Assembly (NCBI GenBank): GCA_020440825.1
Contig: JAGRNJ010000019.1
Location: 8,710-52,809 of the forward strand
Source of the DNA: Leptospiraceae bacterium
GTDB lineage: Bacteria > Spirochaetota > Leptospiria > Turneriellales > Turneriellaceae
Direction of reading: 5' to 3'
DNA: 44,100 bases
How positions within the stretch are numbered: the first letter of the stretch is position 1; every line of letters begins with the position of its first letter. Made by a program: the position numbers and the translations under genes. Under the pieces are notes generated by a model. That model worked only from the letters and a program-made list of their open reading frames with translations. It was not told the origin of the DNA and did no database searches. Of this stretch, positions 1-44,100 are shown piece by piece.

Positions 1-69
1 GTTTCATTAAATTACAGACCGTCAAATAAAATCCTTTACGGTTTACGGGGCGAGTAAAGCCTATAATAC

Positions 70-978
70 ATGAGTCCATCTGCCTCTGCTCGTAAAATCT
101 CATACCGTCTTAAAGAAGCAACAAAGTGTCCCGCCTGCGGAACAGAACACTTTAAAGAAGAGATGCTCTCGGGTAGTGGTCGCTTAAATGCAGGCAAGCT
201 CATGCCAGATTTGCGCCGTTTGTATGAACCCACCAAAAAGTGGGGTAAAGTTCAACCGCTGAATTATATTATGCAGGTTTGCCCTAAATGCCTGTTTACT
301 GCTTTTTCAAAAGACTTTGAAAGCTTAAATGCCAATGAATTACAGGCGATTAAAACTACCACCCCTCATCGAATGAAACTGGTAGAGACTGTGTTCGGTA
401 AACTGAATATGGATGACGACAGAGAAGATGCTCATGGGGCTGCTTCTTATATGCTGGCAATTGATTGCTATCACTTGCGTACGGCTGACATTGCGCCAAC
501 CCCCAAAAAGGCTGTTTGCTGCATTCGGGCCGCCTGGTTGCTCGACGATCTTGCGCAGGATTTTCCCCAGCGGCCGTTTAATAAGGCAGCAGACTTCTAT
601 TATACTCAAGCAGCCAAAGAGTATGGCGTAACACTTGAGCTGATGCAGAACGGAGCTGAACCTGTTGAGCTTGCCCTGCCCATTATGGGCCCTTCGATAG
701 ATTTTAATTTTGCCTTTGATGGTATTGTTTACCTGAATTCTTATTTGACCCGTAAGTATATTAACGATATAGCCAAAACCCCTCAAGATAAAATTAAGGT
801 CCTGGATACTGCAAAACGATACCTGTCTAAACTATATGGCAGCGGCAAGGCATCAAAAAATAAACCTGTTATTATGATTGATATGTCAAAAGAGATGTTT
901 GATGATATGGGTTCAATGATCGAAAAATTGAACGAAGAAATCGGGAATCCGCCTGCTTCCCAGCCTGAAACAACTTGA
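70..978 (+). CDS. DUF2225 family zinc-ribbon protein
   Basis: 302 aa protein of unknown function. Two cysteine pairs are visible: CPAC at about residues 20-23 and CPKC about 50 residues later, in the pattern of DUF2225 proteins, which are common in spirochaetes and clostridia. The pairs probably form one zinc ribbon. The rest is helical and TPR-like, with no signal peptide or membrane segment, so it is probably cytoplasmic. ATG 70 is the only possible start: an in-frame TAA lies at 64-66 and no ATG, GTG or TTG occurs before the first cysteine pair. There is no Shine-Dalgarno. A TATAAT hexamer sits only two bases before the ATG. It appears to stand alone, with a 265-bp gap after it. Family assignment is fairly sure; function is unknown. 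Confidence 0.75.
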   Translation: MSPSASARKISYRLKEATKCPACGTEHFKEEMLSGSGRLNAGKLMPDLRRLYEPTKKWGKVQPLNYIMQVCPKCLFTAFSKDFESLNANELQAIKTTTPHRMKLVETVFGKLNMDDDREDAHGAASYMLAIDCYHLRTADIAPTPKKAVCCIRAAWLLDDLAQDFPQRPFNKAADFYYTQAAKEYGVTLELMQNGAEPVELALPIMGPSIDFNFAFDGIVYLNSYLTRKYINDIAKTPQDKIKVLDTAKRYLSKLYGSGKASKNKPVIMIDMSKEMFDDMGSMIEKLNEEIGNPPASQPETT

Positions 979-1074
979 TGTAGGGACATTCTAAAAAATT
1001 GGTTTCTAATTGTTGATCGATTGAAATTTGCACTAAATATGCGGGTTTTTTATCTTTTGATTATCGTAAATTCC

Positions 1075-1099
1075 TGCGATATTCTAGGCGCATTTTTTT
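1075..1099 (+). terminator. Weak intrinsic terminator candidate after the DUF2225 gene
   Basis: A 4-bp stem (TGCG at 1075-1078, CGCA at 1089-1092) is followed at once by seven T residues (1093-1099). The stem is short for a strong terminator, so this is only a candidate. Confidence 0.25.
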
Positions 1100-1134
1100 A
1101 TGTTCAATAAAAAATTTAAAAAAATGTTAATGCA

Positions 1135-1162
1135 TTACGGTATTCTGCCGATACTATATATA
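1135..1162 (+). promoter_or_regulatory. Candidate sigma70-type promoter for the 54-aa gene
   Basis: TTACGG (1135-1140), a 16-bp spacer and TATATA (1157-1162) give a plausible promoter with a leader of about 75 nt before the start at 1244. The -35 match is weak. The AT-rich upstream stretch (1090-1130) could act as an UP-like element. Confidence 0.3.
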
Positions 1163-1243
1163 GAAAAACCCCTCTAGCGGCTTCTTATAGAAGAGCCAAA
1201 AGCAGGCAAGATGTCTGCCCGAAATAGAGCAAAGGAGGAGATT

Positions 1244-1408
1244 ATGTCAGTGAATACAACTCAAGTTACAGCTCCTGCATTATTAGAGCTGCCCATGAAG
1301 ATGATTGAGCTGCAGGGCAAGTTTAATGAAAGAATGCTGAAATTGGCAGCCCATCAGGCGGCCTCGACAGGAACAGCAAAAGATCGCCTGCTGGATGTTA
1401 CTGCCTGA
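1244..1408 (+). CDS. Small 54-aa protein, strong ribosome site, unknown function
   Basis: I chose ATG 1244 rather than the in-frame ATG 1211 because AAAGGAGG (1231-1238), a perfect complement to the 16S rRNA tail, lies just upstream of it. The product is 54 aa, with no cysteine, no signal peptide and no membrane segment. It contains one amphipathic helix, with leucines and methionines spaced as in LPMKMIELQGKFNERMLKLA, followed by a short polar tail. I do not recognise the family. The small size and optimal translation signal suggest an abundant structural or binding protein. It is followed by a hairpin and then by the OmpA-type gene, with which it may be cotranscribed. Confidence 0.65.
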   Translation: MSVNTTQVTAPALLELPMKMIELQGKFNERMLKLAAHQAASTGTAKDRLLDVTA

Positions 1409-1437
1409 AGATTGTAAAACTATCTGCTTTTCAAAAC

Positions 1438-1473
1438 TGGGCCCGAATTAGTTTTAGTCAAGAATCGGGCCCA
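1438..1473 (+). promoter_or_regulatory. Hairpin covering the start codon of the OmpA-type gene
   Basis: TGGGCCCGA (1438-1446) and TCGGGCCCA (1465-1473) form a perfect 9-bp stem around an 18-nt loop. The last base of the right arm is the A of the OmpA-type ATG. The following bases (TGTTGTTC) are only moderately T-rich. The structure could end the small-gene transcript, or mask the start of the next gene, which has no visible Shine-Dalgarno. The stem is seen directly; its role is inferred. Confidence 0.5.
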
Positions 1474-4184
1474 TGTTGTTCAAATTAAGAATATCGTCTT
1501 TCATTTTTTTTCTCACTCTTTTCTACGCAGGCTCCGCAATGCCGCAAAGCCGCGACATTGCGGAGTTTTCATCATCCACTGCCGGGAACTCTCTCGGCGC
1601 AACCACCGGAATTGATGCTGTTGATGCATCTATGCTGAATGCTGCCCGTTTGGGAGAAATTCAGCGAATGGGTCTTACAGGCGGGGTATTTCTCTCGCCC
1701 CAATTTGATGGCGGTTTTGGTATGTTCTACCTGCCCAGCTCGTTCGGAACTTTGGCTATTTTCCCAACGTATGTGCAGGATTCTGATCCCACCGGTTTGA
1801 ATTCTTTTCTTGCTGTTCGTTTAGGGTATGGTCGCCTGCTCACTGAAAATTTATCTTTTGGTACCTATATTGTACCCTCTTTTGGCCAGTCGACTGCCGG
1901 CAGTTATTTTGGCATAGGTATAGAACCGGCCTTAAACTATAACTTTCGATCGGCACTTAGTTTTGGCTCCGGATTCGGGTTATATGACTTCAGTCTATTT
2001 TTGACAACCCGCAACCTGAGTTTGAATATTGGCGAAACCGCAGCCGCAGCCCGCCCGTCGTTACGGTTTGGTCTGCAGAGCAGTTTTTACAGGAATAATG
2101 AATTTGATTCTTACTGGCTGCTCGAGGCGCTGGGAGTCGGTGACTTTACGACTATGCCTTTGCATTTTGGTCTGGGGGCATCGTGGTCTTTCTGGCATGT
2201 TCGAGGCGGATACATGTTCTCACAGGAAAGTGAACTGTTTCGAGGTTTATCGCTTGGAACCGGTCTCAAATTTGATTTTGAGTCTGGTCAGCTCAGAGCA
2301 GACTATGCTTTTTTGCCCTCAAACGAGGTTCGCAAAGAAGCCTATCATTTTCTCTCAATTGGCGGTAACTGGGGCAGCGTAGACTCTAAGCCGCCGATCA
2401 TATCGGGAAGCGTATCACCGGGTTATTTTTCACCGAATCATGATGGTGCACAGGATTATACCTTTTTTAATGTTCAAGTACAGGATGACAGCCCTATTTT
2501 AAGCTGGGTATTGAGTATTCAGGATATTTCAGGCCGTGAGGTACGCCGGTTTCAGCATGACGATCGTGAAATTCAGCGTGGTTTCGGTTTTCGGGAATTT
2601 TATGAGTCTGCTTTTAATCGCCGGGAATCTCTGGTCGTACCGCCGGTCATCCGCTGGGATGGTACTGCAAACCGTTTGGCAATCGAAGAGAGCGGTCTCG
2701 GGGCAGAGTCTGCCCTGCCAGATGGAGCCTACCGATATTCCTTTATTGTGACAGATATTCATAACAATGTTTCAAAGCCCTGGGTGGGAAGTGTAGTAAT
2801 CGATACGCAGGCGCCTCAGGCACGCTTGAGTCTTGAGAACGAATTGTTTTCACCGAATAACGACGGAAATTTTGATCAGTTGATTATTTTACAGGAAACC
2901 TTTGGTGCTGCTGAAGATACCTGGGTCGGAACCATTCGCGATATGGATGGCAAGGCTGTGATTGAATATTCATGGGAAGATGCTCCGCCGACGTTTGTCT
3001 GGAATGGCCAGAAACCAGATGGCAGCGAAGCTCCTGAAGGTCTATACCGCTATGAACTGGCAGGCTTAGATTACGCAGGTAACCGGTCGCTGGTAAAAAC
3101 CCGACCGTTTACCTTGACTCGCCGGGTAGATACCATTGACCTGATTTTGAGTGCCGATGGCTTGAGCCCTAATGGTGACAAGGTGCTTGATTCGGTCAGT
3201 ATTCGTCCCGAAGTGCAGTTTAGAACCGGCATAACTTCATGGGAAATTGTGATAACGAGCAAAAAACCCGAGCCTGACTCGCCCAAGCCCGGGCTGGTTG
3301 CAGAATTCAACGGGGTCACCGCAGATTCTTTACCGGCATCGATTGTGTGGGATGGTAAATCTTCAGGCGGAGCCATTCAGCCCGATGGATTGTATTTCAT
3401 TACATTTCGAATTCGATACGCGAACGGCAACTCTCCGTCTTCATTTCCCAAGCCCTTGATTATAGATACCCGACCACCTCTGCTGGGGGTTGAAGCAGAT
3501 TTACGGGTATTTATTCCCGATGGCGACGGCAATGCCGAAGAGCAGGTCTTTCGCCTCGATATTCAGGATGACTCAGGAATCGCAGCCTGGGAGCTGTCTG
3601 TTTTTGAAGTTCAATATGATGAAAAAAATACAAGATCCCAATTGCCATTCAAGAAGTTTTCAGGTACCGATAACTGGACAGAAAAGATTTTCTGGGATGG
3701 AAAAGGAGATTCAGGCAGATTAGTAGAGAGTGCTACAATCTATGATTACCGCCTGGCGGCTGTTGACCGTTTTGGCAATCGCGGGGTAAGTGCCGACTCC
3801 CGTTTTGAAACCGGGATAATGGTTTTAACAACCAATCGGGGCTTACAGATACGATTATCGGCTATTGAATTTGATCTTGGGAAAACCACTCTCAAAAAAA
3901 GTTCTTATGCAGTCATTGAAAAACTTGCAACTGTTCTGCAGAAATATCCTAACTATGCAATTAAGATTGAAGGCCATACAGACGACATCGGTGATGATGA
4001 GGTCAATCTTAAGATTTCAGAGAAACGTGCCCTGTCTGTAATGGAGTACCTGATACAGAATCATGGTATTGACAAAGACCGGCTCACCTATGAAGGTCGG
4101 GGTGAGGTGTTTCCTCTGTTGCCCAACGATAACTGGTACAACCGTTCTCGCAACAGACGGGTTGAAATTATATTGCTGAAGTAA
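1473..4184 (+). CDS. OmpA-family surface protein with FlgD/CHU_C-like modules
   Basis: 903 aa. Residues 1-24 form a signal peptide (hydrophobic core, then GSAMPQS). About 25-300 is rich in alternating aromatic and glycine residues and resembles a membrane beta-barrel. About 305-780 holds four Ig-like modules, each opening with a Pro-Asn/Asp-x-Asp-Gly type loop (SPNHDGAQD, SPNNDGNFD, SPNGDKVLD, IPDGDGNAE) and containing a W-D/N-G turn. About 790-903 is an OmpA C-terminal peptidoglycan-binding domain with GHTDDIG and NRSRNRRVEI. The likely role is anchoring outer membrane to cell wall while displaying the Ig modules. The start is fixed by an in-frame TAG at 1455-1457, leaving ATG 1473 or TTG 1476. 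Which face of the outer membrane the modules occupy cannot be told from sequence. Confidence 0.85.
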   Translation: MLFKLRISSFIFFLTLFYAGSAMPQSRDIAEFSSSTAGNSLGATTGIDAVDASMLNAARLGEIQRMGLTGGVFLSPQFDGGFGMFYLPSSFGTLAIFPTYVQDSDPTGLNSFLAVRLGYGRLLTENLSFGTYIVPSFGQSTAGSYFGIGIEPALNYNFRSALSFGSGFGLYDFSLFLTTRNLSLNIGETAAAARPSLRFGLQSSFYRNNEFDSYWLLEALGVGDFTTMPLHFGLGASWSFWHVRGGYMFSQESELFRGLSLGTGLKFDFESGQLRADYAFLPSNEVRKEAYHFLSIGGNWGSVDSKPPIISGSVSPGYFSPNHDGAQDYTFFNVQVQDDSPILSWVLSIQDISGREVRRFQHDDREIQRGFGFREFYESAFNRRESLVVPPVIRWDGTANRLAIEESGLGAESALPDGAYRYSFIVTDIHNNVSKPWVGSVVIDTQAPQARLSLENELFSPNNDGNFDQLIILQETFGAAEDTWVGTIRDMDGKAVIEYSWEDAPPTFVWNGQKPDGSEAPEGLYRYELAGLDYAGNRSLVKTRPFTLTRRVDTIDLILSADGLSPNGDKVLDSVSIRPEVQFRTGITSWEIVITSKKPEPDSPKPGLVAEFNGVTADSLPASIVWDGKSSGGAIQPDGLYFITFRIRYANGNSPSSFPKPLIIDTRPPLLGVEADLRVFIPDGDGNAEEQVFRLDIQDDSGIAAWELSVFEVQYDEKNTRSQLPFKKFSGTDNWTEKIFWDGKGDSGRLVESATIYDYRLAAVDRFGNRGVSADSRFETGIMVLTTNRGLQIRLSAIEFDLGKTTLKKSSYAVIEKLATVLQKYPNYAIKIEGHTDDIGDDEVNLKISEKRALSVMEYLIQNHGIDKDRLTYEGRGEVFPLLPNDNWYNRSRNRRVEIILLK

Positions 4185-4228
4185 GGTCGTTAGGCAATAA
4201 ATTCTGCCGCGCTTCTCAATGAAATCTG

Positions 4229-4273
4229 ATATAAAAAATTTTGTAGCTTGAGAAACCGGTTGTCGGGCTACAA
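4229..4273 (-). terminator. Intrinsic terminator of the yqeK-rsfS operon
   Basis: Directly after the rsfS stop, a 7-bp stem (TTGTAGC/GCTACAA, 4267-4273 with 4241-4247) encloses a 19-nt loop. On the minus strand it is followed by AATTTTTTAT. Placement and T tract fit Rho-independent termination. Confidence 0.6.
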
Positions 4274-4648
4274 CTAATTTTGCCAATCCATCGGTTTGCC
4301 TTTGCTGAATTGCGCATCAAGTTTGTAAAACTCGCGCTTTTCTAATGTTAAAATATGCACGACGAAGAATCCGAAATCGAGAATTACCCAACCACTTTCA
4401 AAATTAGGCTGATTCGGATAAACCAGTTTTACATTATGCTCAAGTGCTTTATCGATTGCCTCTTTTGTGAGGTTCTTAATATGCAGATCAGATAATGCGG
4501 TAATGACAATATGGATACCGATGTACCCACCTTCTGCACGCATATCATAGATCATGATATTATCGCCTTTTTTGTCGTCTATCGCATGTGCTATCTGTTT
4601 TAAGAGGTTTTCTTCTGAAAAAGATTCAGCAATTGGTTCAATCGTCAA
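4274..4648 (-). CDS. rsfS: Ribosome silencing factor RsfS
   Basis: 124 aa, the usual length for the RsfS/DUF143/Iojap family. RsfS binds ribosomal protein L14 and blocks 30S-50S joining during starvation. Family signatures are DKKGDNIMIYDM near residue 30 and the C-terminal block GWVILDFGFFVVHILTLEKR followed by the conserved tyrosine region. The start is TTG 4648, with GGAG about 11 nt upstream; no ATG occurs before residue 30. It follows the LCP-like gene by 5 nt. In many bacteria nadD, yqeK, an LCP gene and rsfS cluster together; here nadD is not adjacent. Confidence 0.93.
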   Translation of the reverse strand: MTIEPIAESFSEENLLKQIAHAIDDKKGDNIMIYDMRAEGGYIGIHIVITALSDLHIKNLTKEAIDKALEHNVKLVYPNQPNFESGWVILDFGFFVVHILTLEKREFYKLDAQFSKGKPMDWQN

Positions 4649-4653
4649 TTTGG

Positions 4654-5811
4654 TTATTTCTCCAGATTCAATTTTTTGTAATCGCGGCCTAAGATCATGA
4701 CCAGGTCTGTGAACAGAGCTTTATTTACCGAGTGGTATGCTTTTTCAGTGGATATCATTCTCGCTACTGTCTCCAGATAATACGGATTTGCACCGGTGTC
4801 AATCAGTATCGTGTTCTCATAATCATGGTGATCTGCATTCGCAAATTCAATTACCTGAACACCTTTGCTGCTCAATTTGTTCCTGAGTTCTCTGGCGAGA
4901 TTGGGTACATCGGTTCCATTTTTGACTTCCATTTTGGGAGGCATCTCAACATAGGGATTCGTCTTATCACTCAGTATTTTCTTGAACGATTTCAGGTAAA
5001 ATAAAGTTGCCTCGGTATCGATGATAAAATCATCTTTGATTCGTTTGACTGGGGTTTCGAGAAATAATGGCATCCAGTTTTTTTCGAGCCAGATCGTGTT
5101 GCCCAAAAATAAAATTTCTTCTGCATTCAAATTTGTTTTTACCGAACCCAGCGCCAGATTCAGAATTTCAGGATTTTTGAGAATCTCCCATTTTGTTTTT
5201 CGATGATGCCATAAATTCAAGATAAGACTGTAGTGGCGAAATAGCTGAAATGCCGGTGAATATTCGTTATTGTTTGTGGGTGGTGAAATTAACCTGGTCA
5301 CCAATGCCCCTTCGAGAGTAAATTCTCCCAATGGCAGACTCTCACCAGATAACAGATCTGGTTGCCATAGGAAATAAGGAACACCTTCAATAAGATCAAT
5401 AACGCGAGATACGTGCTCAGGTTTAATCTGAATGTGATACGGTATTTCAACCCCCAGCAATTCAGAAATGGATGCCAGAATAGCATCTGATTCATCAGAT
5501 AAAATAGAATTTGCCAGGGTTTTGTCTGTTGGTGATAGCTTTGTTTCAGGATAAAAACTGACGAAACCAATTCTCGATGTGGCGGGGTTAACAATTGCAA
5601 AGCTGATGAACTGCACTGCATTTTTTGCAGCACCGGTATCGCCTGTTATTTGAATTGCAAATGGTTTCTGCTCTACAAAATAATCTTCAATAGGGGTTCT
5701 GTTCAAAAAACGGAACAGGGAATATCCGGCAAAAGAAGCCAGGAATATAGTCAGTATAATTCCGAAGAAGAAAAAGACAAACGTTTTGTATCTACCAGAT
5801 GAATTGCTCAT
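4654..5811 (-). CDS. LCP-like membrane protein with LytR C-terminal domain
   Basis: 385 aa. A short cytoplasmic N-terminus precedes one membrane anchor (about residues 8-32). A LytR-CpsA-Psr-like domain spans about 45-290 and a LytR_C domain about 295-375 (MEVKNGTDVPNLARELRNKL and TDLVMILGRDYKKL). LCP enzymes attach undecaprenyl-linked polymers to the cell wall. The expected arginine strand (S-I-P-R-D-T in classic LCPs) appears here as SFYPETKL, so the phosphate-binding arginine is not evident and activity is doubtful. The start overlaps the yqeK stop by 4 nt. In Leptospira-type genomes such a gene sits between yqeK and rsfS, as here. Confidence 0.75.
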   Translation of the reverse strand: MSNSSGRYKTFVFFFFGIILTIFLASFAGYSLFRFLNRTPIEDYFVEQKPFAIQITGDTGAAKNAVQFISFAIVNPATSRIGFVSFYPETKLSPTDKTLANSILSDESDAILASISELLGVEIPYHIQIKPEHVSRVIDLIEGVPYFLWQPDLLSGESLPLGEFTLEGALVTRLISPPTNNNEYSPAFQLFRHYSLILNLWHHRKTKWEILKNPEILNLALGSVKTNLNAEEILFLGNTIWLEKNWMPLFLETPVKRIKDDFIIDTEATLFYLKSFKKILSDKTNPYVEMPPKMEVKNGTDVPNLARELRNKLSSKGVQVIEFANADHHDYENTILIDTGANPYYLETVARMISTEKAYHSVNKALFTDLVMILGRDYKKLNLEK

Positions 5812-6416
5812 GATTTTCCTGCCAGTGAATTATAATACTCAAAGGTATCGGGGTGTATTGTATGATTGGCCTTAACAAGGTGTGTCATAGACTTCTTTAC
5901 CTTCTCAAGACACAAACTTGAGAGATCATTTTCATTAAAACTGCTTTGAGCAGCTTCAAATTCCAGTGAACCGAGATAATCAGCTGCATAAAGAATCTGT
6001 GCAAGATCAGACATGTCAATTTTGCCTGTTGTGTGACAGGATATAGCCTCATCAATTTCTGGATCTCGAATACTGAATTGGTCTTGTGCGAACAGGCCTG
6101 CACTTTTTGAATGCAAGACAGGCACAGGAAAACCAGAGTACTTTTCTTCAACCCCATGCTTTTTAAAAAGGTCATAATGAAATTGCGGTTTACGTTCTTT
6201 GGTGCAATCATGCAGCATCGCAGCCAGAAATGATTTCTTGTGCAGATCATCGTTTTCTTGATTTTCTCTCACTGCCAGATGATATGAAAAATAGGAGACT
6301 TGCAGAATATGGCTTTTTCGATAGTCACTCAGGTTCTGCTCATTGAACTCAATAATTGACAAAGCAGTTTCTTCCAGACTTAATGTTTTCGCAATCTCGA
6401 TTATTTTTCCTTTCAT
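5808..6416 (-). CDS. yqeK: YqeK-type HD-domain hydrolase (Ap4A)
   Basis: 202 aa, the usual size of YqeK, which cleaves diadenosine tetraphosphate symmetrically to two ADP. Metal-ligand candidates of the HD fold are visible: H36, the H69-D70 pair in AAMLHDCTKE, H102 in LHSKSAG, H128 in ISCHTTG and D146 in LYAADYLGS. The protein is cytoplasmic with no signal peptide. ATG 6416 lies 14 nt after the stop of the upstream coiled-coil gene. Its stop overlaps the next start (ATGA-type), so translation of yqeK and the LCP-like gene is probably coupled. Confidence 0.9.
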   Translation of the reverse strand: MKGKIIEIAKTLSLEETALSIIEFNEQNLSDYRKSHILQVSYFSYHLAVRENQENDDLHKKSFLAAMLHDCTKERKPQFHYDLFKKHGVEEKYSGFPVPVLHSKSAGLFAQDQFSIRDPEIDEAISCHTTGKIDMSDLAQILYAADYLGSLEFEAAQSSFNENDLSSLCLEKVKKSMTHLVKANHTIHPDTFEYYNSLAGKS

Positions 6417-6430
6417 TCAGTGGTTGTAGT

Positions 6431-7240
6431 TCAAATGCGAGAGATACTGCGTAAAGAGAAAGACGGGTCTGAGATTTCAGAGAAAGTCTGTATTTCGCTC
6501 ATTGTTTCGCGTGTCATTTCCAGCTTTTCCATCGCTGCATCTACCTGGGCAGCCACCTTCTCAGGATCAACCCCGGTAACGGATTCTTCAAGCAAGAGGT
6601 CGAGGGTATCATCCAGCGCGGCTAGCCGAACCGAAATTGTGTCGAGGTTCTCTTGCAGCAGATTTTTATTCTCAATTCTCTTACTGATTATTTTAAGTCT
6701 GCTCTCTAAGGCGGGCTTCACTGCGGCTGTTGCAGAGGCCATTTGAGCTTTGATTTCTTCGACCAGATTCTCAAGCATATGTTCTTCAGTGTTACGATTC
6801 TTGAGGTCTTCAAGTTTCATAAAGCTGTACAGTAAAATGATGTAAGAATGCTCAATTTCATCTATTCGTTTGAGAATATCAGACAAGAGTCCCGGTGCCC
6901 GGGAAGAAATTGCGCTGCGGTGATTTTTTTTAATCTCGTGCAGTTTCTTTTCAGTTTTGCGCATTCGCTCACGATAGGCAGCCTTTCCCATTCTCAATTG
7001 ACTGCGTTGCCGTTGAAAACGGTAGGCCTCTTCTTCATTTGCCAACCGTGCATTGACTGACTTTTGAAACCTCTTGTTTGTGGCTGTTGCCAGTAAAATG
7101 CCGCCTTCAACTGCAAAAAATGCCGGCCAGTAATACGGAATCAGGAAAAAGGCCGGGGTAATGAAAATACCGGCAACAAAACCAGCTGCCAAAAACCACA
7201 GGTTGGCGGGGGTTTTCAGCGCATGAAAAAGATACGACAT
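6431..7240 (-). CDS. Membrane-anchored coiled-coil protein, unknown
   Basis: 269 aa from ATG 7240. A longer reading from TTG 7315 would add 25 Arg/Pro-rich residues and run into the divergent gene, so I prefer the ATG, although no clear Shine-Dalgarno supports it. Two hydrophobic segments (about residues 14-30 and 32-52, LWFLAAGFVAGIFITPAFFL and what follows) form a hairpin anchor. The remaining 200 residues are charged and helical with heptad character, so the bulk is probably a cytoplasmic coiled coil. The composition loosely recalls YhaN or PspA-like membrane helpers, but I do not recognise the family. It is the first gene of the run to rsfS. Confidence 0.6.
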   Translation of the reverse strand: MSYLFHALKTPANLWFLAAGFVAGIFITPAFFLIPYYWPAFFAVEGGILLATATNKRFQKSVNARLANEEEAYRFQRQRSQLRMGKAAYRERMRKTEKKLHEIKKNHRSAISSRAPGLLSDILKRIDEIEHSYIILLYSFMKLEDLKNRNTEEHMLENLVEEIKAQMASATAAVKPALESRLKIISKRIENKNLLQENLDTISVRLAALDDTLDLLLEESVTGVDPEKVAAQVDAAMEKLEMTRETMSEIQTFSEISDPSFSLRSISRI

Positions 7241-7354
7241 ACGAAAAGATCGATTTTGGCCGAAGCCTGTCAATGAAAATCGCGGTCGCGGCTCTGCAGG
7301 GCTCAAACCTTGCAAACTATTTTGAGCGTAGAATTTTCTTTACACAGAGTAACC

Positions 7355-8788
7355 ATGCTTATGCTTGCGTCTATGGCACTTGATAAAAAGAGAATTGACG
7401 GACTTTTTGAAAGACAAAGAGCCCATCGCAAAGTTATGCGTTTAACTACATCTGCTGAAAGAATTGAAAAGTTAAACCGGCTTAAGACTGCTATCGAAGA
7501 AACTAAAGAAGACCTGTATCAGGCACTTTACGAAGATTATCGTAAACCCAAGACTGAGGCAGATTTGACTGAAGTTGTCATCTCTATTTCTGAAATCAAT
7601 TATATGGTCAGAAATCTGGCAAAGTTCATGCGACCAGTTTCAGTTGAATCGCCGATAAGCCTTATTGGTGCGCGCAGCGAGCTGCGCTACGAGCCGCGTG
7701 GCAGTTCTCTTATTATCGCTCCCTGGAATTATCCCATGCAGCTTTCTATTGTACCTTTAATCGGGGCAATTGCTGCAGGCAATACTGCGATTTTGAAACC
7801 TTCGGAGTACACGCCCTCTACTTCAGCTTATCTGGCCTCACTGTTGGGAAATAATTTCCCTGAAGAAGAAGTTGCAGTTGTTGAAGGGGAAGTGGATGCC
7901 TCTAGCTATTTGCTTGAAAAACCCTTTGACCATATCTTTTTTACGGGCAGCCCTGAAATTGGCAAAGTTGTTATGGCAGCCGGTGCCAAGCATCTGGCTG
8001 CGGTAACTTTGGAACTGGGCGGAAAATGTCCGGCTATTATTGATGAAAGTGCGGATATACGCGACGCCGCCCGTAAGATTACCTGGGGAAAATACCAGAA
8101 CTGCGGGCAGACTTGTATTGCGCCTGATTATGTCTTTGTGCCAGAATCAAAAAAAGAATTGTTTATCTCTCATGTGCGTTCTACCCTCGATGATTTTTAT
8201 GGTGAAGAAAAGAACCGGGATAAGACCCCAGATTTTGCCAGAATTGTATCAACCCGTCACTGGAAGAGACTGGTCGGGATGGTTGAGTCAGCGGTGAAAG
8301 ATGGTGCGAAAGTCGAAATCGGTGGGCAAAGTATCGAAGCAGAAAATTACCTTGCCCCGACGGTAATGACCAACGTTCCTGTCGATTCAAAACTGATGCA
8401 AGAAGAAATTTTTGGGCCGGTTATGCCAATCTTGACTTACAATGATATTGATGAAGTAATTGATTTTGTCTCAGACAGACCAAATCCGCTTGCATTATAT
8501 GTTTTTTCAACCCAGCCAAGAGTTACTGAAAAAGTGATTCAGGGTACTGCAGCCGGAGGGACCTGCGTGAATGATGTTCTTATTCATTACCTGAATAACA
8601 GCCTCCCGTTTGGCGGCAGCGGAAACAGTGGTCTGGGCAATTATCATGGTTTCTACAGCTTTCGGGCATTCTCGCATGAGCGGTCTGTTGTGCATCAGTC
8701 AACAATGGTTCCGGTTTCGCAAATGGTTTACCCACCCTATGGCGGGATGCGTGAGGTACTGACTGGTTTCTTGAAACCATTCTTTTGA
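7355..8788 (+). CDS. Class 3 (YwdH/fatty-type) aldehyde dehydrogenase
   Basis: 477 aa from ATG 7355 (AGAG 5 nt upstream; ATG 7361 and ATG 7373 are also possible, and TTG 7310 is unlikely). It oxidises aldehydes to acids with NAD(P)+. Signatures in order: APWNYPMQLSIVPLIGAIAAGN, FTGSPEIGK (cofactor site), E220 in TLELGGK (general base), C254 in NCGQTCIAP (nucleophile), EEIFGPVMPI, and PFGGSGNSGLGNYHG. The length and absence of the long class 1/2 N-terminus fit class 3 enzymes that act on long-chain or aromatic aldehydes. The C-terminus ends in a hydrophobic tail (TGFLKPFF), as in membrane-associated fatty aldehyde dehydrogenases. It appears monocistronic and divergent from the yqeK run. Confidence 0.93.
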   Translation: MLMLASMALDKKRIDGLFERQRAHRKVMRLTTSAERIEKLNRLKTAIEETKEDLYQALYEDYRKPKTEADLTEVVISISEINYMVRNLAKFMRPVSVESPISLIGARSELRYEPRGSSLIIAPWNYPMQLSIVPLIGAIAAGNTAILKPSEYTPSTSAYLASLLGNNFPEEEVAVVEGEVDASSYLLEKPFDHIFFTGSPEIGKVVMAAGAKHLAAVTLELGGKCPAIIDESADIRDAARKITWGKYQNCGQTCIAPDYVFVPESKKELFISHVRSTLDDFYGEEKNRDKTPDFARIVSTRHWKRLVGMVESAVKDGAKVEIGGQSIEAENYLAPTVMTNVPVDSKLMQEEIFGPVMPILTYNDIDEVIDFVSDRPNPLALYVFSTQPRVTEKVIQGTAAGGTCVNDVLIHYLNNSLPFGGSGNSGLGNYHGFYSFRAFSHERSVVHQSTMVPVSQMVYPPYGGMREVLTGFLKPFF

Positions 8789-8863
8789 TGAAAGTAATAT
8801 TACTGTCTTTTCTTTGAAGACGAAAGCCGGTTTTCAGAGCTCAATAAAAAGAAGTTACTACAG

Positions 8864-9388
8864 TCAGGAAGTAATCTTTAGCCCGGCCTTTTTGACTGAA
8901 TACTCAAAAGGGTGATAATTGAATGTTAAAGGATTACCCTTTGCCAGCAGGTATTTTTTGTTGCCAGAAATAAAGCACAATGGGCGGGAATTTGAGGTCA
9001 TCGAAAATACATAAGACAACTTACCGTGCTGCAATGGAATCTCTTGCCCATCGGGTGCAATAAAAATGGATCGCTTTTGATCTATTGTTCCGCGAATTAT
9101 TTTTGCTTCAAGCTCGTAAACAGTCTCGGGCAATGTCTCCCTTTTTCTTCTTAATCTTCGATTCAACACCAGGCCTGCGATTGTCAAAAGTAGGCATCCC
9201 GCCAAAATTCCAAATAACAGAAAATTCAACATTAGACCCTGCACAATAGTGTTTAATGCGAGTACTACTATGAGAATCCAGTTTACAAATTCAAAAATGT
9301 AGAGAAAATTTGTGCGAAAGTCGACAAAGTAAAACCGGCCATCCGCCTCGATCAACCCGTTTCCTGATTCTTTTGCAATCAGGTTCAT
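8864..9388 (-). CDS. Membrane protein, two TM segments, unknown
   Basis: 174 aa, last gene of the five-gene minus-strand run. A short soluble N-terminus of about 27 residues is followed by two close hydrophobic segments (about 29-52 and 53-78). An Arg/Lys cluster (NRRLRRKRE) marks the cytoplasmic side. The C-terminal 95 residues form a beta-rich soluble domain. There is no recognisable catalytic motif. ATG 9388 follows the previous stop by 4 nt. It is conserved enough in character to be real, but I do not recognise it. Confidence 0.6.
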   Translation of the reverse strand: MNLIAKESGNGLIEADGRFYFVDFRTNFLYIFEFVNWILIVVLALNTIVQGLMLNFLLFGILAGCLLLTIAGLVLNRRLRRKRETLPETVYELEAKIIRGTIDQKRSIFIAPDGQEIPLQHGKLSYVFSMTSNSRPLCFISGNKKYLLAKGNPLTFNYHPFEYSVKKAGLKITS

Positions 9389-9392
9389 ACAG

Positions 9393-10229
9393 TCAGGAAT
9401 CCTTCACCAGTGAAAAACTGAATTTATCTCTCGTTTTGTTTGCGATTTGACGGTATTTAGGCGATGATAAGTACACTTTCAGCTCGGTTGAATTTCCCAC
9501 GACCATTTCACCAGGTTTGAAGTTGAACATTTCAGCCTCTTTGCCCGATTCTTTCTGCAAAACCAGATTGTCATGTATACATGAAGAGAGTTTGCGCAAG
9601 CCAATTTTTCCCAGGTCGCGCAGCAATGCCTCAAAAATACCCTGACTTTCTGGGTTCAAAAATTGAAATTTATCTGCAAACAAGACGGCATCGTGAAAAA
9701 ATTCAGGAAGGTTCGCCGCTCCATCGAGTTTGCCACGCTCAATGAGCATCAGCATAAATTTTTTTACCTCAGGAAACAGGCCATTGCCGGGAAATTTTTG
9801 TCCGGGGAATAATGGTTTGCGTGAGGCCTTTGCTTTAGGATTCTGCAGCAACAGCCAGTCAATAAACAACAATCTCATTCTTTCTAATGGTGCAAAAAGT
9901 TCGCTTGCAGAGTATGCACCTAAATGCAGGCGCATGAAAATCAGCTGCTCAGAAGATTCATTGTCGGTAATAATAAGCCTGTGGTCAGACTCAATTTCTG
10001 TCTGAATATCAATTGTGAAATCGGTGAAACCTTTTTTGACAAGACCGGGTAACAATCCGCTCTGGTTCAAAGCATCTTCGAGCTCTTCTCTGTTGAACAG
10101 ACCCAGGAATTTATCTTTTTGCGGTAAGAGTCTTGCCCGATCACCAAACAGATCGACGGAATCCATTTCAGAGAGGTTAAAGGTTATTTCAGAGAGATAT
10201 TCATGCTGGGCAGATTTTCGTAAAGCCAT
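9393..10229 (-). CDS. Cytoplasmic protein of unknown function in the OMP operon
   Basis: 278 aa from ATG 10229, 7 nt after the preceding beta-barrel gene. No signal peptide, membrane span or known motif is visible. It has a mixed helical composition with an acidic N-terminal third. The second half includes an IGLRKLSSCIHDN segment and a beta-like end. It is translated between the three exported barrels and the two-TM protein, so a link to envelope function is inferred from position only. Confidence 0.55.
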   Translation of the reverse strand: MALRKSAQHEYLSEITFNLSEMDSVDLFGDRARLLPQKDKFLGLFNREELEDALNQSGLLPGLVKKGFTDFTIDIQTEIESDHRLIITDNESSEQLIFMRLHLGAYSASELFAPLERMRLLFIDWLLLQNPKAKASRKPLFPGQKFPGNGLFPEVKKFMLMLIERGKLDGAANLPEFFHDAVLFADKFQFLNPESQGIFEALLRDLGKIGLRKLSSCIHDNLVLQKESGKEAEMFNFKPGEMVVGNSTELKVYLSSPKYRQIANKTRDKFSFSLVKDS

Positions 10230-10236
10230 GGATTTC

Positions 10237-11064
10237 TCAAATACCGATATAGTATTGAATTCCTATTGAAATTGTAGCGCCATTGCGTGTTATTCGGTCA
10301 TTGGTTGAAACTGTATTGCCACTGGCATCTGTAGCAGCAACAGGTAATGAAGGGCTGCGAGCGGTAAAAGCGAGATAATCGATGCTCAAATAATATTTTT
10401 TCTCGACAATAGGAACCTGCACACCCAGTAAAAAGTGATAACCGAAAGAGAATCCCGAAATTTCCTGCGTTTTATATGGAACCAGAGTAGGGGTAGACGA
10501 ACCTAACAGAGTTTCGGTAAATGCATTGGGCTCTGTATGTGTTATTTTTATGTTTCCATAAGACATATAGGGACCAACCCCGATATTAAACTGGATAAAC
10601 TCTTTTAGAGAATGGTTAATGCCGATCGTCAGGGGCATGTTTGTTGAAAAAGAATTTATTTCGCTGGAGTTGTTAAACGATGCAGTTGCCAGCGAGGCGG
10701 TTTTACCAAGCAGTAGAGTTTCATATTCCATCGCTGCTCTCAAAAAGAAGTTATTGATATTGTAACGAAAGTCAATCCCAAGATGTACTCCCATCGGGTA
10801 TGCGAAAGTCGAGCCCGAGGCACCTTCACCAATTGCATGCTCAATTAAATTATTTTGAAAAGAACGGTTATCACGTCTGCCCCGGTCACGAATGGGCAGG
10901 CCGGCTGCTGTATCGCCGCCGTCTGATGGTATATTCGAAGCAATGTCATTCATATCAGGGGATATACCGGTATAGATCCCCAGGGTTATTGAACCAACCC
11001 CCCAGAGATTCTGAATGCCAAATAAGAGCATTAAACAGGAAATAATTTTCAATGCAGACTTCAC
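10237..11064 (-). CDS. Outer membrane beta-barrel protein (third of three)
   Basis: 275 aa, GTG start at 11064, with GAGG about 10 nt upstream inside the preceding gene. The signal peptide is KSALKIISCLMLLFGIQNLW, ending near residue 22. The mature part alternates polar and aromatic residues in strand-like stretches and ends TISIGIQYYIGI, an outer membrane barrel-type terminal strand although it ends in Ile rather than Phe. A loop at about residues 35-85 is rich in Gly, Asp and Arg and may face the outside. It shares layout with the next two barrels upstream but little obvious sequence, so they are diverged or convergent. Ligand unknown. Confidence 0.65.
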   Translation of the reverse strand: MKSALKIISCLMLLFGIQNLWGVGSITLGIYTGISPDMNDIASNIPSDGGDTAAGLPIRDRGRRDNRSFQNNLIEHAIGEGASGSTFAYPMGVHLGIDFRYNINNFFLRAAMEYETLLLGKTASLATASFNNSSEINSFSTNMPLTIGINHSLKEFIQFNIGVGPYMSYGNIKITHTEPNAFTETLLGSSTPTLVPYKTQEISGFSFGYHFLLGVQVPIVEKKYYLSIDYLAFTARSPSLPVAATDASGNTVSTNDRITRNGATISIGIQYYIGI

Positions 11065-11065
11065 G

Positions 11066-11869
11066 CTAATTTGACCTCAAAAAATAATAGGTCAGGCCCA
11101 ATGACATTCTGTACCCTGAAAGATTCACTTCAGAGACATCTCGCGGGGCAAGTGGTAAACCTGTGGGTAAATTTGTTTCAATTGCTGCATCATTGACAAT
11201 GCCAGAGCTGCCCCAGGTTCGCTGCAGCAAAACATTCAAAGTCAGGCGGTAATCATCTTCGGGTGAACCGATGACCAGATACTCTCCCATAAGATTAAAA
11301 TGCCAGGCAATAAAAGAAGGCGCGATTTCAGATTTGGCACTGAAATCAACCAGATCGGTATTTGCAGAGGTCTGTGTAATCAACTGGCTGGTAAAATTGT
11401 AAGATAATCCCAGGCCGGCATACATCCGCAGTTCCCGCCAATAGGTAATCACGACCCCGCCTTGTATGGGAATCGAAAAATGACTTAGACTTACCGAGCC
11501 ATTCACTGGAACATTCTGGCTGGTGACCTGGTACAGAGCACCTGAGATCGGGTTGGTCAACAGATATTTACCCGAAGCTTTAATTCCTGAAGTGTATTCA
11601 ACCCCAATTGCAGTATAAAAGAAATTTGAGAGTATGGCTCTGAGCTGCGCTTCAGTAGAGATTCCTACCGGTCTGGAAAATGGCGAGAGAGAGGCCCCAT
11701 CGACGTCATTATTTAGACCGACAATTCCGCGCGGGGCATTGATTGAAACATAATCGGCCCCGTAGTTCATGCGGCTGCCAAGCAATAAAGTCGCGCCCAT
11801 TTCAATGGGAATTGCCTGCATCGTATAGACTGGAAAAACGAAAGCAAATATCAGTAATAACTTTTTCAT
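11066..11869 (-). CDS. Outer membrane beta-barrel protein (second of three)
   Basis: 267 aa from ATG 11869, 3 nt after the first barrel gene. The signal peptide is about residues 1-19 (KKLLLIFAFVFPVYTMQA). The mature part has repeated amphipathic strands and closes with YRMSLGLTYYFLRSN, a barrel terminal strand with a short tail. The stop is one base before the GTG of the next gene, which suggests coupled translation. No family is recognised beyond small spirochaete outer membrane proteins. Confidence 0.65.
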   Translation of the reverse strand: MKKLLLIFAFVFPVYTMQAIPIEMGATLLLGSRMNYGADYVSINAPRGIVGLNNDVDGASLSPFSRPVGISTEAQLRAILSNFFYTAIGVEYTSGIKASGKYLLTNPISGALYQVTSQNVPVNGSVSLSHFSIPIQGGVVITYWRELRMYAGLGLSYNFTSQLITQTSANTDLVDFSAKSEIAPSFIAWHFNLMGEYLVIGSPEDDYRLTLNVLLQRTWGSSGIVNDAAIETNLPTGLPLAPRDVSEVNLSGYRMSLGLTYYFLRSN

Positions 11870-11872
11870 AAT

Positions 11873-12532
11873 TTATAATACAAAGTAGTATGCATACCCC
11901 ATCATAAACCTGCTGCCGGTCAAATCAAATTGCCGGGTTTTTAGAGTACCATTGCCGACCGGTGCAGACAGGCCAAAGGTCTGCATCCATTCTAATGTAA
12001 TGTGGCCTTTCTCGGTCAGCTTGATTTCAGTGCCGAGCAAAATATGAGTGCCGCCTGTGCTAACCGGAAAGGTCGAATCTGCAAGATCATTTTTAATATT
12101 ATAGATACCTATGAAATGAGAATAGCCAAAACCCATATACAGGGAGCTGCGGTTGCGCAGTGGCAGGTTCAGACCCACTGAAACTGGAGCATGTACAGAG
12201 GTAACCGACATGGTCACATTTCCCCCTGTGGTTGTTTTGCCGGTGGCGGATGGATATGCGATGCCGCCTTCTGCCCCACCACGAACAAACAGAAATTTAT
12301 ATTTATATCGAAAATTCAAGCCTGCAAAATATACATCAGGAGTCGTCGCAACCTGATCGCCAGCTGCGGGGTACAGATTCGCATGAACGGGCTGGTAGCC
12401 TGCGTGTAAGCCCAGAGCGAATCCGCTGCCGATATCCAGAGGAAAGCTGTCTTCTCTGGCCTGTGCATACCCGCCTGAAATGAGAATGCTGTACAAAAAA
12501 AAGATAAAAGCTAAAGATTGAACCAGTTTCAT
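11873..12532 (-). CDS. Outer membrane beta-barrel protein (first of three)
   Basis: 219 aa from ATG 12532, first gene of the run. The signal peptide is about residues 1-24 (KLVQSLAFIFFLYSILISGG, then YAQA). The mature protein is short, with about eight strand-like stretches and the end SRFMMGYAYYFVL, typical of an outer membrane barrel. An eight-strand OmpW/OmpX-sized barrel would fit the length. A 373-bp noncoding gap separates it from nrdA, so its promoter must lie there, but I cannot place it confidently. Confidence 0.65.
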   Translation of the reverse strand: MKLVQSLAFIFFLYSILISGGYAQAREDSFPLDIGSGFALGLHAGYQPVHANLYPAAGDQVATTPDVYFAGLNFRYKYKFLFVRGGAEGGIAYPSATGKTTTGGNVTMSVTSVHAPVSVGLNLPLRNRSSLYMGFGYSHFIGIYNIKNDLADSTFPVSTGGTHILLGTEIKLTEKGHITLEWMQTFGLSAPVGNGTLKTRQFDLTGSRFMMGYAYYFVL

Positions 12533-12668
12533 TATTTTGTGTGTTTTTATTGCACCTTTTTAGGTATATCGGCCAGTAGGGCAATCTTTTCATATTTTAA
12601 TCCCGAGACAATCTTTTTTCTTGTCGTCGTGAGTTTGATTTCTTACTTTGCGGTGGAGCAATAAACGC

Positions 12669-12696
12669 AGGTCGAGGAATTTATCGATTTCGACCT
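12669..12696. repeat. Inverted repeat AGGTCGA/TCGACCT
   Basis: Perfect 7-bp arms at 12669-12675 and 12690-12696 flank a 14-bp centre. No T tract follows on either strand, so it is not an obvious terminator. It could be an operator for the divergent genes; the role is inferred. Confidence 0.45.
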
Positions 12697-12732
12697 ACGA
12701 CCGGCAACTGGCGTTTCTACAGTAAATTTTTT

Positions 12733-12762
12733 TTGCTGACACGTCAGGTAAGTGTATATAAC
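12733..12762 (+). promoter_or_regulatory. Candidate nrdAB promoter with inverted repeat in spacer
   Basis: TTGCTG (12733-12738) is followed by TATATA (12755-12760, 16-bp spacer) or TATAAC (12757-12762, 18-bp). The spacer overlaps the inverted repeat CTGAC-AC-GTCAG (12736-12747), well placed for a repressor. An AT-rich tract lies just upstream. The leader would be about 135 nt. I found no good NrdR-box pair. Confidence 0.4.
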
Positions 12763-12781
12763 TGCTCATCACGACAGATAC

Positions 12782-12837
12782 AAGGGCTTGTGTCCCTTTG
12801 CTGTTGAAAAATACAGATATCCGCGGAACTTGGGACA
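12782..12837 (+). promoter_or_regulatory. Competing stems in the nrd leader
   Basis: AAGGG (12782-12786) can pair with CCCTT (12794-12798). The overlapping TGTCCC (12791-12796) can instead pair with GGGACA (12832-12837). The two pairings exclude each other, as in an attenuator or switch. Stems are short and no terminator follows directly, so this is tentative. Confidence 0.3.
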
Positions 12838-12905
12838 AAACATAAAAAACCGTCTCTGAAATTGCAGGAACAAACGCTGGAACTTTTAATAGAAGAGGGA
12901 GAATT

Positions 12906-15305
12906 ATGCGACATAATACAGGAGTAATTGAAAAAACAAGTGAAGATGTTCCTCGATCGACTGAAAATAACCTGCCTGCTGAAATTATTGAACTGCTGAC
13001 GATTGCAACCGATGGTTTACCCGTAGATGCGCGTTATCTAATCGACGGGGTTGCCTTGCAATACCTTGATCGTCAGAAAGCAGAAGTTTCTGAATTTTAC
13101 CGCACATCAGTAGATACTGCTCTGAAGTTGACCTCGGTTGAAGAACCAGAATGGCGCTATGTTGCCGGGCGATTAAAAGTTAAAGCATTATACCATGATA
13201 TCTTAAGCCGTCGCTCTATTGAAAAGCCATATTCTGATTTTCCTGAGTTTGTCAGAGAAATGGTGCGGCGAAATATTTATGTTCCTGAAGTAATTACCCG
13301 CTTCTCCAGCGAAGAACTCGAAACAGTTGCCGGTTTTATTCGTCCTGAATGTGATCTTGATTTTGATTATGCGGGAATAAATCTGATGAGCGCCCGCTAT
13401 CTTGCACAGGAAGGTGAGCACCTGGTTGAACTGCCGCAAGAGGCGCTGTTGACCATTGCATTACTGTTAAACCAGAATGAGCCGACATCCATCCGCCTTG
13501 AAAGGGTGCGTAGAACGTATAATATGCTGGCCGAGCGCAAGATTTCTCTCGCCACCCCAATCTTACTCAATTTGAGACGGCCAGGCGGCAATCTATCAAG
13601 CTGCTTTATTGTCTCGGCCGATGACTATCTCGAAAGTATATACTATGTCATAGAAACCTGTGCCCTGATCAGCAAGCAGGGTGGCGGGGTTGCCACTGAC
13701 TGGTCAAGGGTTCGTGCCCGCGGCTCTTCAATCAAAGGTATTCCTAATGTTTCAGGCGGGGTATTGCCATGGATCAAGATCATCAACGATACTGCAGTTG
13801 CAGTTAACCAGCAGGGTAAACGGGCCGGGTCTATCACCGTTGCTCTCGACATCTGGCATCTCGATGTTGAAGATTTTCTTGAGCTGCAGACAGAAAATGG
13901 CGACCAACGAAAGAAAGCATTTGATGTTTTTCCCCAGCTGGTTGTGACCGATGAATTTATGCGTCGGGTTGAAGAAAATGGTGACTGGTTTATGTTTGAC
14001 CCGCATGAAATTAAAACCAAGTTCAATATTGATCTGCCCGAACTCTGGGGAGAAAAATTCTCTCAAATCTATAACAGTCTGGTGGGCCGGGTACTGGACT
14101 TTGGTCTTAAGAATGGTCTTGATCTTGGGTTCACGAATGGCCATGAGTTTGATCGGGCATTTCGTGAAATTCTTAAACGAACGAATGATAAATCACAGAT
14201 TATTACCCTGGCAAAAAAAGTAAAGGCCAGAGATCTGCTCAAAATCATCATGAGAACGCAAATCGAAACCGGTCTGCCCTACATTGCATTCAAAGATACG
14301 ATCAACGAGGGCAACCCGAACAAGGGAAGTGGCTATATTCCGTGTGTGAATCTTTGTGTCGAATCATACAGTAATGTTAAGCCGGCCCGGGTGAGAATGG
14401 AAAATGACGGAAAAGGCCGCTCGGTCAGGGTAGCTGAAGGTGGCGAGAACCATACCTGCAATCTGGTTTCATTGAACCTTGCCAATCTGCTTACCCGGGA
14501 AGAACTTGAAGAAGCGACCCGTGAAGCAGTTCGTATGCTTGACAATACAATTGAGCTTACAGTTGCCCCCGTAGAAGAATCTTCACACCACAACCGACTG
14601 TATCGTACAATTGGTATAGGGGTTATGGGATATGCTGATTATACGGCCTGGCATAAAACTCCGTTTCATAAATCAGAAGCCCTGGCACATGAGCTTTTTG
14701 AAGATATCGCTTTCTTTTCAATCGATGAGTCGAGTAATCTGGCTGCCGAAAGAGGATCGTTTGAAGCGTTTGATTCTTCTGATTATGCTAAAGGTGAAAT
14801 TTTAAGCCATGACCGCGAGTGGTTCACAAGAGAATCTTCGAATCCGGCCCGATGGCACCAGCTGGCAGACAAGATTGCTGAAAAGGGTATGCGCAATTCA
14901 CAATTGCTGGCCATTGCACCCAATACTTCCAGTGCCCTTGTTCAAGGGGCAACTGCTTCTATGCTGCCTGTCTTCGCAAAATTCTTTATGGATGACAACA
15001 GTAAAGGTGCGATTCCGGTCGCCCCGCCATTTCTTCGAGAGCGATTCTGGTATTATACTGAATTCAAGAATATTGATCAACCCGCGATGATCAATATCAT
15101 TTCAACTGCGCAGAAATGGATCGACACAGGAATCTCTATGGAACTGCTCTTTAACCTGAACAGAGAAAATGTAGATGCTAAGTATATTTTCGATACCATC
15201 ATGCATGCCTGGAAACGCAAGAGCAAGGCCATCTATTACATCCGAAGTGTGCAAAAAGACGGATCAACTTCATCAAAAGATGAATGTGTAAGCTGTGCAG
15301 GGTAA
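12906..15305 (+). CDS. nrdA: Class Ia ribonucleotide reductase, alpha subunit
   Basis: 799 aa. It reduces ribonucleoside diphosphates to deoxyribonucleotides with NrdB. Catalytic residues are in place: C233 (in NLSSCF) and C518 (in NHTCNL) as the reducible pair, C484 and E486 in CVNLCVE as thiyl and acid/base residues, Y716-Y717 in RFWYY for radical transfer, and a C-terminal C794-x2-C797 pair for re-reduction. The phosphate-binding loop appears as APNTSSALVQG. The N-terminal 100 residues show no clear ATP-cone, so ATP/dATP activity control may be absent or altered. ATG 12906 has AGGGAG 4 nt upstream. nrdB starts 1 nt after its stop. Confidence 0.96.
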   Translation: MRHNTGVIEKTSEDVPRSTENNLPAEIIELLTIATDGLPVDARYLIDGVALQYLDRQKAEVSEFYRTSVDTALKLTSVEEPEWRYVAGRLKVKALYHDILSRRSIEKPYSDFPEFVREMVRRNIYVPEVITRFSSEELETVAGFIRPECDLDFDYAGINLMSARYLAQEGEHLVELPQEALLTIALLLNQNEPTSIRLERVRRTYNMLAERKISLATPILLNLRRPGGNLSSCFIVSADDYLESIYYVIETCALISKQGGGVATDWSRVRARGSSIKGIPNVSGGVLPWIKIINDTAVAVNQQGKRAGSITVALDIWHLDVEDFLELQTENGDQRKKAFDVFPQLVVTDEFMRRVEENGDWFMFDPHEIKTKFNIDLPELWGEKFSQIYNSLVGRVLDFGLKNGLDLGFTNGHEFDRAFREILKRTNDKSQIITLAKKVKARDLLKIIMRTQIETGLPYIAFKDTINEGNPNKGSGYIPCVNLCVESYSNVKPARVRMENDGKGRSVRVAEGGENHTCNLVSLNLANLLTREELEEATREAVRMLDNTIELTVAPVEESSHHNRLYRTIGIGVMGYADYTAWHKTPFHKSEALAHELFEDIAFFSIDESSNLAAERGSFEAFDSSDYAKGEILSHDREWFTRESSNPARWHQLADKIAEKGMRNSQLLAIAPNTSSALVQGATASMLPVFAKFFMDDNSKGAIPVAPPFLRERFWYYTEFKNIDQPAMINIISTAQKWIDTGISMELLFNLNRENVDAKYIFDTIMHAWKRKSKAIYYIRSVQKDGSTSSKDECVSCAG

Positions 15306-15306
15306 T

Positions 15307-16446
15307 ATGGACAATCTGGATAATTCAATCATGCGAGATGCTGCCAATTTTCCTTTTAATGAATTTACCCGGCCAGAGGTTCAAGAGCGTCCGAATCAAG
15401 AGGCCCACTGGCTGCACGCAAAAAAACTTTTTAATCCTGAAGGGAATGATTCCATTCAGCAGCGCAGAATCATTAAAGGCAACCCCACCAATCTGTTCAA
15501 TTTGAATGACGTTAAATATCAATGGGCAAATCGAATTTACCGCTGGATGATGTCTAATTTCTGGATACCTGAAAAAGTCGATCTCTCAATGGATATGCTC
15601 GACTACAATCAGCTGACCCCCGGCGAGAGAAAAGCCTATGACGGAATTCTTTCTTTTCTGGTCTTTCTTGACAGCCTGCAAACAAACAATGTGCCGCAAA
15701 TAGCAGACTATATTACCGCGCCTGAGGTTACCCTCGTGCTCTCTATTCAAGATTACCAGGAGGCAATTCATTCCCAGGCATATGCCTATGTCATTGAATC
15801 AGTGATACCCGCCGCGCGCAGAAAGAATGTATATGAATTCTGGAGAAAAGATAAAACTTTATTTGAAAGAAACCAGTATATCGCACAGGTATATCAGGAT
15901 TTCATTGACCATCCCTCAGACCAGAACTTCATTCGGGTATTGATTGCCAATTACCTGCTTGAAGGTCTATACTTTTATAATGGCTTTATGTTCTTTTACA
16001 CGCTTGCCAGTCGAAGTATCTGCTCAGGAACCTCTTCGATGATTCGCTATATAAACCGTGACGAATACTCTCATTGTATTCTGTTTGAAAATATCATTCG
16101 ATCTGTGCGAGAAGAATACCCGACCATGATCTCAGATGATATGGTTTTAGCCATGTTTGACCGCGCGGTAGAGCAGGAAATAAACTGGAGCCGGTATATA
16201 ATGGGAGACGATGTCGTAGGCATAAATTCCCGCACCATTGAATCATACACTAAATGGCTCGCCAATGAACGCCTGAAATCACTGGGTTATCTGCCATTGT
16301 ATCCTGACTATGATCACAATCCCTATATGCATTTAGATAAAATTGCAGATGTGTCTGGTGACGGCCATGTGAAAAGTAACTTCTTTGAGTCAACTGTGAC
16401 CAGTTATAACCAGTCTTCAGCAATCTCAGGTTGGGATAAATTCTAA
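15307..16446 (+). CDS. nrdB: Class Ia ribonucleotide reductase, beta subunit
   Basis: 379 aa from ATG 15307; GTG 15295 overlaps nrdA and is less likely. The diiron site is complete: D122 (FLVFLDS), E152 and H155 (QEAIHSQAY), E219 (LLEGLYF), E253 and H256 (RDEYSH). The radical tyrosine Y159 follows H155 by four residues, as Y122 follows H118 in E. coli, so this is a tyrosyl-radical enzyme and not the Phe-substituted class Ic type. A CAGGG box overlapping the nrdA stop may serve as ribosome site, giving tight coupling. The C-terminal tail (SSAISGWDKF) is the expected alpha-binding region. Confidence 0.96.
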   Translation: MDNLDNSIMRDAANFPFNEFTRPEVQERPNQEAHWLHAKKLFNPEGNDSIQQRRIIKGNPTNLFNLNDVKYQWANRIYRWMMSNFWIPEKVDLSMDMLDYNQLTPGERKAYDGILSFLVFLDSLQTNNVPQIADYITAPEVTLVLSIQDYQEAIHSQAYAYVIESVIPAARRKNVYEFWRKDKTLFERNQYIAQVYQDFIDHPSDQNFIRVLIANYLLEGLYFYNGFMFFYTLASRSICSGTSSMIRYINRDEYSHCILFENIIRSVREEYPTMISDDMVLAMFDRAVEQEINWSRYIMGDDVVGINSRTIESYTKWLANERLKSLGYLPLYPDYDHNPYMHLDKIADVSGDGHVKSNFFESTVTSYNQSSAISGWDKF

Positions 16447-16466
16447 AAGTTTACTGCAATTCACCA

Positions 16467-17018
16467 ATGAAGAATAGATCTCTCATAATTGCCACCTTGC
16501 TCATTGCTATTGCGGGCTTTCATTGTAAACGTGAGCAATACTGGCAACCTGACAGAAAGTTTGCAAACTTGCAGCAAACCCAACCTGGTTTTCAGATAAC
16601 AGATTTACCTGAACAGGTAGAAACTCTGGTTATCAATCTATTTGCACCGAATTGTCCGCCTTGTATTGAAGAGCTGCCTGAACTGCAGAAGTTGTATGAA
16701 AAATCACAGGCAGATGAAAAACTGAAGTTTATTGCGATTGGTTCTCACCTCGATACGGTTGCAGATCTTGAAATTTCCCGGTCTGATATTATCAAGACTG
16801 TTGGTGAATTTGTGCAGAATGAGAAAATACAGTACCCGGTATATATAGCTGACCAGACCGACATTCGGGCTTTGCGGGTAACCGGGTTTCCTGAAACATT
16901 TGTTTTGCACAGAGACAAAAAATCTAAGTTCGGATGGCGACTGCAGCGTAAGTTTATTTCTGCAATAAAATTAGAGCAGGTACTTGAGACGCCCCGTAAC
17001 CGCTCAATCTATGAATGA
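16467..17018 (+). CDS. Thioredoxin-fold (TlpA/ResA-like) lipoprotein
   Basis: 183 aa. A signal peptide ends in IAGFHC, giving lipidated C20 by the loose spirochaete lipobox. The thioredoxin domain has the active site C63-P-P-C66 in LFAPNCPPCIEELPEL, with Asn replacing the common Trp before the first Cys. The cis-proline region is VTGFPETFVL. It probably acts outside the inner membrane as a thiol-disulfide reductase, for example in cytochrome or envelope protein maturation. It sits 20 nt after nrdB, but an exported protein is unlikely to reduce the cytoplasmic NrdA. The stop overlaps the yggS start. Confidence 0.85.
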   Translation: MKNRSLIIATLLIAIAGFHCKREQYWQPDRKFANLQQTQPGFQITDLPEQVETLVINLFAPNCPPCIEELPELQKLYEKSQADEKLKFIAIGSHLDTVADLEISRSDIIKTVGEFVQNEKIQYPVYIADQTDIRALRVTGFPETFVLHRDKKSKFGWRLQRKFISAIKLEQVLETPRNRSIYE

Positions 17019-17710
17019 AACCATTTGAGCAGATTCAAGAATCCCTGCATAGTATAGAGTCAAAATTACGCTCGGCCAAACATTCTGTACGGCTCATTGG
17101 CGTCACGAAAGGACATCCGCCCGAAATCTATGATATTTGCCGAAAGCTAAAAATAAATCATGTGGCCGAAAACAAAGCACAGGAATATCGCGATAAAATA
17201 AAAGATGATAACTCCAGAGAATTAAGTCTGCATTTTATCGGCCAGGTTCAGCGTAAAAATCTGAAATATCTGTCTGCAAATCTGTATTCTTTCGATGCAC
17301 TCTCAGACCTTGAGGTTGCCGCCGCTCTCAATAATGTTGTGCAACAGAAAACTGAGGTTTTGTTGCAGATCAATGTCGCCGGTGAAAGCCAGAAATCAGG
17401 GCTTGTCTGTGAACTATCCGACGTAAGCCGTTTTATAAATACAATGCAATCATTTGATAAACTCACGATCGCCGGCCTTATGGTGATGGGGCCAACTCCT
17501 GTGCCCGATCTTTCTGAGAAAGAGTGGGAACGCGATACCGGCAGAGTTTTTGAACGTGCTCATGAATTCTTATTGAGCCTGAGAAAAGAAACCAGGCTAG
17601 AATTGCCCCGACTTTCGATGGGTATGAGCGATGACTATGAAATTGCTATTGCCTGTGGGGCTACAGAAATCAGGCTGGGCTCAACAATCTTTGGAGCCCG
17701 CAGTAAATGA
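17015..17710 (+). CDS. yggS: YggS/PROSC PLP-homeostasis protein
   Basis: 231 aa, the usual length. It binds pyridoxal phosphate through K32 in GVTKGHPPE and buffers PLP in the cytoplasm. Other family marks are HFIGQVQRKN (normally HFIGxLQxNK), VNVAGESQKSG-like (here INVAGESQKSG), MSDDYEIAIACGATEIRLG and the ending TIFGARSK. It overlaps the thioredoxin lipoprotein stop by 4 nt and the next start by 4 nt (ATGA), so the three are probably coupled. Confidence 0.94.
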   Translation: MKPFEQIQESLHSIESKLRSAKHSVRLIGVTKGHPPEIYDICRKLKINHVAENKAQEYRDKIKDDNSRELSLHFIGQVQRKNLKYLSANLYSFDALSDLEVAAALNNVVQQKTEVLLQINVAGESQKSGLVCELSDVSRFINTMQSFDKLTIAGLMVMGPTPVPDLSEKEWERDTGRVFERAHEFLLSLRKETRLELPRLSMGMSDDYEIAIACGATEIRLGSTIFGARSK

Positions 17711-18918
17711 GAAAAATTGATATCGTACAGGGAATCTTCATTTGTGGTTTTGCACTGTTTTCGTCTATTTCCATTTCAATTACCCAGTTGTTTCTTGCGT
17801 TATCATTGCTGACCTGGGCTGTCTCATTGTTCTTACGCGATAAATATGTTGTGCCAGGGTATGACGGATGGCCTTCATTGTACAATTTTCTGATTCTTTG
17901 GGTAGTCTGGCGCATATTCCATGTTTTTGCTTCAGACCATTTCACTAGTGAGTTGATACAGTTTCGAGAGGTCTGGCTATTATTGATAGTTCCGCTGATT
18001 GTTCGCAGATTGCACTCAAAATTATTTACTCCGTTTTTCTTCTCTCTGCTTGGCGGTGCTGCAATCGCCGGGCTTGGGGCGTATTACAGTGTGCGGGAAT
18101 TTCCTTTTCTTGATTTTGGGCATCGTGCAAACGCTTTCGGGGGTATGCATCACCTGACTTTTGCCGGCATTGAAGCCATGCTGGGTTTTCTTGGGATTGG
18201 CGTATTTCTGTGGTTCCTGCGCTCTGGTAAAAAGGCAGTGGCTTTTATTTCTCTGGCTTTGAGCATTGCAATCTGGCTTGGTTTTGTCTATACGAAATCC
18301 CGGGGTGCCTATATCGCTGTTGCCTGTGTGACGGGTATTTTACTGGTGTACAGATTCCGTTCCTATTCTGTTCTATTGGGCATTCCCGCTTTACTTGGGA
18401 TACTCGTCTTATTCCGGGAAAAAATCTTCACATATATGGCTTTCTTTACCAGTTCCATGACAGCTGAAGGCAGTCGAGCGGGTTCATTTACTGAGAGAAT
18501 AGATTTGTGGCACACCGGTTTAAAGATGCTGGCGGTTAAACCATTTATCGGTTTCGGGGATGCAGACTACATTGCCTATTTTCACAAGTATACTGTTGAA
18601 AATGCTGTTGGGGTTGCCAGTTCAGGCTCGCATATGCACAACGATTTCATCAATACTTCTGTTCTATATGGTTTGGTTGGTCTGGTAATCTTTTTGGGAT
18701 TTTATGTTTCACCAATTAAAACCGCTTTACAAGCATACTACCGAGAAAAAAATTCTGGCAGTGCCATTGTAGTTATGACCTGTCTTGGCGTTCTATTGTT
18801 CGCCTTTATGGGATTGAGCCAGTGTCATTTCACGTCTGAAATGACCCAAATGACATTCTGGACGGTTGCGGCAGTTGCCATTCGATTTTCAGAGCAACCC
18901 ACAGTTTCTGAAATATGA
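17707..18918 (+). CDS. O-antigen ligase/polymerase (WaaL/Wzy-like) membrane protein
   Basis: 403 aa with about 10-12 membrane segments. The Wzy_C-type periplasmic region is visible, with an arginine-containing TKSRGAYIAVA block and the loop IGFGDADY followed by SGSHMHNDFINTSVLYGLVG. That His-containing loop is the hallmark of O-antigen ligases, which join undecaprenyl-linked glycans to lipid A-core or proteins. Ligase and polymerase cannot be told apart by sequence alone. ATG 17707 overlaps the yggS stop. No glycosyltransferase cluster lies nearby, so this is an isolated member. Confidence 0.82.
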   Translation: MRKIDIVQGIFICGFALFSSISISITQLFLALSLLTWAVSLFLRDKYVVPGYDGWPSLYNFLILWVVWRIFHVFASDHFTSELIQFREVWLLLIVPLIVRRLHSKLFTPFFFSLLGGAAIAGLGAYYSVREFPFLDFGHRANAFGGMHHLTFAGIEAMLGFLGIGVFLWFLRSGKKAVAFISLALSIAIWLGFVYTKSRGAYIAVACVTGILLVYRFRSYSVLLGIPALLGILVLFREKIFTYMAFFTSSMTAEGSRAGSFTERIDLWHTGLKMLAVKPFIGFGDADYIAYFHKYTVENAVGVASSGSHMHNDFINTSVLYGLVGLVIFLGFYVSPIKTALQAYYREKNSGSAIVVMTCLGVLLFAFMGLSQCHFTSEMTQMTFWTVAAVAIRFSEQPTVSEI

Positions 18919-18964
18919 ACTAAAAATCTGGCAAAACAGGTAAAAATTGCCGATACTTTCAGAG

Positions 18965-19978
18965 ATGCATAAACGTGCGCTTAAAATAATTTGTGCAGTA
19001 ATCTTCATACCGGTTCTACCTGTTCAAGGGGTCGTCGAAATTAATTTCCCCAGCTTGAGCAGTACACATTTAAGCGGTGCACGTGAATATGCCACAATTT
19101 ATGAAAGTTATGCAAAGGCTTTTGGCAAATACTATGCCCCGGCTCTGGGTTTCAGTTCACATTTGACAGCCCCTACCGGCAAAGATCAGCTGAGTGCTTT
19201 CCCCTCTTTATTACTAGGTACCGGTCTGGGAACCTCGTTTGCCAATGTTAAAGCCATTAAAGCAGAAAGCAATGAAGCGGTTACCAGTTCGGCAGTCCCA
19301 TCCGTTTTACCTTCTTTAGGCTTAAGTTTCAATCTGGGAGTAGGAATTACCAAAAAGTGGGCAGCGTATCTGTCGCTTTTTCCCTCGGTAGAGTTCGCTA
19401 TGCCTGCCAGTATTTCTGGAACCAACGCTTCGTTTACTTATTCGAATGTCAAGGCTCGTACGACTTATCTGCTCGTCGAAAGTTCATTTCTGAAACCGGG
19501 GGTATCGCTTGGTGGTTATATGAACTGGACCAGAGGAAGATTTAAACTGCGTTACGATAATATCTCTTCGGTCAATTATACTTATGATTTCAATGGGACT
19601 CCTGCCAGTTCAAACTTGACTTATGATCTTGAATCAGATTTTTCATGGAGTATATTCGGAACAGGAGCAGAAATTCGGGCCTGGTATGATCTGATGTTTT
19701 TCTCACCTTATATTGGTTATGGTCTTGGGCTACAAACAGGTCGGTTTGATTCTATTGTGAACTTGAATGGAAATCTTGATGTAACCATTACCCCGACTAC
19801 AGAAAGCAGTACCGGCTTTATTCGTATTACAGATTCGGCGCGAGCACCCGGGGTTTTACAAAGATTTTTATTTGGTTTTGAGTTCAGTTTTTTCCTGATA
19901 AAGTTTGGTGCTGAGGCTCAATTTGAAACAACTACCGGTATGGCTGGGGTCTCAGCCGGTTTTAGTCTGGTATTTTAG
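18965..19978 (+). CDS. Putative outer membrane beta-barrel protein
   Basis: 337 aa from ATG 18965 (TTG 18947 would add six residues and is less likely). The signal peptide is MHKRALKIICAVIFIPVLPV, ending near residue 22. The mature protein has long amphipathic strands with Tyr/Phe/Gly, polar Ser/Thr/Asn-rich loops, and ends in GMAGVSAGFSLVF, a terminal strand with Phe as expected for BAM-inserted barrels. No family is recognised. It is convergent with the methyltransferase gene, with only 17 bp between the stops. Confidence 0.7.
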   Translation: MHKRALKIICAVIFIPVLPVQGVVEINFPSLSSTHLSGAREYATIYESYAKAFGKYYAPALGFSSHLTAPTGKDQLSAFPSLLLGTGLGTSFANVKAIKAESNEAVTSSAVPSVLPSLGLSFNLGVGITKKWAAYLSLFPSVEFAMPASISGTNASFTYSNVKARTTYLLVESSFLKPGVSLGGYMNWTRGRFKLRYDNISSVNYTYDFNGTPASSNLTYDLESDFSWSIFGTGAEIRAWYDLMFFSPYIGYGLGLQTGRFDSIVNLNGNLDVTITPTTESSTGFIRITDSARAPGVLQRFLFGFEFSFFLIKFGAEAQFETTTGMAGVSAGFSLVF

Positions 19979-19995
19979 AGTAAATTGCAAAGAGA

Positions 19996-20619
19996 TCAAG
20001 GCGCAAATAATTCAGCTTCCAGATAAAAATAGTCTTTCCCCTTTGAAGATTCTGTTCTGGTAACTTTATAACCGGTCAATTCAAGCCATTGCTGTAAAAT
20101 CATTGCTGTTAATCGATCTTCTTTGGGAAACACCTTATTCAAGTACTCGTTATTTGCATCGTGTTCCCAATCAAAAATATGCAATACTGCTGTTTCTGAT
20201 AAAATACTCTTAATGGTATTGAAAACCTTAAAGGCATCTTCTACTGCAGATAAACTGAATGAAAAAAAGAAATGGTTAATTCCGGGTATCCATTTCGGAA
20301 AATTTACCAGACTTCTGTCGGGAATATGAAACGGAGTGACATTCTTGAGGTTATGATGAACCAAACGCTTCCAGAGCAGATCAATCAGATCTTCCTGATA
20401 ATCACAAGCGTAAATATGAGCCTGGGGATTTTTCTTGAGTTGTTCTCCCAACAGCAGGGACACATACCCCAGCCCGCAGCCGAAATCCAGTATTTGAAGA
20501 GGTTCGTCAAGTTGATCCCGTAGAATCTTGAGGTAGGCATCAGCAGGAACCGAAAGTTCCCGGTAATCGGAGGTTAAGAAATCCTGATAGTCAACAGATT
20601 CATGGGCTTTTATGATCAC
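19996..20619 (-). CDS. Class I SAM-dependent methyltransferase
   Basis: 207 aa, GTG start at 20619, 3 nt after the gatC stop. Motif I is LQILDFGCGLGYVSLLLGE, with an acidic end of strand 2 in YACDYQEDLIDLLW and post-motif strands FHIPDRSLV and AVLHIFDWEHD. The substrate is not evident: it lacks the markers of rRNA or protein methyltransferases known to me. It is last in the run with gatC and the PAS-Fis regulator. Confidence 0.8.
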   Translation of the reverse strand: MIIKAHESVDYQDFLTSDYRELSVPADAYLKILRDQLDEPLQILDFGCGLGYVSLLLGEQLKKNPQAHIYACDYQEDLIDLLWKRLVHHNLKNVTPFHIPDRSLVNFPKWIPGINHFFFSFSLSAVEDAFKVFNTIKSILSETAVLHIFDWEHDANNEYLNKVFPKEDRLTAMILQQWLELTGYKVTRTESSKGKDYFYLEAELFAP

Positions 20620-20622
20620 CGG

Positions 20623-20916
20623 TTATTCCCCGGTTTCAATCACTCTCGGCACGACAATATACCCGGCTTCTGTTTTAGGGGCAATTTTTCGGATGTCTTC
20701 TTCTGTAATGACAGAATGAGGTTTATCTTCCCTGAAAATATTCACTGAATCTAAAACATGGTCAAAAGGTCGGGCTTGTGAAGTATCGACTTCATTGATC
20801 TGGGCTACAAAATCAAGAATTCCATTAAAATCTTTGGTTAATTTTTCGAGTTCATCACCTTCCAGTCGCAGTCTTGCCAGACCGGCAATTTTTTTAACCT
20901 CGTCTTTGTTCACCAT
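20623..20916 (-). CDS. gatC: Aspartyl/glutamyl-tRNA amidotransferase subunit C
   Basis: 97 aa, typical of GatC, which stabilises the GatAB amidotransferase that converts mischarged Glu-tRNA(Gln) or Asp-tRNA(Asn). Signatures are VKKIAGLARLRLEGDELEKL at the N-terminus, the FVAQINEVDT linker and the RKIAPKTEAGYIVVPRVIE end. gatA and gatB are not adjacent. ATG 20916 lies 60 nt after the stop of the regulator. Confidence 0.94.
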   Translation of the reverse strand: MVNKDEVKKIAGLARLRLEGDELEKLTKDFNGILDFVAQINEVDTSQARPFDHVLDSVNIFREDKPHSVITEEDIRKIAPKTEAGYIVVPRVIETGE

Positions 20917-20976
20917 TCTGCACTGTCCCTTACAGTTTCGAGTCGTAAATCAAAAAATGAAGAACAGACGAAATGA

Positions 20977-22368
20977 TCAACGAGCTCGGGACAGTTTTTT
21001 CCATTTGTATGAGAAGGTCTGACGTGGAATACCAAGCAGCATGGCAGCATTTGACTGGTTGCCCCCAGCCTGTTCCATTGCCCATATGAGAGCCCGACGC
21101 TCTTCATCTTCAAGAATTTCGGGCAGGGTACGGCCAGAGTATGTAGCTGCGTTTTTTTCTGTACCTGGATATTGGTGATTGTCAAGAGGGGCAGGTTCAA
21201 GCCAGAAGAGGTATCCGGCTGGCATCACATCTTCAGAATCGGGTCGTATGGGCCTGACTTTGATTACCCTGCTGCGCAAAATACCACGAATATCAATTGT
21301 CTCGTCATGTTCAAGGCCGCCTTCCATGGCACGCATCATCATTTTCTCTTTGGCGGTGGTTAATAGAATAATATTTTCAATTTTACCAGGATACCGGCTT
21401 CTCAATTTTACCCACTCATCATTGAAGAATAGATCATCGCCGTCCATATCTAATGCGATAAGAGGAATGCTCAATGCTTCAAGAGTAGAAGTTACCAGTT
21501 TGGCTCTTTCAAGATCGCTGCGCACCTTACGAACCGATGCTTTGAACCTTGAGTCACTGCCTTCACCTATGAACTTACGCTGTATCGAACTCGGGGTGAT
21601 TTCTTTTTGAGTGGTATGGGGTATTGTTTCGGGTACTGGTAATTGCTCGATACTGAGATCTTCTGCAGCTTGTGTTATAATTTTTGCCGCAGGTGGTATG
21701 TAAACTCGAGCTACAGCTGGTTTGATTTGTTCAACTTCGTCGTCCTGTTCAGCTTGAGATTCGGTTTCATGATTTTCCTGTATTTCGGTTTCATTTTCGA
21801 GTTCATCTTCATCGACAATAGATTTCTCTTTAATATCGGTTTCTTCCTGCAGAGGAGCTGTTAAATGGGCAAATTCTTCTTCGGTAACATTTTTTGAGGG
21901 GTGAAAGTCTGGGGGCAGTTTAATGACCGGTTTAATCTTGGGTCGGGTTTCTTCTTTCACAACAGGTTCAGGTTTCGATTGTTCGACAGTTGAGATTTTT
22001 AACAACTCAGGCAAGGTAAATTTCCCGATCATTTCTGCCTGTCGACTGACAACGAGTGCCAAAGTCTGATCATTCTCTTCGAAAGCATAGACAGGAAAAA
22101 ATCTTTGAATATCTTCACTCTTCAATAATTTTCGAATTGGCAGCCCTTTCGCAGATAAATCACTTAAAGCCCGGGAAACATCATCCCGCAAGATAAGACC
22201 AGTGATAAGGTTGTCTTCGAGACAAAACGCGCCCTCTGACATAGTTGAGAAAAAGATTCTCATCATAAGCTGGCGTTCGTCTTGTTGCACGAGGGCAATA
22301 TGTACCGGTTTTTCGAGTGGTAAATTAAGTTTCTTTGATTTTCGTCTGGCAGTGATTGAACACATCAT
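20977..22368 (-). CDS. Orphan regulator: acidic linker, PAS-like domain, Fis-type HTH
   Basis: 463 aa from ATG 22368 (or the adjacent ATG 22365), overlapping the upstream gene by 44 nt. Parts in order: an N-terminal domain of about 125 residues with no recognised family; a Pro/Lys linker; a strongly acidic stretch (about 162-206); a PAS-like domain (about 290-385, with LEALSIPLIALDMDGDDLFF and the NDEW turn); and a Fis-type helix-turn-helix (about 424-463, with GGNQSNAAMLLGIPRQTFSY). No AAA+ domain is present, so it is not a sigma54 activator of the NtrC kind. It may sense a ligand or redox state through PAS and bind DNA as a dimer. The start is uncertain because no clear Shine-Dalgarno is seen. 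Confidence 0.72.
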   Translation of the reverse strand: MMCSITARRKSKKLNLPLEKPVHIALVQQDERQLMMRIFFSTMSEGAFCLEDNLITGLILRDDVSRALSDLSAKGLPIRKLLKSEDIQRFFPVYAFEENDQTLALVVSRQAEMIGKFTLPELLKISTVEQSKPEPVVKEETRPKIKPVIKLPPDFHPSKNVTEEEFAHLTAPLQEETDIKEKSIVDEDELENETEIQENHETESQAEQDDEVEQIKPAVARVYIPPAAKIITQAAEDLSIEQLPVPETIPHTTQKEITPSSIQRKFIGEGSDSRFKASVRKVRSDLERAKLVTSTLEALSIPLIALDMDGDDLFFNDEWVKLRSRYPGKIENIILLTTAKEKMMMRAMEGGLEHDETIDIRGILRSRVIKVRPIRPDSEDVMPAGYLFWLEPAPLDNHQYPGTEKNAATYSGRTLPEILEDEERRALIWAMEQAGGNQSNAAMLLGIPRQTFSYKWKKLSRAR

Positions 22369-23206
22369 GCAGGTGCAGAAGCTTTCCCTGGTATTTCAGG
22401 GTACCTTTGAGCTCTCCGTATGCATCGGGCTGCCATTTCAAAAGCCGAATGAATTCTTGTAGATTCACTTTCCAATACGGCAGAACTTCATGACATAAAA
22501 CTGCACGGTAATCGGGTTTGTCTTTCAGTATTACCAGCTTCTCTGGAGGTTTTTCAGCTCCCGTAAAACCGGGTAAAGGAACTGCAGATAAATCATATTT
22601 TTTATCTTCGAGTTTTAATCTTATTTTTAACGGTTTAGATTTCAAGGCATGCTGTTCGGCAGGTTTGTATTCCCGCACAATAGCAGACGTGCGGGTCGGT
22701 ACCGCATGAATAAGATTGCCCGAACGAAGCAGGTTTATTATAATTTTGTGTTTACTTTTTTCTGAGAGCGCTTGCTGCCGCTTTCTCTCTTGACTGATTA
22801 ATTTTGTCTTTATTTGACTTTCTAGCTGTTCGAGAAAAACAACGGGTATTATTTCGGTAGAAAGGTTCTCTCGGGCAGATTTAATGAGAGTATACAGATC
22901 TGAAAATTCAGCTGGGGAGTGACGAACATTGCGTTCAATATTTTGCATTAAGTTCTTAATCGCAGTAAATTTTCTTTTGAATACTCCCGGTTTAGAATTC
23001 TGCAGTGTGCCTTGAACATCTCCCAGTATCTGGTTTAACGATTCAAAAAGCGGGTTCAGTTCATGCAACTCTGCTTCAAGGTTCTGCAAGGTGCTTTGCA
23101 ATTCATGGAGTTTATGCTCAACCTTAATGTACTTGTCATTGAGATCATCAACCTTCAGGCTGTTTTTTTCAAGTTTACTGTAATTTGCTTGAGCGGGATT
23201 GCTCAT
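22325..23206 (-). CDS. Coiled-coil protein, unknown function
   Basis: 293 aa. Residues about 10-75 form a heptad-rich coiled coil (YIKVEHKLHELQSTLQNLEA) and about 100-160 is helical and basic. The C-terminal 110 residues look globular, with WKVNLQEFIRLLKWQPDAYG and the ending HDVFNHCQTKIKET. No signal peptide or membrane span. ATG 23206 overlaps the pgpA stop by 4 nt, and the regulator start lies inside its 3' end. No family recognised. Confidence 0.6.
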   Translation of the reverse strand: MSNPAQANYSKLEKNSLKVDDLNDKYIKVEHKLHELQSTLQNLEAELHELNPLFESLNQILGDVQGTLQNSKPGVFKRKFTAIKNLMQNIERNVRHSPAEFSDLYTLIKSARENLSTEIIPVVFLEQLESQIKTKLISQERKRQQALSEKSKHKIIINLLRSGNLIHAVPTRTSAIVREYKPAEQHALKSKPLKIRLKLEDKKYDLSAVPLPGFTGAEKPPEKLVILKDKPDYRAVLCHEVLPYWKVNLQEFIRLLKWQPDAYGELKGTLKYQGKLLHLHDVFNHCQTKIKET

Positions 23207-23676
23207 GTATTCAGTATCGGAAAAAAGAACTGTAATAATAACAGAAGAATACCACCATATAGACCCGCAACCAGATCATCGAGCAGTATCCCTTTTGCTC
23301 CCGGGAGATCCTGCAGACGATTGGCAGGCCAGGGTTTCACGACATCAAAAAATCTGAAAAAAAGAAAAGCCAGCGCCAGAGAATACAGAGTACCTGATGA
23401 GAATGCCAGGGTAACCGCAATGCCCGCAAATTCATCCATCACTACACAACCGGGATCTTCCTGGCCGATCTCTTCGGCAAAGCCTCCCGAGCTGATTAAG
23501 GTGAGAATAGAAAATAACACAGCTGCGAGGCATCCGGCCACGACCCATGACACCCCGGTTACGCGAACAGTAAAAATGAGCAGACAAAGTGCAGCCCAGC
23601 TTCCCGCAGTTCCGGGTGCGACAGGAAAATATCCTGTGTAAAAGCCAGTGGCAGTCAGTTCGCGTAAAAATCTCAT
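23203..23676 (-). CDS. pgpA: Phosphatidylglycerophosphatase A
   Basis: 157 aa integral membrane enzyme that removes phosphate from phosphatidylglycerophosphate to make phosphatidylglycerol. Family blocks are FYTGYFPVAPGTAGSW near the N-terminus, EDPGCVVMDEFAGI with the acidic active-site residues, FFRFFDVVKPWP, and GILLDDLVAGLYGG. Three to four membrane segments. Its start overlaps the pgsA stop by 4 nt, so the two successive enzymes of the pathway are co-translated. Confidence 0.94.
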   Translation of the reverse strand: MRFLRELTATGFYTGYFPVAPGTAGSWAALCLLIFTVRVTGVSWVVAGCLAAVLFSILTLISSGGFAEEIGQEDPGCVVMDEFAGIAVTLAFSSGTLYSLALAFLFFRFFDVVKPWPANRLQDLPGAKGILLDDLVAGLYGGILLLLLQFFFPILNT

Positions 23677-24395
23677 TTAGACTCCGATGCAGGGTTTTTC
23701 AACCTGAAGATATAATAGGGGGGCAACAGCACCTTATAGTTAGTATACATATACCGCACCCCGGAGATAATCGTTATGATGGTCGTCAGAAGTAATAAAA
23801 AATAAGGTGCCGATTCTGCAAAGATTTTTTTCTTCTGCTCGCGGGGTACCTCTACATCCCGCAGAATTTCAAACCCTTTAATGATCAATTCGCCGGCAAT
23901 CTGGTGATGTTTTTTGCCCGATTTTACCCCCTCATCAAATGTACGATTGATATCAATATGAAAAGAGCGTACGATAAAGATCATCATAATCAGTACCAGA
24001 GAAATCATTTGAAATGCAGTCTTTGATTTCGCAAGGCGGGTCGTTCGAACTTCCATACCTTTTCGTATTGCCAGATAGCGCATTAGAGTCACCAGCATAT
24101 CCCGGCCAATAATCACCAGCACCATCCAGATTGGCAAAGCCGGGTCTAAAATAAGAAAGACGATTAGTGTTGCGATTACCAGAGCTTTATCGGCAAAAGG
24201 ATCTAAAAAACGGCCCAAGGCACTGTCCTGGTTCAATTTTCGCGCAAGGTAGCCGTCAAAAAAATCGGTAACGGAAGCAATGATAAAGATAATAAGAGCA
24301 AGGAAACGTTCGGTTGGGACCTTTGAGAGCAGAAAATAGAGAAATACAGGAATCAACAAGATCCGCAGAACCGTCAAAATATTCGGCAGAGTCAT
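23673..24395 (-). CDS. pgsA: CDP-diacylglycerol-glycerol-3-phosphate phosphatidyltransferase
   Basis: 240 aa membrane protein that makes phosphatidylglycerophosphate from CDP-diacylglycerol. The CDP-alcohol phosphatidyltransferase motif is perfect: D44-x2-D47-G48-x2-A51-R52-x8-G61-x3-D65-x3-D69. The N-terminal TLPNILTVLRILLIPVFLYF is typical. It is longer than most PgsA by an extra insert of about 50 residues after residue 150 (FDEGVKSGKKHHQIAGELII), predicted to be soluble, before the last membrane span. Starts at ATG 24395, 30 nt after rimO. Confidence 0.93.
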   Translation of the reverse strand: MTLPNILTVLRILLIPVFLYFLLSKVPTERFLALIIFIIASVTDFFDGYLARKLNQDSALGRFLDPFADKALVIATLIVFLILDPALPIWMVLVIIGRDMLVTLMRYLAIRKGMEVRTTRLAKSKTAFQMISLVLIMMIFIVRSFHIDINRTFDEGVKSGKKHHQIAGELIIKGFEILRDVEVPREQKKKIFAESAPYFLLLLTTIITIISGVRYMYTNYKVLLPPYYIFRLKNPASESK

Positions 24396-24425
24396 TCAGA
24401 CACAGCACAATTGCACGTCAGGATT

Positions 24426-25766
24426 TCAAGTCGTTATTTGATCTGCAAAACTGCCCATCCAATCGTATTCCATGGGTGTATCGAGGCTTGCCTGAACAAA
24501 ATCTCCAGGTTTTATCCCTTTTTTGAACGGTAAAAAAACAATTTCGTCGATTTCCGGGGCATCTTGCGGTCTTCGGGCTATGATTTCACCGGGAGCTACT
24601 TCATCGACCAGTAATTCCTGAATAGTTCCTGTTAAATCTGATCGGTGTTGCTGGCGCAACTGTAAGTGCAGATTGCGGATGTCATTGATTCTTTCGATTT
24701 TCTGATCATCACTGAGGTCATCTGTGAAATGATCACCGGCATATGTGCCGGTTTCGTGAGAATATCTGAAAAGAGCCAGTTTGTGAATTGTATTCTCGGT
24801 TAAAAAAGTTCGAATGGTTTCGACATCTTCCTGCTCTTCACCGGGAAATCCCAGTATCAGTGAGGTTCTGATTTCGGTGGATGGATTTACCTCTACCGCT
24901 TTGGCCAGTATTTCTTTGAAAAGGCCCGTATCGCTGGGTCTTTTCATTTTCTCAAGCATGCGCTGTGAGACATGCTGAAAGGGAATATCGAGATAAGGAA
25001 CCAGTTTAGGAAACTCCTGAAACAGATCGAGCAGTTTCAGTACCCGTCGATCAGGAAAAAGGTATTGCAGGCGAATCCATTGTACTTCGTCTTTTTTTGA
25101 GAAGAATTCAATAATATTGCGTAACTCATCAATTCCCTGCGATATTGTATCTTGACTGACTAGAATTACTTCCCTGAGAGGAGTTGAACCCGGCGATCGA
25201 CTTTCTTCACTCCATTGTCTTTCGAGGGACGAAGCATCATAAGGACTCAAAGACCCCCGTATTTTAGGCAAAATACAAAACGCACAATGCCGTGAACACC
25301 CCTGTGCAATTCGAAACCATGCATAGGGAAGCTTATTTTGACTGTCGCTCATGTCGCCCGCCTGCAGGGCAGCATGGGCATTCAATTCAATTCCGTAAGC
25401 CTGGGATAAAATCATCGGCAGTTCATGGTACTTACCGGTACCGACCATGAAATCTAATTCAGGAATCTCTGTTTTTACATTCTCAGAGAATCGTTCCGCA
25501 AAACAACCGATCAGGCCGACTTTCATTTTCTTATTCTTTGAATCTCTTAATTTCAAAGACTCGAATACAGTCGCAATGGTTTCTTCCTGGGCTTCTCGAA
25601 TAAACGAGCAGGAATTGATCAACAGAAAATCTGCCTGTTGGGGCTCATTGCTAAGACGAAATCCGTTTTGTAGCAGAGCAGAACGCATTCTTCGTGAATC
25701 AACCTTGTTCTTAGGGCATCCCAGGGTTTCGATATGAAAAGAAAACTGGCTAGAGGGCGATCGCAA
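24426..25766 (-). CDS. rimO: Ribosomal protein S12 methylthiotransferase RimO
   Basis: 446 aa radical SAM enzyme that methylthiolates Asp88 of ribosomal protein S12. It has the N-terminal MTTase domain with ETLGCPKNKVDSRRM, INSCSFI and GCFAERF cysteines for one 4Fe-4S cluster, the radical SAM CxxxCxxC in GCSRHCAFC for the second, and a C-terminal TRAM domain (about 375-440). LGCPKNKVD distinguishes it from MiaB. The start is TTG 25766, since no ATG precedes the first cysteine; it lies 2 nt after the stop of the RodZ-like gene. Confidence 0.95.
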   Translation of the reverse strand: MRSPSSQFSFHIETLGCPKNKVDSRRMRSALLQNGFRLSNEPQQADFLLINSCSFIREAQEETIATVFESLKLRDSKNKKMKVGLIGCFAERFSENVKTEIPELDFMVGTGKYHELPMILSQAYGIELNAHAALQAGDMSDSQNKLPYAWFRIAQGCSRHCAFCILPKIRGSLSPYDASSLERQWSEESRSPGSTPLREVILVSQDTISQGIDELRNIIEFFSKKDEVQWIRLQYLFPDRRVLKLLDLFQEFPKLVPYLDIPFQHVSQRMLEKMKRPSDTGLFKEILAKAVEVNPSTEIRTSLILGFPGEEQEDVETIRTFLTENTIHKLALFRYSHETGTYAGDHFTDDLSDDQKIERINDIRNLHLQLRQQHRSDLTGTIQELLVDEVAPGEIIARRPQDAPEIDEIVFLPFKKGIKPGDFVQASLDTPMEYDWMGSFADQITT

Positions 25767-25768
25767 GA

Positions 25769-26920
25769 TCAGCCGTCCTTGACTACAACCCTGAATTTGG
25801 TTTGCTCAACAGGATCGCGTTCTTTTCGAATGATTTTATTGACGGTCTGGCCTTTTCTGCCGAGCACTTCTGGTTTGCCGTTAATGCGTAGAGAAACAGC
25901 GCCAGCATCACCGATTTTCATCTGTATGCTGTCATTTGCCTCATAATAAAATTGAGAGCCCGGGGCCAGTTGACCTCGTTTCCCGGGTTTACCGTCAATA
26001 AAGAATTCTACATAGTTTTCAGAAACCGTAGAACCTTCGAGCCGAATGATAAAGTTTGAGGGGTTGGCTATGCGAACTTCATCTGTACCAGGCTCTGTCG
26101 TATTTTCTGGTTTTACGTTTACTGTCTCTGTCTGCTGGGCTTCACCAACTTTTTCGATTTGTACTTTAGCATTATTGGGAGTTGCACCAATCAAAGTGAT
26201 GCGCAATGTGTTTGCAACACCGTTTTCTTTTACTTCTACAGGCTGGTTTTCTTTCAGTGCTATAATGCGCTTTCCGGGATAAAATTCGATTTTCGCATTG
26301 CTGCGCTCATTTTCTTCTGCCCGGTAACCAAGCTCTTTCAAGACAATATACACCTCAGTATTTGCCACCGAGAAATCAATCCCTTTGCCGACGGGAATTA
26401 CAGCTGTTGTAAAACCAGCACGAAGTTTTACATGCTCTGTTTCAACTTCTGGAATATTTGATGAATTGCGCAGAAAGTTTTCAATATTGCCGGGATCATT
26501 TTCCCCATTGCTGCCTTGAATATTGACATTTTCTGTTGAAGAACGTGTGTTCAGGAAAATTCCGATGCCGGTACCCACCAAAGCCAGAACAAACAGTGCG
26601 AATAAAAGTTTAGAATATTTTTGTATATAGTCAGAAGCCTGTAAGGTAGGCCGGGTAAGCTCTTGCAGAGGAGATTCTTTCTCGCTGATCTGGGCCCCAC
26701 GATACAGTTGCAGCACAACCTCAGGGTCAAGCTCGAGATAGGTTGAGTAGCTGCGCAGAAAGCCGGTTGTATAGGTTTCTCCCGGGAAAACCCCAAAGTT
26801 ATCTGCTTCCAGGGCTACCAGGTGCCGGCTTGTGATATGGGTATCTTCTGCAGCCTGCTGGATAGTAATTCTTTTTTCTTCCCGGGTGGTTTTGAGAAGG
26901 TTGCCAGGTGTTTGTCTCAT
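25769..26920 (-). CDS. RodZ-like HTH membrane protein
   Basis: 383 aa from ATG 26920; TTG 26956 would overlap lolA and is unlikely. Residues about 5-70 form a Xre/RodZ-type helix-turn-helix (ITIQQAAEDTHITSRHLVAL, then the PGETYTTGFLRSYSTYL block that is typical of RodZ). One membrane span follows at about 104-122. The extracytoplasmic part (125-383) ends in a beta-rich DUF4115-like domain (EFFIDGKPGKRGQLAPGSQF). RodZ links MreB to the wall machinery and shapes the cell. The large middle insert of about 110 residues is not typical and looks like a second beta domain. Confidence 0.82.
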   Translation of the reverse strand: MRQTPGNLLKTTREEKRITIQQAAEDTHITSRHLVALEADNFGVFPGETYTTGFLRSYSTYLELDPEVVLQLYRGAQISEKESPLQELTRPTLQASDYIQKYSKLLFALFVLALVGTGIGIFLNTRSSTENVNIQGSNGENDPGNIENFLRNSSNIPEVETEHVKLRAGFTTAVIPVGKGIDFSVANTEVYIVLKELGYRAEENERSNAKIEFYPGKRIIALKENQPVEVKENGVANTLRITLIGATPNNAKVQIEKVGEAQQTETVNVKPENTTEPGTDEVRIANPSNFIIRLEGSTVSENYVEFFIDGKPGKRGQLAPGSQFYYEANDSIQMKIGDAGAVSLRINGKPEVLGRKGQTVNKIIRKERDPVEQTKFRVVVKDG

Positions 26921-26930
26921 AATATTTGGT

Positions 26931-27617
26931 TTACTCTGTCGTAAGAGGATTTTCAACTACTTTCATATTATCAGTCACTTTGAATTGAAAGTAATCGCCA
27001 GGTATGGTGTCATTCGGGGTAATATCAGAAAATTTCAAATCTACGGTTCTGCCGCTTGCAGACCATGCAGAGAGTTTTTCGATATTGTAAGTCTCAGGAG
27101 ATACGTACAAAAGCAATTTTTCATACCCGCCAGAAGAAACTTTCTCTTTCAGTTCAAGCACAAAATACTTTTTACCGCCTACATCCCTCGGTTGCTCGAC
27201 ATCGTCAAATCGGTAGTGATAGCGTTGAAACAATCGAACCAGACCCTCATAGCTGTTGGTATCATAAATACTTTTGCCGTCTTTTTTGTACTTCAAGTCT
27301 TGTACGCCAACGGCCCTTAATCTTTCGACATAGACCCACATCTTCTTGCCATCTGAAACTATTTTGTCTCCCGCAGGCGAAGAAAAGGCGAAATGCAGTT
27401 TACCACCCGATTGGTAATATACTTTTCCGCGGCTGGTTCTCGATTTTGCATTCTCTTTGATATCGAGACTGAATGAAGCACTGTAACTTTTCAGGCTCTT
27501 AAATTTCTGCTGCATCTCTTTTACAACGTCAGAGGGGTGTAAAAACTCAGCAGAGTATGAACTCCGAATAGATAAAAAACAGACAACGGAAAGTGCGGCA
27601 ATGATATGTCTTTTCAT
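26931..27617 (-). CDS. lolA: Outer membrane lipoprotein carrier protein LolA
   Basis: 228 aa from ATG 27617, chosen because it opens the signal peptide (KRHIIAALSVVCFLSIRSSYS); TTG 27665 would add 16 residues that do not fit. LolA ferries lipoproteins across the periplasm to the outer membrane. The half-barrel fold is indicated by VVKEMQQKFKSLKSYSASFS, GKVYYQSGGKLHFAFSSP, KMWVYV and the LLLYVSPETYNIEKLSAW strands. It is followed by the RodZ-like gene at 10 nt and then rimO. Confidence 0.88.
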   Translation of the reverse strand: MKRHIIAALSVVCFLSIRSSYSAEFLHPSDVVKEMQQKFKSLKSYSASFSLDIKENAKSRTSRGKVYYQSGGKLHFAFSSPAGDKIVSDGKKMWVYVERLRAVGVQDLKYKKDGKSIYDTNSYEGLVRLFQRYHYRFDDVEQPRDVGGKKYFVLELKEKVSSGGYEKLLLYVSPETYNIEKLSAWSASGRTVDLKFSDITPNDTIPGDYFQFKVTDNMKVVENPLTTE

Positions 27618-27732
27618 GAATTCCAAGGGCCCACCGAGCAGGAGGGCATCCGCGTTAAAAACCAACGGCCACGTGTAGCGTCAAATAGATTTTGCCTTGA
27701 CACAAGACATTCAAACCGATAGGTGGGGGAGA

Positions 27733-28281
27733 GTGGTTACCAATTACGCAGTATTGCTGGCAGAAGGTTTTGAAGAAATCGAAGCCGTAACCATAATAGA
27801 CGTTTTGCGTCGGGCAGACCTGCCGGTTACGGTTCTGTCGGTGCAGCCCGATCTTTGCGTAACCGGTGGGCATGGAATCAAAGTCTTTGCCGATGAATTC
27901 CTGGGAAAGGTACTTACGACCGAATACTCAGGGGTAATATTGCCAGGCGGGGCAACCGGGGTTGATAATTTGCGCAAGAGCGAGCTTGCCAAAGAGTTTA
28001 TTTTTGCGCACAAAGAAAGTTTCATTGCTGCAATCTGTGCCGCACCCTCGTTGCTGGCAGAATGGGGTTTACTTCAGGGAGTTCGGGCAACCTGCTACCC
28101 CAGTTTTCGTGCTGCGTTAGAGGCAGGGAACTGCCGATATATGGAATCAGAAGTGGTTGAAGACAGGAATATAATTACATCCAGAGGTCCGGCGACTGCT
28201 ATGGCATTTGCTCTGGCAATTGTCAACAAAATGCAGAATGAGCAGATTGCCAGACAGACTTCTGAAAAAATGCTGGTTTAA
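27733..28281 (+). CDS. DJ-1/PfpI (YajL/ThiJ-type) family protein
   Basis: 182 aa from GTG 27733, which has AGGTGG at 27721-27726, 6 nt upstream; TTG 27697 lies in a TTGACA hexamer and is probably not translated. The nucleophile is C102 in AAICAAPSLLAEWG, with E11 and E14 in LLAEGFEEIEA near the active site. Length and motifs match the DJ-1/YajL group, reported as chaperone, glyoxalase III or protein deglycase; the true activity is debated for the family. It is divergent from lolA and 25 nt before the coiled-coil gene. Confidence 0.9.
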   Translation: MVTNYAVLLAEGFEEIEAVTIIDVLRRADLPVTVLSVQPDLCVTGGHGIKVFADEFLGKVLTTEYSGVILPGGATGVDNLRKSELAKEFIFAHKESFIAAICAAPSLLAEWGLLQGVRATCYPSFRAALEAGNCRYMESEVVEDRNIITSRGPATAMAFALAIVNKMQNEQIARQTSEKMLV

Positions 28282-28306
28282 TTTTTCTTAGACTTGGGAG
28301 ACAAAC

Positions 28307-28693
28307 ATGGCAGAAATAGATAAAATCAAAAGTGAGCTCGAAAAACTGAAGAGTGAAAATGAAAACTTACGCAACACTCTCAAAGGTTATGAAACAGTTT
28401 TACGTCTCAATGATGATGAAATCAATACTTTAGAGCAGATTGTGGCCATGTATGAAAAAATAGTCGAGTTTTCGCGAAACGAACTGTTGCGTGTTCAGGA
28501 AGATACGAAAGCGCGTGAAACCATTTCAGAATTTACACGGCAAGAATTAATGAATGCTCAAGAGATTGTCAAGGCAAGCCAGCAGGTATCAGAGCTGTCG
28601 CGTGATGAACTGATCAGTGCTCTGCACAAGATAACTGAATTGGAAAATGAGAATAAAAAGCTGAAAGAGAAAAAAACCAAGGCAATGAATTGA
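28307..28693 (+). CDS. Coiled-coil protein with three 21-residue repeats
   Basis: 128 aa, almost entirely helical with heptads, very rich in Glu and Lys, no cysteine. Residues 53-113 hold three tandem 21-residue units, each with the pattern E-[FL]-[ST]-R-x-E-L (VEFSRNEL, SEFTRQEL, SELSRDEL) starting at E54, E75 and E96. Twenty-one residues equals three heptads. No signal peptide. GGGAG lies 10 nt before ATG 28307. It is 34 nt ahead of the TPR gene. Function unknown, probably a scaffold or oligomerising partner. Confidence 0.7.
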   Translation: MAEIDKIKSELEKLKSENENLRNTLKGYETVLRLNDDEINTLEQIVAMYEKIVEFSRNELLRVQEDTKARETISEFTRQELMNAQEIVKASQQVSELSRDELISALHKITELENENKKLKEKKTKAMN

Positions 28694-28727
28694 AAAAAAT
28701 AATAATATTGGAAGCTGAAACTTACTG

Positions 28728-30089
28728 ATGGATGAAATAATAACCCTCGTTCTAATTGTCGCAATTATCGGTATCGTAGTACTATTTGCGACCTATGTAT
28801 TCAAAACATATGTGATGCCGAAGAAAGTAGAAGAACTCGCAGATATGATGAAGGCTGGCCAGCTTGGTCCCGTCATCAAGCGTCTACAGAAGATGCTCGA
28901 AGAGAATGATCGGGATCCTTACATCCACTATCTTCTGGCAGAGGCTTACTATGCTCAAAAGAACCTGCCCCAGGCTGCGCTTGAGTATAAACAGGTGCTC
29001 AAAATAGGAAAGTTCAGTGGCAAGGTGAAAGAAGAAACCATTCGCTCTCGGCTTGCCAAAATCTACATGCAGAATAAAAATCTTGAAGAGGCAAAAAAAG
29101 AGTATCTAATCTTGACAAAGCTTGACCCTTCAAATGCCGAAAATTTTTATCAAGTTGGTCTGTTATTTGAAAATGCGGGTCTGGCAGAAAAAGCACTGCC
29201 ATACTATAAACAGGCTGTTAAAGTCAATAATAACCATGCGGATGCCCATTTTCACCTTGGTGTAATCGAGTACAATTTGACAAACATTGCCGAAGCAAAG
29301 GTGAATCTCTCAGAAGCTGTAAAACGCAATCCCAATTTGTATGCAGCTCACTATTATCTGGGCCTGTGCCTTAAGAATCAGAAAGATTATGATTGGGCGA
29401 TCAAAGAGCTCGACCAGGCTTTAAAAGATGAATCTTTGAAACCGAAGGCGTACCTCGCGAAAGGGTTATGCTATATGGAGAGAGACTCTTTTCAAAATGC
29501 CATCACTGAGCTTGAAAAAGGGGTTTCTGTTGCGCCAAAATCCAGCGAAATTGAATTGAATCTGCGATATTTTCTGGCAGCCTGTGCAGAACGCAAACGG
29601 GACTTTCATACAGCAATTGCCAACTGGGAGCGCATTCATGATGTTAACCCGAAATATAAAGATGTTGCTGAAAAGCTCAAAACGTATGATGAATTCAGAA
29701 CCGATGATGGTATCAAAGACTTCATGATTGCCTCACCGGGTAAATTTGAGCAGATCAGTCGGGCTTTAATCGAAAAAATGGAATTGAATATTATTGATTT
29801 GCAGGTGGTTTCTGACTCTGAAGTGCATGCAAGTGCAACAGAGATGGAGGGCAACTGGCGCAATAACAAAAGAACCAGTAAACTTATTTATCTCTTTAGA
29901 ACAACCGATCCCGTCTCAGAAAAGCAGTTGCGTGCTCTGCATGAAGAGATGCGATCATTGGGAGCGCCACGAGCGATGTGCATGACTACCAGTGAGTTCA
30001 GTTCTCAGGCAACAATTTTCTGCCAGTCTCGTCCTATTGAACTGGTAGACAAAAAAGAATTGATCAGCCTGTTGTCAGGTCTTACCTGA
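28728..30089 (+). CDS. Membrane-anchored TPR protein with Mrr-like C-terminal domain
   Basis: 453 aa. One N-terminal membrane span (about 4-26) precedes a cytoplasmic TPR array (about 58-310), with repeats such as PYIHYLLAEAYYAQKNLPQA and ADAHFHLGVIEYNLTNIAEA. Residues about 340-453 resemble the Mrr_cat restriction-endonuclease fold in the closing block (MCMTTSEFSSQATIFCQSRP, then IELVDKKELISLL), but the usual D/E-x-K catalytic residues of that fold are not evident. So the tail may bind but not cut DNA. The neighbours are the coiled-coil gene and a P-loop-like protein. The TPR part is certain; the nuclease-fold reading is tentative. Confidence 0.8.
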   Translation: MDEIITLVLIVAIIGIVVLFATYVFKTYVMPKKVEELADMMKAGQLGPVIKRLQKMLEENDRDPYIHYLLAEAYYAQKNLPQAALEYKQVLKIGKFSGKVKEETIRSRLAKIYMQNKNLEEAKKEYLILTKLDPSNAENFYQVGLLFENAGLAEKALPYYKQAVKVNNNHADAHFHLGVIEYNLTNIAEAKVNLSEAVKRNPNLYAAHYYLGLCLKNQKDYDWAIKELDQALKDESLKPKAYLAKGLCYMERDSFQNAITELEKGVSVAPKSSEIELNLRYFLAACAERKRDFHTAIANWERIHDVNPKYKDVAEKLKTYDEFRTDDGIKDFMIASPGKFEQISRALIEKMELNIIDLQVVSDSEVHASATEMEGNWRNNKRTSKLIYLFRTTDPVSEKQLRALHEEMRSLGAPRAMCMTTSEFSSQATIFCQSRPIELVDKKELISLLSGLT

Positions 30090-30099
30090 AAAATTAAAA

Positions 30100-31425
30100 A
30101 TGAATGAATCAGTTGCTACCCTGCAAAAGTGGCCAGGTTTTTCTAAGTATGAACTTGTACAACTGGGTAAATTACCATGGCAAACCGGAACTCTGAGTTC
30201 ACGACCGGTAAAGCCTGTTGCCTTTTTTTTGAATCAAGGAACTCTTCTTGAAAATGAATGCCCGCGTTCAGACCGGGATACTCTTTTTGGTGTACTGCCT
30301 TTACACAGGCAACCCGCTCGGGAATACCAGAATCTTGAGAATGCAGAAATAACCTGGATCGAGACCGAGCTTCTTGCCCGGTTTTTGATAAACCACCGGG
30401 CTGCGTTGCGTGCTTATGCAGGCAGGTTGCAACCGGGCTCGGTTACGGTCAAAATCGAAGAGAGACTCATCTGTGGAATCGCAGGTGAAGGCTCTATTTC
30501 AAAAACTCTGAGTATTGCCGAAGATTTTTCTGCCCGTGGTTTTGATGTAATCATTCTTGAACTGCAGAAGAATGGCACCACCTTCGAAGTTGATGCAGGT
30601 TTGGCCAGTCTATGCCCGATTACCGAAAGTGTAGATCCTGAGAAACCAAGTGCATTAACTCTAAGAAAAAATATCACTCTCTACAATGGCAATTTTCTCT
30701 CAACGCACAACATGTCGAGTAGTGACTTTGCATACTTCCTGGAAAAGACAAATACCCAGAACAGCGTCTGGCTTTGCCATTTTGGAGATACTTTCAGTGA
30801 GCTTATTGAAGAATGCACCGTTTGTGTGCATACCTCAGAAATTCCACAGAATAAAGAGAATTATTTATTACCGCCTCTGATGACAGGGTCTCACTTCAAA
30901 GAAATAACTGATTTTTTTGCTCGTCGAGAAAGCCTCTGGGTGTCAGATTTTGCCGGGAATGAAGCCCAATTAGAAAAGGTTCATCCGACTTCATCTTCTC
31001 GACCTTTACGGGTTCTCGAAGGGTTCAGTGCCATCGCAGTTTCTTTTCTGCAGCAAAAAACGAAATGGCAGTGGGAAAAATTTCGACCGGTATATCCGTC
31101 AAAAGGATTCTTTGATGCAAAAACTCTGCTCAAGAATATACCAAAAATTGAAAAATCCTGGCTATGGCAGGTGATTTTACCGGGACAGGTCTACGGGAGC
31201 GGGCAAGGCGGATGGATTCTGCCGGGTAACCATAGAATACCAGCAGCAATTGCACCACATCTTTTTCCCAACGGAGTTCTGCAGATTTCAGATCGCCTAA
31301 GCCATGATTGGAGCACCTCTTTTCGCAAAGGGTTTAACGCACGCTGGTGCCTGAATGCCAATATTTTTCTTGAGAACAGTGAGCGACGAAACCTGCCTCT
31401 CTGGTTGCGTCCTTTTTGGAAATAG
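30100..31425 (+). CDS. Unknown protein with degenerate ParA/MinD-like P-loop
   Basis: 441 aa from ATG 30100, 10 nt after the TPR gene. No signal peptide or membrane span. At residues 122-156 the sequence ERLICGIAGEGSISKTLSIA, then a helix and FDVIILELQ, matches the start of ParA/MinD ATPases (strand, deviant Walker A KGGVGKTT, helix, strand ending LIDLD). Here the loop is GEGSISKT: the glycine before Lys is Ser, while the Lys-Thr pair (K135-T136) is kept, and the usual Asp of the next strand is Glu. The N-terminal 115 residues look like a separate beta-rich domain, cNMP-binding-like at best. The C-terminal half is unrecognised. Convergent with the broken DUF6498-like gene. Confidence 0.55.
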   Translation: MNESVATLQKWPGFSKYELVQLGKLPWQTGTLSSRPVKPVAFFLNQGTLLENECPRSDRDTLFGVLPLHRQPAREYQNLENAEITWIETELLARFLINHRAALRAYAGRLQPGSVTVKIEERLICGIAGEGSISKTLSIAEDFSARGFDVIILELQKNGTTFEVDAGLASLCPITESVDPEKPSALTLRKNITLYNGNFLSTHNMSSSDFAYFLEKTNTQNSVWLCHFGDTFSELIEECTVCVHTSEIPQNKENYLLPPLMTGSHFKEITDFFARRESLWVSDFAGNEAQLEKVHPTSSSRPLRVLEGFSAIAVSFLQQKTKWQWEKFRPVYPSKGFFDAKTLLKNIPKIEKSWLWQVILPGQVYGSGQGGWILPGNHRIPAAIAPHLFPNGVLQISDRLSHDWSTSFRKGFNARWCLNANIFLENSERRNLPLWLRPFWK

Positions 31426-31435
31426 AGCATATTTC

Positions 31436-32207
31436 TCAAGGTTTCTCTAAAAGATAGATAATCAAAATAGATATGATAATTGCGGTAGTGGTAATTGCGT
31501 CGGTTTGGCGGGTTTCTTCTGTTTTTTCTTTTGAGTGAAAAAAACGATGTGTTACAATATCGCCGGCAATTTTCAGCATAATCAAAAGCAACAAGGCTGG
31601 CAATGGCGAACCGAGCAGCATGGTCGGTAATCCGGCTAGTATTATAGTGATGTGCATTAACACAATGCGACCATAGGGACCGATCATCGCCATAAGTATA
31701 TGAACCTGGTCTTCAGAGACTTTTTTTGCCCGGGGAAATTTTCGGGAAGCTCAGAATCTTGTTTGCGAGTCAAATAGAAGTCTCGCAGATGCATAATCAT
31801 CATTGGTACCCATGCACCTTTTAACAGCCATAATGCGGAAAATAAAAATGGCAGGGCTGTAAAGAATCCATTTGAATCATACAATTGCATGAGTTGAGAT
31901 ACCTGGGAGTCTTTACCCTGGGCAAAAGAAGCCAGAAAAGCAAGATGGCCAAACATGAACCCGCCATAATGAACAGCAAAAAAGGTACCAGAAAAAAACC
32001 GGTCTTTCCGCTCGAGAGACCGATCTTTGTTATGCCCAATAAGCCGATGATCGCCGTTTCTGTCCAGTAGATCAGAATCACATTAAAAGCATCCCATTTA
32101 AAGAAAAATACCCCGATTAACGGAGCAAGATTTACACCGATCAATGCCCATTCTGCGGGAGTTCGGGGTATAGGTTGAAAAGACTCTTTAAATGGGAGAG
32201 TTGACAA
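31436..32207 (-). pseudogene. DUF6498-like membrane protein gene with two frameshifts
   Basis: Three overlapping minus-strand frames (32207-31821, 31956-31684, 31693-31436) together read as one polytopic protein of about 256 aa. Adding one base to the A6 run at 31978-31983 joins VPFF to AVHYGGFMFGHLAFL; adding one base to the T7 run at 31721-31727 joins PGQKK to VSEDQVHILMAM. The restored product has about six membrane spans and the F-x-x-H-Y-G-x-F signature I associate with DUF6498. Both lesions are one-base shortfalls in homopolymers, so sequencing error, true decay or phase variation are all possible. ATG 32207 is the start. Confidence 0.7.
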
Positions 32208-32213
32208 AATTTT

Positions 32214-32612
32214 TTACTTTTTTTGTTTTCTGTTTGCCAATGCTTCTTTACAGGCTTCAGAAAGATTTGCTTCATTGTCTTTGAAACATTTCATAATTCT
32301 GCCGTCCCCTTTTGGGATATCTTTACAGAATTTCTGATGATCTTCGCGACAAGCTGCCCGCATGCCGTTGCCTTTTTGTTCTTTCTTATTTTCTTTATAT
32401 TTTTCTTTTTTAGCTTTCAAGTGATTTTTGCAGTCTTCAGAAAAATTGTTGAAATTTTTCTTCATGCACTCGCGATGTTCTTTACCTTTTGGCATGTCTT
32501 TACAGAACTTTTCATGATCTGCTCTACAGGGGCCGGGCCCTTCTTTCGCAAAAGTCGGCACTGATAAACTCAGCAGGGCAATACCTGCAATACATAAACT
32601 GATTTTTTTCAT
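32214..32612 (-). CDS. Secreted cysteine-rich repeat protein
   Basis: 132 aa with a signal peptide ending near residue 22 (SLSVPTFA). The mature protein has two copies of a 40-residue unit with four cysteines each: PCRADHEKFCKDMPKG with MKKNFNNFSEDCK, and ACREDHQKFCKDIPKG with FKDNEANLSEACK. This is the cysteine-rich (GLG1-type) repeat layout. A Lys-rich linker separates the units. It is probably exported and disulfide-bonded; ligand unknown. GGGAG is 8 nt before ATG 32612. It sits 6 nt before the broken membrane gene and may be cotranscribed with it. Confidence 0.82.
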   Translation of the reverse strand: MKKISLCIAGIALLSLSVPTFAKEGPGPCRADHEKFCKDMPKGKEHRECMKKNFNNFSEDCKNHLKAKKEKYKENKKEQKGNGMRAACREDHQKFCKDIPKGDGRIMKCFKDNEANLSEACKEALANRKQKK

Positions 32613-32785
32613 TTTTTCTCCCGTTGTTGGTTTTGCTGATTAGACGACAAAGATCGTAAAAACATAGCTGCTAAAATTATCCTAATTGCGCACAGCACCA
32701 TAATTTCAGCTTTTTCCACTGTGTGGCAATCTGAACATGGTCACGCTTTGATAATATCTTGGGCGACAGGCAGACAAGCATAATT

Positions 32786-34342
32786 GTGAAAAAATTTATT
32801 TTGAATTGTATACTCAGTTGTATGGCGGTCTCAAGCTTGAGTGCTCAAAAAACAAAAAATCTGCGGCCAGATTTGATAGTCTTTATAGTTGTTGATCAAT
32901 TGCGGGCCCAAGAGAGCAGCCAACTATCAATCGCAAAGCGGTCGGTAAACTTTAGCCAAACATTTCATAATCACTTCTGCTCTGAAACTGCTCCCGGGCA
33001 TGCAACTCTCTTGTCCGGCAGATTACCGGCTCGACACGGTATAATTGCCAATTCCTGGCATGAGATGCCGTTTATGTCATTGCAAAATGCGGGTCATGAT
33101 AAAAGTGTACAGGTGTTAGGCGGAGAAGGTGAAGCTGCTTCTGCCCGGCAGTTTGTGGGCGATCATCTTTCGAGCCACTGGCGGTCTCAAAAAACTGGCG
33201 GCAGGTTCATTACTCTCTCATGGAAAGATCGAGCAGCAGTTATGCTTGGCGGGCCAGCTGCAGACATCGCTTTGTGGGCGGGTTCAACGGGATTTGTGAC
33301 CAGCAGTTTTTATAACGACTCTCAAAAAATAAAATGGCTTGAAGATTTCAATTTTAAATATCCGTTTTCACAATATGCCGGAAAAAGCTGGCCGGCTGCA
33401 GAAAAAAAAGCACTGCATAAGATTCCAGACTCATCAGAAAAATGGAATAAGATTCTAGCTTATTCACCATTCGCCGATGAGCTAACACTCAAGCTTGCCC
33501 TTGAGATTACAAATGCTTACCAGCTGGGTAAATCAAACCGAACAGATTTACTCGCGATAAGTCTTTCTTCAACAGATTATATAGGCCATAAATTCAGTTA
33601 CAATTCACCTGAGATGCGTCACCAGTTAAAATTATTGAATCATCGTATTGTTGCTTTTGAAGCAGCTCTGCGCAGCAGATTACCGGGAAAGAAAATATCA
33701 TTTGTACTAACTGCAGACCATGGGGGAACAAAAACTCCCCAAGTTGCTGAAGCAATGCAGGAAAAACCGGCCATTATAAAAGAGACTGAATTCCGTAAAT
33801 ATTTTGCTCAGAAGATGAAACCGTCACATCCATATTTTGACTATGCCTTATTATTCAGATCGCCGCATTTTTATCTGCATTATGAAGCAATCGGTGATGC
33901 CCATTTTTCGAGAAAAGAAATTTTATCAGATATGCAGAAGTTTGCACGTGAAAATGATCGAATTTTTGCTACATTGTCAGTAGATCAGAAGCTCAAAATT
34001 GTAAGATCAAATAAATTTCAAAAAAAAGATTCCCTGATTTCCGATTCAGAGCTTTGGGAGCTGGCGAAAAACTGCCATTTTCCCGAGCGCAGTCCACAGC
34101 TGCTGGTGATTCCTGCACCTTATGTGTTTCTACAATATGAAAAAGGAGTCAGTATCGCCGGTCATGGTTCGCCTTTCAACGATGACCGGCATGTACCGCT
34201 TTTCTTCTGGGGAGATGGTATCCGCCCTGCAAACAAACAAAGCATAGTGCATACAACTCGAATTGCCGCAACTTTGGCAGAAATGGCCGGTTTTCGATAT
34301 GCCCCGGCCGATGGCGATGTGTTACCCCTCGATTTGAATTAA
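32786..34342 (+). CDS. Alkaline phosphatase superfamily enzyme (PafA/type I PDE-like)
   Basis: 518 aa from GTG 32786, which opens the signal peptide KKFILNCILSCMAVSSLSA; TTG 32759 would add nine residues. Metal site residues are visible: VVDQL near residue 30, nucleophile T68 in SETAPGHATLLSG, LSSTDYIGHKF, TADHGG, and AGHGSPFNDDRHVP. Thr as nucleophile fits PafA-type phosphatases and nucleotide pyrophosphatase/phosphodiesterases. The enzyme probably hydrolyses phosphate esters in the periplasm to release phosphate. Its stop overlaps the convergent BASS stop by 4 nt. No Pho box was identified upstream. Confidence 0.87.
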   Translation: MKKFILNCILSCMAVSSLSAQKTKNLRPDLIVFIVVDQLRAQESSQLSIAKRSVNFSQTFHNHFCSETAPGHATLLSGRLPARHGIIANSWHEMPFMSLQNAGHDKSVQVLGGEGEAASARQFVGDHLSSHWRSQKTGGRFITLSWKDRAAVMLGGPAADIALWAGSTGFVTSSFYNDSQKIKWLEDFNFKYPFSQYAGKSWPAAEKKALHKIPDSSEKWNKILAYSPFADELTLKLALEITNAYQLGKSNRTDLLAISLSSTDYIGHKFSYNSPEMRHQLKLLNHRIVAFEAALRSRLPGKKISFVLTADHGGTKTPQVAEAMQEKPAIIKETEFRKYFAQKMKPSHPYFDYALLFRSPHFYLHYEAIGDAHFSRKEILSDMQKFARENDRIFATLSVDQKLKIVRSNKFQKKDSLISDSELWELAKNCHFPERSPQLLVIPAPYVFLQYEKGVSIAGHGSPFNDDRHVPLFFWGDGIRPANKQSIVHTTRIAATLAEMAGFRYAPADGDVLPLDLN

Positions 34343-35421
34343 ACAGCAGCCTTGGGACCAGACATTCCATCACGATAGTGTGGACCGAATAATTTTTTCT
34401 GCACACCCTCGTTTACATACAATTCATAGTCATCTTTACCAATTTTGCGATAAATCAAAGTGACGACTGAACTGGTGATTACGATGAACATGGAATATAG
34501 TATTGGCAACCAAAGCATCTGGTTTGCGAGCAGATTTTTCTCTGCTGTAGAACCACCAAAGGTAAGCAATACAATTGCAAATGCGAGAGGTCCGTTTTGA
34601 ATACCGGTTTCCAGAGAGATCGTTCTTCTAAACCGGGGTGGTAAGCCCAGGAGCCATGAGAACAGATATCCGAATTTGAAGCCTGCCAGACCAACCAGAA
34701 TGGAAGAGAGAATAATTTTCCAGTCTGTTGCGACAATTAAATCTGAATGTCTTGCCAGAACGCTGGCCAATAGAAACAGAATAACCAGAATACCAGCGAA
34801 ACCTGCAGTATCTTCGGCAGCTTTTGCCCAGCCCGGTGATTTTTTCAAGAGAATCATGCCGCCAATGACAGGCACCATTACAACCAGCAGAGATACGATA
34901 ATATCTTTTACCGGAATCACAAATTTACCGCCTTCCATTTGGGCACCTAATTGGGTTGTAAAACTCTCTGTACCGCCTATGCTCAAGCCGCCATAAAAAA
35001 CCAGCAGTATAGGAGTCATGATGATTGCCATCAACGTCGATGCAGATGTCATTGAGATCGAAAGTGCGAGGTCTCCTCTCGAAAAGTAGGCAAACATATT
35101 CGAGGTTGAACCGGCAGGCAGGCAGCCAATAAGAATCAAAGCAATTGCATTTTGTGGATCTAATTGAAATACCCAGGAAATTCCGAATGCCAGGGCCGGC
35201 ATGAAACCAAACTGGGAGAGAAAACCAACCAGTATACCTTTGGGTTTTTTGAGCGCTACCTTAAAGTCATTCAGGTTGAGTGTTGCACCCATACCGAACA
35301 TGATAACTAGAACCAGTACCCCAAGCAGAGGCTTTTCCAGTTTATTGATAAGCTCTGTACCCCCCGCAAGTTTTTGCGCGATCAGTACAGATACATCAGA
35401 TGCGAGCAGTATTAAATTCAT
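34339..35421 (-). CDS. BASS family sodium-dependent organic anion transporter
   Basis: 360 aa with about ten membrane segments and the BASS signature in GCLPAGSTSNMFAYFSRGDL (the crossover and sodium-site region) and ETGIQNGPLAFAIVLL. BASS proteins import bile acids, pyruvate, pantoate or other organic anions with Na+. The substrate cannot be read from sequence. The ATG overlaps the acyl-CoA synthetase stop by 4 nt, so the pair is probably co-translated; uptake followed by CoA activation is a reasonable guess. Confidence 0.88.
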   Translation of the reverse strand: MNLILLASDVSVLIAQKLAGGTELINKLEKPLLGVLVLVIMFGMGATLNLNDFKVALKKPKGILVGFLSQFGFMPALAFGISWVFQLDPQNAIALILIGCLPAGSTSNMFAYFSRGDLALSISMTSASTLMAIIMTPILLVFYGGLSIGGTESFTTQLGAQMEGGKFVIPVKDIIVSLLVVMVPVIGGMILLKKSPGWAKAAEDTAGFAGILVILFLLASVLARHSDLIVATDWKIILSSILVGLAGFKFGYLFSWLLGLPPRFRRTISLETGIQNGPLAFAIVLLTFGGSTAEKNLLANQMLWLPILYSMFIVITSSVVTLIYRKIGKDDYELYVNEGVQKKLFGPHYRDGMSGPKAAV

Positions 35422-37322
35422 TTTGAACTCCTATACATATCAGCGATTTGCTTTTTATATTTCTCGGTGATCACATGTCTTTTTAATTTGAATAGATTTG
35501 TGATTTCATCACCAACTTCGAATGTTTTAGGCAGCAGTCTAAAGTCTTGCAGCCGCTCAAACGATTTAAAGCCGGTTTCAGCAGAAACAGCAGATTTTAC
35601 AATTTGAGAAATCTTTTTCTCTACTTCTTGATTTTTCGACAATTCTTCAACATTGCCGGTAATGCCGATTTCTTTGAAACCATCAACCGACGGAACTACC
35701 AGTACAGTCAGGAATTTTTCATCCTGGCCCACTACCATGACATGATCAATCAAAGGCGAATCGAGTAATTTACCTTCAATTGGCACCGGCTCAACGTTTT
35801 CACCACTGCTCAGAACGATGGTATCTTTCGAACGGCCCATGATTTTGAGGCAATCATTAAAGGTAATCATACCGATGTCGCCGGTGTTCATGAAACCGTC
35901 TTTGAGAACTTTTTTCGTTGCTTCGGGGTTCTTATAATACCCGCGCATAACCTGCGGACCGCGTACATGAATTTCGCCCTTTATACCTTTGCCACCATTC
36001 GGTTTATTCGGATTCGGATAAATCAATTCGCCAGAATTGATGTCAAACAGGCGCAGTTCAGTATCGGGAAAGATGGGTCCTACGGAACTCAATACCAGGC
36101 GCGAGAATGTACGACAGGCAATTACCGGTGAGGTTTCTGTCATACCATAGCCTTCTAGTACCGGAATTCCAATGTAGTTGAAGAACTCATCAATGTGAGG
36201 AGGAAGGGCTCCGCCACCACTGATCGAAGCTTTCAGGTCGCCACCCGCTGCCAGACGCAGCCTTTCAAGCACAGATGCATTGAAAAGACCATACCAGGGT
36301 AAAAAGAAAACCCAGCGCAACAGATGAAAAATACCCATACCGAGAGAAACCAGAATGTTTCTCCCTTCGAGATCTAATTTGCGGAATGTAAGAAAATAGG
36401 TTGAGCCCTGGAACATTCGCGAACAAAAGTATGAGATGTGAAACAGAGCTCTTCGTACGGGATGAGCCTTTTCAACATTCGCCAGAATTTTGGCGTGAAT
36501 ATTCTCCCACAGTCGAGGAGCAGATCCCATAAAGGTCGGACGGACATTCTTAAGGTCGTCACCCAGTGCTCGCACGTTTGTGTAGTAGGTGCAGCTACCG
36601 TTGTAGATTGCAAACATTTCAAAAACACGCTCAAAAATATGCCAGACTGGCAGAATAGACAGAATACGATCAAGCGGATTGATTTCGATGGGAATTCTTG
36701 ACAGCTGTGAAATTACATTTTCATGGGACAGCATTACTCCCTTCGGCGCACCTGTTGTTCCCGAGGTATAGATGATCGTAAACAAATCATCGGGCTGTAT
36801 TCCCGCGACCCTTTCTTCTACTTTGCGATCGCCCTTTTCACGCAGTTTCTCGCCATCCTTAATGAGATCATTGATGTGAAGAACACCTTTCGGTGCCTTT
36901 TCATGGGGATCCATTAAAATCATGTGCGTTAAAGATTTAAGCTTGGCTTTTTTAACCCGCTCTACTAAAGCAACGTTTTCAATAAATGCAACTTTGGCAC
37001 CGCAATGGTCAAGAATATACTTTATTTCATCATCTGTAATATCGGCCCCGCGCGGTACATCGGTAGAGCCACTTAACTGGCATGCATAATCTGCAATAAT
37101 CCATTCGACACGATTGTCTGCGATTAGACCAACATGATCTCTTTGTTTTACGCCTAAATGAATCAACGATGTGGCTAAATCTACCCCGGTCTGGTAGAGT
37201 TCTTTATAGGTGATAGGTTTCCAGGTTTTGTCTTTCTGTTTTGTTGCAAATGCGGCTCGATCGCCATAGACAATCGCAGCCTGTTCATACATTTCAGCTA
37301 AGTTTTTTGCTTTCAATGACAT
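35418..37322 (-). CDS. Long-chain fatty acid-CoA ligase (AMP-binding)
   Basis: 634 aa from ATG 37322, which has AAGGGAG just upstream; TTG 37337 is unlikely. The ANL enzyme activates fatty acids to acyl-CoA through acyl-AMP. Signatures: P-loop IIYTSGTTGAPKGVMLSHEN, GYGMTETSPVIACR, NTGDIGMITFNDCLKIMGRS and KDTIVLSSGENVEP. Length fits long-chain FACS of the FadD15/eukaryote-like type. First gene of the pair with the BASS transporter. Confidence 0.92.
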   Translation of the reverse strand: MSLKAKNLAEMYEQAAIVYGDRAAFATKQKDKTWKPITYKELYQTGVDLATSLIHLGVKQRDHVGLIADNRVEWIIADYACQLSGSTDVPRGADITDDEIKYILDHCGAKVAFIENVALVERVKKAKLKSLTHMILMDPHEKAPKGVLHINDLIKDGEKLREKGDRKVEERVAGIQPDDLFTIIYTSGTTGAPKGVMLSHENVISQLSRIPIEINPLDRILSILPVWHIFERVFEMFAIYNGSCTYYTNVRALGDDLKNVRPTFMGSAPRLWENIHAKILANVEKAHPVRRALFHISYFCSRMFQGSTYFLTFRKLDLEGRNILVSLGMGIFHLLRWVFFLPWYGLFNASVLERLRLAAGGDLKASISGGGALPPHIDEFFNYIGIPVLEGYGMTETSPVIACRTFSRLVLSSVGPIFPDTELRLFDINSGELIYPNPNKPNGGKGIKGEIHVRGPQVMRGYYKNPEATKKVLKDGFMNTGDIGMITFNDCLKIMGRSKDTIVLSSGENVEPVPIEGKLLDSPLIDHVMVVGQDEKFLTVLVVPSVDGFKEIGITGNVEELSKNQEVEKKISQIVKSAVSAETGFKSFERLQDFRLLPKTFEVGDEITNLFKLKRHVITEKYKKQIADMYRSSK

Positions 37323-37592
37323 AATTGCTCCCTTCAAAAATTTGTTGGCGTTTTCACGGTGTTTAGACGTTCATCATGTCAATCGTTTTTCGTGATAAAT
37401 GTGAAAAAGTTGTCAGAAAGTTATGAAATTCTATAATATTCGTCCAAAAAACTTTAACGCTATCTTTAGTTCTATTGAACGAGGTCTGGGATATTGGGTC
37501 AATAAAATATCTTGAAATCAAAACTAATTGTTTTTTGCAATGCAGAAAAGATTTCATAAACTTGTACAATACGTTAGTTTCTGTATTGAATT
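37323..37592. other. Noncoding gap upstream of the acyl-CoA ligase
   Basis: 270 bp, AT-rich. It must hold the ligase promoter on the minus strand. I see no clear promoter, repeat or RNA. A 68-codon frame here (37363-37569, minus) has no ribosome site and no recognisable features. Confidence 0.4.
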
Positions 37593-37976
37593 TCAGCGAA
37601 AAGGTTTCTGCAGATTATTGTAATGATCGATAGGTGCGCTGCGCAAAGAGCAGGAGCTTGAAATTATGAACGGTATTGTTATCTCTTGCCGGTTGCCTGC
37701 ATAATTATAAACAAAATTCAGAACTCGCAAGGTGGTGGCCGCCTGACAGGCCAGAATTGTATAAAACGCAAAGGACTCCAACAGGCTGCTCTCGTCGTAT
37801 CGATCTGTAAAAGGGCCAATGTGAATTTCCTGTCGTGAGTCAAACTCAAAGCGTAGCCATGCATTATAATAAAGATCCAGAATTTGTCGGGTTTTCCTGT
37901 CGACTGGTTGCATCTTCAGAGGGCCGGCAATGACCGGGCTTAATACCAGTATGATTACCAGTAAAAATCGCAACAC
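37593..37976 (-). CDS. Small secreted hypothetical protein
   Basis: 127 aa, GTG start at 37976 followed by TTG. The N-terminus LRFLLVIILVLSPVIAGPL is a good signal peptide. The mature part has two cysteines (about residues 77 and 108) and no recognised family. Plausible but weakly supported: there is no strong Shine-Dalgarno and no operon partner. Confidence 0.4.
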   Translation of the reverse strand: MLRFLLVIILVLSPVIAGPLKMQPVDRKTRQILDLYYNAWLRFEFDSRQEIHIGPFTDRYDESSLLESFAFYTILACQAATTLRVLNFVYNYAGNRQEITIPFIISSSCSLRSAPIDHYNNLQKPFR

Positions 37977-38185
37977 ACGGAAGCATGAAAATATTCAGTG
38001 TAGTTGTCAATACATGCCAGCCGTTGAACTATCTCTGGTTACTGCCGGTCCCCAACGGGAAACCTTGAAATGTATGCTTGAGAATTCGTTTGGGAAGCCG
38101 GTTTAGATAGTTTAATGTGCAACAGTTTAACAATTCATAAATCAAATGCTAAGCAAAAATAAGTGAATAAAATTTGCCGATTATC

Positions 38186-38191
38186 TATACT
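38186..38191 (+). promoter_or_regulatory. TATACT -10 box placing transcription start at the ATG
   Basis: TATACT ends 6 bases before the ATG at 38198, so transcription would begin at or next to the start codon. No Shine-Dalgarno is present and no clear -35 is seen. This fits a leaderless transcript but needs RNA data. Confidence 0.3.
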
Positions 38192-38197
38192 TTATTC

Positions 38198-39349
38198 ATG
38201 AAAAAGCAGTACATCCATGAGAAAAAAAGTAGCGGTGAGAAAGAATCTGTTGCCGCGGGAATATGGCCGGGTATTCAGTTGTATTACCCCCCTGTAAAGT
38301 TTGTTCCTGCACAGGGCAGATATGAAAATGCTGAAGAGGCGGTAATGCGCCTGCAGAACCATGCCTGTGGTAGTGCAGCAGATACGATTCTGTTTGATCT
38401 TGAAGATGGTTGTCATGAAAAAAACCTCAGCCGGGGTTTTTTAGAGCGAATGCTGCCTGAGTACAGAGAGAAAATACCCGGCCGGGTGGCCTTGCGCATA
38501 AACCAGTTTGGTACCGAAGAATACCAGCGGGATTTGCAGAGTCTTGAGCTCATCGGTGATTATGTCAATGATGTTATTCTGCCCAAAGCAGGGGAATTGC
38601 ACGGGGCTTCAGAAGTTCAGATTTTAGCCGAAAAACTTGAGAAGATAAACCCTAAAATCAGAATTCAACCAATTGTTGAACACCCCCTCTCATTAAAAAT
38701 TGCAGATGAACTGATGGCAAACCCAAAGGTAGAGCACATCATCTTTGGCATACATGATTTTTCCCGGTCAATGTCTATTCGCCTGCGCCCAGAGGTATGG
38801 TTCAACCAGTTATACCCTTTCTTATGTGATCTGCTGCTCAAAGCAAGAATTGCAGGGTGCGGTGTGATCGGTGGGGTCGAGACCCTGTTACCTGAAGGAA
38901 AGATCAGTGAACTTTTACCAGATTCTGATGACCCAAGCGAGGTAAGGGCAGCTGCACGCAAAGATCCCTCTTTGTCGGTTGTGCTCGATCATGCACTCAG
39001 TGAGTCAGATATGGGTCTTACCGGCAAACAGGTGATACATCCTCAGCATATTCGGGTTTGCCGGGCTGCCTTCTTGGAAGAAGAGAGTGAACTTACCCGT
39101 TCATGGCAAATTGTTGAAGCTGCCAATAAAGCAGATGCCTGGAAAGGTGGCGCGATTCGTTTTGAAAATGAGATGATGGATCCCCCCATGTTCACAAAAG
39201 CAATGCAGCGTATTATTCGACAGACTGTTTTCAAATGGCGGGAAGAGCCGCTGGCTACAATTAAAGAAGCATTAGAAAAATTGCCGTCAAAGGTTCAAAA
39301 AGAAGTCTGGCCTTATAAAAGTGAGTTAACCTTAGGAGTAAAAAAATGA
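38198..39349 (+). CDS. CitE/HpcH-like aldolase or CoA-thioester lyase
   Basis: 383 aa from ATG 38198 (TTG 38174 unlikely). CitE superfamily motifs are visible: TILFDLEDG, VALRINQFGTEEY, DVILPKAGE, IQPIVEHPLSL, IIFGIHDFSRSM and GKQVIHPQHIRVC. The family cleaves or forms C-C bonds in malyl-CoA, citramalyl-CoA or citryl-CoA with Mg2+. It is about 90 residues longer than plain CitE, by an N-terminal extension and a helical C-terminal part. The stop overlaps the CoA ligase start by 4 nt, so its substrate is probably a CoA ester made by that ligase. Confidence 0.84.
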   Translation: MKKQYIHEKKSSGEKESVAAGIWPGIQLYYPPVKFVPAQGRYENAEEAVMRLQNHACGSAADTILFDLEDGCHEKNLSRGFLERMLPEYREKIPGRVALRINQFGTEEYQRDLQSLELIGDYVNDVILPKAGELHGASEVQILAEKLEKINPKIRIQPIVEHPLSLKIADELMANPKVEHIIFGIHDFSRSMSIRLRPEVWFNQLYPFLCDLLLKARIAGCGVIGGVETLLPEGKISELLPDSDDPSEVRAAARKDPSLSVVLDHALSESDMGLTGKQVIHPQHIRVCRAAFLEEESELTRSWQIVEAANKADAWKGGAIRFENEMMDPPMFTKAMQRIIRQTVFKWREEPLATIKEALEKLPSKVQKEVWPYKSELTLGVKK

Positions 39350-40941
39350 GTGTCAAAACGATGAATTCAGTTCCGGAACACCTGAACATTACAGAGCAGT
39401 GTCTTGATCGGCATCGGGGTACATCTGTTTCAAATCGCGAAGCAATGGTTTTTTTACACGAAAACGGCCAACGAAAAAGTTTTACCTATGACCAGCTGGC
39501 CGATCAGGTTGATACCTTCGCAGATGTGCTAAAAAAGCACGGGGTTGAAAAAGGAGAGCGTGTACTGATTCGTTTGACGAATGTTGAATGGTTCCCGATT
39601 TCATTTTTTGCTGCATTAAAAATTGGTGCGGTACCAGTACCCTCTTCGATGCTGCTCGCCGGCGATGAGGTTGTTTATTTACTGAAAGATTCTGCCTCAA
39701 AAGTACTGGTAACCGAGCCAGAACTCTGGACAAATATACGGGAGCAGGTGGGCAGCATGCAGGCCCCGCCAAAGGTACTGCTGACTGAGAAAATATCTGC
39801 AGGTTCGATACCAGCCATTCAAGAGTATTTAATCGCTGATGAAATGTCAACGTCGAACAAAATTGCAAAGCATGTTGAAACCAGGGCAAATGACCCTGCT
39901 TACCTTGTGTATACTTCGGGTACTACCGGTTTTCCAAAAGGGGTTTTGCATGCACACCGCGCCTTAATTGGCCGAATTCCCGCTTCAACCCACTGGTTTA
40001 ACTTTATCGAAGAAGAACGCATACTGCACTCAGGAAAGTTTAACTGGACATATGTTTTAGGCACAGCAATGATGGATCCCCTGTTTCACGGAAAAACTGT
40101 CGTGGTCTACGAAGGTAAAAATGATGCCTCAGGCTGGATTCGTACAATAGCCGATGAAAAATGCACTACATTTATCGGAGTGCCGACTATCTATCGACAA
40201 ATTCTGCAGAAAACAGAATGCACAGCCGAAGATGTTCCGACTTTGCGACATTGCATGTGCGCAGGGGAGCACCTTTCTGAGCCGGTCTTGAAATCATGGC
40301 AGGAAAGATTTGGCGTCTGGATCTTCGAAGGTCTTGGAATGTCAGAAATTTCTTACTATATTTCGCAAAGTAAATTTGATGAAATTCGTCCGGGCATGGC
40401 GGGCAAAGTACAGCCCGGCCATATTGTCTCTATCATGGATGGCGATATGAAAGAGGCCGAAGACGGTGATGAAGGGGTTATCTGTATACACAAAGACGAC
40501 CCGGGCTTATTTCTGGAATACTGGAAACTGCCAGAGCAGACTGAAGCAGCTTTTAAAGAGGGCTGGTTTGTAACGGGAGACTATGCAATTCGGGATCGGG
40601 AAGGGTACATTCGCTTTTTGGGCCGGCGTGATGACATTATTAAATCATTCGGTTATCGAATTTCTCCCTATGAAATTGAACGGGTAATGAAAGGGCACCC
40701 CGATATAGCAGACTGTGCTGCAGTCGGTGAAGTGGTTGGGGAAGATAAGACGATCGTTACCTTGTGCGTAATATTGAAACCGGGTGCAAATGAGAATGGT
40801 GAAGAACTGCTTGCCTGGTCAAAAGGGCATCTGGCAGATTACAAACGGCCAAAATCTGTCAAATTTTTCAGTGACTTTCCGCGTACCGCTAACGGAAAAA
40901 TTATTCGCAAGAGCCTGATCAACAAAGTAAATGCAGGATAA
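39346..40941 (+). CDS. Acyl/aryl-CoA ligase (benzoate-CoA ligase-like)
   Basis: 531 aa. ANL family motifs are LVYTSGTTGFPKGVLHAH, EGLGMSEISYYIS, VTGDYAIRDREGYIRFLGRR and PRTANGKIIRKSL, the last holding the catalytic lysine. The length and the HSGKFNWTYVLG segment resemble benzoate-CoA and medium-chain acyl-CoA ligases. TTAGGAG lies 8 nt before ATG 39346. It is coupled to the CitE-like gene and followed by a MarR gene, an arrangement often seen for aromatic or short organic acids. Substrate unknown. Confidence 0.87.
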   Translation: MSVKTMNSVPEHLNITEQCLDRHRGTSVSNREAMVFLHENGQRKSFTYDQLADQVDTFADVLKKHGVEKGERVLIRLTNVEWFPISFFAALKIGAVPVPSSMLLAGDEVVYLLKDSASKVLVTEPELWTNIREQVGSMQAPPKVLLTEKISAGSIPAIQEYLIADEMSTSNKIAKHVETRANDPAYLVYTSGTTGFPKGVLHAHRALIGRIPASTHWFNFIEEERILHSGKFNWTYVLGTAMMDPLFHGKTVVVYEGKNDASGWIRTIADEKCTTFIGVPTIYRQILQKTECTAEDVPTLRHCMCAGEHLSEPVLKSWQERFGVWIFEGLGMSEISYYISQSKFDEIRPGMAGKVQPGHIVSIMDGDMKEAEDGDEGVICIHKDDPGLFLEYWKLPEQTEAAFKEGWFVTGDYAIRDREGYIRFLGRRDDIIKSFGYRISPYEIERVMKGHPDIADCAAVGEVVGEDKTIVTLCVILKPGANENGEELLAWSKGHLADYKRPKSVKFFSDFPRTANGKIIRKSLINKVNAG

Positions 40942-41015
40942 TTGAAGCAGGGCCAGAATACGAAATTTTCAGTGAAGCGTGGTTGACATTAGAACATGAA
41001 ATCACATTCCGTTCC

Positions 41016-41480
41016 ATGGGAAAGAAGTATTCTGGTGATTCCCTTCAGATTGCTGCAACCGATGCTTATGTAAAACTGATGCGTGCGGCAGATACGGTGC
41101 AAAACCATCTCGCCCGCAATGCAGAAAACCACGGCCTGACCATTTCACAATTTGGGGTACTCGAAGCCCTGTTGCATCTCGGTTCCATGCGGCAGAATGA
41201 ACTCGCAAAAAAGATCTTGAAAAGCGGAGGGAACCTGACCCGGGTGATTGATAATCTTGAGAAGAACGGGCTGGTCAAAAGAACACCTGACCCTGAAGAT
41301 CGCCGTGCTTTCCAGATCAACTTAACAGAGAAAGGAACCGAGCTCATCAGTTCGATTTTTCCTCAACATATGGATGATATATACAGGTTTTTTTCAGTGC
41401 TTAGTGAAAAAGAACTGACAACCCTTGCTTCTTTTTGTAAAAAAATAGGTATTGAAGCCGGCCCTCACACACCTAACTGA
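41016..41480 (+). CDS. MarR family transcriptional regulator
   Basis: 154 aa from ATG 41016; TTG 40983 would add 11 residues. The winged helix is clear: LTISQFGVLEALLHLGSMRQ, ELAKKILKSGGNLTRVIDNL, and the wing GLVKRTPDPEDRRAFQINL. MarR proteins of this kind, such as BadR or HcaR relatives, usually repress catabolic genes until a CoA thioester or aromatic acid binds. It lies 74 nt after the CoA ligase and probably controls the three-gene unit. The stop overlaps the convergent membrane gene by 8 nt. No clear palindromic operator was found. Confidence 0.9.
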   Translation: MGKKYSGDSLQIAATDAYVKLMRAADTVQNHLARNAENHGLTISQFGVLEALLHLGSMRQNELAKKILKSGGNLTRVIDNLEKNGLVKRTPDPEDRRAFQINLTEKGTELISSIFPQHMDDIYRFFSVLSEKELTTLASFCKKIGIEAGPHTPN

Positions 41481-41919
41481 TAAACCTTCTGCCGATAGTT
41501 GTAAAATACAAAGCGACCATTACATGCACCGGCTCAATAAAAATAATTACAGTATTGATGAATGCTGTCAAGACCGGTGCTGCGCCATAGTCTTGTCCCA
41601 GAAATAAAATCAGGGATTCTTCAAAATCCCGGACGCAAATACCAAGCCGGGCAATAAAACTTTCGGTATGCAGTAAATATCCTGTTGTGAGACTCAGCAG
41701 ATAGCCGGCCATTAAAACAGACAATACAGTAAGAATCACACTGTTTTTGAATATATAAAAATGCAGCAAAAAGAAAGTAAAGGCACAATGAGCTATCAAT
41801 GTGATTTTTACTTCCAGGCCAGTGGCCAGGTTCTGTTTATACAAGCCAAAAGATAACACCGGGGAAATCAGAAAAACAAGAAACAGATATACAAAAATAT
41901 GCTTCCTGAATCTATTCAC
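41473..41919 (-). CDS. Small membrane protein, four TM segments, unknown
   Basis: 148 aa, GTG start at 41919. Four hydrophobic segments (about residues 7-26, 36-54, 60-84 and 111-138) with short polar loops. No recognisable motif. It is transcribed toward the MarR gene and overlaps its 3' end by 8 nt. Between it and the OlsF-like gene lies a strong terminator, so it must have its own promoter. Confidence 0.55.
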   Translation of the reverse strand: MNRFRKHIFVYLFLVFLISPVLSFGLYKQNLATGLEVKITLIAHCAFTFFLLHFYIFKNSVILTVLSVLMAGYLLSLTTGYLLHTESFIARLGICVRDFEESLILFLGQDYGAAPVLTAFINTVIIFIEPVHVMVALYFTTIGRRFIS

Positions 41920-41970
41920 TTGCTATAGTGAAATTTCTGGAAAGTCTTGCGTCAATATAAAAACGGTTTT

Positions 41971-42011
41971 CTAAAAAAGTCCGAACCCGGAATCAATGAT
42001 TCCGGGCTCGG
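41971..42011 (-). terminator. Strong intrinsic terminator of the OlsF-like gene
   Basis: CCGA-a-CCCGGAATC (41981-41994), a 3-nt loop, and GATTCCGGG-c-TCGG (41998-42011) form a 13-bp GC-rich stem with one mismatch. On the minus strand it is followed by ACTTTTTTAG. It lies 38 bp after the OlsF-like stop. A classic Rho-independent terminator. Confidence 0.85.
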
Positions 42012-42048
42012 CAAATGGGGCAAATTGGGAAGAGAGACATTGTTTTCC

Positions 42049-43800
42049 CTATTCGGGATTCGCGAGTACGGGTTTCTTTTCAAGTTTACTATCGATATAA
42101 CGAGCGCGCTTTGCTTCTTTTATCATGGGAATGCGCAGAAAAATAAAGCCATCCACGCAGTTGCCAAAATCTTCATCAATGCCGAAATCGAGAAAGCTTA
42201 CCCCGCCCGGTTCACATAATTCTGTATATTGTTTGTAGAGCGTGGGAACTGAAAACCCGAGGTGCTTAAGATTGGTTTTGAGCAGCTTGAAATCATCTTT
42301 ATAATTATCTGATGTGAAAATTTCATTCAGTTCCTGCAAACGTCTTTCGGTAAGCACATAACGGTTTTTAGATTCTGCAAGCTTGTTCTTATCGCCGAAC
42401 CATTTTCTGTAAAAGTAGACCAGTATATCTCTCGCCTTGGCATTATAAGACTGGCTAATAGAAACGGGCCCGAACAGATATTTAACCTGCGGATGACGGG
42501 CTAGAAATGCACCGATTCCGTGCCAGAGATAATCGAGTGCATAACTGTTCCAATATTTCTCTTGAACAAAACTTCTGCCCAATTCTACGGCATCGGGTAA
42601 AAAGTGCTCGAGCTCTTCTCCGAATCGGAATAGAGACGATGTATAAAGACCCGTCAGGGTCTGGTCTGGAATAATCTTCTCACAGATACCGAGTCGATAT
42701 GCACCTACGATCTCCATTTTGGCTTCATCCCATAAAACCAGATGCTTGTAAACCTGATCATAACGATCGAGATCAATTTTTTTACCGGTTCCTTCACCTA
42801 TCTTGCGAAAAGTAATTTCCCGTAATCGGCCTATTTCCCGCAGAACATTTGGTGAATCTGCATATTCAAGCAGTGATATTTTCATGCCGTCGTCTGTAGT
42901 GCCCAGCAGGTCTCCGTTTTTCAGTTCTTCGAGCATAAGGCGGCGATCAACCGGATGCACTACATTTTTCTCGGTCTTAAACAGACCCTTTTTGCCTTTT
43001 CCTATCTGGTAGACATGCTTTCTTAACAGCTGAACCCCCGTTCTTGGTTTTAAGGCACTGAATGCGGTTGGGGCAATATGATTGCCTATTTTGATCGTTA
43101 TCGTTTTGCCCCGCTGCCGAAAGATTTCTTTCGCGAGGGTGGCATAGGCCAGTCGGTTACTGAACACTCCGGTAGCATAAAAACGCAGACTGTTCTTTGC
43201 TTTAATGAAAACCGGTAAAACAGGAGCCGAATATTTTTGAATAAGGCGTATCACATTTTTACGCCAGAAGTCATCTTGCACTCCCTTAATGGTATAGCGT
43301 GATACCCGGGTTGACGGGAAAATGATCACTGCCTCTTCGTTTTTCAGGGCTTCAGCGATATTGGTTACCGAGCGACGGTTATCTGCCAGACTTGAATATC
43401 TCTCTAAAGGGATCATCAAGTCTACCAGAGAGTCAATTTCGGTCAGGTAATTATGTACGACGATTTTTACGTCGTGTCGAATTTCTTTAACTGCTTTGAG
43501 AAGAGCCAGGCCGTCAAGGGCTCCCAATGGGTGGTTTGAAACTATGATCAGGCGTCCCTGTGCAGGAATTCTTTGCTTTTCCCGCATTGAAACTGTATAT
43601 GAAAAATCCAGATCTTCAAACACATCTTCAATAAATTCAAAGTTTCTTTTGTCTTCATGTCTTTTGATCAGGTTTTCAATATCTCGAATTCTCAGGAATC
43701 TGACCAGCAATCCCAGGGAAAAACGATTCAGTTTTTTCCCAGATTTTTTTTGTTCTGACAGGCGTTTTTCTATGGCTGCCCGTAAATTATATGTTTTCAT
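42049..43800 (-). CDS. Bifunctional acyltransferase, OlsF-like (ornithine lipid)
   Basis: 583 aa. The N-terminal half (about 60-260) is a PlsC-type O-acyltransferase with SNHPLGALDG, here with five residues between His and Asp, and IIFPSTRVSR. The C-terminal half (about 295-530) is an OlsB/GNAT-type N-acyltransferase with LREIGRLREITFRK, DAVELGRSFVQEKYW and FGPVSISQSY. Fusions of this layout (OlsF) build ornithine or related amino-acid lipids from acyl donors. Two-domain order and length match OlsF; the amino acid used is not certain. ATG 43800 has GAGGATGG just upstream, at the foot of a bulged stem. Confidence 0.82.
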   Translation of the reverse strand: MKTYNLRAAIEKRLSEQKKSGKKLNRFSLGLLVRFLRIRDIENLIKRHEDKRNFEFIEDVFEDLDFSYTVSMREKQRIPAQGRLIIVSNHPLGALDGLALLKAVKEIRHDVKIVVHNYLTEIDSLVDLMIPLERYSSLADNRRSVTNIAEALKNEEAVIIFPSTRVSRYTIKGVQDDFWRKNVIRLIQKYSAPVLPVFIKAKNSLRFYATGVFSNRLAYATLAKEIFRQRGKTITIKIGNHIAPTAFSALKPRTGVQLLRKHVYQIGKGKKGLFKTEKNVVHPVDRRLMLEELKNGDLLGTTDDGMKISLLEYADSPNVLREIGRLREITFRKIGEGTGKKIDLDRYDQVYKHLVLWDEAKMEIVGAYRLGICEKIIPDQTLTGLYTSSLFRFGEELEHFLPDAVELGRSFVQEKYWNSYALDYLWHGIGAFLARHPQVKYLFGPVSISQSYNAKARDILVYFYRKWFGDKNKLAESKNRYVLTERRLQELNEIFTSDNYKDDFKLLKTNLKHLGFSVPTLYKQYTELCEPGGVSFLDFGIDEDFGNCVDGFIFLRIPMIKEAKRARYIDSKLEKKPVLANPE

Positions 43801-43811
43801 AATCCATCCTC

Positions 43812-43854
43812 GTGTCTATATTTCGCCAATAAGCGAAACATAGAATAAAGACAC
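43812..43854 (-). promoter_or_regulatory. Bulged 15-bp stem directly before the OlsF-like ribosome site
   Basis: In the minus-strand transcript, GTGTC, a 7-nt bulge, TATGTTTCGC, a 6-nt loop, GCGAAATATA and GACAC fold into 10 + 5 bp (one G-U pair). The 3' arm ends one base before GAGGATGG, the ribosome site. It could control translation or be a protein-binding site. Confidence 0.5.
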
Positions 43855-44100
43855 AGGATGGCAAGCTTTTTTAAAGCTCTAGTCTACAGATTCAAAACTA
43901 TACCCACGAGCTGCGGGGCCATAGCAGGCATCAGAGTCTTTGCTAAGGTACGCGGGATATTTTCTGTCTTCTTTCAATATGGGTATCGGGCGGGGACCAG
44001 CCCAGCCATTCCCGGGAGTAAAATGGGTGTAACAGATTTGTATTGATTGGCCAATAGTTAAGCCCGAGGCTGACTTTGTTACCTTGGTAATAATAGCTTC
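43855..44100. other. Noncoding right end of the window
   Basis: 246 bp beyond the OlsF-like leader. A 62-codon plus-strand frame (43858-44046) shows no convincing gene features. AGCTTT and AAAGCT face each other at 43864-43878 around a short T tract. I see no RNA gene or clear promoter. Confidence 0.4.

Follow-up and report, generated by a model that had tools for sequence, protein, structure and literature searches.

The locus discussed herein raises the question of what remains of a ParA/MinD-like domain once its ATP-binding loop has been altered. The deviant Walker A signature of ParA/MinD proteins is KGGxGKT, and a sequence-only reading of the window, by which the whole analysed stretch of 44,100 nucleotides is meant, had noticed the motif GEGSISKT in an unrecognised 441-aa protein and proposed a ParA-fold protein with altered or lost ATPase activity. 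The reading frame is indeed intact (30100-31425, + strand), and its product drew no Pfam match up to E 1, cNMP_binding included; a PDB sequence search with the protein alone returned chance matches to light-harvesting proteins (E 0.34 and 0.68). Positions 30463-30570 translate to RLICGIAGEGSISKTLSIAEDFSARGFDVIILELQK. The features of the locus to which the following sections refer are listed below.

28307-28693, + strand: 128-aa coiled-coil-like protein, just upstream of the TPR gene (neighbour cluster 4, 19 loci)
28728-30089, + strand: TPR protein with a C-terminal Mrr_cat-like domain, the partner gene (Pfam TPR; Mrr_cat E 1.6e-10)
30100-31425, + strand: 441-aa protein of three domains, cyclic-nucleotide-binding (cNMP)-like, ParA/MinD-like and pseudo-patatin remnant (open reading frame; clade HMM; directly after the TPR gene)
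30100-30453, + strand: N-terminal cyclic-nucleotide-binding-like domain, residues 1-118 (VIA match to SKOR; Pfam cNMP_binding in relatives)
30457-30915, + strand: ParA/MinD-like domain without a P-loop, residues 120-272 (VIA match to MinD 3q9l; pLDDT)
30484-30507, + strand: eroded Walker A GEGSISKT, residues 129-136 (sequence; comparison with relatives)
30553-30564, + strand: ILEL, residues 152-155, the strand bearing Glu154 (Asp there in 21/21 relatives of the P-loop branch)
30997-31347, + strand: shortened pseudo-patatin remnant, about residues 300-416, poorly predicted (clade HMM to residue 396; profile alignment of the clade with the P branch)

A syntenic protein family

The upstream TPR gene is present in 36 of the 48 genomes of the class (E <= 1e-40), and in all 17 TPR-bearing genomes of the window's order, the window included, it is directly followed by a gene of the family, although some of these family genes lie at contig ends and are partial. 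A search of the named genome contigs by means of the TPR alignment yielded 49 loci, 44 of which (L102-L145) are syntenic, the last five being weak TPR matches; at 23 of the 44, all outside the window's order, the next gene encodes a relative, about 560-625 aa long and in one case partial. The window protein by itself matched seven of the 100 related genomes searched, its own genome among them. Two loci of the clade, L103 and L104, come from metagenome bins titled Caldithrix and Hydrogenedentota, titles that look wrong; both loci carry this spirochaete operon and match genomes of the window's order.

Two groups were compared throughout, namely the window's clade of 15 members and the P branch, which consists of 21 aligned relatives from spirochaetes outside the window's order; the partial sequences L110 and L137 and L145, a near copy of L116, were left out of alignment A4, and L048 was left out of A2. 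Among 29 aligned family members, Pfam (E <= 0.1) recognised cNMP_binding in 18, Patatin in eight, AAA_31 in six and CbiA in three. The family profile matched the Borrelia ParA protein PF-32 (3k9g) in the PDB at E 4.1e-10, PKA regulatory subunits being matched as well, and its full-length alignment to the NTE-like phospholipases of the class spans 506 columns at E 6.5e-25. In profile-profile comparisons, the window's clade and the P branch were linked at E 2.7e-27 (reversed controls 0.07-0.08), the P branch and the NTE-like proteins at E 8.9e-25 (reversed about 0.4), and the window's clade and the NTE-like proteins at E 3.5e-8 (reversed 0.17-0.28). The order of domains in the family, cyclic-nucleotide-binding-like, ParA/MinD-like and patatin-like, is that of the bacterial NTE-type (PNPLA6/7-like) patatin phospholipases, which have a cNMP domain, a middle region and a patatin domain in succession.

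The ParA identity of the window protein is transitive, reached via its clade relatives and the structure model. An HMM of the 14 other clade members covers window residues 12-396 at E 2.2e-28, the best reversed decoy standing at 0.5, whereas the P-branch HMM, run against the window protein alone, reached only E 0.0086, level with a reversed decoy at 0.01, and this only over the cNMP-like part. Two short clade members, L102 (L102:2738-3997) and L120 (L120:3076-4332), are missing most of the ParA-like middle domain, and the P-branch HMM matched them weakly, at E 0.092 and 0.0034, respectively.

Structure models and the Walker A-like motif

The model of the window protein has a mean pLDDT of 68.9 and a pTM of 0.69, with residues 11-110 and 121-240 predicted well (about 81-93 per block in the latter) and most of the C-terminal half poorly, pLDDT falling below 50 after residue 249. 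VIA-align placed residues 122-272 on E. coli MinD (3q9l) with Z 12.5 and an rmsd of 2.9 over 150 residues, in a model whose alignment included P-loop relatives and which is therefore not independent of them. The N-terminal residues 1-117 aligned with the SKOR channel (8wtz, Z 11.3) and have the fold of the cyclic-nucleotide-binding domains of MlotiK1, SKOR and the PKA regulatory subunit; the Glu/Arg phosphate-binding cassette of these domains is absent from the window protein, whose corresponding stretch LFGVLPLHRQPAREYQ carries Val at the Glu position, and the cassette is not conserved across the family. Foldseek, run on the window model, returned no match at E <= 0.001 and placed implausible entries among its top rows.

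The P-branch relative L124, which retains the loop, was modelled with a pLDDT of 87.7 and a pTM of 0.90. VIA-align matched 207 of its residues to MinD 3r9j with Z 20.4, and 230 to the patatin PlpD with Z 19.1; Foldseek likewise found PlpD (4.8e-8) and a cNMP domain (1.2e-7). The ParA fold, which the sequence-only reading had staked on residues 120-160 forming a P-loop fold, is accordingly upheld by the MinD match and by the profile link to syntenic relatives with an intact GK[ST], themselves strong matches to ParA/MinD. That residues 120-160 are P-loop-like by chance, within a domain of some other kind, is a reading that we disfavour as very improbable: the region goes undetected by Pfam or the P-branch HMM when the window sequence is taken alone, but the clade HMM built without the window runs straight through it and the fold match to MinD covers it.

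The motif itself is real, occupying residues 129-136, and lies in the predicted strand-loop-helix-strand context (strand 123-128, helix 132-145, strand 149-154). Its register at the ParA/MinD site is less exact than had been supposed, since Lys135 is offset by one residue towards the N-terminus from the P-loop Lys column when the clade profile is aligned with that of the P-loop relatives. Compared with KGGxGKT, moreover, not one but two conserved glycines are replaced by Ser (132 and 134), and the signature Lys is Glu130. The proposed change of the following Asp to Glu holds, as Glu154 is the last residue of the strand that follows helix 1, where the P branch has Asp. In the window model the loop comprises residues 129-131 only and Lys135 sits within helix 1, unlike the model of L124, whose six-residue loop ends where the helix starts.

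The motif letters alone are only mildly unusual and make modest evidence, since a loosened pattern fitted post hoc to the motif occurs once in the 43 open reading frames of the window against about 0.05 expected from shuffles, and in 0.16-0.2% of shuffles of the window protein. The support for the ParA-like reading comes from the relatives and the structure rather than from these letters. The Lys-Thr pair, described earlier as kept, is present as letters, off the column and inside the modelled helix; of the 14 other aligned clade members, L104 alone has it too (SFSKT), and because so few share it, it may be a coincidence and no conserved remnant.

Lys135-Thr136 might alternatively form a shifted, unusual P-loop that still binds nucleotide, the ATPase being altered rather than lost. 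The pair lies almost at the right place, 19 residues before the switch strand (measured from sequence) against 20 in L124, and SKT appears in L104 too. We consider this unlikely, given Glu at the signature Lys, Ser at two glycines, Glu at the conserved Asp, the position of Lys135 one column off in a modelled helix, and the 13 other aligned clade members that have no such Lys-Thr. The idea of a ParA fold whose ATPase is lost or altered is supported; the same substitutions, together with a loop missing from the clade, fit lost or altered nucleotide binding, and the window protein probably no longer binds ATP.

Fate of the loop and of the catalytic residues

Across the P branch, the GK[ST] end of Walker A is kept in 15 of 21 sequences and the Walker A Lys is lost in the other six (L116, L121, L122, L126, L131 and L133); L124 is the sole one of the 15 to carry the signature Lys of the deviant Walker A. 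The Asp of the strand after helix 1 is present in 21/21 P-branch sequences and in all five aligned Turneriella-type ones, and the Walker-B-like Asp in 21/21. These are features shared with the SIMIBI P-loop ATPases of the ParA/MinD type (MinD 3q9l, Borrelia PF-32 3k9g), whose fold window residues 122-272 have in common, although in this family the domain is fused between two others. The window protein has the fold, but its loop is eroded and the glycine-bearing GK[ST] P-loop, the signature Lys and the strand-end Asp are absent. The P-loop is eroded in the window's clade, a Lys-Thr near the site occurring in the window and L104 only.

A tree computed after removal of the P-loop columns fully supported the split between the clade of 15 and the branch of 21, and gave the window protein a very long branch (2.6). 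The state of the loop changes at least five times on this tree; the count itself gives no direction, and we read the changes as losses, because homology to ParA would make the loop ancestral.

At the position of the patatin catalytic Asp, none of the 21 P-branch sequences has Asp (16 Ser, 4 Ala and 1 Asn, counted by eye), the nucleophile position is Ser in 14 of 21 (also counted by eye), and the oxyanion glycines are absent in 21/21. The window protein, whose pseudo-patatin region is modelled at low pLDDT, contains neither a DG dipeptide nor GGG anywhere in its sequence. Neither the P branch nor the window protein therefore possesses the Ser-Asp dyad and oxyanion glycines of the NTE-type enzymes, from which they differ in this respect.

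Gene neighbourhood

In 19 loci the TPR gene is preceded by the coiled-coil-like gene, whose product in the window has 128 aa. RseC-like, GreA and DUF1015 genes lie upstream in P-branch loci, and genes downstream encode, among others, a second TPR protein and one that weakly matches a six-hairpin glycosidase. In 18 loci the family gene is succeeded by neighbour cluster 5, whose proteins measure about 150-190 aa and have no Pfam match (e.g. L134:9170-9613). The Mrr_cat-like domain of the TPR partner has a restriction endonuclease fold and also matches weakly NA-iREase1, an inactive version; judged by this sequence match, the operon may encode a second pseudoenzyme in this partner.

At five of the six Leptospiraceae-type loci (L139-L143), the slot of the family gene is occupied by a GAF-SpoIIE-HATPase protein of about 920 aa; at the sixth, L138, none was found in the slot. 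This exchange suggests that the window protein might replace an RsbU-type phosphatase as an input to STAS partner switching. A STAS gene follows the GAF-SpoIIE-HATPase gene in four of the five loci, and one lies nearby, downstream, in 17 of 22 P-branch loci, but none is found near the family gene in any of the 15 loci of the window's order, and replacement at a locus need not imply a common function. We regard such a role as rather unlikely for the window protein.

In the window's own genome, cNMP and patatin matches occur separately, and no full-length NTE-like protein was detected at E <= 1e-30. The patatin domains of this genome lie in frames of 347 and 375 aa, and Turneriella-type relatives have a full NTE-like protein.

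Selection and function

As no near relative of the window gene was available, selection was gauged on pairs of other family members. By the Nei-Gojobori method, the clade pair L103/L106 gave a dN/dS of 0.18 against 0.08 for the TPR partner, and the pair L125/L134 gave 0.16 against 0.02; in four other family pairs dS was saturated or nearly so, which leaves their dN/dS unusable or doubtful. Close pairs of the family are under purifying selection, the family evolving faster than its TPR partner yet remaining constrained. The window protein is therefore probably a working pseudoenzyme.

A decaying gene, that is a functionless remnant on its way to becoming a pseudogene, would account for the shortened C-terminal part, the very long branch and an identity of about 20% to the nearest relatives, compared with 72-74% for the TPR partner. 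This is improbable in view of the intact reading frame, which stands at the same place throughout the order, and of the purifying selection in the clade pair.

The explanation that we hold to be rather probable is that the window protein belongs to a rapidly evolving spirochaete family built like the NTE-like proteins, has lost both the ATP loop and patatin catalysis, and acts as a non-catalytic scaffold or regulator together with the TPR protein. Domain order, synteny, the lost motif residues and the purifying selection of close pairs, all obtained by computation, are what it builds on. Gene order points to the partnership with the TPR/Mrr_cat-like protein encoded directly upstream, and a scaffold or regulator is the likeliest role that we infer. 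Across the P branch examined the patatin part is without its catalytic residues, and in the window's clade the ATP-binding loop is gone as well. Dimerisation or docking is probably under the control of ATP where the loop is intact, and in the window's clade the ParA/MinD-like domain would be frozen in one state and used as a binding surface. The sequence-only reading had noticed neither the cNMP-like and pseudo-patatin domains on either side nor the operon partner, nor that the Lys-Thr pair is no conserved remnant.

Relation to NTE-type phospholipases

In the open-licence literature, subscription papers being outside the scope, no description of a cNMP-ParA-patatin fusion or of this spirochaete family was found. 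The pieces are of known kinds, and the fusion of an intact P-loop with a dead patatin, with repeated loss of the loop, appears to be new.

A bolder reading holds that the middle stretch of NTE-type proteins is itself derived from ParA/MinD and that the spirochaete family is the missing link, in which the loop was kept, the lipase was lost and the switch was repeatedly turned into a fixed surface. Comparison of the middle domain alone gave a weak match between the P branch and 19 NTE-like sequences (two of 21 having been dropped as near copies) at E 6.7e-4 (reversed 0.3), and E 8.1e-7 for the window's clade (reversed 0.63); subgroups G1 and G4 were uninformative here. By eye, no GK[ST] loop is seen in the middle region of those active NTE-like proteins that were inspected, in contrast with the majority of the P branch. 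As the profile support is weak, a common origin of the middle domain is not taken as a result, and we put the bolder reading forward as a tentative and somewhat doubtful one.

The human NTE protein has no named domain at residues 749-981 in the domain list given in one review (PMC9025805). If the NTE middle part shares the ParA/MinD origin, this stretch of a human disease protein would acquire a testable identity. For the spirochaetes, the family brings together two failed enzymes and a ligand-sensor fold in one protein, beside a partner conserved across spirochaetes, and it offers a natural series for learning what a ParA/MinD domain does once ATP is no longer bound.
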